Source of the DNA: an uncultured Verrucomicrobia subdivision 3 bacterium
GTDB taxonomy: Bacteria; Verrucomicrobiota; Verrucomicrobiia; Limisphaerales; UBA11358
Direction of reading: 5' to 3'
NCBI GenBank assembly: GCA_903850425.1
Contig: CAINLR010000137.1
Coordinates: 1 to 52,148, forward strand
Length of the DNA stretch: 52,148 nucleotides
Shown here: positions 1 to 52,148 of the stretch, one piece after another
Layout of the letters: every line of letters starts with the position of its first letter
Position numbering within the stretch: position 1 is the stretch's first letter
Notes under the pieces: generated by a model
The model's input: the letters and a program-made list of their open reading frames with translations, nothing else
Told to the model about the DNA's origin: nothing
Database searches by the model: none
Program-made: the position numbers and the translations under genes

Positions 1-2
1 CG

Positions 3-125
3 GACTATCTGGCCGAACGCAACCTGAACCCCAAACGGTATGTCTGGCGTGCCGCAGGCGCTGACATCCTGGCCAAGCTCCAGCGCGCCCGCCAAAAACT
101 CACACAGTTAAAATCACGGTCTTGA
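3..125 (+). pseudogene. IS630-type transposase, C-terminal fragment
   Basis: The window opens inside a reading frame of 40 codons ending in TGA at 123-125. Its translation (DYLAERNLNPKRYVW, then ADILAKLQRARQKL) has the look of the last part of IS630-family DDE transposases, where a short acidic helix is followed by a W-x-A-x-x-x-(D/E)-I-L-x-K motif. Everything upstream lies outside the window, so this may be the end of an intact gene or a remnant. The recognition is by eye from family knowledge. Confidence 0.7.
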
Positions 126-280
126 AGGACACTACACTAGAACTTGCGATAGTGTTTCAGGATGAAAGCCCATGAAACACAAAGCGGAAGCCTATCCGCC
201 AGCGGCACCATCAATTTGTTGGATGGCCCACACGGAGGCGCAAAATACCAGAAAGTGTTCGGTGCCCGCAAGCGCAGATT

Positions 281-490
281 GCGCGGCTGTGGGAGCGAGC
301 GTGGGAGCGTAATGGGTTATTTTATGGCCAATTGACGATCGCCGATCAAGAAACCGGAGCCAAGTTTGTTCGCTGCGTCGGCAAGTAGGACAAAGGCGGC
401 AATCCGCAGGTTGCCTCGATTAATCAGGCTCGCGCGCTGTCAAAGGTCCCTCCCGTCGCCATCCTGCAGGATCAAGTCCATCGGCGGCGG
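281..490 (+). pseudogene. possible decayed tyrosine-recombinase N-terminal region
   Basis: An open stretch reads RLWERAWERNGLFYGQLTIA, then DQETGAKFVRCVGK, a stop at 386-388, and in the same frame DKGGNPQVASINQARALSKV. The NGLFYGQLTI...GAKFVR pattern resembles the N-terminal arm-binding region of tyrosine recombinases seen in Verrucomicrobia and relatives. No start codon, catalytic domain or R-H-R-Y residues remain, so any protein is dead. It sits between an IS630 fragment and the end of the dapF-like gene. The assignment is tentative. Nothing else is seen in 126-546. Confidence 0.35.
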
Positions 491-546
491 CGAATGAAAC
501 TCCACCGATGCTGGATCAAGGTCAAATTCACGGACGATCGCTCAAA

Positions 547-1395
547 TCAGCTTGCGGTAAAAATCTCCGGACTGATGACGCCGGCGGCTACGCGCGTCAC
601 GCTCCCGGTCATCAGAATGTCGAAGCCGTCACGGATCTCGATCTGGATGATGCCGCCCGGGCAATGGACCGAAATGTTTTGATCCACCAGCCCCAGCTTG
701 TGGGCGACCGCTGCGGAGGCGCTGCTGCTGCTGCCGCTGGCCAGCGTGTAGCCGGCGCCGCGTTCCCAAATCTCAATCTGGATGTTCGCGCGGTCGAGCA
801 CCTTCATGAACTGCACGTTGGTCTTGCGCGGGAAATTCGGATGCGCTTCCAGTCCCGGCCCGAATTCATGCGCGAGCCGGGCGCTGATTTCCGGCAGCGG
901 CAGCACGCAATGCGGATTGCCAATGGTCGCCGCGCAGTAGGTGAACTCGCGTCCGCCGACGGAAATTTTTTCGCTGATGACTTCACGCTCTGCTCCGGCC
1001 ACGGGAATTTTCCCGCTGTCGAAGCTGACCTTTCCCATTTCGACGCGCGCCATTCGGCCGCCGTCGAACACCGTGGAGCGCACGATGCCGCCGTCGGTCT
1101 GGAGCGCAAACTCGTCGTTGCCCACAAACTTCGTGTCCCAGAGATAGCGCGAGAAGATGCGCACGCCGTTGCCGCTTTTCTCGGCGATGCTGCCGTCGGG
1201 ATTGTAAATCTTGAGCGCGCACTTGGCCGTGGTCGAAGGCAGCGGCCCGAGCAGAATGCCATCCGAGCCGACGCCGAAATTGCGGTGGCAAATGGTTTTG
1301 ACCTGTTCGGTCGTAAGCGGGGCAGACAGATCTTTCGGGTCAATGACAATGTAGTCGTTGCCGAGCGCGTGGTATTTGGTGAAAGCAATTTGCAT
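547..1395 (-). CDS. dapF: DapF-family epimerase homologue with Ser in both catalytic Cys positions
   Basis: A 282-aa protein of the diaminopimelate epimerase fold. It starts MQIAFTKYHALGNDYIVID and has the paired motifs around the two active-site positions of the family. In true DapF each motif carries a catalytic cysteine (NxxxAxxCGNG and ERGAGETxACG). Here they read AEKSGNGVRIF (Ser74) and ERGAGYTLASGSSSS (Ser220). The substrate-contacting Glu of ERGAGE is Tyr216. Both codons were checked on the DNA. DapF interconverts LL- and meso-diaminopimelate by a two-thiol mechanism, so this enzyme may act differently or on another substrate. It is last in an apparent pyrD-channel-dapF run on the minus strand, 69 bp after the preceding gene. 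The family assignment is firm; the function is not. Confidence 0.85.
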   Translation of the reverse strand: MQIAFTKYHALGNDYIVIDPKDLSAPLTTEQVKTICHRNFGVGSDGILLGPLPSTTAKCALKIYNPDGSIAEKSGNGVRIFSRYLWDTKFVGNDEFALQTDGGIVRSTVFDGGRMARVEMGKVSFDSGKIPVAGAEREVISEKISVGGREFTYCAATIGNPHCVLPLPEISARLAHEFGPGLEAHPNFPRKTNVQFMKVLDRANIQIEIWERGAGYTLASGSSSSASAAVAHKLGLVDQNISVHCPGGIIQIEIRDGFDILMTGSVTRVAAGVISPEIFTAS

Positions 1396-1464
1396 TGGCG
1401 GAAGATAGTAATTTGCCGGTCAGGTGTAAAAACAGAACTCGTTCAAAATGTCGCGCGACCCAAA

Positions 1465-1821
1465 TTATTTTCCAGCGCGACCTTCGTCTTCCAGATGAAA
1501 CTTGTGCAGCGAGCGATGGACCACCGGCGCAAAGATGATTCCCAAAATAGCGACCAGGGCGAGCCCGCTGAAGAGCGCATAGCAGCCGGCGAACAGCTTG
1601 CCGCTGGCGGTTTGCAGCGTGGCGACTGGCCCCATACCCGAAAGGATCATCGCCGCGTTCACAAAGGCATCAATCCACGGCAACTTTTCAAAAGTATGAT
1701 AGCCGGTCATGCCGATGCCGAGGGCCACCGCAATGACCGCCCCTCCAAGCGCCGCGTGGCGCGCGATGCGCCGGTAATACTCTTTGCGCGGCAGCAGTGG
1801 CTTAGTGTGGTGTTCAAACAT
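1465..1821 (-). CDS. small two-helix membrane protein, potassium-channel-pore-like
   Basis: A 118-aa protein with a basic N-terminus, a hydrophobic helix near residues 25-42 (LGGAVIAVALGIGMTGYHTF), a re-entrant-looking segment DAFVNAAMILSGMGPV around residues 51-66, and a second helix about 78-99. The TM-pore-TM order recalls Ion_trans_2 channel modules, but the selectivity filter (T-x-G-Y-G) is absent: GMGPV stands in its place. It begins 12 bp after pyrD ends and is probably co-transcribed with it. Similar small proteins occur in many Gram-negative bacteria without a known role. I infer a membrane protein, and the channel link is only structural resemblance. Confidence 0.75.
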   Translation of the reverse strand: MFEHHTKPLLPRKEYYRRIARHAALGGAVIAVALGIGMTGYHTFEKLPWIDAFVNAAMILSGMGPVATLQTASGKLFAGCYALFSGLALVAILGIIFAPVVHRSLHKFHLEDEGRAGK

Positions 1822-1833
1822 TCGGCGAAGTTT

Positions 1834-2751
1834 TTAATTCTGGGGGATTTGCACGCTGCCGGTGAGTTCGCGCACGTCGCTGATCTTTTTGCGTTCCATG
1901 AAATCGCGAATGCCGGCGAGGACTTGCAACGGCGTCTGTGGCTCGTAAAAATTTGCCGTGCCCACGGCCACCGCCGTCGCGCCGGCCATGAGAAACTCAA
2001 TCGCATCGTCCGCGCACTGAATGCCGCCCATGCCGATGATGGGAATTTTCACCGCCTTGGCCGCCTCCCAAACGAGTTTGATCGCAATTGGTTTGATGGC
2101 CGGGCCGGTGAGGCCGCCGGTGATGTTGGCGAGCTTCGGCTTGCGCGTGTGGATGTCTATGGCCATCGCGGGAAAACTGTTCGTCACGGCGAGCGCGTCG
2201 CTGCCCGCGTCCTCGGCGGCTTTGGCGAGCGGCGCGATGTTCGGGACGTTCGGACTCATCTTGGTGATGAGCGGCAGGGTCGTGGCCTGGCGGCAGGCGG
2301 CGACGACTTGCGCGAGCAGTTTCGGATCGGTGCCAAACTGCGCGCCGCCTTCCTTGATGTTCGGGCAGGAGACGTTGAGTTCCAGCGCACCGACGCCGCC
2401 CAGCGCATCGAAGCGGCGCGCGACTTCGGCGTATTCCTCGACCGTCGTGCCCCAGATATTGATGATGGTCGGGACTTTCAGCGCCTTGAGGAACGGCCAG
2501 TATTTTTTGATGAAGCCGTCCACGCCCGGCCCTTGCAGGCCAATGGCGTTCAACATGCCGCTCGTGACTTCAGCGGTGCGCGGCGTGGGATTGCCGAGCA
2601 CGGGATTCAAGCGGATACCCTTGACCGTGACCGCGCCGAGCAGGTTCAAGTCAATCAACCGCGCATACTCCGCGCCGTAGCCGAACGTGCCGGACGCCAC
2701 CGTCACCGGATTTTGCATCGTGAGCTTGCCGATCTGGACAGATAAATTCAT
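1834..2751 (-). CDS. pyrD: dihydroorotate dehydrogenase, class 1B catalytic subunit
   Basis: A 305-aa FMN-dependent TIM-barrel enzyme that oxidises dihydroorotate to orotate in pyrimidine synthesis, in the cytosol. It opens with LSVQIGKLTMQNPVTVASGT, typical of class 1B. The catalytic loop LELNVSCPN places the base at Cys129, as in PyrDB (class 2 enzymes use Ser). ITKMSPN, TNSF and the FMN-phosphate loops GMGGI and AVAVGTA follow in order. Class 1B enzymes normally work with PyrK, an iron-sulfur/FAD subunit; no pyrK is adjacent. It is first in a minus-strand run with the channel-like gene and the dapF-like gene. The start at 2751 gives the normal N-terminus. Confidence 0.95.
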   Translation of the reverse strand: MNLSVQIGKLTMQNPVTVASGTFGYGAEYARLIDLNLLGAVTVKGIRLNPVLGNPTPRTAEVTSGMLNAIGLQGPGVDGFIKKYWPFLKALKVPTIINIWGTTVEEYAEVARRFDALGGVGALELNVSCPNIKEGGAQFGTDPKLLAQVVAACRQATTLPLITKMSPNVPNIAPLAKAAEDAGSDALAVTNSFPAMAIDIHTRKPKLANITGGLTGPAIKPIAIKLVWEAAKAVKIPIIGMGGIQCADDAIEFLMAGATAVAVGTANFYEPQTPLQVLAGIRDFMERKKISDVRELTGSVQIPQN

Positions 2752-3048
2752 GTTGCCAGAACTTACCGAAATAATCCGGGTGACTCAATTCGCAAAAGGT
2801 CCAAGCGGGCCGGGCTTGCCCCGGCGGACGGCGTGGCGGATGCGGCCCACGTGTGAACACCGTGCATCTGCGTTGACCGCTTTGCCGTCCGGCGCACTGG
2901 CACTCCCGGGCTGCGGCGCTGGTCGCGAACTTGTGGTTGCCGCTCAGTGTTTGCGCCGGGCCGGCGGCGTCAAGGCGCCCGGACTTTAACTCGCGGCTTG
3001 TCGGCCCGGCGGCGATTGCATAGATTCTTCCGACTCCAAAAATTATTT
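2752..3048. other. divergent intergenic region
   Basis: About 297 bp between divergently transcribed pyrD (-) and the oxidoreductase gene (+). It should hold both promoters. It is very GC-rich, and I can place no convincing -35/-10 pair or operator. A reading frame open back to 2947 runs into the downstream gene, but its extra residues (Arg-rich) do not look like protein. Confidence 0.5.
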
Positions 3049-4239
3049 ATGTCAAACAGACCTCTCAATGTCGGACTGGTGGGCGGCGGCAAAGGCGCTT
3101 TCATCGTCCATCCTCACCAACGGGCCATCCACTTTGACGGCACCCGCCGCGTGGTTGCCGGCGCGTTGTTTCCCGATGCCAAAGTCGCGATGGAAGAAGC
3201 CGCCAACTGGCCTTACCCGATCAAAGGTTACGCGTCCTACGACGACATGATCGCGGCGAACAAGGATTTGCCCGAAGATCAAAAGCTGGATTACATCCTC
3301 ATCGTCACGCCGAACTTCGTGCATTTCGATCCGGCGATGAAGGCGATGAAGGCGGGCATCGCGGTGTTCTGCGAAAAGCCGTTGTGTTTGAATCTTACCG
3401 AGGCCGACGAACTGGTGAACACGGCGCGCGCGCTGAATGTTCCGTTTGGCGTGGCGCATACTTATCTCGGCCACTGGACGAGCCGGTTCGCGCGCTACAT
3501 CGTGCAGAGCGGCTTGCTCGGCGACGTGCGCTGGGTGGACAGCTATTACATCCAGGGCTGGCTCGCCACCAAGCTCGAAGCCACCGGCCAACAGCAGGCG
3601 ACGTGGCGGGTGGACCCGAAACGCGCGGGCGGTTCCGGCTGCGGCGGCGACATCGGCACGCACGCCCTCATGCAACTGCGCTACGTCACCGGCTTGGATG
3701 TCACGGACGTTTCCGCGCAGATGGAAACGTTTGTCGAGGGCCGCGCCCTCGACGATCATTTCACGATCTATTGCAAATTGAGCAATGGTGGCAAGGCGCT
3801 CGTGCGCGCGTCGCAAATTTGCATCGGCTCGAAAAACGATCTCGGCCTGGTCGTGGCCGGCACCAAAGGCACGCTCAGTTGGCGGCAAGAAACCCCAGAG
3901 AGCATCACCGTTTGCCTGCCGAATCAGCCGGATCGCGTCTATTGGCGCGGCGCGGTGACCGGCGGCGACGGTTTTCTGCCGAAAGATTTGCCCGCTGAGC
4001 TCTTGGCCGAACCGACGATTCCGGCGGGTCATCCCGAAGCGTTTCACGACGCCTTCGCGCGGCTGCATCGCTGCTTCGAAGCGGACGTGCGTAGATGGAA
4101 AGCCGGCGAGCCATTCAATAGCGACGGCAGCAAATACGCCAACGTCGCGGACGGCTGGACCGGCATCGCCTTCATCGAAACCTGCGTGGCCAGCAGCAAG
4201 CAGAACGGGGCCTGGACCGCCTTGCCGCCGAAGAAATAA
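3049..4239 (+). CDS. Gfo/Idh/MocA-family NAD(P)-dependent oxidoreductase
   Basis: A 396-aa dehydrogenase. The Rossmann nucleotide site is at the N-terminus (RPLNVGLVGGGKGAFIVHP), with the family motif IVTPNFVHFDPAM and the EKP triad (VFCEKPLCLN) about residues 106-115. The C-terminal half is the usual Gfo/Idh beta-sheet domain with GGDIGTHALM supplying the catalytic His/Asp region. These enzymes oxidise sugars or cyclitols at a ring hydroxyl. The ATG at 3049 is chosen because it puts the GxGxxG region directly after the start; an in-frame extension to 2947 is Arg-rich and unlikely. It leads a cluster with a DUF1080 protein and a ThuA-like protein, a combination linked to 3-keto-sugar metabolism. 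Confidence 0.92.
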   Translation: MSNRPLNVGLVGGGKGAFIVHPHQRAIHFDGTRRVVAGALFPDAKVAMEEAANWPYPIKGYASYDDMIAANKDLPEDQKLDYILIVTPNFVHFDPAMKAMKAGIAVFCEKPLCLNLTEADELVNTARALNVPFGVAHTYLGHWTSRFARYIVQSGLLGDVRWVDSYYIQGWLATKLEATGQQQATWRVDPKRAGGSGCGGDIGTHALMQLRYVTGLDVTDVSAQMETFVEGRALDDHFTIYCKLSNGGKALVRASQICIGSKNDLGLVVAGTKGTLSWRQETPESITVCLPNQPDRVYWRGAVTGGDGFLPKDLPAELLAEPTIPAGHPEAFHDAFARLHRCFEADVRRWKAGEPFNSDGSKYANVADGWTGIAFIETCVASSKQNGAWTALPPKK

Positions 4240-4314
4240 GGCCAATTGAAACCACATTGAAATTGGCTGCGTCCAACAGGCAACGGATCAATTTCTTAAA
4301 CACCTAAACTCAAA

Positions 4315-5178
4315 ATGAAAAACAACATTCTGGCCGTCGCGGTTCTCGCGGCTGCGGTGGCGGGCTGCTCGGCCCAAACCGAGCCGCCGAAAACGGCCCC
4401 GCAAGTCGCGCCGCCCGCACCCAAAATTGTGGAGGTCGTGATTGACGGCGTCGCCGGTTTTCAAGACACGCCGATGCAGCCGGATGGCACCTGGCATGTG
4501 CATGATCCGGCCCGGCCGCAGCCGCCCGTCGTGACGCCCGGCTCCTTCAGCCAGATGGCGCCCCCGCCGAGCGACGCGATCGTGTTGTTTGATGGCAGCG
4601 ATTTGTCTCATTGGCTGGACAAGAAATCTGGCGGTCCCGCGCTCTGGACGGTGGAAAACGGCGTGGCCGTTTCCGCGAAGGGCGACATCATGACGACGAA
4701 TAAATTCGGCGACATCCAGTTGCACTTGGAATTCCGCGAGCCGTCGCCGGGCCAGGGTGAAGGACAGGGACGCGGCAACAGCGGCATTTATTTCATGGGC
4801 CTTTACGAGATTCAGATCCTCGACTGCTACATCAACAAAACCTATGCCGACGGCGCGACGGGCGGACTTTATGGCCAGCATCCCGCGCTCGCCAATGCGT
4901 GCCGCCCGCCCGGCGAATGGCAGACTTACGACATCATCTTCACCGCGCCGCGCTTTGGGGCGGACGGCGCGATGGTGTTGCCGGCGTATGTGACCGTCAC
5001 GTTGAACGGCGTCGTGGTGCAGAATCATCAGGCGTATCGCGGCGCGACCAACTGGCGTTCGCCCGGCCAGTATTCGGCGCATGACCCGGAACTGCCGCTC
5101 AGCCTGCAGTATCACAACAACTCCGTTTCCTTCCGCAACATCTGGGTGCGCCCGGTGCCGATGGTCAACGAACCTTGA
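4315..5178 (+). CDS. DUF1080 (3-keto-disaccharide hydrolase-like) lipoprotein
   Basis: A 287-aa exported protein. Residues 1-18 form a lipoprotein signal with lipobox AVAGC, so it is probably anchored in an envelope membrane. A Pro-rich linker (about 22-95) leads to the concanavalin-like DUF1080 domain: IVLFDGSDLSHWLDK, then DIQLHLEFR, GNSGIYFMGLYEIQILD, WQTYDIIF, and the closing SLQYHNNSVSFRNIWVRP. Members of this family hydrolyse 3-keto-glycosides or bind polysaccharide. It follows the Gfo/Idh gene by 75 bp and overlaps the open frame of the ThuA-like gene. The domain is clear, while substrate and catalytic activity are inferred from the family. Confidence 0.92.
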   Translation: MKNNILAVAVLAAAVAGCSAQTEPPKTAPQVAPPAPKIVEVVIDGVAGFQDTPMQPDGTWHVHDPARPQPPVVTPGSFSQMAPPPSDAIVLFDGSDLSHWLDKKSGGPALWTVENGVAVSAKGDIMTTNKFGDIQLHLEFREPSPGQGEGQGRGNSGIYFMGLYEIQILDCYINKTYADGATGGLYGQHPALANACRPPGEWQTYDIIFTAPRFGADGAMVLPAYVTVTLNGVVVQNHQAYRGATNWRSPGQYSAHDPELPLSLQYHNNSVSFRNIWVRPVPMVNEP

Positions 5179-5210
5179 TTCAATTCGAAATTAAAAATAA
5201 AAAACAAAAA

Positions 5211-6086
5211 ATGAAAAAAATATTCACCATCGCACTGATCGCCTTAACGGCTGCCACGTTGCCGGCCGCGCCAAAAAAGCTGCTCGTGGTCACGACCACG
5301 ACGGGCTTCCGGCACAGCTCCATTCCCACGGCGGAAAAAGTTCTCGCCCAGCTTGCCAAGGACAGCGGCGAATTCACCGTGGATTTTGTCCAGCAGCCGC
5401 CCGGCAAACCGGAGTTGAAGAAAGACGCGACGGACGAGCAGAAGGCCGCGTTCAAAACCGCCGATGCCGCTTGGACGGAGCAGTTGAAAACCGCGCTGCA
5501 AAAACTGTCACCCGCGTCCTTGAAAAATTACGACGGCGTGGTTTTTGCCAGCACCACGGGCGACCTGCCGCTGCCCGACAAGCAGGGCTTTCTCGACTGG
5601 CTCAAGGCGGGCCATGCCTTTATCGGCCTGCACGCGGCAAGTGACACGTTTCACGGCTGGCCGGATTTTGTGGCGATGCTCGGCGGCGAGTTTGCCCATC
5701 ATGGCCCGCAGGTCAGCGTGGAATGCCTGAACCAGGATCCGCAAAGCCCAGCCACGGCGCACCTCGGCAAGTCCTGGACGGTTTCGCAGGAGGAGATTTA
5801 TCAGTTCAAGAATTACGACCCGACGAAGGTTCACGACCTGCTCATCATGGACAAGCATCCGGAGCACAAGGAAATCAACGGACATTTTGCCGTCTCGTGG
5901 TGCAAGCCTTACGGCGGCGGCAAGGTGTTCTACACCTCGCTCGGGCATCGCGAAGACGTGTGGGACGCCGACCCGACCATCAAGGATCGAAAGAACGATC
6001 CCGCCATCAGCAAGGCGTATCAGCAGCACGTCCTCGGCGGTATCGAATGGGCGCTCGGCCTGAAGACGACCGCGCCGGTCCAGTGA
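5211..6086 (+). CDS. ThuA-like domain protein, secreted
   Basis: A 291-aa protein. A signal peptide KKIFTIALIALTAATLPAA precedes a ThuA-like class-I-glutamine-amidotransferase fold: KKLLVVTTTTGFRHSSIPTAE, FASTTGDLPLPDKQG, HAFIGLHAASDTFHGW, then HPEHKEINGHFAVSW and VFYTSLGHREDVW near the C-terminus. ThuA-like proteins take part in trehalose and 3-keto-sugar utilisation in rhizobia, and are often paired with Gfo/Idh dehydrogenases (ThuB) and DUF1080 proteins, as here. An in-frame start at 5175 exists, but the ATG at 5211 gives a proper signal peptide. A strong terminator follows at 6123. Confidence 0.92.
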   Translation: MKKIFTIALIALTAATLPAAPKKLLVVTTTTGFRHSSIPTAEKVLAQLAKDSGEFTVDFVQQPPGKPELKKDATDEQKAAFKTADAAWTEQLKTALQKLSPASLKNYDGVVFASTTGDLPLPDKQGFLDWLKAGHAFIGLHAASDTFHGWPDFVAMLGGEFAHHGPQVSVECLNQDPQSPATAHLGKSWTVSQEEIYQFKNYDPTKVHDLLIMDKHPEHKEINGHFAVSWCKPYGGGKVFYTSLGHREDVWDADPTIKDRKNDPAISKAYQQHVLGGIEWALGLKTTAPVQ

Positions 6087-6122
6087 TCCCCGGACGGAAA
6101 TAAAATCAAGATCTGAAAAAGC

Positions 6123-6159
6123 AAACTCCCCCGCCGGGCAACCGGCGGGGGAGTTTTTT
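6123..6159 (+). terminator. rho-independent terminator
   Basis: A perfect stem runs from 6126-6137 (CTCCCCCGCCGG) to 6142-6153, closed by a GCAA tetraloop and followed by TTTTTT. It ends the oxidoreductase-DUF1080-ThuA transcript 37 bp after the last stop codon. On the minus strand only a short T tract is present, so it is mainly a plus-strand terminator. Confidence 0.92.
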
Positions 6160-6455
6160 GCGGTTCATCTGCAACTCACGCGCAGCCTACACCAGGTTTA
6201 GGCATCATGGCTTAAGGGTTAGCGCGGTGGAACCGCAACCAAAGGGCTGCACCGCACGTTCACCGCCGAGCACCCGGGTTCCCCGATGCGCTGGGAAAAT
6301 CTTTGCAGAACGTTGCGAAATTGGAAAACAGCAGTTCAATGCGGCAAAGCTGACAGAAAAGTCCCATGGTCAGATTCTCTGGCACCTTTGCGCCGTAGCA
6401 TTTTTGCGTTTCAATTGCCCCCCGGCGCATGATGAGCTGCTCCCAATACATCGGT
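6160..6455. other. intergenic region without a recognised gene
   Basis: About 300 bp between the terminator and the end of gatC. Short open frames exist on both strands (for example a 73-aa one), but none has a recognisable domain or a convincing start. I see no tRNA, repeat or IS signature. Confidence 0.5.
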
Positions 6456-6743
6456 TTACTCCACGATTTTCGGCACAACAAAAAGCCCGCCGGCCTGGCG
6501 CGGGGCGTTGCGGAGGGCAGCGTCTTGCGGGAGCGAGGGGCGGACTTCGTCGGCGCGGGTGACGTTGACCATGGGCATGGCGTGCGCGGTGGGTTCCACG
6601 CCGGTGACGTCGAGTTCGCGAAGCTTCTCGATGTAGCCGAGAATGTGGCCGAGTTGCGCGCCGAGTTTCACTTCCTCGTCGGGCGTGAGGGCGAGCCGCG
6701 CGAGATGCGCGACGTATTTCACATTGATTTCAGCAGCAGCCAT
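6456..6743 (-). CDS. gatC: Asp-tRNA(Asn)/Glu-tRNA(Gln) amidotransferase subunit C
   Basis: A 95-aa protein with the GatC pattern: INVKYVAHLARLALTPDEE, then LGHILGYIEKLRELDVTGVEPT and the closing RADEVRPSLP...APRQAGGLFVVPKIVE. GatC wraps around GatA and stabilises the GatCAB complex, which converts Glu-tRNA(Gln) and Asp-tRNA(Asn) to the amidated forms. gatA and gatB are not in the neighbourhood. The minus-strand region beyond its stop holds no gene before the terminator at 6123-6159. Upstream lies a repeat-rich intergenic region, not an operon partner. Confidence 0.95.
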   Translation of the reverse strand: MAAAEINVKYVAHLARLALTPDEEVKLGAQLGHILGYIEKLRELDVTGVEPTAHAMPMVNVTRADEVRPSLPQDAALRNAPRQAGGLFVVPKIVE

Positions 6744-6811
6744 GCGGAGAAATTACGGTCCCAAGCCGGAAGTTGAAAGTCCAAAGTCGTGAGCGCCGGA
6801 TGATTGGGCGC

Positions 6812-6862
6812 ATCTCACTTTCTGGCAAAGCGGTGATTCTCATGCGCAGTCGGCTTCAGCCG
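6812..6862 (+). repeat. dispersed repeat (CTCACTTTCT...TTCAGCC type), copy 1
   Basis: Begins CTCACTTTCTGGCAA and ends at the small palindrome CGGCTTCAGCCG, followed by GGTG. It is a diverged relative of the elements at 6961-7010 and 14821-14910. It faces the copy at 6961-7010, so the gatC-ptsH gap is flanked by two inward-facing copies. Confidence 0.5.
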
Positions 6863-6887
6863 GGTGAAGCGGGCACCGAGAACTCAA

Positions 6888-6943
6888 AAACGGTTTCAAC
6901 CGTTTCCCTTGCGGCCATGACCCGAAACCGTTGAAACGGTTTC
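6888..6943. repeat. paired AAACGGTT/AACCGTTT palindromes
   Basis: Two short palindromes: AAACGGTT-TC-AACCGTTT at 6888-6905 and AAACCGTT-GA-AACGGTTT at 6925-6942. They are also inverted repeats of each other and could form a cruciform or RNA hairpin. They lie between the two facing dispersed-repeat copies upstream of gatC. Confidence 0.7.
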
Positions 6944-6960
6944 GTCGTTTGACGACTCGA

Positions 6961-7010
6961 CCACCGGCCTGAACCCCGGTGCTAATGAGAGGTTGCAAGA
7001 AAGCGAGCTG
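6961..7010 (-). repeat. dispersed repeat, copy 2
   Basis: Read on the minus strand it gives CTCGCTTTCTTGCAACCTCTC, one symbol short of identity in most positions with 14828 onward, followed by ATTAGCACCGG and a GGGTTCAGGCCGG core. The core corresponds to the palindrome ACCGGGCTTCAGCCCGGT of the copy at 14821. It directly follows the ptsH stop codon. Confidence 0.7.
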
Positions 7011-7019
7011 AACCCCCAC

Positions 7020-7328
7020 CTATTCCTCGTCAAACTTCCGCTGCACGAGCGCCTCGAGTTCGGCCATGGCGGCGGTGGCGTCGGAGCCCTTGGCGTGCAC
7101 GGTCACTTTGCTCCCGGGGCCGGCGGCGAGCATCATCAGGCCCATGATGCTCTTGCCATTGATCTTTTCACCGTCCTTTTCCACGAAGATGTCGCTGCCA
7201 TAACGGGTGGCGATCTTGACAAACATGGCGGCCGGTCGGGCGTGGATGCCCGACTTGTTCGCGATGGTGAGTTCCTTGGTCAGAAACTCGGCGGCGTCAG
7301 CTTTTTTGGCGCTCATTTTTTGATTCAT
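7020..7328 (-). CDS. ptsH: HPr phosphocarrier protein
   Basis: About 102 aa. The active-site motif KSGIHARPAAMFVK carries the phosphorylatable His (His29 from this start). The regulatory Ser lies 31 residues later in NGKSIMGLMMLA (Ser60), matching the His15-Ser46 spacing of classical HPr. HPr relays phosphate from enzyme I and is controlled by HPr kinase on the Ser. The gene follows hprK by 40 bp, last in the kds-lpt operon. The start could instead be at 7316 (MSAKKADAAEFL) or further up at 7367; none has a clear Shine-Dalgarno, and the 7316 and 7328 starts both give an N-terminal tail longer than usual. Confidence 0.95.
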   Translation of the reverse strand: MNQKMSAKKADAAEFLTKELTIANKSGIHARPAAMFVKIATRYGSDIFVEKDGEKINGKSIMGLMMLAAGPGSKVTVHAKGSDATAAMAELEALVQRKFDEE

Positions 7329-7368
7329 CGGAACTTTAGTCGGCGTGGAATTATTCCGCCAACACAAT

Positions 7369-8331
7369 TTATGGTGACACCGGCGGCACGGCCGTTTTTT
7401 CCGCCATTTGCGCGATCAGGCGTTTGTTCAATTCCTCGGCCGCGTTGTAACCCGATTTGCGCAGCTTGACCTGGAAGGCGGCGACTTCGATCAGCCGGGC
7501 AATATCACGTCCGGGCCGCACGGGAATGGTCACATGCGGCACATCCACACCGAGCACTTTGACCTGTTCCTGATCCATGCCTAGACGGTCCACGTCGGTC
7601 ACATCATTCCACGACTTCAGCGAGACGATCAGATCCAGGCTCTTTTCTTTGCGAATCGCCTTCACGCCGAACATCGCCGCGACGTTGATAATGCCGATGC
7701 CGCGCACTTCCATGTGATCGCGCGTGAGCTCCGCGCTGGTGCAGAGCACTTGGCGACCGTCCACTAGCGTTACTTTGACGACATCGTCAGCCACGAGGCT
7801 GTAACCGCGTTCGATCAAGGCCAGCACGGCTTCGCTTTTGCCAATGCCGCTTTCGCCGCGGATGATCAACCCCACGCCGAGAATATCCACCATGCTGCCG
7901 AGTTCCGTGCCGCGCGGCGCGAACATCATTTCCAATTCCAACGTCGCCTTGTTGATAAACTTCATCGTCACCAGCGGCGTATGAAAAATCGGCACGCCCG
8001 CCTGCTCCGCGGCTTCCAGGAATTCCTTGTCCGGCTTGAGCCCGCGGCTGAACACGACGCAGGGAATTTTGTAAGCGAACAAATACGCATACCGCGCCAC
8101 CCGTTCTTCCTGCCGCAGCGACCGCAGATAAAACACCTCCGCGTGCCCCATCACCTGCATGCGCTTGTAGGCAAAGTAGCGCGTGAAGCCGCTCAGCGCC
8201 AGGCCCGGACGGTTGACCGTTGGCTCGCGAATGACGCGGTCATGGCCGGCCTCGCTGGCGATGGGCCGCATCTCCAGTGCCGCGCCGTGTTCCTGATAAA
8301 ATTGTCCGACCGTGAGTGGCAGCCGTTCCAT
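7369..8331 (-). CDS. hprK: HPr kinase/phosphorylase, active-site His replaced
   Basis: A 320-aa protein with an N-terminal regulatory domain (about 1-130) and a C-terminal kinase domain. The P-loop is GESGIGKS (159-166), followed by YSLVADDVVKV with the acidic residues at 182-183, the EVRGIGIINV signature and a C-terminal VPVRPGRDIARLIEVAA-type region. It phosphorylates and dephosphorylates HPr at Ser. In the family the residue 21 before the P-loop Lys is a His in a (V)HG motif; here the DNA reads CTC, giving Leu144 in GTELGSMVD. The ATG at 8331 is chosen because upstream frame residues do not resemble the family. It lies 4 bp after lptB. Confidence 0.93.
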   Translation of the reverse strand: MERLPLTVGQFYQEHGAALEMRPIASEAGHDRVIREPTVNRPGLALSGFTRYFAYKRMQVMGHAEVFYLRSLRQEERVARYAYLFAYKIPCVVFSRGLKPDKEFLEAAEQAGVPIFHTPLVTMKFINKATLELEMMFAPRGTELGSMVDILGVGLIIRGESGIGKSEAVLALIERGYSLVADDVVKVTLVDGRQVLCTSAELTRDHMEVRGIGIINVAAMFGVKAIRKEKSLDLIVSLKSWNDVTDVDRLGMDQEQVKVLGVDVPHVTIPVRPGRDIARLIEVAAFQVKLRKSGYNAAEELNKRLIAQMAEKTAVPPVSP

Positions 8332-8335
8332 AAAT

Positions 8336-9079
8336 TTACATGTTAAATTCCGGCCCGAGATAAATTTCCCGCGCCTTCGGGTCGTTCGCCAGAAATTCCG
8401 CGTCACCTTCAACCAACACCTGGCCTTTGTGGATGATGTAGCCGCGATCAATCAGCTTCAGGGTCTCGCGCACATTGTGATCGGTGATCAAAATGCCCAA
8501 GCCGCGTTCCTTCAGCCGGCGCACAATTTTCTGCACCTCGTAAACGGCAATCGGGTCAATGCCGCTGAACGGCTCATCCAGCAACAGCAACTTCGGACTC
8601 GTCACCAGGGCGCGCGTGATTTCCAGCCGCCGCTTTTCGCCACCGCTCAATTGATACGCCTTGCTCTTGCGGATCGGCGTCAAATCTAGTTCTTCGAGCA
8701 AATATTTCAGCCGCACCATGCGTTCGTCGCGCGACAATTTGCACGTCTCCAAAATCGCCAGGATGTTTTGTTCCACCGTCAATTTGCGAAACACCGATGG
8801 TTCCTGCGTCAGATAGCCGATGCCCAGTCGCGCCCGCAGGTGCATGGGCAGCTTGGTGATTTTGCGACCTTGAAATTCCACCCAGCCTGCGTCCGGTTTC
8901 ACCACGCCCACGACCATGTTGAAGGTGGTCGTCTTGCCCGCACCGTTCGGGCCGAGCAGCCCGACGATTTCGCCCGCGCCCACAGTGACCGAAACGCCGT
9001 TGACCACGCGACGTCCGCGATATTCCTTCGCCAGTTTGTCGGTGGCCAGTAACCAGCCGTTGGATTCAGCGGAGGCCAT
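8336..9079 (-). CDS. lptB: LPS export ABC transporter ATP-binding protein LptB
   Basis: A 247-aa ABC ATPase that powers LPS extraction from the inner membrane with LptFG. Walker A is GPNGAGKTT, the signature is LSGGEKRRLEI, Walker B is LLLLDEPFSGIDP, and the switch His is in LITDHNVRETL. The string PMHLRARLGIGYLTQEPSVF and the end IYLGPEFNM are characteristic of LptB. It overlaps lptA by 14 bp and hprK follows by 4 bp, so translation is probably coupled. lptF and lptG are not in this window. Confidence 0.97.
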   Translation of the reverse strand: MASAESNGWLLATDKLAKEYRGRRVVNGVSVTVGAGEIVGLLGPNGAGKTTTFNMVVGVVKPDAGWVEFQGRKITKLPMHLRARLGIGYLTQEPSVFRKLTVEQNILAILETCKLSRDERMVRLKYLLEELDLTPIRKSKAYQLSGGEKRRLEITRALVTSPKLLLLDEPFSGIDPIAVYEVQKIVRRLKERGLGILITDHNVRETLKLIDRGYIIHKGQVLVEGDAEFLANDPKAREIYLGPEFNM

Positions 9080-9635
9080 TTTGGAAAAATTTCAACGGTG
9101 AAGCATTCGAGCCGCCAAGGCTGTTGGTGCTCTGGTGAAAAATCATGGTCTCGTTATGGAAAATATAGTGGTTGGCCGCGCGATCCCAGATGAGCGGCTC
9201 CGACGTGATCGTGTAGTCAGGATATTCAACCTTGGGTCGTTCCGTAGGCGTGCCCGTGAACGTCACGGTTTCATTGGTCACCGAACCCACCTGGCTGTAA
9301 GCATAAACCGCCTTGGCCGACGTGATGTGGTTCGTCAGCCCTTTCTCATCCACAAAATCAATCACCACGTTCGTCGCCGCACTGACATGGCTTAAATGTC
9401 CGCCGGACGAAGGCAAATCAACCACCAGCCATTCACACCGCATCATCACCATTGGCGGCTGCAGCACAAAAACGTTGCCGCAATAAATCGCCCGGCGGAT
9501 GTTCAGATCAAAATCCGCGCTATCGGAGCTGATCGCGGTGAGCTGTTGGGGAACTTTTTTGGGCGCGGACGCATTCGTCTGCGCGAGCACAAAGCCGCCG
9601 GTGATGGACAGCAAAAGCAACAGGATTTTTTTCAT
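9066..9635 (-). CDS. lptA: LptA/OstA-like periplasmic LPS transport protein
   Basis: A 189-aa protein with signal peptide KKILLLLLSITGGFVLA. The mature part has the OstA/LptA jellyroll pattern, with SDSADFDLNIRRAIYCGNV (the removable-edge strand region) and later KVEYPDYTITSEPLIWDRA. LptA bridges LptC to LptD and carries LPS across the periplasm. Its start overlaps the lptC stop by 4 bp (ATGA) and its end overlaps lptB. Sequence similarity to the E. coli protein is low, so the call rests on fold pattern and on position between lptC and lptB. Confidence 0.85.
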   Translation of the reverse strand: MKKILLLLLSITGGFVLAQTNASAPKKVPQQLTAISSDSADFDLNIRRAIYCGNVFVLQPPMVMMRCEWLVVDLPSSGGHLSHVSAATNVVIDFVDEKGLTNHITSAKAVYAYSQVGSVTNETVTFTGTPTERPKVEYPDYTITSEPLIWDRAANHYIFHNETMIFHQSTNSLGGSNASPLKFFQNGLR

Positions 9636-10114
9636 AGCGCAGTCTTCTTTTCTCCAAATAAATTAATATCAATGGTCGTATCCACGCGGTTGGAAATGTG
9701 GAGCGACCCTTCCGCCTGCCGCCACAAAAAACCCTCGCCTTCCACCCGCAATTTTCCGCCCAGCGCGATGAGTTCGAGTCGCCCGGCGGAACTCGCCACG
9801 CCGGTCAGTGGCGAATAGATGCATTGCGGTGCCTTCACCACCACCTCCGGCGTGCCGTTGGTGCTGAACATTTCCAATTTCAATTGCTTCACCGCCAGCA
9901 TCGTTTCCGGCAACGGCGACGCCTCCGCACCGGACACTCGCATTTTAACCTTCTGCTCGTTCGGCGCTTCAAAATACTGCACCGACGTGAAATCCGTCGC
10001 CTGCACATCCTTCAATCCGCTCAGCGGATCCGGCTGCGCGCGGCTGCTGGCCAGCGTAACGAATAACGCCGTCCCGCCCAGAACGAATAATACGGTTGCC
10101 GTGTTTAATTTCAT
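9632..10114 (-). CDS. lptC: LptC-like LPS export protein
   Basis: A 160-aa bitopic protein. One N-terminal TM helix (TATVLFVLGGTALFVTLASS) is followed by a periplasmic beta domain with VQATDFTSVQYFEAP and TPEVVVKAPQCIYSPLTGVASSAGRLE, the latter typical of LptC/OstA repeats. LptC takes LPS from LptBFG and passes it to LptA. The start at 10114 forms an ATGA overlap with the kdsC stop, which decides it over the in-frame ATG at 10144. The end overlaps lptA by 4 bp. Confidence 0.85.
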   Translation of the reverse strand: MKLNTATVLFVLGGTALFVTLASSRAQPDPLSGLKDVQATDFTSVQYFEAPNEQKVKMRVSGAEASPLPETMLAVKQLKLEMFSTNGTPEVVVKAPQCIYSPLTGVASSAGRLELIALGGKLRVEGEGFLWRQAEGSLHISNRVDTTIDINLFGEKKTAL

Positions 10115-10653
10115 ACCGAGTAAAGCTCCACAAAGTCCGGCCATTTTCCCTGCGCCTGCAAAATCATTTCCACCGCCTCGCGCACCGCGCCGCGACCTCC
10201 CACGGCGGTCGTCACATAATGCGCGACCGCCTTCACCTCGGCGGTGCCATCGCCCACGGCCACGGCCAAACCTGCGCGCGTCAAGGGTCCGAGATCAATA
10301 ATGTCATCTCCGACAAAGCAAACGTCGCTCCAGTTCAATTTTTCCTGCGTTAGTAATTGTTCAATCGCCGCCGTCTTGCTGGTGGCATCGCCTTGCTGCA
10401 CCAGAAAATCAATCTTTAATTCGTCCGCGCGCAGTTTGGTCGCCAGCGAGGGCCGCGCCGATACCCAGCCCACCTTCAAGCCTGCACGCCGCGCCAGCAC
10501 CAAGCCGAGGCCGTCGCGGATGTTGAACCGCTTGAACTCGCGCTCGCCGCCGATGAAAATCGAACCGTCAGTCAGCACGCCGTCCACGTCGCACAGGAAA
10601 AGTTTCACGCGCTTGAGGCGGGTGACGAGTGATCTTGAAACCTCTTGCAGCAT
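10111..10653 (-). CDS. kdsC: 3-deoxy-D-manno-octulosonate 8-phosphate phosphatase KdsC
   Basis: A 180-aa HAD phosphatase without a cap domain, releasing Kdo from Kdo 8-phosphate. The nucleophile motif is KLFLCDVDGVLTDG; RFNIRDGLGLVL and the C-terminal VCFVGDDIIDLGPL and GLAVAVGDGTAEVKAVAHYVT complete the KdsC signature. The ATG at 10653 (MLQEVSRSL) is preferred; an upstream ATG at 10674 lies within the palindromic repeat that separates this gene from kdsA. It overlaps lptC by 4 bp. Confidence 0.95.
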   Translation of the reverse strand: MLQEVSRSLVTRLKRVKLFLCDVDGVLTDGSIFIGGEREFKRFNIRDGLGLVLARRAGLKVGWVSARPSLATKLRADELKIDFLVQQGDATSKTAAIEQLLTQEKLNWSDVCFVGDDIIDLGPLTRAGLAVAVGDGTAEVKAVAHYVTTAVGGRGAVREAVEMILQAQGKWPDFVELYSV

Positions 10654-10668
10654 GAAATTAAAAATTGG

Positions 10669-10767
10669 AAACATTCAACAACCAACATTCAAAGCCGAAC
10701 GTCCAACCGCATCCGCCGCGCAAAATCCCTGAGCGTTGTTTGTTCAATGTTGGTTGTTGAATGTTTT
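10669..10767. repeat. AACATTCAAC-family palindromic repeat, copy 1
   Basis: Long inverted repeat between kdsA and kdsC. The left arm starts AAACATTCAACAACCAACAT at 10669 and the right arm 10742-10767 is its reverse complement over at least 20 bp, with a GC-rich centre of about 50 bp. It shares arm vocabulary (AACATTCAAC, TTGAATGTT) with the copies at 16960 and 41690. An RNA hairpin here could separate kdsA from the downstream operon genes. Confidence 0.9.
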
Positions 10768-11583
10768 TCATTTCGCCGCCTTAAAAACTTTCAGCAAACT
10801 CTTCAATGTTGTCGCCATTTCGCCAAGCGGAATCATATTCGGCCCGTCGCTCAAGGCTTTATCCGGCTGCGGATGCGTCTCGATGAACAAGCCGTTGGCG
10901 CCGACCGCGAGCGCCGCGCTGGCCAGCACCGGCGCGAATTCGCGCTGGCCGGAGGATTTGTCGCCGCCGCCGCCGGGCAGTTGCACCGAGTGCGTCGCGT
11001 CAAAAATCACCGGAAAGCCAAAGCGCTTCATGATCGGAATCGAGCGCATGTCCGCCACCAGATTGTTGTAGCCGAAGGTCGTGCCGCGTTCGGTGAGCAT
11101 GATTTTCTTCGCGCCCGCCAGCGCGGCCTTTTCCGCCACGCGGCCCATTTCGGTGGGCGAAAGGAACTGGCCTTTTTTCAAATTCACAATTTTCCCGGTC
11201 GTCACGGCGGCTTCGATCAAATCCGTCTGGCGGCAGAGAAACGCCGGGATTTGCAAAATGTCCACGACTTCGCCAGCGAGATAAGCCTGCGTTTCCGTAT
11301 GCACGTCGGTCAGCACCGGCATGCCAAATTCCTCGCGGATGCCGGCGAGGATTTTCAAGCCCTGGTCAATGCCCGGCCCGCGAAACGCCTTGCCGGACGT
11401 GCGATTGGCCTTGTCGAAGCTGGCTTTGAAGACGTAGAAAATGCCGAGCGCGGCGCACGTTTTCTTCAGGGAGGCCGCGACTTGGCGGCAAAGCTGTTCG
11501 TCCTCAATCACGCACGGTCCGGCGATCAAGAACAGTTGGCGCGGCGAATTAAGATTTTTCCAAATGGCGGCAGCATTGAACAC
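10768..11583 (-). CDS. kdsA: 3-deoxy-8-phosphooctulonate synthase KdsA
   Basis: A 271-aa TIM-barrel enzyme condensing PEP and arabinose 5-phosphate to Kdo 8-phosphate, the first committed step of Kdo synthesis. Visible signatures are FLIAGPCVIEDE, FKASFDKANRTSGKAFRGPG, PVLTDVHTE, LQIPAFLCRQTDL, MLTERGTTFGYNNLVADMRS and VIFDATHSVQLPGG. The gene stops exactly at the palindromic repeat that precedes kdsC. It starts 46 bp downstream of ygfZ's stop and is the first envelope gene of the run kdsA-kdsC-lptCAB-hprK-ptsH. Confidence 0.97.
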   Translation of the reverse strand: MFNAAAIWKNLNSPRQLFLIAGPCVIEDEQLCRQVAASLKKTCAALGIFYVFKASFDKANRTSGKAFRGPGIDQGLKILAGIREEFGMPVLTDVHTETQAYLAGEVVDILQIPAFLCRQTDLIEAAVTTGKIVNLKKGQFLSPTEMGRVAEKAALAGAKKIMLTERGTTFGYNNLVADMRSIPIMKRFGFPVIFDATHSVQLPGGGGDKSSGQREFAPVLASAALAVGANGLFIETHPQPDKALSDGPNMIPLGEMATTLKSLLKVFKAAK

Positions 11584-11628
11584 GCGGAAGTTTTAGCAGC
11601 GCCGCCGGCGAAAGTAAATGACAGCCAG

Positions 11629-12795
11629 TCAAACAAACGGTAATTCCACAATTTTCGCCAACCCCTCGCCGGCCGCCGTTCGCAACGTCAGTTCGTTGCC
11701 AATTTGATTCGCTTCGCGGCGCACATAGCCGAGGGCGATCTGGGCGTCAAGCGTTGGCGATTTCACCGCGCTAGTCACATGGCCGACTTCCTTGTCCGCA
11801 TGAAACAGTTTGTCGCCGCGCTGCGGCAATACGTTCAAATCATTGGTCAGGCGCAAGCCACGCAGTTCGCGATTCACATGGCCGACGCTGTGGATGCGAT
11901 TGATGACCTCCTGCCCGAGGTAGCAGCCTTTGTTGTAAGTCACCGCCCGGCTCTCGATGCCGCATTCGAGCGGAAGGTTGGACGCATCCATGTCTGCGCC
12001 AAACCGCGGAATGCCCGCCTCAATGCGCGCGGTCTCGAACGCCTGCCAGCCGACGGCGCGTCCACCGATTTGTTTGGCAGCGGCAATCAATTTATCCGCC
12101 ACCGCGCCGAGCGAATGGTTCGGGACGAATAAATCGAAGCCAGCATTTGCAGAATGGTAGGAGACGACGTGAGGAGTCTCTAAATTTTCCTTAGTTTGAG
12201 TCTCGTCACCTCGACTCCTACAAGCGCCGACTCGCGCATGGTTCATTAGATAAACCTCGCCCAGTGTGGCGTCAGAAATTTTGACTGAACCAAATGCCTT
12301 GGCTGGAATTTCAGTGAATAGCCCGAGCGCACGCACAGCCTCCGCCGCCTTCGGCCCCTGCACGCTCAACAACCCGTAGTGCGGTGCCGCATCCACAATT
12401 TGCACGTCATCGGCGACGATGAATTTTTCCAGCCGCGGTGAAATTTTTTCAGCCAGCCCCGGCTCGAAGTCCAAAAGCAATTCGTCGGTCAGCGCAAAAA
12501 TGTTCAGGTCGCTTTCCATTTTCGCTTTCGCAGTGGTGATGGCGGCATAGCAGCCTTCGCCGACGCGCAGCTTCTTCACGTCGTTCGTCACCTGCCCGTG
12601 CAGATATCGTGCGCGGTCGGCCCCGATCAGACAGAGGCGCGAACGAAAACTCAAATCAATGACGCCCGCCAATGCCTGCAAGGCAGCGTGCTCGGCCAGC
12701 CAGTCGCCGTAGTCGTTCACGATCTGGGCGCCGCTCAATTCCGCGAACCGCGCGCCGAGACCGTGGTGAAATGCTTGCAAGTTAAGTGGGTTCAT
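11629..12795 (-). CDS. ygfZ: YgfZ/GcvT-family folate-binding protein with an in-frame repeat insertion
   Basis: A 388-aa protein of the YgfZ family, which uses tetrahydrofolate and helps maintain certain iron-sulfur proteins. The family signature KGCYLGQEVINRI is present, as are LHGQVTNDV near residue 65 and GFDLFVP. Between VYLMNHARVG and NAGFDLFVP, where relatives have a short loop, residues about 192-213 (CRSRGDETQTKENLETPHVV) are encoded by a palindromic repeat (12157-12221) of a family otherwise found between genes. The frame stays open. The ATG at 12795 is preferred over a TTG three codons earlier. It is 46 bp upstream of kdsA on the same strand. Confidence 0.92.
   Translation of the reverse strand: MNPLNLQAFHHGLGARFAELSGAQIVNDYGDWLAEHAALQALAGVIDLSFRSRLCLIGADRARYLHGQVTNDVKKLRVGEGCYAAITTAKAKMESDLNIFALTDELLLDFEPGLAEKISPRLEKFIVADDVQIVDAAPHYGLLSVQGPKAAEAVRALGLFTEIPAKAFGSVKISDATLGEVYLMNHARVGACRSRGDETQTKENLETPHVVSYHSANAGFDLFVPNHSLGAVADKLIAAAKQIGGRAVGWQAFETARIEAGIPRFGADMDASNLPLECGIESRAVTYNKGCYLGQEVINRIHSVGHVNRELRGLRLTNDLNVLPQRGDKLFHADKEVGHVTSAVKSPTLDAQIALGYVRREANQIGNELTLRTAAGEGLAKIVELPFV
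12157..12221. repeat. GTAGCAGCCGA-family palindrome inside ygfZ
   Basis: Left arm GTAGGAGACGACGTGAGGAG at 12157, right arm ending CACCTCGACTCCTAC at 12221, centre AT-rich. It matches the intergenic copies at 14114-14184 and 18102-18163 in length, arm sequence and TCTC/GAGTCTC shoulder. It sits wholly inside the ygfZ coding sequence and is read through in frame. Confidence 0.88.
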
Positions 12796-12879
12796 TGCTG
12801 GCAAAATAATGTCAGTGATTAGGGCCAGTGCAAAATGGAATCGAATTGCCTCACGCGGTTTTAATTGTAAAATCAGCGG

Positions 12880-14103
12880 ATGAATTTAGATGAACTTTAT
12901 TCGGAACTGACGCTTAAAACGAAAACGAAGCACGTCCTGGTCGTGCTTGACGGCCTCGGCGATATCGCCACCAAGGAACAGAACTATCTCACCCCGCTCG
13001 AAGCCGCGCACACGCCCAACCTCGACGCGCTTGCAAAGGACTCCGCCCAGGGCCGCATGATTCCCGTGGCGCCCGGCATCACACCCGGCAGCGGTCCCGG
13101 CCATCTCGGCTTGTTCGGCTACGATCCCCTCGAATTTCAGGTCGGCCGCGGCGTCATCGAAGCGCTCGGGCTCGGGCTGGAATTGCAGCCCGGCGACGTT
13201 TGCGCCCGCGCCAACTTCGCGACGCTCGACGCCAAAGGCATTGTCACCGACCGCCGCGCCGGCCGCATCCCGACCGAGACGTGCGAAAAAATGGTGGCTT
13301 TGCTCACAGCCAAGATTAAGAAGATCGGTGACACCCAGGTCATCATCAAGGCCGGCAAAGAACATCGCTTCGTCGTCGTGTTCCGTGGCCAAGGCTTGGA
13401 AGGACCGCTGACGGACGCCGATCCGAACCGCGAAGGCTTTGCGATTCCGGCCGTGAAACCGCGCGATCCGAAAAATGCGAAGCAGAAAAAAATGGCGAAG
13501 CTCATCGCGGATTTTTACCAGCTCGCGCTGCCCATTCTCGCCAAGCAAAAACCGGCGAACGGCTTTCTCATGCGCGGCATCGCGCATCAGCCGCACATTC
13601 CGCTGTTCGCAGATCGCTATCTGCTCAAGCCCGCGTGCCTCGCGGTTTATCCGATGTATAAAGGTCTCGCGCAGCTCGTCGGCATGGTGAAGATCGAAGG
13701 CCCGCAGACCATCGCCGAGCAGTTTGAGCGCTACCTGAAGGAATACGACAACTACGATTTCTTCTTCATCCATTACAAATACACCGACAAATACGGTGAA
13801 GACGGCAACTTCGCCGCCAAGCAAAAAGCCATCGAGGAATTTGACGCCGCGCTGCCGATTCTCCTGAAGAAGAAGCCGGATGTGCTCGCGGTCACAGGCG
13901 ACCACTCGACGCCGTGCGCGTTGCATGGTCATTCGTGGCATCCGCAGCCGGTGATGATTCACTCCGCCACGAGCGGCTCGGACAAGCTGGACCGTTTCAC
14001 CGAGACCGGCGCGAACAGCGGTTCGCTTGGCATCTTCCCCGCGAAATTCATGATCCGCCTCATGCAGGCGAACGCGAAGATGTTCGACAAGTTCGGCGCT
14101 TAA
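12880..14103 (+). CDS. apgM: 2,3-bisphosphoglycerate-independent phosphoglycerate mutase, archaeal type
   Basis: A 407-aa alkaline-phosphatase-superfamily enzyme interconverting 3- and 2-phosphoglycerate in glycolysis. The metal motif VLVVLDGLGD (residues 19-28) and the nucleophile loop APGITPGSGPGHLGLFGYDP with Ser71 are typical of ApgM rather than of the longer bacterial GpmI. FFFIHYKYTDKYGEDGNF and LAVTGDHSTPCALHGHSWHP supply the remaining metal ligands. It is divergent from ygfZ, with only about 84 bp between them, and is followed by a perfect palindromic repeat and pgsA. Confidence 0.95.
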   Translation: MNLDELYSELTLKTKTKHVLVVLDGLGDIATKEQNYLTPLEAAHTPNLDALAKDSAQGRMIPVAPGITPGSGPGHLGLFGYDPLEFQVGRGVIEALGLGLELQPGDVCARANFATLDAKGIVTDRRAGRIPTETCEKMVALLTAKIKKIGDTQVIIKAGKEHRFVVVFRGQGLEGPLTDADPNREGFAIPAVKPRDPKNAKQKKMAKLIADFYQLALPILAKQKPANGFLMRGIAHQPHIPLFADRYLLKPACLAVYPMYKGLAQLVGMVKIEGPQTIAEQFERYLKEYDNYDFFFIHYKYTDKYGEDGNFAAKQKAIEEFDAALPILLKKKPDVLAVTGDHSTPCALHGHSWHPQPVMIHSATSGSDKLDRFTETGANSGSLGIFPAKFMIRLMQANAKMFDKFGA

Positions 14104-14113
14104 TTCAGTGTGC

Positions 14114-14184
14114 GTAGCAGCCGACGTGAGGAGGCTCAAACCATGTCCGAAATTTGAAGTGAGCCTCCTCACGTCGGCTGCTAC
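14114..14184. repeat. GTAGCAGCCGA-family palindromic repeat, best copy
   Basis: Perfect 25-bp inverted repeat: 14114-14138 (GTAGCAGCCGACGTGAGGAG...) and 14160-14184 (...CACGTCGGCTGCTAC), with a 21-bp spacer. It lies between apgM and pgsA, and could act as a hairpin or terminator although no T tract follows. This copy defines the family found inside ygfZ and at 18102. Confidence 0.95.
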
Positions 14185-14196
14185 AATTTTTAACAA

Positions 14197-14793
14197 ATGA
14201 ACCTGCCCAACAAGCTGACCGTCGCGCGCTTCGGACTGACGGTGGTTTTCCTCTGGGCGATGTTCTCCAAGTTCGCCTTCAATGACACGCTGGCGCTGAT
14301 TTTTTTCTGCCTGGCGGGCATCACGGATTTTCTCGACGGTCGCATCGCGCGCGCCCGCAAGCTCATCACCAACTTCGGCATTCTCATGGACCCGCTGGCG
14401 GACAAAATCATGACCTGCTCGGCGTTCGTGGCGTTCGTCGAAAGCACACACATGAACCCCAACGCGCCGGTGAAAGTTGCGGCCTGGATGGTCGTCGTCA
14501 TCGTCGGCCGTGAACTGGCCATCACCGGACTGCGCCTGCTGGCCGCGTCAAAGAGCATCATCCTCGCGGCGGAGCGCTTCGGGAAACACAAAACCGTTTC
14601 GCAGATCGTCACGATCATTGCGCTGCTGGTTGTGGACGCGTGTGAGGAATGGCCGGTGGCATTGAAGAATTTGCTCACGCCGTGGGTGCCGCCGTTTGCC
14701 GAAGGCATGTTGTGGCTCACCATCGTGCTGACGGCGGCCTCGGGCATCATCTATCTCTGGCGCAACCGGGCGTTGTATTTGGAGGACGTGTGA
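14197..14793 (+). CDS. pgsA: CDP-diacylglycerol-glycerol-3-phosphate 3-phosphatidyltransferase
   Basis: A 198-aa integral membrane enzyme making phosphatidylglycerol phosphate. The CDP-alcohol phosphatidyltransferase motif D-x2-DG-x2-AR-x8-G-x3-D-x3-D is complete in DFLDGRIARARK followed by NFGILMDPLADK. NLPNKLTVARFGLTVVFL opens the protein and VGRELAITGLRLLAASK follows, both typical of PgsA. It has about four to five TM segments. The start is 12 bp beyond the palindromic repeat, so its leader is essentially that repeat. Confidence 0.95.
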   Translation: MNLPNKLTVARFGLTVVFLWAMFSKFAFNDTLALIFFCLAGITDFLDGRIARARKLITNFGILMDPLADKIMTCSAFVAFVESTHMNPNAPVKVAAWMVVVIVGRELAITGLRLLAASKSIILAAERFGKHKTVSQIVTIIALLVVDACEEWPVALKNLLTPWVPPFAEGMLWLTIVLTAASGIIYLWRNRALYLEDV

Positions 14794-14820
14794 AGAAAAA
14801 GCTCCAAGCCCAACCTCCAG

Positions 14821-14910
14821 GGCGCATCTCACTTTCCTGCAACTTCTCATTGGCACCGGGCTTCAGCCCGGTGGGAGCTAATGGCAAAGCCGGGGCAGGT
14901 TCAGCCTGAA
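14821..14910 (+). repeat. dispersed repeat (CACCGGGCTTCAGCCCGGTG type), copy 3
   Basis: Contains GGCGCATCTCACTTTCCTGC, then a core palindrome ACCGGGCTTCAGCCCGGT at 14856-14873. The same string in diverged form occurs at 6961-7010 (minus) and 6812-6862. It fills the gap between the convergent pgsA and RodZ-like genes, where its hairpin may help end both transcripts. Confidence 0.85.
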
Positions 14911-14925
14911 CGCGAGCTGGAATAA

Positions 14926-15414
14926 TCACCGCTTCGGCAGCGGCAACGTATCGCCCGAGTTCGCGGGTTGATAGACGGCGGGCGGCAGATTGGCCAGCGG
15001 ATCGCTCTTCTGGTGATGCCGCCAGGCGAGGAAGGAGGAACCGACCAGCACCACCACCGCGACGAGCACGAGGCCGGCCAGCCCGAGCTTCCAGTTTAAC
15101 TTCGCCAGCACCAGCGTGACGTGGTCGAGCCAGGATTTTTTCGATTCACCCAGCGGCGGCGGCGCGGCGTAATTCTTGGTGCCGCGCAACTCCGCATCCA
15201 GCGCGGCGACGATTTGCACCGTATCGAGCTTCAGCATGGCGGCGTAATTTTTCACCGAACCTCGGATATAAATCGGCGCGGAAAAGATGTTGAAATTTCC
15301 TTCCTCCAAGGCACGGATGTGGTCGGTGCGGATCTTGGTGGATTCGGCGACTTGTTCGACCGTGAAATTTTTTGCGACGCGCGCGGCGCGGAGCTGTTCG
15401 GCGACCGTTGACAT
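14926..15414 (-). CDS. RodZ-like helix-turn-helix membrane protein
   Basis: A 162-aa protein. The N-terminal Xre-type HTH (about residues 3-65: AEQLRAARVAKNFTVEQVAE, then IRTDHIRALEEGNF and APIYIRGSVKNYA) is that of RodZ/HTH_25 proteins. One TM helix (LGLAGLVLVAVVVLVGSSFLA) precedes a short Pro-rich outer tail. RodZ links MreB to the cell-wall elongation machinery. The usual large C-terminal DUF4115 domain is missing, so this is a short version. It is convergent with pgsA and divergent from the 459-aa gene at 15573. Confidence 0.85.
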   Translation of the reverse strand: MSTVAEQLRAARVAKNFTVEQVAESTKIRTDHIRALEEGNFNIFSAPIYIRGSVKNYAAMLKLDTVQIVAALDAELRGTKNYAAPPPLGESKKSWLDHVTLVLAKLNWKLGLAGLVLVAVVVLVGSSFLAWRHHQKSDPLANLPPAVYQPANSGDTLPLPKR

Positions 15415-15572
15415 TATCCTTTATTTAGCGCGATTGACCCGGACTTGGCAATCTTGGAAAACAACCCGCGCCGGATTATTGGCAACTTTTTGGCCGACGC
15501 GGGGCTTTATCAAGGCCGTTTGGACCGGCGAAAACCGCCGCCGCACCACACCACAAACCCAATGACATCCTG

Positions 15573-16952
15573 ATGGACTCCTGGAAAACCTGGCTTTGGC
15601 GAACCCTCATCACCACCGCCTGCCTCATCCTCGTCGCCGCCATTTTTTATGCGGAAGAAAACTCGCGCGGCCTCAACGCCTGGACCAAATGCGCCGGCGA
15701 CCTCACCGCGCGCGGTGAATCGCTGGCCTGGGCCGACTACATTCCGGCGCCGGTGCCCGACGCACAAAATTTCTACAAGGCGCCCAGGATGACCGAGTGG
15801 TTCGTGCGCTCCACCAATGTCATTCCCGCCTATCCCCCCAACCTCCTCCCGACATTCCATCCGGACACCAGTTCCAACGTCATCACCGAAATCACCGCAA
15901 GCAACTATCTGGCCTGGAGCGCGGCGTTCGAGCCAGGCTTTGACCTGATGCGCGAGGCGGTCAAGCGCCCGTTCGCGCGACTGGACGGTGATTACGCGCG
16001 CCCGTTCAAACGGCCCATCCCCAATTTTATCAGCCACCGCCTCGTGGCCCAGACCCTTGCCCATCGCGCCAAGTGCCATCTCCTGCTGGGCGCACCAGAT
16101 CTGGCGCTGGCCGACCTGACACTGCTCCATCAAGTGGCCCTGACCCTCGTGAAAAGCGGCCGGCCAAATACGATTATCGCCGCCATGATTCACTGCGCCA
16201 TCAGCGGCTTATACGCCGACGCCATCGCCTGTGGCATCGAATCGCATTCGTGGCGCGAGGCGGATTTGGCGACCTTGCAGCAACAACTCGCGGAAATCCA
16301 CTTACTGCCCGAAGTCGCCGATGCCTTCCGGGCCGAACGCGCGGGCACTTGTTTCATGCTCGATTCCATACCGCCGGCAGAATTGATGCATGTCATCAAC
16401 GGCTCGACCCGGCAGGTCTCCGACCTCGGCTGGTGGTTGATGCCGAGCGGCTGGATTCAACAAAACAAAACCGTCATCGCCACGCTGGAGGGAAAAGTCA
16501 TTGAATCCATGGACGCCGCTAGCAATGTGGTTTCGCCCTTCAAAGCCGTGGCCGCCGGTCGCGCCAGCGAGGCGGCGCTCCGACAGGTGACGCCGCTGAA
16601 CTTCATCGCCGCCATCGCCATTCCTAATTACACCAAGGCCACTGCCGCCATGGCGCGAAATCAGACCTGGGTGGATCAGGCGCAAATTGCGTGCGCGCTG
16701 GAGCGTTACCGGCTCGCCAACGGAAAATATCCCGCCGCCCTGGCCGCGCTGGCGCCCGCGTTCCTGGCCAAAATTCCGCCGGACATCATCGGCGGCAACC
16801 CCATGAAATATGTCTGCCAGGACGGAGAAAATTTTCAACTCTACTCGATCGGCTGGAACGAAGCGGACGATGGCGGTTACACCGCGCATTTGAGCACCGG
16901 CCAGGAGGATCGGGAAAACGGGGACTGGGTCTGGCATTATCCAACGCAGTGA
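15573..16952 (+). CDS. membrane-anchored protein with pseudopilin-like C-terminus (paralogue A)
   Basis: A 459-aa protein of unknown function. The N-terminal TM anchor (TLITTACLILVAAIFYAEEN) is followed by a conserved block around GESLAWADYIPAPVPDAQNF, a helical middle region, and a C-terminal segment like the end of GspG-type pseudopilins: CALERYRLANGKYPAALAAL, LAKIPPDIIGG, FQLYSIGWNEADDGG. The gene at 18176 has the same order of parts and clear similarity at both ends, so the two are paralogues. They flank an ECF sigma factor and its small membrane partner. I infer an envelope role; no catalytic motif is visible. Confidence 0.85.
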   Translation: MDSWKTWLWRTLITTACLILVAAIFYAEENSRGLNAWTKCAGDLTARGESLAWADYIPAPVPDAQNFYKAPRMTEWFVRSTNVIPAYPPNLLPTFHPDTSSNVITEITASNYLAWSAAFEPGFDLMREAVKRPFARLDGDYARPFKRPIPNFISHRLVAQTLAHRAKCHLLLGAPDLALADLTLLHQVALTLVKSGRPNTIIAAMIHCAISGLYADAIACGIESHSWREADLATLQQQLAEIHLLPEVADAFRAERAGTCFMLDSIPPAELMHVINGSTRQVSDLGWWLMPSGWIQQNKTVIATLEGKVIESMDAASNVVSPFKAVAAGRASEAALRQVTPLNFIAAIAIPNYTKATAAMARNQTWVDQAQIACALERYRLANGKYPAALAALAPAFLAKIPPDIIGGNPMKYVCQDGENFQLYSIGWNEADDGGYTAHLSTGQEDRENGDWVWHYPTQ

Positions 16953-16959
16953 TGTTTAA

Positions 16960-17064
16960 GAAACATTGAACCTTGAACACTTAACACCCAACCTCCAGCG
17001 GTTCACGCGCGCGCGTCAGTGGATGTTGAATATTCAATGTTGAGTGTTGAATGTTGAATGTTGT
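16960..17064. repeat. AACATTCAAC-family palindromic repeat, copy 2
   Basis: Left arm AAACATTGAACCTTGAACAC at 16961, right arm 17022-17063 rich in GTTGAATGTTGA units, GC-rich centre with GCGCGCGCG. It lies between paralogue A and the ECF sigma gene, and its right arm is just upstream of the sigma factor's likely promoter and start. Confidence 0.85.
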
Positions 17065-17117
17065 TGTTTTTATTTTAATTGAACCTTTGCTCGCCTCGCG
17101 CATTCCTCTTGTTGAAC

Positions 17118-17663
17118 ATGCTGGAAGTGGCCGCACCTGAACAACTGCCTGTGACCCAAGCCCGCGCCGGAGAACCGGCCGCTTGGGACACGCTCTTCCG
17201 GCGATACCAACTGCCGCTCTATGTTTATGTTTTTGAACTCGTCCACGACGAACAGATCACGCTCGACATCGTGCAGGAGACCTTCATCGCCGCCGTGCGG
17301 CACATCGGCGGACTGCGCGAGGACGCCAAGTTTGGAAGCTGGTTGTTCGGCATCGCCCACCAGAAATGCATTCAACGCTGGCGCAAGCGGCAGGAAGTTT
17401 TATTCGATGAAATCCCCGAGGCGCCGGATGCATTTGAAGACAGCCCGGACGCCTTGCTCATCCGCCAGGAATCGGAGGCTGAGTTTATGAAGCTGCTGAA
17501 CCAACTGCCGTTGCCGCAGCACTCCGTTCTGTTGCTGCACTTCGTCGAGGATTTTTCCTTGGAAGAAATTTCCCGCATCACCGAAACGCAACTCGGCACC
17601 GTAAAGTCGCGGCTGCATTACGCCAAAAAGGCTTTGCGAAAATTACTGGAGGAAGACAAATGA
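17118..17663 (+). CDS. ECF-type RNA polymerase sigma factor
   Basis: A 181-aa sigma-70 family protein. Region 2 is visible as WDTLFRRYQLPLYVYVFELV, TLDIVQETFIAAVRHI and FGSWLFGIAHQKCIQRWRK. Region 4 is LPLPQHSVLLLHFVEDFSLE, then EISRITETQLGTVKSRLHYA. Region 1.1 and region 3 are absent, as expected for ECF factors. The ATG at 17118 gives a normal N-terminus; a TTG at 17079 would add 13 residues. It overlaps the next gene by 4 bp (ATGA), the classic sigma/anti-sigma arrangement. Confidence 0.93.
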   Translation: MLEVAAPEQLPVTQARAGEPAAWDTLFRRYQLPLYVYVFELVHDEQITLDIVQETFIAAVRHIGGLREDAKFGSWLFGIAHQKCIQRWRKRQEVLFDEIPEAPDAFEDSPDALLIRQESEAEFMKLLNQLPLPQHSVLLLHFVEDFSLEEISRITETQLGTVKSRLHYAKKALRKLLEEDK

Positions 17664-18097
17664 AAACGCCGCGTGACCTCTTGCTCGCCCGCCATCAAGC
17701 CGCCGCGCCGAAGCTCGACGCCCTCCGCCGCGCGGTCGTGAATGAATTGAACAACCAAGCTACCAAGGAGCAAAGTCGTCCGGTTTCCATGGTTGCTTCG
17801 TTACTTGGTTGTTCAAATCAATTCTGGCAGGAGCTGATCTGCCCTTGCCGCCAGATTTGGACGGGATTGACGGTGATTTGGCTACTGCTGTTCATCGTCA
17901 ATTTTTCCCAGCGCGACAACCTAAGCAGCGTCAGCGGAAAAGCGATCCGGTCAGGTGCGGTGACCATGAGCCTCCAAGCCCAGCAACGCCTGTTGAACGA
18001 ATTGCTCGCCGATCGCACCGCCCCGCCGGACGCCGAACGACAGCGAATTTTTTCACCCAAACCCCGCAGCCAAACGCAGGCAATGATGACGGCGTGA
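17660..18097 (+). CDS. putative anti-sigma partner, single-TM protein with repeat-encoded segment
   Basis: A 145-aa protein translationally coupled to the ECF sigma gene. It has a cytoplasmic basic/helical N-terminus (MKTPRDLLLARHQAAAPKLD), one TM helix about residues 67-83 (WTGLTVIWLLLFIVNF) and an outer tail. Position and topology suggest an anti-sigma factor, but no zinc-binding (HxxxCxxC) motif is seen. Residues about 30-53 are encoded by a palindromic repeat (17747-17816); without them the helices VVNEL and FWQELICPCRQIW would be adjacent. Function is inferred from context only. Confidence 0.75.
   Translation: MKTPRDLLLARHQAAAPKLDALRRAVVNELNNQATKEQSRPVSMVASLLGCSNQFWQELICPCRQIWTGLTVIWLLLFIVNFSQRDNLSSVSGKAIRSGAVTMSLQAQQRLLNELLADRTAPPDAERQRIFSPKPRSQTQAMMTA
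17747..17816. repeat. TTGAACAACCAAG palindrome inside the anti-sigma gene
   Basis: Left arm TTGAACAACCAAGCTACCAA from 17747 and right arm TTGCTTCGTTACTTGGTTGT to 17816. The outer 13 bp (TTGAACAACCAAG) are perfectly inverted and the pairing continues with small mismatches. The element is 70 bp, lies wholly in coding sequence and keeps the frame open. Confidence 0.88.
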
Positions 18098-18101
18098 ATC
18101 C

Positions 18102-18163
18102 GCAGCAGCCGACGTGAGGAAGCTCAAACGATTAGTCAGAACCTCGTTACCTCGGCTGCTACC
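18102..18163. repeat. GTAGCAGCCGA-family palindromic repeat
   Basis: Left arm GCAGCAGCCGACGTGAGGAA, right arm ending CTCGTTACCTCGGCTGCTAC. It matches the 14114-14184 element in arm sequence and length. It fills the gap between the putative anti-sigma gene and paralogue B, so paralogue B's leader is mostly this hairpin. Confidence 0.92.
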
Positions 18164-18175
18164 AACAAAAACGAT

Positions 18176-19726
18176 ATGAATGATAAACCTAAAACCAAAT
18201 GGCTCTGGCGGCTGCTGCGCTGGGGATTAATTGGAATGGCCGGCCTCGTCACGCTGGCCGCCATGCTCGTGACGGAAGAAAACTGGCGCGGCAAGCACGC
18301 GTGGGAAACTTACAAGCGCGCAGCCGAGGCGAGGGGCGAACGATTAGATTGGACGGCCTTCACGCCGACCAACGTGCCGGACGACCAAAATTTCTTCTAC
18401 GCACCGATCGTGGCCGAGACGTTGCAGGCGGAACGCAACGAGCGCGCGGACGGCCAAGCGCCGCACGCCACGAATACGGCCAACCGCATGAAATTTGACA
18501 TTTACTGCGGCGATTCCGAACTCTTGCCAAAACATGGAGGCAACTGGCAAAAGGGTGAGTTTACCGAGTTGAAGGAATGGCCCGCCTACTTCCAGACTTG
18601 CTCCACGACGTTCGAAGGGAAGACCAACCACTTTCCGGTCGCCGCTCAACCGCAGTCCCCCGCCGCCGATGTGTTGCTGGCGTTGAGCATTTTCAATCCG
18701 GCACTGGAAGAACTGCGTCAGGCAAGCCTGCGTCCCACGGCCTGGATGCCGCTGAATTACGGCAACGGCTTTGAGGAAGTCGGCACGCTGCTGCCCTGGC
18801 TTCGCCCGGCGAAGCGCTGGGCCAGTTTTTTGCAATTGCGTAGCGTCGCCGAGTTGCAGGATAACCAAAGCGCGGCGGCGTTGGCCGACGTGAAGCTGCT
18901 CCTGCGTCTCACCGATACCATGCGCAATCAGCCGTTTCTGATCTCGCATCTCGTGCGCATCGCCATGCAAGCCATCGCGCTCCAGCCGATCTACGAGGGT
19001 CTGGCGCAACACCGCTGGAACGACACGCAACTCGCGGACCTTGAGGCCGCGCTCGCCGAGAAGGATTATCTGGCCGACTTCCAACTCGCGATGCGCGGCG
19101 AACGCACCTGTGCCATCTACACCTTCGAGACCCAGCGCCGCACTCGGGAAATGAAATCCTATGCGGCGGAGAACGGCCTGGATCAAATGGTCACCAACAG
19201 CCTGCGCTGGATGCCGAGCGCGTTCTTCTACCAGAACGAATTCGTCTTCGCGCAGATGTATGAACAGTTCGTGCTGCCACTGGTGGACCTCACCAACCGC
19301 ACGGTATCGCTCGCCGCCTACCGCACCACCGAGGCGGACTTCAAGGAACAAGCCCAACACTGGTCGCTCTACAAAATCCAGGCCCGGATGCTCTTTCCCG
19401 CCGTCGGCAAGAGCGTGGCGAAGTTTGCCACGATCCAGGCGCAGGTGGATTTGGCCCGCGTGGCGTGTGCTTTGGAACGCTTCCGCCTGACGCATGGAAA
19501 TTATCCTGAAGCCCTCGCCGCCCTCGCGCCGCAGTTCATCGCCGAACCGCCGCACGACCTCATCAATGGCCAGCCGCTGCACTATCGCCGCACGGACGAC
19601 GGAAAATTTGTCCTCTATTCTATCGGCTGGGATGAAAAGGACGATGGCGGGAAAGTCGTCCTCACCAAAAACGGCACGGTGGACCGTGAAAAGGGCGACT
19701 GGGTCTGGCAGTATCCGGCGAAGTAA
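18176..19726 (+). CDS. membrane-anchored protein with pseudopilin-like C-terminus (paralogue B)
   Basis: A 516-aa protein. TM anchor LIGMAGLVTLAAMLVTEENW, then RGERLDWTAFTPTNVPDDQNF, matching paralogue A block for block. The C-terminus ALERFRLTHGNYPEALAAL, FIAEPPHDLINGQPLHYRR, FVLYSIGWDEKDDGG is the GspG-like tail. It is about 57 residues longer than A, mainly in the first third. There is no recognised enzyme domain. Placement directly after the sigma/anti-sigma pair suggests that it belongs to the same regulon, perhaps autoregulated. Confidence 0.85.
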   Translation: MNDKPKTKWLWRLLRWGLIGMAGLVTLAAMLVTEENWRGKHAWETYKRAAEARGERLDWTAFTPTNVPDDQNFFYAPIVAETLQAERNERADGQAPHATNTANRMKFDIYCGDSELLPKHGGNWQKGEFTELKEWPAYFQTCSTTFEGKTNHFPVAAQPQSPAADVLLALSIFNPALEELRQASLRPTAWMPLNYGNGFEEVGTLLPWLRPAKRWASFLQLRSVAELQDNQSAAALADVKLLLRLTDTMRNQPFLISHLVRIAMQAIALQPIYEGLAQHRWNDTQLADLEAALAEKDYLADFQLAMRGERTCAIYTFETQRRTREMKSYAAENGLDQMVTNSLRWMPSAFFYQNEFVFAQMYEQFVLPLVDLTNRTVSLAAYRTTEADFKEQAQHWSLYKIQARMLFPAVGKSVAKFATIQAQVDLARVACALERFRLTHGNYPEALAALAPQFIAEPPHDLINGQPLHYRRTDDGKFVLYSIGWDEKDDGGKVVLTKNGTVDREKGDWVWQYPAK

Positions 19727-19812
19727 AACACTTCACCCGCTTGACTTTTTGCCAGCGGTTCCGGGCCGGGGGATGGCGCGGAACCTTCTCGCGAGTTCCG
19801 CCGCTTGCGCTT

Positions 19813-19832
19813 GTTGGAGACGACGTGAGTCT
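19813..19832. repeat. single decayed arm of the GTAGCAGCCGA family
   Basis: GTTGGAGACGACGTGAGTCT resembles one arm of the palindrome in ygfZ (12157). No facing arm is left nearby. It lies in the 125-bp gap between convergent paralogue B and the BioF-like gene. Confidence 0.5.
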
Positions 19833-19851
19833 AAGGTGTCCGGGAATTCAG

Positions 19852-20952
19852 TTAACTGTTTTTGAACGCCGCCAGCACGCCCGCCAGCTTGGCCAACTGC
19901 GCCGGACGGTGCTCGCTGGAAATAACAAAACGAAAAATACCGCCCGCCGATGCGCCCGGATACTTCAGGAACGGCGGATAAATTCCCGCCACCAGCAGAC
20001 GCGCCTTCAACGCGGAGGTTGCCGCTGCACTCAAATCGGGCAACCGAATTATTGGCCCGGGTGTTTCCAGGATATTCCAACCCGCGGCCTGCATGTCTGT
20101 CCGCAACCACGTCAGGTTCTGAAACAGCTTTTTCCGCCGCCCGGGTTCGTTCCGCAGTATTTTCAGCGACGCCAGCGCTGCGCCCGCCAGCGGCAGTGGC
20201 AACGGCGTGGTGCCGACAAACACCCGGCTGTGCGTCAGAATTTTTTTTTGCAGTGCGCGCGACGCCAGCACCACGCCGCCGTAAGCGCCAAACGCTTTGC
20301 TCAACGTCGCGCATTGGATGACGCGCGACCGGCTTACCCCGGCGTATTCCAGCGCGCCTCTGCCAGTCCGGCCCAGAATCCCCGCGCCATGCGCGTCGTC
20401 CACCAGAATCATGCCGCTGGACGGCAAGATTTTCAGATAGGCGCGCAGCGGCGCAACGGAGCCGTCGTGTGAAAACATGCCGTCGGTCAGCACCAGTGGC
20501 CGCGCGCTCGGGCCGCATTTGGCCAACCCGCGCGCGAGGTCGTCCGCGTCGCGGTGCGTGAAGGTTTTCACCGGGCAAGCCAGCATCCGCGCCGCATCCG
20601 CCAGCGCGCCGTGCGCGAATTCATCCAGCAGCGCATGGGTGAACTCACCGGCCAGCGCCTGCGTCACGGCCAGGCCAGCCAGGTAACCATCGGGCAACAG
20701 CACGGCGGTTTCCGCGCCAAAAAAGCGCGCGAGTTCCCGCTCCAGCTTTTCGTAAAGAACATGGTTGCCGGTGGTCCGGCGCGAGGCCGCGACGCTCAAG
20801 CCGCATTCGGCCAAAGCGGCGCGCGTGGCGGCGGCCAGTTGGGGCGCACGGGAGAGGCGGAAATAATCGCACCCGGAAAAATAAACCAGCGTGCGGCGGC
20901 GAAACCGCACTTCAGTTTGGCCAATCAGTTGCAACGGCTCCGGCTCAATCAT
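19852..20952 (-). CDS. PLP-dependent alpha-oxoamine synthase family (BioF/Kbl-like)
   Basis: A 366-aa fold-type-I PLP enzyme. Family motifs: YFSGCDYFRLSRAP near the start, GLSVAASRRTTGNHVLYEKL, LLPDGYLAGLAV, VLTDGMFSHDGSVAPLRAYL, ILVDDAHGAGILGRTGRG, and the PLP-lysine motif CATLSKAFGAYGG. The C-terminus GAGIYPPF-like and GIFRFVISSEHRP are also typical. The family joins an amino acid to an acyl-CoA; 8-amino-7-oxononanoate synthase is one option, but no other biotin gene is near. The ATG at 20952 (MIEPEPLQLIG) is preferred over longer frames. Confidence 0.9.
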   Translation of the reverse strand: MIEPEPLQLIGQTEVRFRRRTLVYFSGCDYFRLSRAPQLAAATRAALAECGLSVAASRRTTGNHVLYEKLERELARFFGAETAVLLPDGYLAGLAVTQALAGEFTHALLDEFAHGALADAARMLACPVKTFTHRDADDLARGLAKCGPSARPLVLTDGMFSHDGSVAPLRAYLKILPSSGMILVDDAHGAGILGRTGRGALEYAGVSRSRVIQCATLSKAFGAYGGVVLASRALQKKILTHSRVFVGTTPLPLPLAGAALASLKILRNEPGRRKKLFQNLTWLRTDMQAAGWNILETPGPIIRLPDLSAAATSALKARLLVAGIYPPFLKYPGASAGGIFRFVISSEHRPAQLAKLAGVLAAFKNS

Positions 20953-21148
20953 ATCGAAATCATAAATTGTAAAACCAAAACTGCACGCGCGAAAGCGTGG
21001 CCGGCGCGGCTGGGTCGCGAGGCCAGCCGCAGCGTGTGGCCGGCGAAGCGCGTATGGAATAATGAGAGTGCTACGGCTGCTCTCCGCGGCACCACCGCGC
21101 TCCGCGATTGCAGTCACACGGGCGGCTGGCTACGCTGGCAGCGTAAGG

Positions 21149-22681
21149 ATGAAGATGAAATTCAACTTTTCCCCAACCCACGCACTGGCTGGATTGATTC
21201 TGGCGGCAACCCTCCTTCAGACTTCGCCAGTCGCCGCTCAGCCCACCAACTTCGCGCAGTCACTGCCAGAACTTCGCGCCCAACTGGATGCGCATCTGAA
21301 TCAACCTCGTTTTCATGGCGCGCTCTGGGCGGTGAAAATTGCCTCGCTCGACACCGGCCGCGTGCTGTTTGAAAGCCACGCCGACCGGCTGATGAGTCCC
21401 GCGTCAAACAGCAAACTTTACACCGGGGCACTCGCGCTCGACACCTTTGGCGGCGACTACCAGTTGGCGACGCCCATTTTTGCGACGGCCAAGGTGAACC
21501 GCTTCGGCACAGTGCGCGGCGATTTGATTGTGTCCGGTCGCGGCGATCCCACCTGGAAGCACACCAATTTCTGGGAAAACTTTGAGCCGTTTGTGGCCGT
21601 GCTCACCAACGCCGGCGTGCGCCGGGTGACCGGCGATCTCATCGCGGACACGACGTTCTTTCACGGCCCACCGGCGGGTTCGGGCTGGTGCGTGGAGGAT
21701 TTGGAAGACACGGAAGGAGCGGAAGTTTCGGCGCTCACGCTGGCCGACAACGTCGCGCAGATCCGCGCCCTGCCGGGCTTGAAAATCTCCAGTCCCGCCA
21801 TGCTTACGATGGTGACACCGGACACCCAACTTATTCTGAGCAACCGCACGCAAACGATTGCCCGCGACGGTAAAGCGCGACTGGAAATGCGCCGCGCGCC
21901 GGGCAGCAAAACGATTTTTATTTTTGGCGAAGTGCCGCTGGGAGATGCCGGACAAATTCTGGAAACACCCGTGCCGGAGCCGGCGGCCTGGTTCGGCGCG
22001 GCGTTGAAAACCGCCTTGGCGCGGCACGGAATTCCAGTGCAAGGCCAAGTCCGCTGCCGGGCGTGGCCGGCGGCGGCACCGCTGGTCGAAACCAATTGGG
22101 TGAGGCTGGGTGAAGTCAAATCGCCGCCGCTGCGCGCGGTGATTCGCGGGTTCATGAAGCCGTCGCAAAATCTGGAAACCGATTTGGTGTTCGCTCACGT
22201 TGGCGCCACATTGCGCGCCTCGAATGCGCCCGCTTGGGTGAGTTCTGAACACGCGGCGGTGGTGGCGCTGGGGCAATTTGTGACGACGAACGGCCTGCCC
22301 GCCGGCGTGCATTTTGACGAAGGCTCCGGGCTGTCGCGGAACAACCTCACCTCGGCTAATGCGACCGTGGCGTTGCTGACGTTGATGGCGACGAACCGGT
22401 GGGCACCGGATTTTTACGACGCGCTGCCGGTGGCGGCGGTGGATGGAACCATTCGCCGGCGCATGAAAAACACGCCCGCTGCGGGCAATGTTCACGCGAA
22501 GACCGGCACGTTGCGCTGGGTGAATGCGCTCTCCGGTTACATCACGACGGCTGCCGGCGAGAGACTGGTCTTCAGCCTCATGTTAAACCGCTACGATGCG
22601 CCGCCCGGGAGAAAGCGAACGGACGAACTGGACGACATTGCGGTGAGGCTCGCTGGCTTCAGCGGACGGTCGGAGGATTAG
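21149..22681 (+). CDS. dacB: D-alanyl-D-alanine carboxypeptidase/endopeptidase (PBP4 type)
   Basis: A 510-aa periplasmic serine peptidase of family S13. A signal peptide is visible (HALAGLILAATLLQTSPVAA). The three penicillin-binding motifs are SxxK in SPASNSKLYTGA, SxN in DEGSGLSRNNLTS, and KTG in HAKTGTLRWVNALSG. VRGDLIVSGRGDPTW and DLIADTTFFHG belong to the inserted domains of PBP4. It trims or cleaves peptidoglycan cross-links. The ATG at 21149 or 21155 is likely (AAGG lies just upstream of the second). It is divergent from the BioF-like gene across about 196 bp. Confidence 0.95.
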   Translation: MKMKFNFSPTHALAGLILAATLLQTSPVAAQPTNFAQSLPELRAQLDAHLNQPRFHGALWAVKIASLDTGRVLFESHADRLMSPASNSKLYTGALALDTFGGDYQLATPIFATAKVNRFGTVRGDLIVSGRGDPTWKHTNFWENFEPFVAVLTNAGVRRVTGDLIADTTFFHGPPAGSGWCVEDLEDTEGAEVSALTLADNVAQIRALPGLKISSPAMLTMVTPDTQLILSNRTQTIARDGKARLEMRRAPGSKTIFIFGEVPLGDAGQILETPVPEPAAWFGAALKTALARHGIPVQGQVRCRAWPAAAPLVETNWVRLGEVKSPPLRAVIRGFMKPSQNLETDLVFAHVGATLRASNAPAWVSSEHAAVVALGQFVTTNGLPAGVHFDEGSGLSRNNLTSANATVALLTLMATNRWAPDFYDALPVAAVDGTIRRRMKNTPAAGNVHAKTGTLRWVNALSGYITTAAGERLVFSLMLNRYDAPPGRKRTDELDDIAVRLAGFSGRSED

Positions 22682-22756
22682 AATTCAGTCAGTTCCAAAA
22701 AGCCCAACGATCCCGCATGGTCGCGGTGGGGCTGAATGAAATTACCAAGCAGATGG

Positions 22757-23596
22757 TCATTGCGGAACGGTCGCGTGACTGGTGAACCAGATCCAGTCGG
22801 CATTGCTTTTGCCGCCGGGCGTGGCGCTGGCGGTGCTGCCAGAAACGCCATGTTTATAGGGCACCACTTTGAGGGCCGTGGTCACCCACTTGTGAACTTC
22901 GGAGTGGCCGTCGGCAAAGGAGAATTCATTGCGACCGCCCAGATAAGCGGCGGGCACATCCGGAAAATCGGGATTTTTGCTGTCAATCTGGAGAAAACCG
23001 TCTTGCAAGGAAAACATGTTCTCATCACAAAAGACAAACGCATCCACGGGGGCCAGTTGCCTGAACTGGCTGAACTTGAGAAAAACCTGGAACCCCGGGT
23101 TGTAATTCGCATTGGTCTGTTTGGAACTGCCCATTTGCGCATCCATGGAATAGGAGCGAATCCGCGTGCCGTTGTCGGAAGGAATATTGTCGCCGGGACA
23201 GCGATAGATACGGATTTGGCCGCCCATGTAACCGGCCATGAGGGACGCTGTGTATTGGGCCGAATTGGTATTCGCATCCGACGTGGTCCAGTCCTCGCCT
23301 TGGGTGCCGCACCAAGTGTTGACGCTGCTATCGCCCAGCGGCGCGTTGGGCACCATAAAATCATTGTTGTCGCCGGCATACATTTGGTCGCCCATTTGGA
23401 GCTGTTTGACATTGCTCAAACTTTGAATGACCTGCGCTTTCATTTTGGCAGCGGACAGCGCCGGCAGCAACATGGCAGCCAGAATGGCGATGATGGCAAT
23501 GACCACCAGCAACTCGATCAGCGTAAAACCATGTTTGCGGCTATCGGAACCAACTCCGCTGGTTGGGGAACTGAGACAGGAGGACAACACTTTCAT
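22757..23596 (-). CDS. type II secretion/pilin-like prepilin protein (H-X9-DG type)
   Basis: A 279-aa pseudopilin-like protein. The prepilin peptidase site is G23-F24 in RKHGFTLIELLVVIAIIAIL with Glu at +5, followed by the hydrophobic helix and LLPALSAAKMKAQ. The C-terminal region has RCPGDN and NEFSFADGHSEVHKW, the pattern of the DUF1559/H-X9-DG proteins abundant in Planctomycetes and Verrucomicrobia. The role of these proteins is unknown. It follows the 1082-aa secreted protein on the same strand, separated by a perfect hairpin, and is probably transcribed with it. Confidence 0.93.
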   Translation of the reverse strand: MKVLSSCLSSPTSGVGSDSRKHGFTLIELLVVIAIIAILAAMLLPALSAAKMKAQVIQSLSNVKQLQMGDQMYAGDNNDFMVPNAPLGDSSVNTWCGTQGEDWTTSDANTNSAQYTASLMAGYMGGQIRIYRCPGDNIPSDNGTRIRSYSMDAQMGSSKQTNANYNPGFQVFLKFSQFRQLAPVDAFVFCDENMFSLQDGFLQIDSKNPDFPDVPAAYLGGRNEFSFADGHSEVHKWVTTALKVVPYKHGVSGSTASATPGGKSNADWIWFTSHATVPQ

Positions 23597-23650
23597 AAAT
23601 TTGAATGCTGAAGATAATTATTCAGTCGGCCATACCATGACTCTAGGATT

Positions 23651-23684
23651 GGCTGGGATGCCTTTGATGCGAGGCATCCCAGCC
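23651..23684. repeat. 12-bp perfect hairpin between the 1082-aa gene and the prepilin gene
   Basis: GGCTGGGATGCC at 23651-23662 and GGCATCCCAGCC at 23673-23684 with a 10-base loop. No T tract follows on the minus strand, so it looks more like an RNA-stability or attenuating hairpin than a full terminator. Confidence 0.8.
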
Positions 23685-23698
23685 GCAGAATAATGATA

Positions 23699-26600
23699 CT
23701 ATTTCACCCGGATGCGATAGAACTGCACCGCGCCGCTTTGCGGCACCACAGCCTGGAAGGCCCCGGCGCTCAACGGGGTGATGCTGGCACCGGCAATGTC
23801 AACATAAGGACCGGACACGACCGAAGCCCCTTGCAGGGCGAAGGAGGAGGCAATCAGATCGCCATCCACCGTGGTAAAGTTGATGACCACGGTGCCATTC
23901 CCATGGTTCACGGCGATCTGGCTGATAAAGGGCGAGGCCAATGAAACCACACGCAGGTTGGAATAATAGACCGCTCCATCCGAGGCCCCGACCGAACTGA
24001 ACGGATCATCGTAGCCCAACATCAAGGTGCCGTTGGTGAACGAGGTGGTGTTGGTATAGACAAACACAGTGGTCTTGTTGATGGCGAGGGTCACGATGTT
24101 GTTGAGCTGCTTGATTTCGACGTCCGCCCAATTGTGGGCATCGTTGCCGTTGACAATCGAATTGTTGGCGGGCAAGCCCGGACCGGCATTACTGCTGAAA
24201 ACATTGGTCTTAAATGCATTGGCAAATGAACTGCGGGTTTTGGTGGCCAATTGATTCCAGCCCGTGTTGGGCAGCTTACCGCCCACACCGGTGTATTCCA
24301 AGAAGTCGCCAGCTCCCGCGCCGCCGTCCGGACTAATCCAATACCAGATGCCATCGCTCTCCCAGACATTGGTGGCGGAATCGCCCCAGCCAGACACCAC
24401 GGAACTGGCCCACCAGTTGGTAGCGATGCCGCTATGGTTGATGCCAAACACCGGGCCTTCGGTGGTGTAGCTCGGGTTGAAGCCTTCCACAATGTTCATA
24501 CTGAAACGCACGGCGTAGTTGGCACCGAAACGGACATTCATGGGGTAAAGATTCACCCCAGCCGCCGCGCCAGAACTTTGCGCGGAACTTTTATTGACCG
24601 TCACGCGCAAAGCGGTGGCGGCTCCGCTCGGGGGCAATGGAATGGCCCCAAAGTCGGCCGGATCGCCATTTTGCAGGTCGTAACCGAAGGTGATGCCATT
24701 ATCAATGCCATTGACTTGCATGTTGTTGTTGGCCGCCGTGACCGCCCAATTGCCGGCATCATTCGGGTCAGTGAGCGGGTTGGCATAAAGGACTGCCGTA
24801 GTCGGATAAGCACTGTCCAGAATGTTGAGCAACGCCGTGTTGGTTGAACCGGTATAGCCGGCCCCGCTGCCGACAGCAACGATGGCGGTCTTGTTCCCCA
24901 CATAAGCATTAGTGCTGCTGTCCACCGGCAACTGCCCGTTGCTCAATGGACTGATGTAGTTGGTCTGGCTGATGTCACCCGGATTGAAGGTCACCGGGCC
25001 AGGCAGAGTATAGTCCACTCCCGCCACGGCCGTGCCGCTGTAAGTAAAGCTGCTGGCGGTAAAAGTGGCGGCATTGGTGTCGCCCCAGCGGGTGATGGTG
25101 AAGCTGGCGTAGTCATTGGAAAAAGCATTATACATGCTGGCCGCATTCGCCGAAGCCACGAGCTTGTTGGGGGCCGTGTTGATGAGGTTGAGGGTGGCGC
25201 TGGCCGGGGCCAGCGAGTAGCTGCCGGAGGTGTTCAACGTTAGAATAATGGTCGTGGTGGGACGGGCCACGCCATCTGTGACCGCCTTAATACTGATATT
25301 CGTTGAACTCTGGCCGGCGGCGAAAGTGATGCTGGTGGTCGAGCCGGCGGTATAAGTTCCACTGGCGGCCGAGCCACCGAGGGTGAACGGGATGACCAGC
25401 GGCGAGCCGATGTTCCCGGTGCGGGTGATGACGAAGGACGCGTTGGTCGGATTGCCATAGGGATTCGTCTGAGAAACTGTGTCGGTGGCGATAGCGTTCG
25501 TGACGGTCACGCCCACCTGGGTGGACGGCAGAATCAGCGAAAAGCCCGTGGGGCCGCTGGCGTTGCCGGTGGTGATGGCGGTGGCGGTGAAGCCCAAAGT
25601 CCATTCCTGAAAAAATCCCCCGCCAGAACTGCTCAAATAGATGTTGTCCGCCGCGTCCCAGCAGAGGCCGCGACCCGCCGAGGTCTGGGAACCCGAGTTG
25701 GTGATGGTATAGAGAGTTGAAACATCGGGAATGCCGTTGGTCAGGGAGCACACGATAATCTGATTGTTACCGTAGCCCTCGGCGGCAAAGTAATTTCCGT
25801 CGGGCGAAACGGCCGAATCGGCCGGGCCGGTGGCGTTCACGGCAAAATAGTCATTCACGGTGCCATTATAATACGAATTCCAAACCGCTCCGGGAGTGGT
25901 CCCCAAATTCACACTGCCGCCGCCGGCGGAAGTGTTGACGACCAGATTGGTGAGCGCATAAATCTGCACATCGGCCGACCCGCCAGAAGGGCCATCCCGC
26001 CGATTGCTAATGTAGATATACCGGGTGGGCGACTGATTGACGGGTCCCACGGAAACGCCGGGATAATTGTTGCCCAAGGCCAGGTTCAGGGTGATCTCCG
26101 GCCCAACCAAATCGGGAGCCGTGATTCTGGGGAGAGTTGACAGAGTGATATTGCTGTAAACCAGCAGCGAATTTAACTGGCTGCTATTGACGCCGGTAAT
26201 ATTGCCCGCATCAACGGTGAACAAAGTGCAAGGGTTGCCGCTTTGCAGATTGCCAATCAGCAGACAACGGGAAATTTCCGAGGCATGGGCACCTGCCGCA
26301 ATACCGGAGGTGTCGCTGGGGGGGCCGAGCAGCGTTTGGCCGGTGGTCAAAGTCGGGTCAACGTAATAGACGCCCGAATGGGCGGAAGCATAACTGCCGA
26401 TCACCAGATAATCATCCTCACCCACGCAGATGCGATAAGGTTCGCTGGCGCTGACGGTCCAAGCAATGCCGCCGCTGTTGGTGCGGATGCCGGACAGGTC
26501 ACTGTTGAGCTGCCTTAACGCAGCGGCCGGGGTCGCCGCCGAGGCGCACGAGACATAAACATTTCCGAAATAAGGCGAGCTTGGATTTTTGTTTACATCT

Positions 26601-26947
26601 ATGCCACGCGGAGTGCCGTAGAGCAAAGTGTGGGTGACCGCCGCCGCACCAGTTCCCACTTTGGATACGGCTATCGTGTAGCTGGTGTGCCCAGCGAGGC
26701 TGAAGGATTGCAAACCGCCCGGCACATTCGTGCCGGTGTTGATGCCGTTAAAGTTGACGTTGGTAGTGCCATCTTCATATTTCACGACCACCGTGGCATT
26801 CGATTCGTTGAGATAGAATTGAATCGTTCCAGCATTGTTGGTCACGCACGACGCATAGGGCGTCGCCTTGGCCATTGGGGTAAAGCAAAGCGCCAGTCCA
26901 ACCGCCAAGCACTGCATGATACGGCTAATGCATTGAGTCATTTTCAT
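23699..26947 (-). CDS. large secreted Calx-beta-type beta-sandwich protein
   Basis: A 1082-aa exported protein, Ser/Thr/Asn/Gly-rich. Signal peptide CLAVGLALCFTPMAKA. The first half has propeller-like pieces (YRICVGEDDYLVIGSYA, DSAVSPDGNYFAAEGYG, LCWDAADNIYLSSSGGGF). Two Calx-beta-like repeats follow at about 490-590 and 600-720 (ASFVITRTGNIGSPLVIPF and ASFTITRWGDTNAATFT, each with a GTAVAGVDY-like or GTYTAGSTT turn). A lectin/jellyroll-like C-terminal domain precedes the ending AVQFYRIRVK, common at the end of verrucomicrobial secreted proteins. Function unknown; it is probably cell-surface or extracellular. Confidence 0.85.
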   Translation of the reverse strand: MKMTQCISRIMQCLAVGLALCFTPMAKATPYASCVTNNAGTIQFYLNESNATVVVKYEDGTTNVNFNGINTGTNVPGGLQSFSLAGHTSYTIAVSKVGTGAAAVTHTLLYGTPRGIDVNKNPSSPYFGNVYVSCASAATPAAALRQLNSDLSGIRTNSGGIAWTVSASEPYRICVGEDDYLVIGSYASAHSGVYYVDPTLTTGQTLLGPPSDTSGIAAGAHASEISRCLLIGNLQSGNPCTLFTVDAGNITGVNSSQLNSLLVYSNITLSTLPRITAPDLVGPEITLNLALGNNYPGVSVGPVNQSPTRYIYISNRRDGPSGGSADVQIYALTNLVVNTSAGGGSVNLGTTPGAVWNSYYNGTVNDYFAVNATGPADSAVSPDGNYFAAEGYGNNQIIVCSLTNGIPDVSTLYTITNSGSQTSAGRGLCWDAADNIYLSSSGGGFFQEWTLGFTATAITTGNASGPTGFSLILPSTQVGVTVTNAIATDTVSQTNPYGNPTNASFVITRTGNIGSPLVIPFTLGGSAASGTYTAGSTTSITFAAGQSSTNISIKAVTDGVARPTTTIILTLNTSGSYSLAPASATLNLINTAPNKLVASANAASMYNAFSNDYASFTITRWGDTNAATFTASSFTYSGTAVAGVDYTLPGPVTFNPGDISQTNYISPLSNGQLPVDSSTNAYVGNKTAIVAVGSGAGYTGSTNTALLNILDSAYPTTAVLYANPLTDPNDAGNWAVTAANNNMQVNGIDNGITFGYDLQNGDPADFGAIPLPPSGAATALRVTVNKSSAQSSGAAAGVNLYPMNVRFGANYAVRFSMNIVEGFNPSYTTEGPVFGINHSGIATNWWASSVVSGWGDSATNVWESDGIWYWISPDGGAGAGDFLEYTGVGGKLPNTGWNQLATKTRSSFANAFKTNVFSSNAGPGLPANNSIVNGNDAHNWADVEIKQLNNIVTLAINKTTVFVYTNTTSFTNGTLMLGYDDPFSSVGASDGAVYYSNLRVVSLASPFISQIAVNHGNGTVVINFTTVDGDLIASSFALQGASVVSGPYVDIAGASITPLSAGAFQAVVPQSGAVQFYRIRVK

Positions 26948-27194
26948 AGTTTCTTGTATTTATTTCTGATGCTTATAAAGATCCAAATCAAAAAAATCCA
27001 AACTTGCACACAACGTCCTTAAGCCGGATTAACCTGAATATGAATTCTTCCTTACCTTTGTTTTTAAGTCACCCACTGCTGAAACACAATAAAAATTTGC
27101 GAAAAAGTAACTTGGGCGGCGTCGCGCCGTCGGATCGCCGCATGAAATTCAATGAACTGGGCGCAGGATTGCAACAGTCGCAGTGGTGGCAAAA

Positions 27195-28541
27195 TCACAA
27201 TGCCAGCCGGTGCAGGCAGCGCGCCAGCATTTCAATGAACACCTGGATGTCCTTTGCAGTCACGCTCAGGTTCGGGCGGGTGCGGATGCTCTGCGCGCCC
27301 GCCCCCAGGAGCAACAGGCCTTCCTGGCGCAGCGCAATGTCCTCTAGTTGATTCCGCAATTTCGGCGTGGCCACGGAAAAACCTTGATACAAGCCCAGCC
27401 CACGCACGTTGGAAATCAGATGGGGGAATTTCGCCGCCAGCCCGCGCAGGCCGGCCGCCAATGTTTTGCCGTTGATTTTGGCGGCGGCAATCAGATCCTC
27501 GCGCTCGACAATTTTCATTTCCTGCACGAAACGCACCATGTCGGCGAGCGAGCCACCCCAGGTCGAATCCAGCACACCTTTATCGGTCATTGGATGCAAC
27601 ATATACACCACCCCGGCGGCAAACTTTTTGGCGACGGCCACCGCTTGCGGCGGATAGGGCAGATCCAGTTGGTCCACCATGAACCGATCGCCGGTGGGGC
27701 CGCCCGCCGTTTGCACTTCGTCAAAACCAAGATAGATGCCATGCGCATTCGCCAGCCGGCTCAGCCCCTGAAAAAATTCCGGTTCGGCCACGCGATGTCC
27801 GCCCGCGCCCTGAATCGGTTCGACCACAATCCCGACGACTTCCCGCGCGTGCTGCGCTAGATAGTTGTCAACCCGCTGCAACACGGCGTTCGTCCGGGCA
27901 CGGTTTTTCTCCGCCGCTTCATCGGTGTTGAGGTCGGGAAACGGTAATTGGATGTTGCCGTGAATCAGGCCGTGGAAATCCTTCGTCGCCACCGGATCGA
28001 GCGTCTGCGTGACGTTCAAGGCGAACACGGTGCGGCCATGGAACGCCTGCTCAAAGTAGAGAAACCGGCAGCCTTCGCCGGGCTGCACTTTTCCGCCGCG
28101 ACTCTGATGATAAAGGTTGATGAAATATTTCATCATGTTTTCAATGGCCTCCGCGCCGGAGTTCACCGTATAGACTTCCAGCTTGGAATTGCTCATGCAG
28201 CGGGGCGCGAGGCGATGAATGGTGCGGTAATATTCGAGACATTCCGGCGTCAAAAAATCCGGGTTGGCCACCTTGTTGTTCGCCGCGCGGACGAGCCGCG
28301 CCACATAGTCGGGTTCCTGCAGGCCGGGATGATTATGGCCGATCAACTTCGAGGCGTAGTAGCCCGCCCAGTCGAAAATCCGCTGGTCATCCACCGTGCC
28401 CAGCCACATGCCATCGCAACGCGCGAGGTCCACCACAAACGGATAAACCTCGGTAATGACGTATTGGCTCAGCTCCGCAATCATCGCCGCACTCACGGGA
28501 CCGGGGAAATTTGCGGCCGGCTTGGCGGCACAGGCGTTCAT
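27195..28541 (-). CDS. lat: L-lysine 6-transaminase (class III aminotransferase)
   Basis: A 448-aa PLP enzyme. Early motif VYPFVVDLARCDGMWLGTVD and DWAGYYASKLIGHNHPGL are typical of LAT. VNSGAEAIENMMKYFINL, FEQAFHGRTVFALNVTQT, GIVVEPIQGAGGHRVAEPEF, YLGFDEVQTAGGPTGDRFMV and the Schiff-base Lys in AVAVAKKFAAG follow. The C-terminus has NVRGLGLYQGFS and LLLGAGAQSIRTRPNLSVT. LAT moves the epsilon-amino group of lysine to 2-oxoglutarate, giving 2-aminoadipate 6-semialdehyde. It lies 49 bp downstream of the MFS transporter on the same strand. Confidence 0.9.
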   Translation of the reverse strand: MNACAAKPAANFPGPVSAAMIAELSQYVITEVYPFVVDLARCDGMWLGTVDDQRIFDWAGYYASKLIGHNHPGLQEPDYVARLVRAANNKVANPDFLTPECLEYYRTIHRLAPRCMSNSKLEVYTVNSGAEAIENMMKYFINLYHQSRGGKVQPGEGCRFLYFEQAFHGRTVFALNVTQTLDPVATKDFHGLIHGNIQLPFPDLNTDEAAEKNRARTNAVLQRVDNYLAQHAREVVGIVVEPIQGAGGHRVAEPEFFQGLSRLANAHGIYLGFDEVQTAGGPTGDRFMVDQLDLPYPPQAVAVAKKFAAGVVYMLHPMTDKGVLDSTWGGSLADMVRFVQEMKIVEREDLIAAAKINGKTLAAGLRGLAAKFPHLISNVRGLGLYQGFSVATPKLRNQLEDIALRQEGLLLLGAGAQSIRTRPNLSVTAKDIQVFIEMLARCLHRLAL

Positions 28542-28590
28542 AAATTTGTTTCGTAGAACTTACTCAAACGATGGGGGCGACCGGCCGCAT

Positions 28591-30300
28591 TCAACCGGCC
28601 TGCGTCGCGGGCGATTCCTTCACCCACTGGGTGAGCGCGGCGGCCAGAAGCATGAACACCCCGCCCGCCATCACCGCGTAAATCAAGTTGCCGCCGAGAT
28701 AGTTTTTCACGAGCGGCCCGAAGGTCAGCGCCGCGAGAATTTCCGGCAGCACGATGAAAAAATTAAAGATGCCCATATAGACGCCCATCCGCTCCGCTGG
28801 CAGGGCGCCGGCAAGAATGGCATAGGGCATTGACAGGATGGAAGCCCAGGCCACGCCACCCAGTGCCAGCGCAATCAGCAACAGATTTTTGTTTTCCTCG
28901 CCGTGGATAAATCCCACCGCGAGCAAGCCGAGGCCACCGAGCGCGAGGCAGATGCCGTGGATGTGCCGCCGGTCAAACTTTCTCGCCGCCGCCATCAACC
29001 CAAAGGCCGCGAGAAACGTCATCGCGTCTTTCACGGCATAGCACACGCCTGCCCATTCCGCGCCACGCTGAAATGTTCTTGCAGCGATAAGATCGCGGTT
29101 AAATTCCTCGGCAGTCGCAGTCGCATTTTTCAAATCGGATTTCGAAATGGAATACTTCAACAAGATGGCTGCGAGATTCCGGACAAGCGGGGTTTTCAGT
29201 TCATCTGCCGTGGCCTCATGCGAATCCCCAACATGTGCCTCAATCAGCCCGGCAAGTTCCGCCTGCGTGATACTCTCGCTGGGATCTAGTTCGGCTGGTT
29301 TGAGCCCGAACATCTGTAGCAGGCCATAATACCAAGGTCGCAACGGAATATTTTTGGCTATCACACTTTTCCTTGCCTCGTAGGCGTTAACAATCCCAGC
29401 GGATTCCGCTAAAAAGAATCTGCCTTCAGGACGGTCAAGCTGCTTGCCAACCGATTCGTCCCGCACTCCAAGCGTGGCACCTCCAAACACTACGCTGCCG
29501 ACCGTCGGCGAGAAATAAATCCACATGCAAAAGAGCGCCAGCCAGGTGAAGAACTGCACCAGCGCGAGCCGCTTCATCGTGCCGGGCATTTCCCGCAGCG
29601 CCGAAAAAATTTCGGCGGCGAAGTGCGCCAGCCCCGCGCTCGCCATTTTTTTGCGCCGGAATTCCTCCAGGTTTTCCGGCGGATATTCTTTCGTGGAAAA
29701 AATCGTCCATAGCACCGCGCCGAAAAATGCCGCCGCGCCCGCATAGAAAGAGATTTTCACATTCAGCGGAATCGTATTGCCAACGCTGGTTTCGCTGCTG
29801 ACGTGGAACCAATTTTTCAAGATGTAGGGAAGCATTCCCGCCACGACCGCGCCGACGCCGATGAAAAAGCTTTGCATCGCGAAGCCCGTGCCGCGCTGCT
29901 CCTCGGGCAGTTTGTCCGCCACGAACGCGCGGAAGGGTTCCATGCTCACGTTGATGCTGGCGTCGAGAATCCACAGCAATCCGGCCGCCATCCAGAGCGT
30001 GCTGCAATTCGGCATCGCGATCAGCGCAAGCGAACTCAAGATCGCGCCGACTAGAAAATACGGACGTCGCCGGCCGAGCGGGCCCCAGGTGCGATCACTC
30101 ATCGCGCCGATGATCGGCTGCACGATGAAACCCGTCAGCGGCGCGGCGAGCCACAGCATCGGAATTTGCGCGTCGCTCGCGCCGAGGTATTTGTAGATCG
30201 GCGACATGTTGGCCATCTGCAATCCCCAGCCAAACTGGATGCCGAGAAAGCCGAAACTCATGTTCCAGATTTGCCAAAAAGAGAGACGCGGTTTTTGCAT
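28591..30300 (-). CDS. SLC45-like MFS sugar transporter with long loop insertion
   Basis: A 569-aa transporter with about 12 TM segments. N-terminal MFS signatures: [53 protein letters not shown] and [20 protein letters not shown], all like the SLC45/maltose-sucrose transporters. Between TM7 (about 246-266) and TM8 (about 415-436) there is an insertion of about 140 mostly polar, helical residues that ordinary MFS proteins lack. It is upstream of lat on the same strand, about 100 bp after upp. The substrate is unknown. Confidence 0.9.
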
Positions 30301-30400
30301 GGGAATTTAAGTGGCAGGATTTTGCGCCGGTCGCCCGCCCAAAGCAAGCCGCACAACCATGCGGGAGGCCGCCGCGCGACCAAGGCGGCCAAAGCCGTTG

Positions 30401-31024
30401 TCAGGTGCCAAACAACCGGTCGCCCGCGTCGCCGAGGCCGGGCAGGATGTAACCTTTTTCGTTTAATTTTTTGTCCACGGCGGCGGTGAAGATCGGCAGG
30501 GTGGGAAAATGTTTGCGGACTTTGCGGATGCCTTCAGGAGCGGCGACCAGGCTGACGAGGCGGATGCGTTTCGCCCCCTGCGCGACGAGCAATTCCAGCG
30601 CCGCCACGGCGCTGCCGCCGGTGGCAAGCATCGGGTCAATCAGGATGACTTCAAACCGGCCGAGATTTTTCGGCAGGCTCTGGTGATAAAAATGCGCGCG
30701 CAAAGTGGACTCTTCGCGCTTCAACCCAATGAAACCGACGCGAGCGTGCGGGATGAGTTCGAGAATGGGATTTAACATGCCCAGCCCGGCGCGCAGCACG
30801 GGCACGAGCGCGACTTCGCGTTCGAGTTTGAATCCGACGGCGGTTTCCAGCGGCGTGCGGACGGAGATTTTTTTGACACTGAACGAACGGGTCGCTTCGT
30901 AAGTCATTAGTGCGGCGATTTCGCCGAGCAGCCGGCGGAACCGCTGCGATTCCGTCGCACTGTCGCGCAACCGGGCAAGGTTGTGCTGCACCAGCGGATG
31001 CGTGATGACGGTGACGTTTTTCAT
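30401..31024 (-). CDS. upp: uracil phosphoribosyltransferase
   Basis: A 207-aa salvage enzyme making UMP from uracil and PRPP. VITHPLVQHNLARLRDSATE opens the protein; RAGLGMLNPILELIPHARVG, the PRPP loop VILIDPMLATGGSAVAALEL, LVSLVAAPEGIRKV and the uracil loop DKKLNEKGYILPGLGDAGDR are all canonical. Its start codon shares one base with the sppA stop (TAATG), so translation is coupled to sppA. Confidence 0.97.
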   Translation of the reverse strand: MKNVTVITHPLVQHNLARLRDSATESQRFRRLLGEIAALMTYEATRSFSVKKISVRTPLETAVGFKLEREVALVPVLRAGLGMLNPILELIPHARVGFIGLKREESTLRAHFYHQSLPKNLGRFEVILIDPMLATGGSAVAALELLVAQGAKRIRLVSLVAAPEGIRKVRKHFPTLPIFTAAVDKKLNEKGYILPGLGDAGDRLFGT

Positions 31025-32148
31025 TAGTTCACGAAGGTTGGGGCGAGAAAATAGAGATACCCCGCGTGCAGCTTGGGAACCTCGATGCCGAGATCCAGTT
31101 TGACGTCATGGGCTTTGCTGCTCTGGCCAAATAACGACAGGAAATCGCCAAGGTCGTAATGCTGGCGGTATTCAATCAGGTTGGAATTTTTGATGCCAAC
31201 GATCTTTTCGGTGCGGTCCACGGCATCGCTGAAATCTCCCAGTTCATCCACCAATCCGAGGTCCAGCGCCTGTTTGCCCGAAACCACCCGGCCGTCGGCA
31301 AAATCCTGCCAGTTGTCGGCGAGCGCCTTGCCTTCCTTCTTGTTGGCATCGTGGGCGGCGTCGCGGCCTTTCGCGACGACGTCCTTGAACTTCGCATAGG
31401 TCTCGTCAATGAGCGCCTGCACCATGGCGTGTTCCTCGGCGGGAATTTCATTCGGTGCCCGGTCGGGACTCAACATATCTTTGAACTTGCCGCTCTTAAA
31501 AGTCATCGGGGCGACGCCCACTTTGTCCATCAACCCGCGGTAATTCCAGCCGTGCATGATCACGCCAATGCTGCCGGTGAGCGTCAGTTCGTTCGCCACA
31601 ATCCAGCGGCAGCCGCTCGAAATATAATAGCCGCCAGACGCCGCCAGGCTGCCCATCGAGCAGACCACCGGTTTCTTGGCGGTGTGTTCAAAAGCACGGA
31701 TCGCATTGTAAATCTGATCGGAGGCCAGCACTTCCCCACCGGGAGAATCCATTTTCAAAAGCACGGCTTTCACTTTGTTGTCGTCGGCCGCACGGTCGAG
31801 TTGCGCCTGCACCACCTCCACTAATCCCGCCCCATCGGCTCCGTGGCTGGCAATGATGCCTTCGATGCTGATCACAGCGATTTTGTTCGGCGACTTGTTG
31901 TTCTCCAAATAAACCTCTTCCAGGCGCGGGCCGACTTCGCGCGCCGTGCCGAAGGTGTCGGAATGAAAGGCGCTGTCGAACGACAGCGTATGCATCACAA
32001 ATTGCGTGAGGTTGCCGAACAAACTAAACGCCAGCAGCACGACCGATATGATCGCCACCAGCATCCAGCCGCGACTCTTGCGCGGTCGGGGTGGCGGCGC
32101 GACGATGACCGGCGGCGGACCGCCCCCAGCAAATTCTGTTGTTTCCAT
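31024..32148 (-). CDS. sppA: signal peptide peptidase SppA, membrane-bound
   Basis: A 374-aa protease of family S49. A Pro-rich cytoplasmic tail, one TM helix (MLVAIISVVLLAFSLFGNL) and an outer catalytic domain. Key strings: IAVISIEGIIASHG, KMDSPGGEVLASDQIYNAI, nucleophile Ser in GSLAASGGYYISSG, ELTLTGSIGVIMH, catalytic Lys region FKSGKFKDMLSPDRAP, and GRVVSGKQALDLGLVDELG. The length matches the short (Bacillus-type) SppA, not the double-length E. coli form. It degrades leftover signal peptides. It overlaps upp by one base. Confidence 0.95.
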   Translation of the reverse strand: METTEFAGGGPPPVIVAPPPRPRKSRGWMLVAIISVVLLAFSLFGNLTQFVMHTLSFDSAFHSDTFGTAREVGPRLEEVYLENNKSPNKIAVISIEGIIASHGADGAGLVEVVQAQLDRAADDNKVKAVLLKMDSPGGEVLASDQIYNAIRAFEHTAKKPVVCSMGSLAASGGYYISSGCRWIVANELTLTGSIGVIMHGWNYRGLMDKVGVAPMTFKSGKFKDMLSPDRAPNEIPAEEHAMVQALIDETYAKFKDVVAKGRDAAHDANKKEGKALADNWQDFADGRVVSGKQALDLGLVDELGDFSDAVDRTEKIVGIKNSNLIEYRQHYDLGDFLSLFGQSSKAHDVKLDLGIEVPKLHAGYLYFLAPTFVN

Positions 32149-32352
32149 AGGCCGGTGAAACTAGCGCAAAGCCGCGCCGGCGGCAAGCGGCGGTATTGGA
32201 ACCGGCGTGGTTGCCGCCGCGACGATGATCATTTCACGAGCAGACTTGCTTCCCAAACGCTTTGCTGGCAGCTTGCCGCCGGATTTGAATTCGCCAAAAA
32301 CAAGGAGGCGACCAAAAGTAAACGTCCAGTCGGGCGTTGTTGGATGAAACCC

Positions 32353-33615
32353 ATGAAAACATTTCACGAACTTTCTCTGGAGGAGCGAATCAACGTCTCG
32401 CACCAGCAACTGGAGCGGATGCGCCGGCCGAATGGCGGCTATATCGCCAGTCCTTACACCGCCGAAGACGGTTCGGGCGATGCCTACAATGTGTTCTGGA
32501 TCCGCGACATCATGTTTGCCACCTATGCCAACGAGTATCTCGGCTGTTTCGACAAGATGGTGGAAAGTTTCCGGCTGGTGCTGGATATTTTCAAACGCTA
32601 TCACTCCCGCATCATCCAGGCATCCATCATCAAGCCGGATGTGCGGCACCAAACCGGCCAGTTCATGCCCGCCCGCGTGCATCCCACCACACTCGATACC
32701 ATCACGGACGCCTGGGGGCACCATCAGCTCGATGTCTATGGCCTGTTCATGTATAAAATGGGCGACCTCATCAAAAAAGGCTACGGCTTCCGCTTCAAAC
32801 AAGAGGATTTTTTCCTCCTTAGTCACATCCGCAATTACATTTTCAACATGGGCTTCGAGGCCGATTACGGCATGTGGGAGGAAGGACCCGAAGAACATTC
32901 CAGCAGCTTCGGCGCGGTGCTCGGTGGTTTGATGATGTGGTTCGATCAGGGCTTCTACGATTACAAATACAAGCACAAGATCGAAATCAGCCATTACGTT
33001 CCCATCAGCGAACGCATGATTGCCGACGGCACCAAGGCGCTGGCGCGGGTTTTGCCCCGGGAATCCGAGGGGCGGCCGCATGACATGTCCCAATTGAGCC
33101 TCATCTGGCCCTACAACATCGTGGACTATCACACGAAAAAGATTCTGCTCCATAATATCGAGACCCATCTCGTCGGCGAACGCGGCGTGCGTCGCTATCC
33201 CGGCGATGTTTACTGCGGCAAAGGTCTGGTGCCCGGCGTCAATGAAACCGCCGAGTGGCCGCTCGGTTTCGCCTGGCTCGCCATTTGTTACGCCAAGCTC
33301 GCCGAGCACGGGCGCGATTTCGATGCCCATCACAAACCGATTCATTTCGACTGGACCCAGCGCCACGCCTACTTCAAGAAAGCTGTTTACTATTTCGAGA
33401 GGCTCGAAAAAAACATGACGCCCGAAGGATGCGTGCCAGAAATGTATGTGGGCGGCTTGACCGGCCACAATACTCCGCTGGCCTGGGCGCAAAGCTTTCA
33501 CATCATCGCCGGGCAAATGTTAACCAACCTCACTGCGGCGCATCCGCGCGAATTTAAACTGCCGCCTGAAGTCCGGCAGCGCGTGAACCTGCCCTCGCTC
33601 ATTTACGTGCAATAG
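32353..33615 (+). CDS. GH15-like (glucoamylase/phosphorylase-kinase-alpha-like) protein
   Basis: A 420-aa alpha/alpha-barrel protein without a signal peptide. GGYIASPYTAEDGSGDAYNVFWIRDIMFA-type opening (split: ASPYTAEDGSGDAYNVFW and IRDIMFATYANEYLG) is typical of GH15 and phosphorylase-kinase-alpha relatives. YGMWEEGPEEHSSSFGAVLG carries an acidic residue in the position of a GH15 catalytic Glu, and WPLGFAWLAICYAKL and GGLTGHNTPLAWAQSFHIIA close it. The start at 32353 (MKTFHELSLEER) is preferred over an ATG three codons earlier. It precedes a phosphohexomutase by 84 bp, suggesting glucan or glycogen turnover. Confidence 0.85.
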   Translation: MKTFHELSLEERINVSHQQLERMRRPNGGYIASPYTAEDGSGDAYNVFWIRDIMFATYANEYLGCFDKMVESFRLVLDIFKRYHSRIIQASIIKPDVRHQTGQFMPARVHPTTLDTITDAWGHHQLDVYGLFMYKMGDLIKKGYGFRFKQEDFFLLSHIRNYIFNMGFEADYGMWEEGPEEHSSSFGAVLGGLMMWFDQGFYDYKYKHKIEISHYVPISERMIADGTKALARVLPRESEGRPHDMSQLSLIWPYNIVDYHTKKILLHNIETHLVGERGVRRYPGDVYCGKGLVPGVNETAEWPLGFAWLAICYAKLAEHGRDFDAHHKPIHFDWTQRHAYFKKAVYYFERLEKNMTPEGCVPEMYVGGLTGHNTPLAWAQSFHIIAGQMLTNLTAAHPREFKLPPEVRQRVNLPSLIYVQ

Positions 33616-33699
33616 ATTGGCTGGCGAAATCCCGTCGCCGCCGCTGCCACCGCCGCCCGCAGGCTTGGCAGGACGCTGCTTTTGGCGCAATCTCCTCGC

Positions 33700-35115
33700 G
33701 TGAGCACCATCAAATTTGGCACCGACGGCTGGCGCGCGGTCATCGCGCAGGATTTTACGTTTGAAAATGTCGCGCGCGTCGCGCAAGCCACCGCAGATTA
33801 TTGGAGCGCCCATCCGGTGGCGGGCGCTGCCCGCAAAGTCGTCATCGGTTACGATCGCCGTTTCTTCTCGGATCGCTTTGCCCGGACCACCGCCGAAGTA
33901 TTTGCCGGCAATGATTTCCAAGTCGTGCTCACGCCGGAGCCGACACCCACGCCATCCATTTCGTATGCGGTCAAAAATCTCGGCGCGATCGGTGGCGTCA
34001 TGATCACCGCCAGCCACAATCCGCCCATCTTCAATGGCTTCAAACTCAAGTCGCACTTCGGCGGCAGCAGCGGGCCGGAAGAATGCCAGGCCGTCGAATG
34101 TTTATTGGGGCGCAATCCCATTCGCTCGCAAAACTTCGACGTAGCGGTGCGCGCCGGTCAAATATCCGTGGCTGACGTGCGTCCCGCCCACTTCGCCGCC
34201 ATCAAACGGTTGGTGAATTTCAAGCTCATTGCCAAGGCCAAGCTCCGCGTGGCGCACGATGCCTTGTTCGGCGTCGGCGCGGGCGTGTTTGAAACGTTGT
34301 TGGCCAGGACCAATTGCCACGTCACCACACTCAATGGCAAATACGACGTTCTGTTCGGCGGCATTTGCCCTGAACCGTTGCCGAAAAACTATGTGCTCGG
34401 CGGTGCCCAGTTGAAAAGAAATCCGCACGACCTCTGTCTCGTGACCGACGGCGACTCCGACCGCATCGGCGGCATGGATGGACGCGGCCAGCCGATGACC
34501 AACCAGCAAATCATCGCCTTGCTCTTGCACCATCTCGTGTGCAATCGCGGCGAGCGTGGCGTAGTGACCAAGACCTTCAACACCACCGCCATGGTGGACA
34601 AAATGTGCTCCGCCTGGAACCTGCCGCTCACCGAAGTCGGCATCGGCTTTCGATTTATTGCGCCGGAATTGATGAAGCCCGGCGCGCTGTTCGGCGCGGA
34701 AGAGAGCGGCTCGGTCGGCTTCGCCCAGCATATTCCCGAACGCGATGGTTTGGCGGCGGGGCTGTTCCTTTGTGAAATGCTGGCGATGGAAAAAATTTCG
34801 GTGAACCGCATCTACGCGCAGTTGGAAAAGGAATTTGGCCCGCATCGTTACGCCCGCTACGACGCGCATTATCCCTTGGAAAAGCGGGCCACCCTCATGG
34901 CCGCGCTGACGGCCAATCCACCCAAACAACTGCTCCGCTCAAAACTCGTGAAGGTGGACGCACGCGATGGAGTTAAGTATGTGGCAGCCGATTCCACCTG
35001 GCTCATGCTGCGCGGTTCCGGCACCGAACCCGTGTTGCGCATCTATGCCGAAGGGAAGAGCGACGCTGATGTGCAAAAACTCTTGAAGGTGGGCAGCGCG
35101 CTGCTGCGTGGTTAA
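33700..35115 (+). CDS. phosphoglucomutase/phosphomannomutase
   Basis: A 471-aa alpha-D-phosphohexomutase. Start is GTG at 33700, giving STIKFGTDGWRAVIAQDFTF as the N-terminus. The phosphoserine loop is GVMITASHNPPIFNGFKLK, the metal loop LVTDGDSDRIGGMD, the sugar loop LFGAEESGSVGFAQHIPERD (GEESG type), and the phosphate-binding end MLRGSGTEPVLRIYAE. It interconverts hexose 1- and 6-phosphates. Residues cannot tell glucose from mannose preference. Together with the upstream GH15-like gene it fits alpha-glucan metabolism. Confidence 0.95.
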   Translation: MSTIKFGTDGWRAVIAQDFTFENVARVAQATADYWSAHPVAGAARKVVIGYDRRFFSDRFARTTAEVFAGNDFQVVLTPEPTPTPSISYAVKNLGAIGGVMITASHNPPIFNGFKLKSHFGGSSGPEECQAVECLLGRNPIRSQNFDVAVRAGQISVADVRPAHFAAIKRLVNFKLIAKAKLRVAHDALFGVGAGVFETLLARTNCHVTTLNGKYDVLFGGICPEPLPKNYVLGGAQLKRNPHDLCLVTDGDSDRIGGMDGRGQPMTNQQIIALLLHHLVCNRGERGVVTKTFNTTAMVDKMCSAWNLPLTEVGIGFRFIAPELMKPGALFGAEESGSVGFAQHIPERDGLAAGLFLCEMLAMEKISVNRIYAQLEKEFGPHRYARYDAHYPLEKRATLMAALTANPPKQLLRSKLVKVDARDGVKYVAADSTWLMLRGSGTEPVLRIYAEGKSDADVQKLLKVGSALLRG

Positions 35116-35613
35116 ACCAGTGTGACCCTGGTGGCCAAGCCCCGGCGCGCATTAATCAGAGCCTAAATCATTTTCTGAATAATTAGGTTGACTGTTGGCG
35201 CGATTGCCGTCATAAACGGCTTCGCCATGCATGGTTTGGGTGAAATCTGTCGGATAAATGGTTGGGCCGGCGCATTGAACGCATTAACGGACTCCAAGGC
35301 AGACTCGTCTCCCCATCCCATCGGCTTGATCGGCTCCTTTGCCTCCACAACTGCCAACGTCGAACACCAAGCCAGTGTGCTGGCCAAGCAAACCGCCAGT
35401 TGGAGCGCGCTGAAGGGACTCATTGGTAGTCTGGCAGAGAACCTGCGGGCCGTAGCCGGCACCTATACTCAACTTGACCGGCAAAATGGGCGCGATAATG
35501 CGAACGCTGGGAAGCGTAACTTTCACGGTTATTTTGTTAATAGGCGTCCTTTCTCGCCAACCTGCACCTTTTCCGTAAAACCAGAAACAGCCAACCCTTA
35601 ACCCGCACAAAAA
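35116..35613. other. intergenic region with unsupported open frames
   Basis: About 500 bp. On the plus strand a frame from a TTG at 35188 to 35601 (137 codons) holds a helical-looking piece EHQASVLAKQTASWSALKGL; on the minus strand 35163-35462 is also open. Neither has a recognised domain, and neither has a good start. The plus-strand frame may be a decayed gene linked to the downstream 250-aa protein. No repeat or RNA gene is seen. Confidence 0.4.
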
Positions 35614-36366
35614 ATGAGTGATCCCACCCCTACCCCAACGCCAACCCCCACGCCTGTATCCAAAACCAGAGGTCCACGCGGCGATACCAACCAGGAAATC
35701 CTCAACGAACTGGCCACCTCCAAGAAAGTCGTTGCCGCCGCCTTGGACCCCGCCAATGCGCCCAACTTGGTGGCCGTGGATCTGGACGCCACCCTGCCCA
35801 AAAAAATCAGCGATCTCGCCGCCAAAATCACCAAAGACCTGGCGGGATTAAAGAAAGCGCGCGTGGCCAAGAAGATGGCCACCGCCCAGGAAACGGCCGC
35901 CCGTGATAGTTTAATTGCTGTGATCGCGCCCATCCAGACCGCCGCCCGCCGCAAATTCAAGGGCCCCACCGCCACCCAGCGCGATGCCTATTACATTGGC
36001 GCCAGCCTCAGCGTCCAGAGCTTTGACGAGGTTTTGATTGCCGCGCGCAACGTCCTTGCCCGCCTCTTGCCCGGCGACAAGGGTGCGCCGCCGCAAGACG
36101 TGCTGCCCGGCATCAAAGCCACCGGGGCCATCAAGGATCTGGGCGATGCCATCGCCGAATATGACGACGATGACACGGCACAAGACGACCAGCAGCAGGA
36201 AGCGAGCGGGGCCTTGGAGAGCATTTGGGATGACGTGACGGTGCTGGCCGGCCTGCGCCGCGAACTGCAACTGGCCGCCGACCAAGCCTGGCCCTGGCGG
36301 AATCAAGGCGTGGAGACCATCCGCAAAGCCTTCCTCCTCCCCGCCAATCAACCGTTCAAGGATTGA
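35614..36366 (+). CDS. uncharacterised 250-aa protein with Thr-Pro repeat N-terminus
   Basis: Starts MSDPTPTPTPTPTPVSKTRG, a low-complexity (TP)n tail, followed by a mainly helical soluble domain (NQEILNELATSKKVVAAALD, KISDLAAKITKDLAGLKKAR, FDEVLIAARNVLARLLPGD) with an acidic stretch YDDDDTAQDDQQQ about 190-203 and an ending WPWRNQGVETIRKAFLLP. There is no signal peptide or TM segment. I do not recognise the family. The AAAAA before the ATG gives no clear Shine-Dalgarno. A strong hairpin follows at 36433. Confidence 0.7.
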   Translation: MSDPTPTPTPTPTPVSKTRGPRGDTNQEILNELATSKKVVAAALDPANAPNLVAVDLDATLPKKISDLAAKITKDLAGLKKARVAKKMATAQETAARDSLIAVIAPIQTAARRKFKGPTATQRDAYYIGASLSVQSFDEVLIAARNVLARLLPGDKGAPPQDVLPGIKATGAIKDLGDAIAEYDDDDTAQDDQQQEASGALESIWDDVTVLAGLRRELQLAADQAWPWRNQGVETIRKAFLLPANQPFKD

Positions 36367-36432
36367 AATTGATTAGTCATGAATTTGTAGGATGATGGCA
36401 GGCATATGCGCTAACGGCGGAAACGACAATCT

Positions 36433-36466
36433 CCCGGGGCAGGCGGATAACTTGCGCCGCCCCGGG
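36433..36466. repeat. strong GC hairpin between the 250-aa and 1054-aa genes
   Basis: CCCGGGGC at 36433-36440 pairs with GCCCCGGG at 36459-36466. After a one-base bulge the stem continues GGCG/CGCC, leaving a loop of about nine bases. No T run follows, so it may be a weak terminator or a leader structure of the 1054-aa gene starting 53 bp downstream. Confidence 0.75.
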
Positions 36467-36518
36467 TCATCTATCATTTCCGCAAGAGGAAAGGGCATTA
36501 TTTTATGGCTTATTCGAT

Positions 36519-39500
36519 ATGAAAACAAAGGTGGCACTTATTCTCGGCGTGCTAATAACTCTGCTCTCGTCAGGCGCTGCATCAGGCGCTGGCGTCACAA
36601 TCATAACTCATGGCTTAAATGGCAATGCAGATGGGTGGGTGACGGGAATGGCAAATCGGATTCCAGAGTATTCCAGATTTCCAGGAACAAATTATACTTT
36701 CTATAAGCTTTATTTCATACCGGCTGGTGGCGGTTCTTACCAACTGACATGGACACGGCAGGGAGGAAGCCAACCTTCTCTAACCGATTCAGGCGAAATT
36801 GTTGTTGCGCTTGATTGGGGGCCACTCGCAGACGGAAATACGTTCACCACCTACCAAATAGCGACAGTGGTCGCAGCGCAATTAATGAACGCGAGCTTTA
36901 TATCAGAGCTAGGCGGACACGCATTAAGTGAATTGCCGATTCACTTGATTGGCCATAGCCGCGGCGGATCAGTCATGTGCCAGACAAGCTACTTATTGGG
37001 CACAAACGGCGTCTGGGTTGATCATTTAACAACACTCGACCCACATCCTCTGAATGACCCAGCTTTTCCTTTAGATTGGGTGCTCTATTCGGCTGTGGAT
37101 GCCCCTTGCAAAACTTATCAAAATGTTCTGTTCCATGATAACTGCTGGGAGCAGATAGGTTCGTTGGTATATGGAGAACCAGTTTTTGGTGCATACGTGC
37201 GATACCTCACGGCGCTCTCGGGTGGTTATGGAAATACCAGCGATTCTCACTGGGCACATTCCAATGCACATCTTTGGTATCATGGCACGCTCGATCTTGA
37301 CAATCCAGCTAGTGATGGCGACCCGCTAAATCCCATCATTACCAGCACTGAGCGATCTACTTGGTGGGACTCATATGAAAACTATGGGGGCAATGCTGGC
37401 TTCCTCTACAGTCTTATTGGGCGCGGGGATCGAATGAGTTCAGCCCAACCGGAAGGTGATGGTCATGCAATCCGAGACGGATATAATCAAACTTGGGATT
37501 TAGGAGCAGGCGTGACAGGCAATCGCACTTTATTGCCGTCAAATTACAACGCATGGCCAGACGTGATTAAATTGAACCTAACCAGCGCCGTTTCAGCACA
37601 GCAAGGAACGAACATAACCACAAAGATCGCCTATCAGTGGGCGCAACCCGGTAGCAGCAATGCCGCGTTAAGTTTTTATCTCGATAACGATTTCAACCCA
37701 CTCAACAGCAACCAAACATTGATTGGCCAGTTTTCAGCAGCGGGCAGTGGAGTTTCAAGTTCCTTGTATCCGAGCATCGCAGTCAACTTGAACCTCAACG
37801 CGACGAACGCGACTGTCGGATACCATGCCTTGTATGCGAAAATCACGGGCGGTGGCAGAACCCGCTATTTGTATGCGCCCGAAATCATCCAAGTTTTGCC
37901 AGCCGTTATCATTGCCACCCAACCCGCCAGCCAGGCTGTGTGGGCTGGTTCGAATGTCACCTTTACCCTCACCGCTGCCGGTGTGCCCGCGTTGACATAT
38001 CAATGGCGGAAGAATGGGGCAAGCCTCACGGGAGCCACCAATGCCAATTTTACCACCAATAACATCACCACCAACACAGCAGGAATTTTCAGTTGTGTGG
38101 TTTCAAATGCGTTTGGCAATGCGGTCAGTTCCAATGCGGTTTTGACCGTGCTGGTGCCCGACCTGACCAAGCCAACAAATACCATCACCGCGCCGAACGC
38201 CGGCCAACGCTGGAGCGACGCGATATTTAATGTGACCGGCACTGCCGGCGACAACGTGCAGGTTTCCAATGTCTGGTGCCAGCTCAATAACCTGGGCTGG
38301 AATCTGGCAGCCACTGGCAATAATTGGAGCAATTGGACGGCGCAGGTATCACTGCCGCCAGGAACAAACACCATCAGCGCCTATGCCGTTGATACGAGCG
38401 GTAACTTTTCCCTTACCAACAGCGTCACCTTCCAATTTGTGGTGACCAACCAAATTCAAGTCTTAGCAACCGGTTTGGGCAACATCGTGCCGAACTATAA
38501 TAATGCGTGGCTGGAAATCGGACGCAATTACAGCATGACCGCGACGCCGGGAACTGGCTTTAGGTTCACCAACTGGACAGGCAGCCTAGTCACAAGCGCA
38601 GCCGCGTTGAATTTCACGATGGACTCCAACCTGGTATTCGTCGCCAACTTTGTTGATACGAATAATCCGGTGCTGAGTATTACGAATTTGGCGCCCGGCC
38701 AACGCTGGAGCAACGCCGTGTTCACGGTTCGGGGAACGGCGGGCGATAATTGGCAGGTTGCCAATGTTTGGTATCAACTCAACGGAATTGCCTGGAGCAA
38801 TGCCGTCACAAGCAGTGCCTGGACGAATTGGGCGGCGGTGCTGAATCTCGTGCCGGGAACCAATTCGTTGCAGGCGTATGCGGTGGATTCCAGCGGGAAC
38901 GTGTCCGCCACCACCAATTTGAGTTTCGATTTCGTCGTTACCAACCAACTGCAAATTCGCGCCACTGGGTTGGGAGCCATTTCTCCCAATTACAGCAACG
39001 CGTGGCTGGAAGTTGGCCGGCATTACAGCATCACTTCAGCCCCGGCCAATGGTTTTGTGTTTACGAACTGGCTGGTTTCAACGAACTGGATTGGCGGACT
39101 GGCTGTGACTGGCACGAATTTGCAAATCATGATGCAATCAAATCTGACGTTGCAGGCGAACTTTTTGGATGTGGCCAAACCAACCCTCGTCATCAGCACG
39201 CCAACATCGGGACAGAAGATGACCAATGCACTGGCAACCGTCATCGGCACCGCCAGCGACAACTGGCAGGTCAGCAACGTCTGGTATCAACTGAACAACG
39301 GAGTTTGGAGCCCGGGGACAACAACTAACAGCTATACAAACTGGGCAGCACCCATGTTGACGTTGATTGCCGGAACCAATTCGCTGAGAGCATACGCATT
39401 GGATTTGAGCGGAAATATTTCAACGACCAACAGCGTGAGTTTTGTATCAAGCAACACATTCGCGTTGCAACTCCTCTTCACCAACGCGCTGCCGCTGCAA

Positions 39501-39683
39501 ACAAACGGGCTAGTTTTCACTCTGCAACTGTCAACCGGCTTAAACGGCCATATTCAAGTTTCAACGAACTTGATGAGCTGGATCAACTTGACCAATTTCA
39601 TAGGCACCAATTCGACGATTAACTTTTGCGATCCGGCAGCGACCAATTCCGACCGCAGATTTTATCGGGCAACGATTCCGTGA
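36519..39683 (+). CDS. secreted alpha/beta-hydrolase (lipase-like) with Ig-like repeats
   Basis: A 1054-aa exported protein. Signal peptide about 1-23. The hydrolase domain (about 24-370) has the oxyanion motif ITHGLNGN and nucleophile elbow LIGHSRGGS (Ser147). An Ig-like domain follows (about 455-545: TQPASQAVWAGSNVTFTL, LTYQWRKNGASLTG). Then come three copies of a module with GTAxDNxQVxNVWxQLN and PGTNxxxAYAxDxSGN, interleaved with two GLGxIxPNYxNAWLEIGR modules of the bacterial-repeat type. It ends STNLMSWINLTN...RRFYRATIP. The first kilobase is visibly richer in A/T (ATA, TTA, AGA codons) than its neighbours, suggesting transfer. Probably an extracellular esterase. Confidence 0.85.
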   Translation: MKTKVALILGVLITLLSSGAASGAGVTIITHGLNGNADGWVTGMANRIPEYSRFPGTNYTFYKLYFIPAGGGSYQLTWTRQGGSQPSLTDSGEIVVALDWGPLADGNTFTTYQIATVVAAQLMNASFISELGGHALSELPIHLIGHSRGGSVMCQTSYLLGTNGVWVDHLTTLDPHPLNDPAFPLDWVLYSAVDAPCKTYQNVLFHDNCWEQIGSLVYGEPVFGAYVRYLTALSGGYGNTSDSHWAHSNAHLWYHGTLDLDNPASDGDPLNPIITSTERSTWWDSYENYGGNAGFLYSLIGRGDRMSSAQPEGDGHAIRDGYNQTWDLGAGVTGNRTLLPSNYNAWPDVIKLNLTSAVSAQQGTNITTKIAYQWAQPGSSNAALSFYLDNDFNPLNSNQTLIGQFSAAGSGVSSSLYPSIAVNLNLNATNATVGYHALYAKITGGGRTRYLYAPEIIQVLPAVIIATQPASQAVWAGSNVTFTLTAAGVPALTYQWRKNGASLTGATNANFTTNNITTNTAGIFSCVVSNAFGNAVSSNAVLTVLVPDLTKPTNTITAPNAGQRWSDAIFNVTGTAGDNVQVSNVWCQLNNLGWNLAATGNNWSNWTAQVSLPPGTNTISAYAVDTSGNFSLTNSVTFQFVVTNQIQVLATGLGNIVPNYNNAWLEIGRNYSMTATPGTGFRFTNWTGSLVTSAAALNFTMDSNLVFVANFVDTNNPVLSITNLAPGQRWSNAVFTVRGTAGDNWQVANVWYQLNGIAWSNAVTSSAWTNWAAVLNLVPGTNSLQAYAVDSSGNVSATTNLSFDFVVTNQLQIRATGLGAISPNYSNAWLEVGRHYSITSAPANGFVFTNWLVSTNWIGGLAVTGTNLQIMMQSNLTLQANFLDVAKPTLVISTPTSGQKMTNALATVIGTASDNWQVSNVWYQLNNGVWSPGTTTNSYTNWAAPMLTLIAGTNSLRAYALDLSGNISTTNSVSFVSSNTFALQLLFTNALPLQTNGLVFTLQLSTGLNGHIQVSTNLMSWINLTNFIGTNSTINFCDPAATNSDRRFYRATIP

Positions 39684-39746
39684 TTTAATAGGGATAAATG
39701 CGTTTTGTTTCTTGGCGGCGTCCGCCGGCGTCGCTAAATTGCGGGC

Positions 39747-40142
39747 ATGATCAATCGCGGCATTCTCAATCCACAAATCCTGGCCCTGCTCGCGCGCGTG
39801 CGCCACACCAACGCCCTGGTCATAGCCGACCGCGGCTTTCCGTTCTGGCCGGGAATTGAAACGGTGGATGTTTCGGTGGTGGACGATCTGCCGACGGTGT
39901 TGCAACTCATCAAGGCGGTGCGGGCCAACCACAATTTCACGCAGGCTTACATGGCCAAGGAGTTTTTGAGCCCGAACCATAATTTCAAGACGATGCACCA
40001 GAAGTTCCGCGTGGCGTTGCGCGGGGTGCCGACGAAGTTTGAGCCGCATGTGGCGTTCAAGCAGCGCGTGCCGCACGCCATCGGTCTCATCCGCACCGGC
40101 GACACGACGCAATATGCCAATACAATTTTGATTTCCGGTTAA
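39747..40142 (+). CDS. RbsD/FucU-family sugar mutarotase/pyranase
   Basis: A 131-aa protein. NPQILALLARVRHTNALVIA, DRGFPFWPGIETVDVSVVDD and the late QYANTILISG follow the RbsD/FucU layout, including the conserved His in the first loop (RHTN, usually GHxD). These proteins convert between anomeric or ring forms of ribose or fucose. The sugar cannot be told from the sequence. It is followed by a palindromic repeat and an L-arabinose/L-fucose-isomerase-like gene. Confidence 0.9.
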   Translation: MINRGILNPQILALLARVRHTNALVIADRGFPFWPGIETVDVSVVDDLPTVLQLIKAVRANHNFTQAYMAKEFLSPNHNFKTMHQKFRVALRGVPTKFEPHVAFKQRVPHAIGLIRTGDTTQYANTILISG

Positions 40143-40153
40143 ACTTCTTTTTC

Positions 40154-40238
40154 AACCACGAAATACACGAAACACACGAAAGGGAACACGGAACCAATTT
40201 TCCGCTTTTATTTCGTGTGTTCCGTGGGTTTCGTGGTT
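40154..40238. repeat. AACCACGAAATACACGAAA-family palindromic repeat, copy 1
   Basis: Left arm AACCACGAAATACACGAAAC at 40154 and right arm 40211-40238 (TTTCGTGTGTTCCGTGGGTT, then TCGTGGTT) form an inverted repeat of about 28 bp with few mismatches. It separates the FucU-like gene from the isomerase-like gene and ends 13 bp before the latter's ATG. Confidence 0.92.
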
Positions 40239-40251
40239 AACAATTCTTCCC

Positions 40252-41679
40252 ATGAAACTCCCTCTCCGCGTCGGTCTGTTCGGCATCGGCCTGGATACTT
40301 ACTGGCCGCAGTTCAAGGGACTCAAGCCGCGCCTCGAAGGCTATGTGCGCACCGTCCAAAAAAAACTGGAGCGTCCCGGGGTGGCGGTGGTGAACCTCGG
40401 CCTGATTGATAATCCGGTGAAGGCGCTGGAAGCCGGACACCAATTTCGCGCGGCGGATGTGGATGTGATTTTTCTCCACGTCACGACCTACGCGCTTTCG
40501 TCCACGGTGCTGCCGGTGGTGCAGCGCGCGAAAGTGCCGGTCATCATCTTGAACCTCGCGCCTACCGCGGCGATTGATTATGCCAAGTTCAATGCGCTGG
40601 GCGATCGCACGGCGATGACGGGCGACTGGCTGGCGCATTGCGCGGCCTGTCCGGTGCCGGAGATCGCCAACGTCTTCAGCCGCGCGGGCATTGATTTCCA
40701 CCAAGTCACCGGCATGCTGCACGACGATCCGATTTGCTGGAATGAAGTGGATGCGTGGATCGAGGCAGCGCGCGTGGCGCACACGATGTTCCACAATCGG
40801 CTTGGCTTGATGGGGCATTATTATGGCGGGATGCTGGATATATATGCCGACACCACGCTGCAATGCGCCACGTTCGGCGGCCATTTGGAACTCGTGGAGG
40901 TGGATGAACTCGCGGCCTTGCGCCGGGAAGTTTCGGCGGCGCAAATCAAGGCGCGCGTGGCCAATTTCAAGCAGGTGTTCGCCGTGCAGGCAGACTGTTC
41001 ACCGGCGGAATTGGCGCGCGCCGCGAGAACCTCGGTGGCCCTCGACCGCTTGGTGAAGGCACACGACCTGGGTTCGCTCGCGTATTTCTACAACGGCACG
41101 GGCAACGCGGAAAATGAAGATGCGATCAGCTCGATTATTCTTGGCAATTCGCTACTGACCGCGCGCGGCATTCCCGTGGCTGGCGAATACGAGGTGAAAA
41201 ACGCGCAAGCCATGAAGATCCTGGACACATTTGGCGTGGGCGGCTCGTTCACGGAATATTATGCGATGGATTTTGCCGACGATGTGGTGCTGATGGGCCA
41301 TGACGGTCCCGGCCACATCAAGATTGCCGAGGGCAAAACCAAGGTGCGCCCGCTAAAGGTGTATCACGGCAAAGTGGGCCGGGGACTCTCCGTGGAAATG
41401 TCCGTGAAACATGGCCCGGTGACGCTGCTTTCCGTGGTGGAGACGCGCGACGGCAAATTGAAACTGCTCGTCGCCGAGGGGGAATCGGTGGCTGGCCCGA
41501 TTCTGGAAATCGGCAACACGAACAGCCGCTATCGTTTTGCCATCGGCGCGCGGAAATTTGTGAACGACTGGAACGCACACGGTCCAGCGCATCATTGTGC
41601 GGTTGGCATTGGCCACATCGCGGAGAAAATTGACAAGCTGGGCAAGCTGCTGGGCGTGGAAGTGGCGCCAGTAGGCTGA
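40252..41679 (+). CDS. L-arabinose/L-fucose isomerase-family protein
   Basis: A 475-aa protein of the AraA/FucI fold. LRVGLFGIGLDTYWPQFKGL starts it; DVIFLHVTTYALSSTVLPVV, KVPVIILNLAPTAAIDY and a metal/substrate region around GTGNAENEDAISSIILGNSL and ARGIPVAGEYEVKNAQAMKI match the AraA-like branch. HHCAVGIGHIAEKIDKLGKL closes it, with the His pair typical of this family. Substrate unknown; it is not close enough to classical AraA to claim L-arabinose. With the FucU/RbsD-like and GH43-like neighbours it forms a small sugar-catabolism block. Confidence 0.88.
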   Translation: MKLPLRVGLFGIGLDTYWPQFKGLKPRLEGYVRTVQKKLERPGVAVVNLGLIDNPVKALEAGHQFRAADVDVIFLHVTTYALSSTVLPVVQRAKVPVIILNLAPTAAIDYAKFNALGDRTAMTGDWLAHCAACPVPEIANVFSRAGIDFHQVTGMLHDDPICWNEVDAWIEAARVAHTMFHNRLGLMGHYYGGMLDIYADTTLQCATFGGHLELVEVDELAALRREVSAAQIKARVANFKQVFAVQADCSPAELARAARTSVALDRLVKAHDLGSLAYFYNGTGNAENEDAISSIILGNSLLTARGIPVAGEYEVKNAQAMKILDTFGVGGSFTEYYAMDFADDVVLMGHDGPGHIKIAEGKTKVRPLKVYHGKVGRGLSVEMSVKHGPVTLLSVVETRDGKLKLLVAEGESVAGPILEIGNTNSRYRFAIGARKFVNDWNAHGPAHHCAVGIGHIAEKIDKLGKLLGVEVAPVG

Positions 41680-41689
41680 AAGCAAAGTG

Positions 41690-41785
41690 AACATTCAACT
41701 TTCAACATTCAACGCCGAACATCGAACGGCGCGGCGCTGCGGGGCAATCGGACTTTGGGCGTTGAATGTTCAATGTTCAATGTTT
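41690..41785. repeat. AACATTCAAC-family palindromic repeat, copy 3, overlapping a gene start
   Basis: Left arm AACATTCAACTTTCAACATT from 41690 and right arm GTTGAATGTTCAATGTTCAA to 41785, with AACGCC/GGCGTT pairing inside and a GC-rich centre. The ATG of the right arm at 41780-41782 is the best start codon of the downstream secreted gene. Confidence 0.9.
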
Positions 41786-42862
41786 CTTTGCGTCGCATTA
41801 TTTCTCGCCACCAAGGCACAAGCGGAACGCGCCATCATACCCGCGATTCCCGAAGGCCGGCTCGTGGATACGAACACGATGCTGCGAATTTACGACGAGG
41901 TGAAGACGCCGTTCAAATATGGCGTGGTGCTCCGGGGCGCAGACACGAACGAGCTGGTGGATTGTCCGAGCATTTTCCGCAATGGCGATCAATGGTATAT
42001 GTTGTATGTCGCCATCACGAACAAGGTGGGTTATCAGACATTCCTGGCGCGCAGCGAGGATCTATTGCACTGGGAAAAGCTGGGCAAAATTCTCTCATTC
42101 ACCACCACCAACGCCTGGGACGCCTGGCAGGCGGATGGGGGCATCGCCTTGGCGGATTATCGCTGGGAAGGTTCGCACGCACTGGAAGCATTCGACGGCG
42201 AGTTTTGGCTGAGTTATATCGGGGGCGCGCGCCAGGGCTACGAAACCGATCCGCTTTCGCTCGGGATGGCATGCACAAAAAATCCGACCTCGGCCAAAGA
42301 GTGGAATCGTCTGGCCGAAAACCCCATTTTGTCGGGCAAAGATGCTGACGCGCGTGAATTCGAAACCAAAACCCTCTACAAAAGCCAGATCATTCACGAC
42401 GAAACGGAATCGCTCGGCTGGCCATTTGCGATGTTTTACAATGGAAAATACAAAAACGGTTACGAACAAATCGGCATGGCGGTTTCCAGGGACTTGAAAA
42501 GCTGGCATCGTTACGGAACCAACTCCGTCATCGTCAACGGGGAAGCCAAACAGAACGGCATCAGTGGTGATCCGCAAATCGTGAAAGTCGGTGCCGTGTG
42601 GACGATGTTCTATTTTGGCGCGGGCTGGCAGCCAAAGGCGTTCGACACCTTTGCCTGTTCCTACGATCTGGTGCATTGGACCAAGTGGAGCGGCGCAAAT
42701 CTCATCGCGCCCTCCGAAGCGTTCGATAAAACCTACGCCCACAAGCCGTGGGTGCTGAAATGGCGCGGCGTGGTTTATCATTTCTACTGCGCGGTCGGCA
42801 CTGAAGGTCGCGTCATCGCCCTGGCAACGTCACGCGACCTGCATAACGCGGCGGCCCACTGA
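41780..42862 (+). CDS. secreted GH43/GH130-like five-bladed propeller glycosidase homologue
   Basis: A 360-aa protein. From the ATG at 41780, FLCVALFLATKAQAE is a signal peptide. The mature part has the repeated blades of GH43/GH130-like proteins: ELVDCPSIFRNGDQWYMLYV, RSEDLLHWEKLG, AWDAWQADGGIALADYRWEG, YKSQIIHDETESLGWPFAMF, AVSRDLKSWHRYGTN and PWVLKWRGVVYHFYCAVG. An upstream in-frame GTG at 41687 would put the whole palindromic repeat inside the protein and spoil the signal peptide. The catalytic residues are not certain. Confidence 0.87.
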   Translation: MFLCVALFLATKAQAERAIIPAIPEGRLVDTNTMLRIYDEVKTPFKYGVVLRGADTNELVDCPSIFRNGDQWYMLYVAITNKVGYQTFLARSEDLLHWEKLGKILSFTTTNAWDAWQADGGIALADYRWEGSHALEAFDGEFWLSYIGGARQGYETDPLSLGMACTKNPTSAKEWNRLAENPILSGKDADAREFETKTLYKSQIIHDETESLGWPFAMFYNGKYKNGYEQIGMAVSRDLKSWHRYGTNSVIVNGEAKQNGISGDPQIVKVGAVWTMFYFGAGWQPKAFDTFACSYDLVHWTKWSGANLIAPSEAFDKTYAHKPWVLKWRGVVYHFYCAVGTEGRVIALATSRDLHNAAAH

Positions 42863-42950
42863 ATGGTGCAAGATATGTTCACCCATTGGTAAAAGAAGGT
42901 TAGAGGAAAATGGCGAATTCATCGAAACTAAAGTCGAATACGGAGCATAA

Positions 42951-45500
42951 ATGTCGAGCCGACTACAGAGAGAATTGCAAACACCGCCACCGGTCACACA
43001 CCGGACCAGCGGCGGTTGCTTTCACTGTGGCGAGCCATGTCCGGACAACTCATTCGCCCGCGATGGCAAAGACTTCTGCTGCTTCGGCTGCCAGACGGTG
43101 TTCAGCCTGCTGCGAGAAAACGGACTGGAACAATTTTACGAGCTGAACGCTGCGGCCGGCACACGCATTCGGGCCGCAGCGGTGGCGACCAAATGGGCTT
43201 TTCTGGATGACCCGGCGGTGGCGGCAAAACTTATTGATTACGCGGACAAAACCCGGGCGAAGGTCACGTTGCATTTGCCCGCCATCCATTGTGTCGCGTG
43301 CGTGTGGCTGCTGGAAAACCTCTTCAAACTCCATCCGGGCGTCGGCCATTCGGCGGTGAACTTTTCTCGTCGCGAAGCGGCCATCACCTTCGCACCAGCC
43401 CGAATCAAATTCAGCGAACTCGCCGCGCTGCTGGCATCCATTGGCTATGAACCGGAACTGACTTTTGGCGCAACGGAGAAAACCAAACCGTCGCCGCTCC
43501 AGAAAAAAGCCTGGTTGCAAATTGGTCTCGCCGCCTTCGGCTTCGGCAACATCATGTTGCTATCGCTGCCATTTTACTTTGGCCTGGATACGTTCAATGG
43601 CCCGTGGTTCAGGGTGCTGGCCGGTTGGATCGGGCTGGCGCTGGCGCTGCCGGTGGTGACCATTAGCGCGGCGGACTTATGGCGCGCGGCGTGGTCCAGC
43701 CTGCGGCAGCGCACCCTCACGCTGGAAGTTCCCATCGTGCTCGGGCTGGTGGCGATTTACGTTACAAGTGTTTTTGAGGTCCTCGCACAGCGCGGTCCCG
43801 GCTACTGCGACTCCCTCTGCGGCCTGATTTTCTTTCTGCTCTGCGGTCGGCTGTTCCAGAAGAAGACCTATGACCGCCTCACGTTTGACCGCGATTACAA
43901 AGGTTTTTTTCCATTGTCGGTCATTCGTAAACACGCCGGTGGTGAAGTGAGTGTGGCCATTTCCCAGCTTGCAACCGGCGACCATTTAATTTTGCGAAAC
44001 GGCGAGTTGTTGCCGGCGGATGCCAAACTGCTCAGCGGCGAAGCGTGGATTGATTACAGCTTCGTGACCGGCGAATCAGAACCCGTCGCTTGCGCCGCCG
44101 GTTCGCATCTTTTTGCCGGCGGGCGGCAAGTCGGCGGGGCGATTGAAGTCGAGACCGTCAAGCCCGTCACCCAAAGCTACCTGGCAACGCTCTGGAATAA
44201 CGAGGCGTTTCAAAAAAACCGCGACCAGGATCTTAATTCGCTCACGAACCGTTACAGCCAACGGTTCACTAAACTCGTCATCGGCATCGCGCTGGCCGCC
44301 GCGGCGTTCTGGCTTTATCAAGACGCGACGAAAGCGTTGAAAGCCTTCACCTCGGTGCTGATCGTTGCGTGTCCCTGTGCGCTGGCGCTGGCCGCCCCGT
44401 TAACCCACGGCACGGCGCAACGATTGCTCGCGCGGTTGAAAATTTATTTGAAAAACGCGCTGGTCATCGAGCGCATGTCCGGCATCAACACAATCGTGCT
44501 CGACAAGACCGGCACGCTGACGACGGCGGAGGCGGGCGGCGTCAGCTTCCAAAAAGCCGAAAGCGGAAAGCAGAAATCGGGAATCACCGCTGGCGAGGCG
44601 GACCTTATCGGTTCACTAGCCCGTCACTCGGCGCATCCAAATTCTGTCCGGATCGTAAAATCACTAGGGTTCACAGCGGCCCCGGTCACAGGCTTTAAAG
44701 AAACCCCGGGATGCGGGATCGAAGGAGTAGTGGCCGGCCACAAGGTTTTGCTCGGCTCGCGCGCGTGGTTGTCGCAGCGCGGGGTCAGCGCCGGTGAACC
44801 AACGTCGGGAGCAACTTCGGTTGTCGCGGCGGTGGATGGTAGTTTTCGGGGTGCGTTCGTTTTTGAAAACTCGCTGCGGCCGGAAGTGGCGCAACTCCTC
44901 GCACAACTCGGCCACCAGTATGAACTCGTGTTGTTAAGCGGCGACAACGAGCGCGAGGCGGCGCGCTTCAAAACCCTTTTCGGTGCAGCAGCCATCCTCA
45001 AGTTCAACCAAAGCCCGGCGGACAAATTGAATTTTGTCCGCGAGCTTCAGCAGCGCGGACGCAAGGTGATGATGGTCGGCGACGGCCTCAACGATGCCGG
45101 CGCTTTGCAGCAGGCGGAGGTGGGCGTGGCGGTCGTGGAGCGGATCGGGATTTTTTCGCCGGCGAGCGACGTGATTCTCGACGCGGCCGAATTGCCACGG
45201 CTGGCGCGGGTTTTGGCGTTCTCCCGCAGTGCCGCGCGCGTGGTGCGCGCGGGTTTTGTCATCTCAGCCCTCTATAATCTGGTCGGGGTGAGCATCGCGG
45301 CCACGGGATTTTTGTCGCCCATTGTCTGCGCGATTTTGATGCCGTTAAGTTCGGCAACTGTGATCGCCTTTACCTGCGGGGCGACGGCGTGGCAGGGCAG
45401 AAAGCTGCGGGGCCCGGAGGGGAGCGCCGAGCGTTCAATCCGTCGCGACGCACACCCCACACGTTTCAATCCGCAACTCATCGCCAAGGAGGCCGCGTGA
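42951..45500 (+). CDS. ccoI: cbb3 oxidase assembly copper P-type ATPase CcoI/FixI
   Basis: An 849-aa P1B-ATPase supplying copper to the oxidase. N-terminal Cys-rich domain CFHCGEPCPDNSF, then KDFCCFGCQTVFSLLRENGL, typical of FixI/CcoI. A heavy-metal domain follows with CVAC (PAIHCVACVWLLENLF). Eight-helix core: TGES loop VTGESEPVAC, metal site CPC at 474-476 (ACPCALALAAP), phosphorylated Asp518 in DKTGTLT, and GDGLNDAGAL near the C-terminus. The next gene, ccoS, overlaps by 3 bp. CcoI heads the cluster here, whereas in most proteobacteria it follows ccoNOQP. Confidence 0.95.
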   Translation: MSSRLQRELQTPPPVTHRTSGGCFHCGEPCPDNSFARDGKDFCCFGCQTVFSLLRENGLEQFYELNAAAGTRIRAAAVATKWAFLDDPAVAAKLIDYADKTRAKVTLHLPAIHCVACVWLLENLFKLHPGVGHSAVNFSRREAAITFAPARIKFSELAALLASIGYEPELTFGATEKTKPSPLQKKAWLQIGLAAFGFGNIMLLSLPFYFGLDTFNGPWFRVLAGWIGLALALPVVTISAADLWRAAWSSLRQRTLTLEVPIVLGLVAIYVTSVFEVLAQRGPGYCDSLCGLIFFLLCGRLFQKKTYDRLTFDRDYKGFFPLSVIRKHAGGEVSVAISQLATGDHLILRNGELLPADAKLLSGEAWIDYSFVTGESEPVACAAGSHLFAGGRQVGGAIEVETVKPVTQSYLATLWNNEAFQKNRDQDLNSLTNRYSQRFTKLVIGIALAAAAFWLYQDATKALKAFTSVLIVACPCALALAAPLTHGTAQRLLARLKIYLKNALVIERMSGINTIVLDKTGTLTTAEAGGVSFQKAESGKQKSGITAGEADLIGSLARHSAHPNSVRIVKSLGFTAAPVTGFKETPGCGIEGVVAGHKVLLGSRAWLSQRGVSAGEPTSGATSVVAAVDGSFRGAFVFENSLRPEVAQLLAQLGHQYELVLLSGDNEREAARFKTLFGAAAILKFNQSPADKLNFVRELQQRGRKVMMVGDGLNDAGALQQAEVGVAVVERIGIFSPASDVILDAAELPRLARVLAFSRSAARVVRAGFVISALYNLVGVSIAATGFLSPIVCAILMPLSSATVIAFTCGATAWQGRKLRGPEGSAERSIRRDAHPTRFNPQLIAKEAA

Positions 45501-45673
45501 GCGTCATCATCGTGCTGATTCTTGCGAGCCTCACGGTGGCGCTGATATTTCTCGCTGCTTTCATCTGGTCGGTCCGCAGCGGGCAATACGAGGACACGTT
45601 GACGCCCTCGATGCGCATGCTGGCGGATGAGCCGAACCAACACATTTCCGAAACCAACTCAAAACCGAAATGA
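45497..45673 (+). CDS. ccoS: cbb3 oxidase maturation protein CcoS
   Basis: A 58-aa single-TM protein (SVIIVLILASLTVALIFLAA, then FIWSVRSGQYEDT with the conserved GQYEDxxTPS motif). CcoS is needed to load cofactors in the cbb3 oxidase. Start is GTG at 45497, overlapping the ccoI stop (GTGA), with AAGGAGG 7 bp upstream. The end overlaps ccoNO by 4 bp. Confidence 0.9.
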   Translation: MSVIIVLILASLTVALIFLAAFIWSVRSGQYEDTLTPSMRMLADEPNQHISETNSKPK

Positions 45674-47811
45674 ATACGAACATAGAAACCTTCAAATATG
45701 ACAACCGGATCGTGCGCGCGTTCGCGATTGCGACCGTCGTCTGGGGCATCGTCGGCATGCTGGCCGGCCTGCTGGCGGCGGTGCAACTGTTTTTCCCCGA
45801 GGCGAACCTGAACCTGCAATTCATCACCTTTGGGCGCATCCGCCCGCTGCACACGAACGCGGTGATTTTTGCCTTCGTCGGCAACGGCATGTTCATGGGC
45901 ATTTACTATTCGCTGCAACGGCTCTGCAAGGCGCGCATGTTCAGCGATTTTCTGAGCTGGTTCAATTTCTGGGGCTGGCAACTCATTATTGTCAGCGCGG
46001 CGATCACGCTTCCGCTGGGGTTCACGACCAGCAAGGAATACGCGGAATTGGAATGGCCGATTGACATCGCCATCACGATTGTCTGGGTGGCCTTCGCGGT
46101 GAATCTTTTCGGCACGATCATTAAGCGCCGCGAGAAGCACATGTATGTCGCGATCTGGTTTTACATCGCCACGGTGGTCACCATCGCGGTGCTGCACATC
46201 ACGAATTCGATGGAGATGCCGGCGGGTTGGCTGAAGAGTTATTCGATGTATGCCGGCGTGCAAGATGCGCTGGTGCAATGGTGGTATGGTCACAACGCGG
46301 TGGCGTTCTTTCTCACGACCCCGTATCTCGGCCTGATGTATTACTTCCTTCCGAAAGCGGCGAATCGTCCGGTGTTTTCGTATCGGCTTTCGATCATTCA
46401 CTTTTGGGCGCTGGTGTTTCTCTATATTTGGGCCGGCCCGCATCACCTGCTTTACTCCGCGCTGCCGGACTGGGCGCAATCGCTCGGCATGGTGTTCTCG
46501 TTGATGCTCATCGCGCCAAGTTGGGGCGGTATGTTGAACGGTCTGCTCACCTTGCGCGGCGCGTGGGACAAGGTGCGCCAGGATCCGATGTTAAAGTTCA
46601 TGGTGGCCGCCGTCACGGCTTACGGCATGAGCACGCTGGAAGGACCGCTGATGTCCATCAAGACGGTGAACTCCCTGTCGCACTATACCGACTGGACGAT
46701 CGCCCACGTTCATGGCGGCGCGATGGGTTGGAATGGCTTCCTGACCTTCTCCATGCTGTATTGGCTCTTCCCGCGCCTTTATAAAACCAACCTCTGGTCC
46801 ACCAAACTGGCCAACTACCATTTCTGGATCGGCATGCTGGGCATCTTGTTTTACATCATCCCGATTTATGTGGCTGGCATCACCGAGGGTTTAATGTGGA
46901 AGCAATTTAACAAAGACGGTTTCCTGCAATACCCGAATTTCCTCGAAACCATTGTGCAGGTCGTGCCCATGTTCCGGCTCCGCGCAATTGGCGGCACGCT
47001 CTATCTGATTGGCGTGTTTATGATGGCTTACAATCTCTACAAGACCGCGAAGAGCGGCGTGTTCGAAGCGGACACGGAAGCGCAAGCCGCACCGCTTGTA
47101 AAGACCACCGCCGTGCAGGAGCAGGCGGGCTGGCATCGGTTGCTGGAAGGCAAGCCGATGTTTTTCACAGTGCTGGCACTGGTATCGGTGCTCATCGGCG
47201 GCATTGTGGAAATGATTCCGATGTTCCTGATCAAAGAAAATGTGCCGACCATCGCCAGCGTAAAACCCTACTCGCCGCTGGAAGTGCTCGGCCGCGATAT
47301 TTACATTCGCGAAGGCTGTCTGGGTTGTCACTCGCAGATGATCCGTCCGTTCCGTTCCGAGACCGAGCGCTACGGCGAATACTCCAAGGCCGGCGAGTTC
47401 GTTTATGACCATCCGTTTCTCTGGGGTTCCGAGCGCAAAGGCCCGGACCTCGCGCGCGAAGGCGGACGCTACCCCGATGCGTGGCACTATAATCACATGG
47501 ACAAGCCCAGCGACATTTCGCCCGGTTCCATCATGCCGCGTTACTCCTGGCTACTGACCCAAAAACTGGACAAGGAAGCTTTGCCCGCGCGGTTGGCAGC
47601 ACTGCGCAAAGTCGGCGTCCCGTATCCGACAGGCTTTGAAAACGGTCCGGCGCAGAAAGACCTCGATGCGCAAGCGACAAAGATTGTGGCGAACCTCAAG
47701 ACCGGTTCCGTGACTGCGGAACCGGACCGCGAAATCATCGCCGTCATCGCCTATCTGCAACGGCTCGGCACCGACATCAAATCCATGCCGGCCCCGGCGG
47801 CCGCCAAGTAA
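45670..47811 (+). CDS. ccoNO: cbb3-type cytochrome c oxidase, fused subunits I and II
   Basis: A 713-aa fusion. Residues about 1-480 are CcoN, with heme-copper signatures LHTNAVIFAFVGNGMFMG, WWYGHNAVAFFLTTPYLGLM (Cu-B/His region) and AHVHGGAMGWNGFLTFSMLY (heme ligands). Residues about 500-713 are CcoO, with a TM helix (FFTVLALVSVLIGGIVEMIP) and one heme c site, C550-L-G-C553-H in REGCLGCHSQMIRPF. Fusion of N and O is known in Bacteroidetes and relatives. It reduces oxygen at high affinity and pumps protons. It overlaps ccoS. Confidence 0.95.
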   Translation: MNTNIETFKYDNRIVRAFAIATVVWGIVGMLAGLLAAVQLFFPEANLNLQFITFGRIRPLHTNAVIFAFVGNGMFMGIYYSLQRLCKARMFSDFLSWFNFWGWQLIIVSAAITLPLGFTTSKEYAELEWPIDIAITIVWVAFAVNLFGTIIKRREKHMYVAIWFYIATVVTIAVLHITNSMEMPAGWLKSYSMYAGVQDALVQWWYGHNAVAFFLTTPYLGLMYYFLPKAANRPVFSYRLSIIHFWALVFLYIWAGPHHLLYSALPDWAQSLGMVFSLMLIAPSWGGMLNGLLTLRGAWDKVRQDPMLKFMVAAVTAYGMSTLEGPLMSIKTVNSLSHYTDWTIAHVHGGAMGWNGFLTFSMLYWLFPRLYKTNLWSTKLANYHFWIGMLGILFYIIPIYVAGITEGLMWKQFNKDGFLQYPNFLETIVQVVPMFRLRAIGGTLYLIGVFMMAYNLYKTAKSGVFEADTEAQAAPLVKTTAVQEQAGWHRLLEGKPMFFTVLALVSVLIGGIVEMIPMFLIKENVPTIASVKPYSPLEVLGRDIYIREGCLGCHSQMIRPFRSETERYGEYSKAGEFVYDHPFLWGSERKGPDLAREGGRYPDAWHYNHMDKPSDISPGSIMPRYSWLLTQKLDKEALPARLAALRKVGVPYPTGFENGPAQKDLDAQATKIVANLKTGSVTAEPDREIIAVIAYLQRLGTDIKSMPAPAAAK

Positions 47812-47823
47812 AGGAGCATAATT

Positions 47824-48030
47824 ATGTATCAAAAAATCCTCTGCGGCCTCGACGGGGTCAGTCTTTACGGCGTCATCTCGATCTGCATCTTTTTCGGCTT
47901 CTTCACCGGAATGCTCATCTGGGCCTTTGCGCTGAAGAAAACTTACCTGAACCACATGGGCGACCTGCCGCTCAACAGCGGCGAAAACACCGATCCTTCA
48001 ACGAATCAAAATCAACCGACAAAACTATGA
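47824..48030 (+). CDS. ccoQ: CcoQ-like small cbb3 subunit
   Basis: A 68-aa protein with one TM helix (SLYGVISICIFFGFFTGMLI) and a short polar tail. A good ribosome binding site, AAAGGAG, lies 8 bp upstream. Its end overlaps ccoP by 4 bp (ATGA). The assignment rests on size, topology and position. Confidence 0.75.
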   Translation: MYQKILCGLDGVSLYGVISICIFFGFFTGMLIWAFALKKTYLNHMGDLPLNSGENTDPSTNQNQPTKL

Positions 48031-48620
48031 GCAACGATCCCCAAGAGCCCTTGCTGCTCGATCATGAATACGACGGCATCCGCGAACTCGACAACCAGCT
48101 CCCGCGCTGGTGGGTGTGGCTGTTTTACATCACCATCATCTACTCGGCTCTTTATCTGGTCTATTACCATGTGAGCCACACGGGTGATTTGCAGGCCGCC
48201 GAATACGCCAGTGAGATGAAAGCCGGCGAACAAATCAAAAGCGGTGCGATGGGCAAGTTCGAGTCCGCCATCGCGACGCTGCAGCCGTCATCCGACGCGG
48301 TCGTGCTCGCCAATGGCAAGCAGACTTACACCAAATTCTGTTCGCCATGCCATCGCGCGGATGGCGGCGGCCTCGTCGGCCCGAATCTCACCGATGATTA
48401 TTGGATTCATGGCAATACTTACGCCGACTCCGTGAAAGTCATCTGGGACGGCGTGCCAGCCAAGGGCATGATCACGTGGAAAACGGTTTTGAAACCGGAA
48501 GAAATCCAGGCCGTGTCCAGCTATATCTACACTCTGCGCGGAGTAAAACTAGCCATGCCTGGCAAGCTGCCGGAAAATCAAGCGCCCGCGAAGCCCGCCG
48601 GACCGAGTGCGTTTGAATAA
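48027..48620 (+). CDS. ccoP: cbb3 oxidase subunit III (CcoP), monoheme form
   Basis: A 197-aa protein. HEYDGIRELDNQLPRWWVWL is the classic CcoP N-terminus, followed by a TM helix (FYITIIYSALYLVYYHV). Only one cytochrome c domain is present, with C105-SP-C108-H in TKFCSPCHRADGGGLVGPNL and the Met region VPAKGMITW. Proteobacterial CcoP has two hemes, so this is the shorter form. It brings electrons from soluble donors to CcoO/CcoN. Confidence 0.95.
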   Translation: MSNDPQEPLLLDHEYDGIRELDNQLPRWWVWLFYITIIYSALYLVYYHVSHTGDLQAAEYASEMKAGEQIKSGAMGKFESAIATLQPSSDAVVLANGKQTYTKFCSPCHRADGGGLVGPNLTDDYWIHGNTYADSVKVIWDGVPAKGMITWKTVLKPEEIQAVSSYIYTLRGVKLAMPGKLPENQAPAKPAGPSAFE

Positions 48621-48689
48621 ATAAACTCCATCTCCACCTGAACCGCTGTCGCCTGGGGCGGCAGCGGTCAGGATAAAATCGCCAAACCG

Positions 48690-50171
48690 ATGCCTACTCA
48701 TTTGAAGCCCGATCCAACCTCGCCCGGCAAAAAAGGGGCAGTCGAAGCCAAGCCGGCGGCACAGGAAATAAACTGGTCCGATTTCCGCGACCATCTTGGC
48801 ACCGCCGACCGCGAAGGTCGCCGGCAATGGATTTATCCGCGCAAAGTGATTGGAAGGTTTTTCCGCTGGCGCACCTGGTTCAGTTGGCTGCTGCTCGCCA
48901 TCATGTTCGCCGGCCCGTTCATCACCCTCCGCGGCAATCCGCTCCTGTTGATGAATATCGTCGAGCGCAAATTCGTCGTGTTCGGTCAGATTTTCTGGCC
49001 GCAGGACATGATTATCTTCGCCATCGCCGTGCTGGTCTTTGTGGTCAGCGTGCTGGTCTTCACGACGGCGTTTGGCCGGCTCTGGTGCGGCTGGGCCTGC
49101 CCGCAAACCGTGATGATGGAAATGGTTTTCCGCAAGCTCGAATATCTTATCGAAGGCGATGCGCATCAGCAGCGCGCATTGGATCAGGCCCCGTGGACGG
49201 CGCCAAAAATTTTCAAGAAAATTTCCAAGCACGGGCTCTTCTACGCGCTCTCCTTTCTGGTCGGCAATGTGCTCTTGAGCTACATCATCGGCTGGCAGCA
49301 GCTTTACCAGATCATCACCGACCCGCCCGCCCAGCACGTCACGGGGCTGAGTTTCATGATCGCGTTTTCGCTATTGTTCTACGGCATTTTCGCGCGGTTC
49401 CGGGAACAGGCCTGCACCTTTATCTGTCCTTACGGCCGCATGCAATCACTGTTGCTCGATGAGAATTCCATTGTCGTCGCCTACGATCACACGCGCGGCG
49501 AAAATCGTGCGCCGATCAAGCGCGAACAGGTCTTCGCCGAACGCTGGCAAACCGGACATGGTGATTGCATCGCCTGTAATCATTGCGTTTCCGTGTGTCC
49601 GACCGGCATTGACATCCGCAACGGCACGCAAATGGAATGTGTCCACTGCACCGCCTGCATGGACGCCTGCGACAATGTCATGACCAAGATCGGCGCCCCG
49701 CGCGGTCTCATCCGTTACGCCTCGCTCAATGGCATTGAACGCCGCGAACCGCTGCGCTTCACTCCGCGCCTCGCGATTTACTCGGTCGTGCTGACCGTGC
49801 TGGTATCCTTGTTCGCCGTGCTGGTCTTTTCCCGTTCGGATGTCGAAGCCACTTTATTGCGGGCGCCCGGATCGCTCTTTCAACAAATGCCCGATGGCCA
49901 TTTCAGTAATCTCTATACGGTCAAAGTCGTCAATAAGACCTCGCGCGACGTGCCCGTGGAATTGCGCCTGGAAAATCCGGCCGGCAACTTGCAAGTGATG
50001 GGGACGGGGAACATCATCGTTCCGTCCCAAAAACTCGCCGAATACTCCGTGCTGATTGAACTCGAGCCGGCCGCGATGAAATCGGGTGCCACGCCGCTGT
50101 TCATCGGCGTTTATTCGCATGGCAAAAGATTGCAGAATTTGAAAACCTCCTTCCTCGGTCCGCGCAACTAA
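48690..50171 (+). CDS. ccoG: cbb3 oxidase accessory protein CcoG (RdxA/FixG)
   Basis: A 493-aa membrane ferredoxin-like protein. TM helices near 66-200 contain FGRLWCGWACPQTVMMEMVF and ACTFICPYGRMQSLLLDEN, the FixG signature. Two 4Fe-4S sites follow: CIACNHCVSVCPTGIDIRNG and CVHCTACMDACDNVM. The C-terminal periplasmic Ig-like FixG domain is about 390-493. CcoG reduces copper for CcoI. It is 69 bp after ccoP and 3 bp before ccoH. Confidence 0.95.
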   Translation: MPTHLKPDPTSPGKKGAVEAKPAAQEINWSDFRDHLGTADREGRRQWIYPRKVIGRFFRWRTWFSWLLLAIMFAGPFITLRGNPLLLMNIVERKFVVFGQIFWPQDMIIFAIAVLVFVVSVLVFTTAFGRLWCGWACPQTVMMEMVFRKLEYLIEGDAHQQRALDQAPWTAPKIFKKISKHGLFYALSFLVGNVLLSYIIGWQQLYQIITDPPAQHVTGLSFMIAFSLLFYGIFARFREQACTFICPYGRMQSLLLDENSIVVAYDHTRGENRAPIKREQVFAERWQTGHGDCIACNHCVSVCPTGIDIRNGTQMECVHCTACMDACDNVMTKIGAPRGLIRYASLNGIERREPLRFTPRLAIYSVVLTVLVSLFAVLVFSRSDVEATLLRAPGSLFQQMPDGHFSNLYTVKVVNKTSRDVPVELRLENPAGNLQVMGTGNIIVPSQKLAEYSVLIELEPAAMKSGATPLFIGVYSHGKRLQNLKTSFLGPRN

Positions 50172-50174
50172 AAT

Positions 50175-50624
50175 ATGAATACTACCCGCAACCTCTGGCC
50201 GCTGGGAATCATCGGCGCCTTTGTCGCTATTTTCATCGGTCTCGCAACGGTCGTAGTCATTGCGGCGACGCATCGCGATTCGCTCGTCAATGCCGACTAC
50301 TATGAACAAGAGCTCAAGTTCCAAGATCAAATTGACAGCGCCGCCCGCGCCGAAAAATCCGGCGCCAAGCTCGTGTTCGATGCCGCCGCCGGGCTGATGA
50401 CCATCACCGTGCCAGCGACACAACTTGCCCAAAATTTTGCCGGCACGCTCACCCTTGACCGACCGTCTGATGCGACGCTGGATCGCCAATTCCCGCTGGC
50501 ACCCCAGACGGATGGCACGCAAACTCTCAACATTTCCAAGCTCACCGCCGGCCTCTGGCTGGCGCGTGTGAAATGGAATGCCGGCGGAGAAAGTTATTTT
50601 ATCGAACAAAAAATAAAAATCTGA
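50175..50624 (+). CDS. ccoH: CcoH/FixH-like assembly protein
   Basis: A 149-aa single-TM protein. LWPLGIIGAFVAIFIGLATV is the anchor, followed by HRDSLVNADYYEQELKFQDQ, the conserved FixH motif (D-L-V-x-x-x-Y-Y), then a small beta domain. CcoH binds CcoN/CcoI during assembly. Starts 3 bp after ccoG. Confidence 0.92.
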   Translation: MNTTRNLWPLGIIGAFVAIFIGLATVVVIAATHRDSLVNADYYEQELKFQDQIDSAARAEKSGAKLVFDAAAGLMTITVPATQLAQNFAGTLTLDRPSDATLDRQFPLAPQTDGTQTLNISKLTAGLWLARVKWNAGGESYFIEQKIKI

Positions 50625-50635
50625 TGCCCCACGAG

Positions 50636-50717
50636 ACCCACCACAACCCACAAAATAAATCCCGACAAAAGTCTCGCCGCATTTCTTTTCGAGTCGTTCG
50701 TGTGGTCCGTGGTTAAA
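50636..50717. repeat. AACCACGAAA-family palindromic repeat, degenerate copy 2
   Basis: The right half TTCGTGTGGTCCGTGGTTAA (50697-50716) matches the right arm of the copy at 40154. The left half (ACCCACCACAACCCACAAAA) is its rough complement. It fills the gap between ccoH and the SafE-like gene, whose ATG follows within 7 bp. Confidence 0.75.
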
Positions 50718-50722
50718 TGTAA

Positions 50723-51415
50723 ATGGACTTTGGAATCGCTTTAGCGCTCGGACTACTCGGCAGCCTGCACTGCGCGGCCATGTGTGGACCGCTCATGCTC
50801 GCCCTGCCGATTCCGCCTGGCCGCCCGTCCCGGTTTGTGGCGGGTCGCATTATTTACCAACTCGGTCGCGTCGCTACTTACACTCTGCTCGGCGTCGTGG
50901 CCGGACTCATTGGCAAATCCATTTATCTGGCCGGCCTGCAACGGTGGGTTTCCATCGCGCTCGGCGTGGCAATTTTGCTCGGCTTTCTGATCTCCAAAAG
51001 AATCTCCCTGTCCGCGCCTGTCGTGCGCTTGGTGACCCGGCTAAAAACGGCGATGTCCGCCCAATTGCAGCGCCGCAGTTTTCGTTCGCTGGCGCTGTTG
51101 GGAATGCTCAACGGGCTGTTGCCCTGCGGTCTGGTCTATGTGGCCTTGGCGGGAGCCTTGGCGCACGGCACACTCTCCGCCGGAGTTGTTTACATGGCCG
51201 TGTTTGGCCTCGGCACATTACCGACGATGCTCGGCATCAGTCTTTCCGGAAAGTTATTTCCGCTCGCCCTCCGACTTAAACTACGTCGGGCGATTCCGTT
51301 GGGCGTCTGTCTGTTGGCCGGGCTGTTGATTCTGCGCGGAATGGCCTTGGGCATTCCCTACCTCAGCCCGAATCTGACTTCGAGCACCACGCCCAGTTGC
51401 TGCGTGGCACCTTGA
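50723..51415 (+). CDS. sulfite exporter TauE/SafE-family (cbb3-associated) membrane protein
   Basis: A 230-aa protein with about six TM segments. The paired motifs GLLGSLHCAAMCGPLMLALP and LNGLLPCGLVYVALAGA place Cys residues in the first and fourth helices, the pattern of the SafE branch seen at the end of many ccoGHIS clusters. Other features are GRIIYQLGRVATYTLLGVVA and a Cys pair near the end (TTPSCCVAP). It may move copper, sulfur or a thiol reductant for oxidase assembly; the role is not settled. Last gene of the cluster. Confidence 0.9.
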   Translation: MDFGIALALGLLGSLHCAAMCGPLMLALPIPPGRPSRFVAGRIIYQLGRVATYTLLGVVAGLIGKSIYLAGLQRWVSIALGVAILLGFLISKRISLSAPVVRLVTRLKTAMSAQLQRRSFRSLALLGMLNGLLPCGLVYVALAGALAHGTLSAGVVYMAVFGLGTLPTMLGISLSGKLFPLALRLKLRRAIPLGVCLLAGLLILRGMALGIPYLSPNLTSSTTPSCCVAP

Positions 51416-51511
51416 GCCAGCCAGAGTAAACGTTTTGGTTATTGGCGTTCTCACCAACAAACATCCACCGTCCGAGCGCTCACTTTAGAATTGAACAGTC
51501 TTTGTCAGGGG

Positions 51512-51554
51512 TCGAATCAAAACCAGCCACCGAAGATCGAATCAAAACCAGCCA
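51512..51554. repeat. two direct repeats, probable IS21 terminal repeats
   Basis: TCGAATCAAAACCAGCCA occurs at 51512-51529 and again at 51537-51554, 25 bp apart. IS21 elements carry several short repeats at each end for transposase binding. These lie outside (3' of) the istB fragment ending at 51644, as expected for the element end. Confidence 0.75.
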
Positions 51555-51621
51555 GTCTGAGGGATTTTATTCATAGCAGTTTGTTTGGTGCGAGCAAGTA
51601 GTTTCGCGACGAGTTAAGCGA

Positions 51622-51661
51622 GCAGGAAGCGCGTCTGCGAGCCTTAGCTCGCGCTTTCTGC
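51622..51661. repeat. hairpin in the istB tail, copy 1
   Basis: Outer stem GCAGGAAGC (51622-51630) with GCTTTCTGC (51653-51661), left bulge of six bases, inner stem GCGAGC/GCTCGC and loop CTTA. The istB stop codon (TAA on the minus strand) lies in the loop. It is equivalent to the hairpin at 51984-52026. Confidence 0.75.
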
Positions 51662-51880
51662 GGTCGGAGGTTCGTTTGACTTGGGCTGGTTTTTCTTGGT
51701 TTCCTTGCCGGCCACTGGCACCTGGTCTTTGAGCCGGTAACTGCGGCCGGTGATGGCAATGGTCTGGGCGTGGTGCAGGAAGCGGTCCAGGATGGCGGCG
51801 GCGCTGGGCACGTCGCCCAGGAGCTTGCCCCAGTCTTCAATGGGCCGGTTGCTGGTCATGATGTGTAAGCGGCGGTCGAA
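51644..51880 (-). pseudogene. istB: IS21-family helper protein IstB, C-terminal fragment
   Basis: A 79-codon piece beginning FDRRLHIMTSNRPIEDWGKL and continuing LGDVPSAAAILDRFLHHAQT, then ITGRSYRLKD, which is the C-terminal end of the IstB ATPase. The Walker A and B parts are missing: further upstream (51881-51960) the sequence loses resemblance. The element is therefore a truncated remnant. It is read toward the cbb3 cluster. Confidence 0.85.
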
Positions 51881-51983
51881 TGATGCAACGGGTGGCGGTC
51901 GAAGATTGAGGCACCCTCGCGGAAAGGGAACTAATTTCCTGGGTTGAGGTCAAGTCCGGGCTGTCCGCTGCGAGTTAAGAGTA

Positions 51984-52026
51984 GCAGGCGGGCAAAGCTT
52001 CGAGCCACCAGCTCGTGCCCGCCTGC
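51984..52026. repeat. hairpin in the istB tail, copy 2
   Basis: Outer stem GCAGGCGGGC (51984-51993) with GCCCGCCTGC (52017-52026), left bulge AAAGCTT, inner stem CGAGC/GCTCG and loop CACCA. Same position relative to CGAGTTAAG as copy 1, with paired base changes in the outer stem. Confidence 0.8.
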
Positions 52027-52045
52027 GGTCGCAGGTTCGTGAGGT

Positions 52046-52148
52046 TTACTTCCGTTTGAGCCGACGTTTGGCATCCGTCAGCCGATAGCTCTCGCCGTTG
52101 GCTTCCAGGATATGCACGCGATGGGTCAAGCGATCCAACAGTGCGCCC
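52046..52148 (-). pseudogene. istB: second IS21-family IstB C-terminal end, cut by the window edge
   Basis: On the minus strand the window edge reads GALLDRLTHRVHILEANGES, then YRLTDAKRRLKRK and a stop at 52046-52048. This is again an IstB C-terminus, related to but different from the fragment at 51644. Whether the rest of the gene is intact cannot be seen. It lies in tandem with the first fragment. Confidence 0.85.

Follow-up and report, generated by a model that had tools for sequence, protein, structure and literature searches.

Palindromic repeats of several families lie in frame at the same protein loops in a genus of Verrucomicrobia

INTRODUCTION

The closest described relatives of the repeats considered here are the GTAG REPs, surveyed in 2013 in a study presumably by Di Nocera et al. 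whose species include O. terrae, by which we take Opitutus terrae to be meant. The accessible text of that survey gives 24 GTAG consensus sequences and reports intragenic GTAG REPs, the largest number being that of O. terrae, a species assigned there to Verrucomicrobia (PMC3733652). Over all species together, dimers or groups that encode 20-30 residues account for more than half of the intragenic REP inserts; the uvrA genes of O. terrae hold double REP inserts, and two Xanthomonas species carry different REPs near the same recB site (PMC3733652). Flexible linkers and loops were already suggested as the reason why such insertions might be neutral, and RPE-4 and RPE-6 are said to correspond to CGTC-tagged repeats (PMC3733652). 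For RPEs, known from Rickettsia, published lengths are 105-146 bp and about 150 bp (PMC2229807, PMC10969869), and REPINs have been described from extragenic space (PMC3116915).

We analysed a stretch of 52,148 nucleotides from an uncultured Verrucomicrobia subdivision 3 bacterium (hereafter the window), in which a palindrome lies inside ygfZ. The repeat family to which it belongs (family 1) resembles the GTAG REPs of the 2013 survey in its GTAG tag, small stem-loop, head-to-head doublets and mostly intergenic location with an intragenic share, and also in its inserts of 20-30 residues, its DNA repair and helicase hosts and its phylum (PMC3733652). The difference lies in scope: orthologues are followed here across a genus, and loops in three genes are filled by many families with turnover, whereas the survey, in its accessible text, has one smaller case, recB in Xanthomonas (PMC3733652). 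A preliminary description of this DNA had likened the palindrome to RPEs and knew of no equivalent in the lineage. The likeness holds for the behaviour, a palindromic repeat in frame in a conserved protein gene and apparently tolerated there, but not for the anatomy, since the ygfZ element is a 65-bp GTAG-tagged REP doublet from Verrucomicrobia and RPEs are longer elements (105-150 bp) from Rickettsia; the intragenic GTAG REPs reported in O. terrae (PMC3733652) overturn the second statement. With REPIN/RAYT systems (PMC3116915, PMC8266576) family 1 shares its unit, an inverted REP doublet with a spacer, but unlike them it is also intragenic, and no RAYT adjoins it at the loci read. A literature search weighted towards open access and made mostly at the level of abstracts did not find repeated, genus-wide filling of one loop by several families, and the word Verrucomicrobia is absent from the main text of RepRanger 2025 (PMC12306157). 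The earlier hint recurs here in a stronger form, different families having filled the same loops repeatedly.

RESULTS

A GTAG REP doublet lies in frame in ygfZ

The gene and the parts of its palindrome are as follows.

11632..12795, minus strand: ygfZ (CAF17/YgfZ-like, GcvT fold), 388 aa, starting at the ATG common to several orthologues
12157..12221, no strand assigned: GTAG REP doublet of family 1, 65 bp, about 22 loop residues in frame
12157..12180, plus strand: first GTAG-tagged hairpin half, GACGTGAGGA loop type
12198..12221, minus strand: second GTAG-tagged hairpin half, inverted, GAGGTGACGA loop type

The palindrome, which starts with GTAGGAG at 12157 and finishes with CTCCTAC at 12221, lies in frame within the minus-strand ORF 11629-12804 of the window's ORF list; sequence and ORF reading thus agree with the preliminary description on a 65-bp palindrome in frame inside ygfZ. 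It encodes residues 192-213 counted from the ATG at 12795, or 195-216 from an upstream TTG. The gene product matches the GCV_T and GCV_T_C domains and scores above the cut-off for TIGR03317, and by structure match its predicted fold resembles T-protein and E. coli YgfZ (1vly/1nrk). The two halves stand head-to-head with their tags outward, both beginning exactly with GTAG. Their 24-nt arms are identical at 20 of 24 positions, and because the four mismatches make up two compensated base pairs, each half still forms its own hairpin. An Rfam search of the window gave nothing above gathering thresholds.

Family 1 is dispersed in the genome, between genes and inside them

About 16% of the 6.89-Mb genome (1,123,348 bases) was searched with a profile that was made from the window's three copies and iterated once. 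This 1.12-Mb sample holds 31 elements of family 1, 26 of them at least 55 bp long. Allowing at most two mismatches, GACGTGAGGAGNCTC matches the genome 132 times, its reversed control 26 times; with at most three it matches the window 10 times, against 2.9 expected, and none of 100 shuffles reaches 10. The repeat is therefore dispersed, as had been expected, and the pattern counts against controls, together with the 31 dispersed copies, rule out that the ygfZ palindrome resembles the family by chance.

Both other window copies do fall between ORFs.

14114..14184, no strand assigned: family-1 doublet, intergenic, between an ORF end at 14103 and an ORF start at 14197
18102..18162, no strand assigned: family-1 doublet, intergenic, its first tag being GCAG

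The family as a whole is not otherwise intergenic, as had been supposed, because 9 of the 31 sampled copies are embedded in open frames whose sequence, to the left and right of the repeat, is coding-like in that same frame (coding calls were made from dicodon score and Pfam, using no annotation). The hosts are YgfZ, YbeY, a UvrD-type helicase, an HrpB-type helicase identified by Pfam HrpB_C, a protein with Pfam SMC_N that we take to be RecN, a GKRP-like SIS protein, an arabinosidase-like protein, a DUF6298 protein and a phage portal protein, whose copy is a single half.

The tag is exactly GTAG at the start of 36 of 54 halves, the remainder being mostly one change off. Stem pairs 7/20, 8/19 and 11/16 are kept in 52, 51 and 53 of the 54 halves, with several pair types, and pairs 5/22 and 6/21 are formed in 41 and 50; the inner pairs 9/18 and 10/17 are formed in only 12 and 11, the loop being larger there. 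Outer tags, a compensated stem-loop, outward doublets and many copies are thus all found in family 1, which in its anatomy is a head-to-head GTAG REP doublet (REPIN-like).

Counted over six frames, eight intragenic copies have a mean of 2.25 open frames and 18 others 2.28, with shuffles at 2.59 and 2.50. As intragenic and other copies are equally open, the element seems not to be built for translation; pre-adaptation for translation is unsupported, the shuffles being no lower. By orientation, 16 versus 11 of 36 frames are open in 12 copies. All five classifiable intragenic copies read the same arm first, a number too small for a claim of orientation bias.

One loop of YgfZ is empty or filled among relatives

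For other families of the order, 15 genomes were searched for YgfZ; four gave no such orthologue, and the 11 orthologues examined are all without the stretch. The genus set comprises 49 genomes. With a limit of E 1e-30, YgfZ was matched in 27 of them; since 22 have no such match, 10 of these among the 28 best genomes, ygfZ is often missing or divergent in the genus. The span from a conserved R to GFDLFVP is longer than 10 residues in 15 of the 27, four residues in 11 and seven in one, and the 15 filled loops are all stop-free. A further 80 named loci, less 25 duplicates of genus genomes, leave 55 and bring the total to 82 YgfZ sequences. Inserts of at least eight residues occur at this first loop in 22 of the 82, namely the 15 of the genus and 7 of the 55 named loci, at 51-71% identity; five occur at a second loop, after ALGLF (in five genomes), and three cases at two further sites. 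The gap anticipated in relatives is accordingly clean in the 11 orthologues of other families and in the 12 empty loops of the genus, but not in the seven filled named loci.

The filled loops of the genus form nine DNA clusters, six of them with copies elsewhere. Family 1 occupies four genomes (G000, which is that of the window, G010, G048 and G022), the GGTGGGGCGAGACTC family (family 2) three (G001, G018, where it is a half, and G023) and the GGAGCGCCGGC family (family 3) two (G004 and G021); other inserts are found in one genome each (G016, G052 and G024), and those of G050, G055 and G011 lack a demonstrated repeat family, that of G050 being like family 4 by eye. Peptides from different families look unrelated. 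KGCYxGQE is intact, its variable position aside, in 27 of 27 aligned YgfZ sequences, the filled ones included.

Outside the genus set, the first-loop inserts of L182, L184, L191, L202, L217, L225 and L229 are of further sequence types. At one of the further YgfZ sites G021 and G024 (L037, L042) have ten identical residues, GGLVAPKQSE, and the related LVTPKLQSEGG stands at another site in G021.

An ordinary length-variable loop, with a chance likeness to a repeat or an error of assembly, is a very improbable account of these observations. Loop length does vary, and the comparison uses draft genomes, including many metagenome bins; however, the 65-bp element agrees with the dispersed copies down to its hairpin pairs, family 1 stands at the identical site in three other genomes, and the families occur at scattered places in their carrier genomes.

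Families are abundant in most genomes that carry them

Family 2 has 40, 32 and 39 matches in its carriers G001, G018 and G023 (reversed control 0), against 1, 3 and 0 in the non-carriers G000, G010 and G048. A near relative of it lies at the second loop of G022 and G024, where 21 and 26 matches were counted (controls 0 or 1), in G022 partly in tandem arrays. For family 3 the carriers G021 and G004 give 37 and 16 matches (controls 10 and 2); G016, G055 and G011 are near background with 5, 8 and 8 (controls 8, 8 and 5), while G000 has 21 against 11 and G050 18 against 7. Family 4 gives 22 matches in G016, 33 in G050 and 17 in G000 (controls 0, 1 and 3), counts in which a site may appear twice, once per strand, because the pattern is near-palindromic; in G000 it has these 17 matches though another family occupies the YgfZ loop.

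The family-1 pattern has 70 matches in G000 against 5 for the control. Its median is 66 in the 12 genomes with family 1 at any of the three loops studied (in YgfZ, RecN and HrpB) and 13 in the remaining 37, of which some were examined at fewer than three loops (Mann-Whitney p 0.0003, relatedness ignored). Exceptions run both ways: G014 and G056 have family 1 in RecN yet only 4 and 5 matches, and G044 and G057 have 93 and 138 without family 1 at the loops examined.

RecN, HrpB and unselected genes

RecN was matched in 44 of the 49 genomes and examined in 42, HrpB in 46 and examined in 45. Of the 42 RecN orthologues, 25 have an insert of at least eight residues at one site; HrpB has two such sites, filled in 24 and 17 of its 45 orthologues; these rates are not unbiased, because both genes were picked for carrying the repeat in G000. 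YgfZ, RecN and HrpB have families in common, family 1 accounting for 21 of 93 clustered inserts.

Part of the filling in RecN and HrpB bears on the possibility that a DNA target preference is at work, with the ygfZ sequence or a hairpin favoured by REP transposition and protein tolerance secondary. The arrival of different families at the same YgfZ loop fits such a preference, and TnpA_REP enzymes are reported to cut at short sites such as CT (PMC8266576). The apparent starts of the elements, however, range from about 3 to 13 nt past the conserved Arg codon with differing flanking bases, and non-palindromic tandem micro-repeats fill RecN and HrpB loops in frame as well, so that we consider target preference unlikely. 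These micro-repeats are of the GATGGCA type at RecN site 415 in three species and of the AATCGGAA type at HrpB site 176 in five; in the second HrpB loop of G040 (L318) an in-frame tandem array with a unit of about 28 codons makes up most of 89 extra residues.

Two neighbours of ygfZ, whose names are our presumption, served as controls.

12880..14103, plus strand: ApgM-like neighbour gene, inserts of at least 9 aa in 0 of 23 orthologues
14197..14793, plus strand: PgsA-like neighbour gene, inserts of at least 9 aa in 0 of 22 orthologues

Three further neighbour clusters not chosen for inserts gave 0 of 15, 0 of 9 and 0 of 9, and one cluster of 10 sequences has six inserts of at least nine residues, weakly folding. 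Two unselected proteins also carry inserts. In what is presumably a phosphoglucomutase-like protein (30 of 42 examined) they occur in 3 of 30 at one site; in what we take to be a heavy-metal-ATPase-like protein (29 of 31 examined) they occur in 4 of 29 at adjoining sites, one peptide resembling family 1 by eye, and in 5 of 29 and 4 of 29 at two other sites, the C-terminus being variable in 18. Such rates in unselected genes (3 of 30, 4-5 of 29) mean that in-frame insertion is widespread in the genus, of which the YgfZ, RecN and HrpB loops are dense examples.

Loop states turn over between close relatives

A FastTree phylogeny was built from concatenated core columns of three proteins in 44 genomes, some inner nodes having support near 0. 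Loop states were mapped on 26, 41 and 42 tips for YgfZ, RecN and HrpB, unrelated single inserts sharing the label 'o' and inserts below 10 residues counting as empty. The YgfZ loop changes state 14 times on its 26 tips, against a mean of 13.5 and a minimum of 12 for shuffled labels. RecN has 17 changes (shuffled mean 19.6, minimum 15) and HrpB 19 (20.8 and 17); as these are somewhat fewer than in the shuffles, occupancy of RecN and HrpB may be partly inherited. G060, the sister of G000 on the tree, has an empty YgfZ loop where that of G000 is filled, and G021, G022 and G024, which cluster on the tree, have three different families there.

This turnover weighs on a further explanation, by which selection favours a disordered loop for its regulating or stabilising effect on the protein and any hydrophilic repeat suffices. 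Occupancy above 50% at three loops speaks for such a useful peptide, as does the near-universal presence of RecN (44 of 49) and HrpB (46 of 49) in the genus. Yet occupancy and family differ between sister species, peptides look unrelated across families, the turnover of YgfZ states matches that of shuffled labels, and the 11 orthologues from other families are all empty, though the seven filled named loci count on its side; we regard a selected peptide as decidedly unlikely.

The filled loop is predicted to be disordered

The AlphaFold2 model of the window's YgfZ, for which the alignment held 52 sequences (51 of the 80 locus proteins and the window's own), has a mean pLDDT of 87.8. Only two segments of at least three residues fall below pLDDT 50, namely 196-204 and 206-214; both are inside the insert, which the model places between strands 179-185 and 218-225. 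Confidence is only moderate (block means 63-71) for residues 271-310, where KGCYxGQE is found. The insert adds 26 residues to the four-residue turn of empty orthologues and precedes the conserved KGCYxGQE motif by about 75 residues in the sequence. The model points to an exposed, disordered hairpin loop.

Y1 transposases and other repeats

Y1_Tnp matches are present in 44 of the 49 genus genomes, three of them in G000, where one locus was read, the other two matches being weaker.

L361 1095-2129 (G000 contig C4), strand not given: NHFH-type Y1 transposase, 345 aa, family-1 flanks absent

Y1 transposase genes of G001 (two loci) and G021 have family-1 doublets in their vicinity, at a distance of about 0.8-1.2 kb. 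Two short Y1 transposase genes (L362 989-1465 and L379 946-1410) are flanked on either side by a different stem-loop repeat, CCCACGGTTGTCACCGTGGG / CCCACAGCTATCGCTGTGGG with CACTCCGTGGCTAA, an arrangement that looks like a REPtron of a different family.

The window also contains a low-complexity AACATTCAAC/GTTGAATGTT repeat at three sites (10670-10765, 16962-17069 and 41690-41784) and two similar proteins (15573-16952 and 18176-19726) with a common C-terminal motif, GDWVW.YP, the second of which is directly preceded by the family-1 element at 18102.

DISCUSSION

In our judgement it is probable that REP doublets insert widely in these genomes, that survival is limited to inserts which keep the frame and lie in a permissive loop, and that turnover is fast. 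A doublet would copy itself to new sites, probably as a single-stranded unit; the kind of family suggests a Y1 transposase of the RAYT/TnpA_REP type as the mover. Insertion would take place more or less anywhere, most insertions into genes presumably being lost, and those that keep the frame and fall in a tolerant loop would survive for a time. A loop filled by a family abundant in the species would then pass through decay or loss and be refilled, and the ygfZ insert would be translated as a disordered loop between two beta strands. Such a survival filter is supported by three observations: different repeats coincide at the same few loops, their insertion points differ, and intragenic and other copies are equally open.

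The neutrality of intragenic REP peptides has so far rested on scattered cases. Here, one YgfZ loop in one genus offers 15 occupied and 12 unoccupied natural alleles with several inserts, and neutrality, cost and turnover are therefore directly measurable. The same observations call for caution elsewhere, since a segment of 20-40 residues peculiar to one species' version of a verrucomicrobial protein may derive from a repeat instead of being functional. A broader reading, to which we give slightly better than even chances, is that a limited number of loops in this genus serve as a landing ground for mobile palindromes, emptied and refilled by the active family within the divergence of sister species, so that they record insertion tolerance and supply core enzymes of DNA repair and metabolism with new disordered peptides at a high rate. 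If it is true, the protein-coding genome would keep a running record of insertion tolerance.
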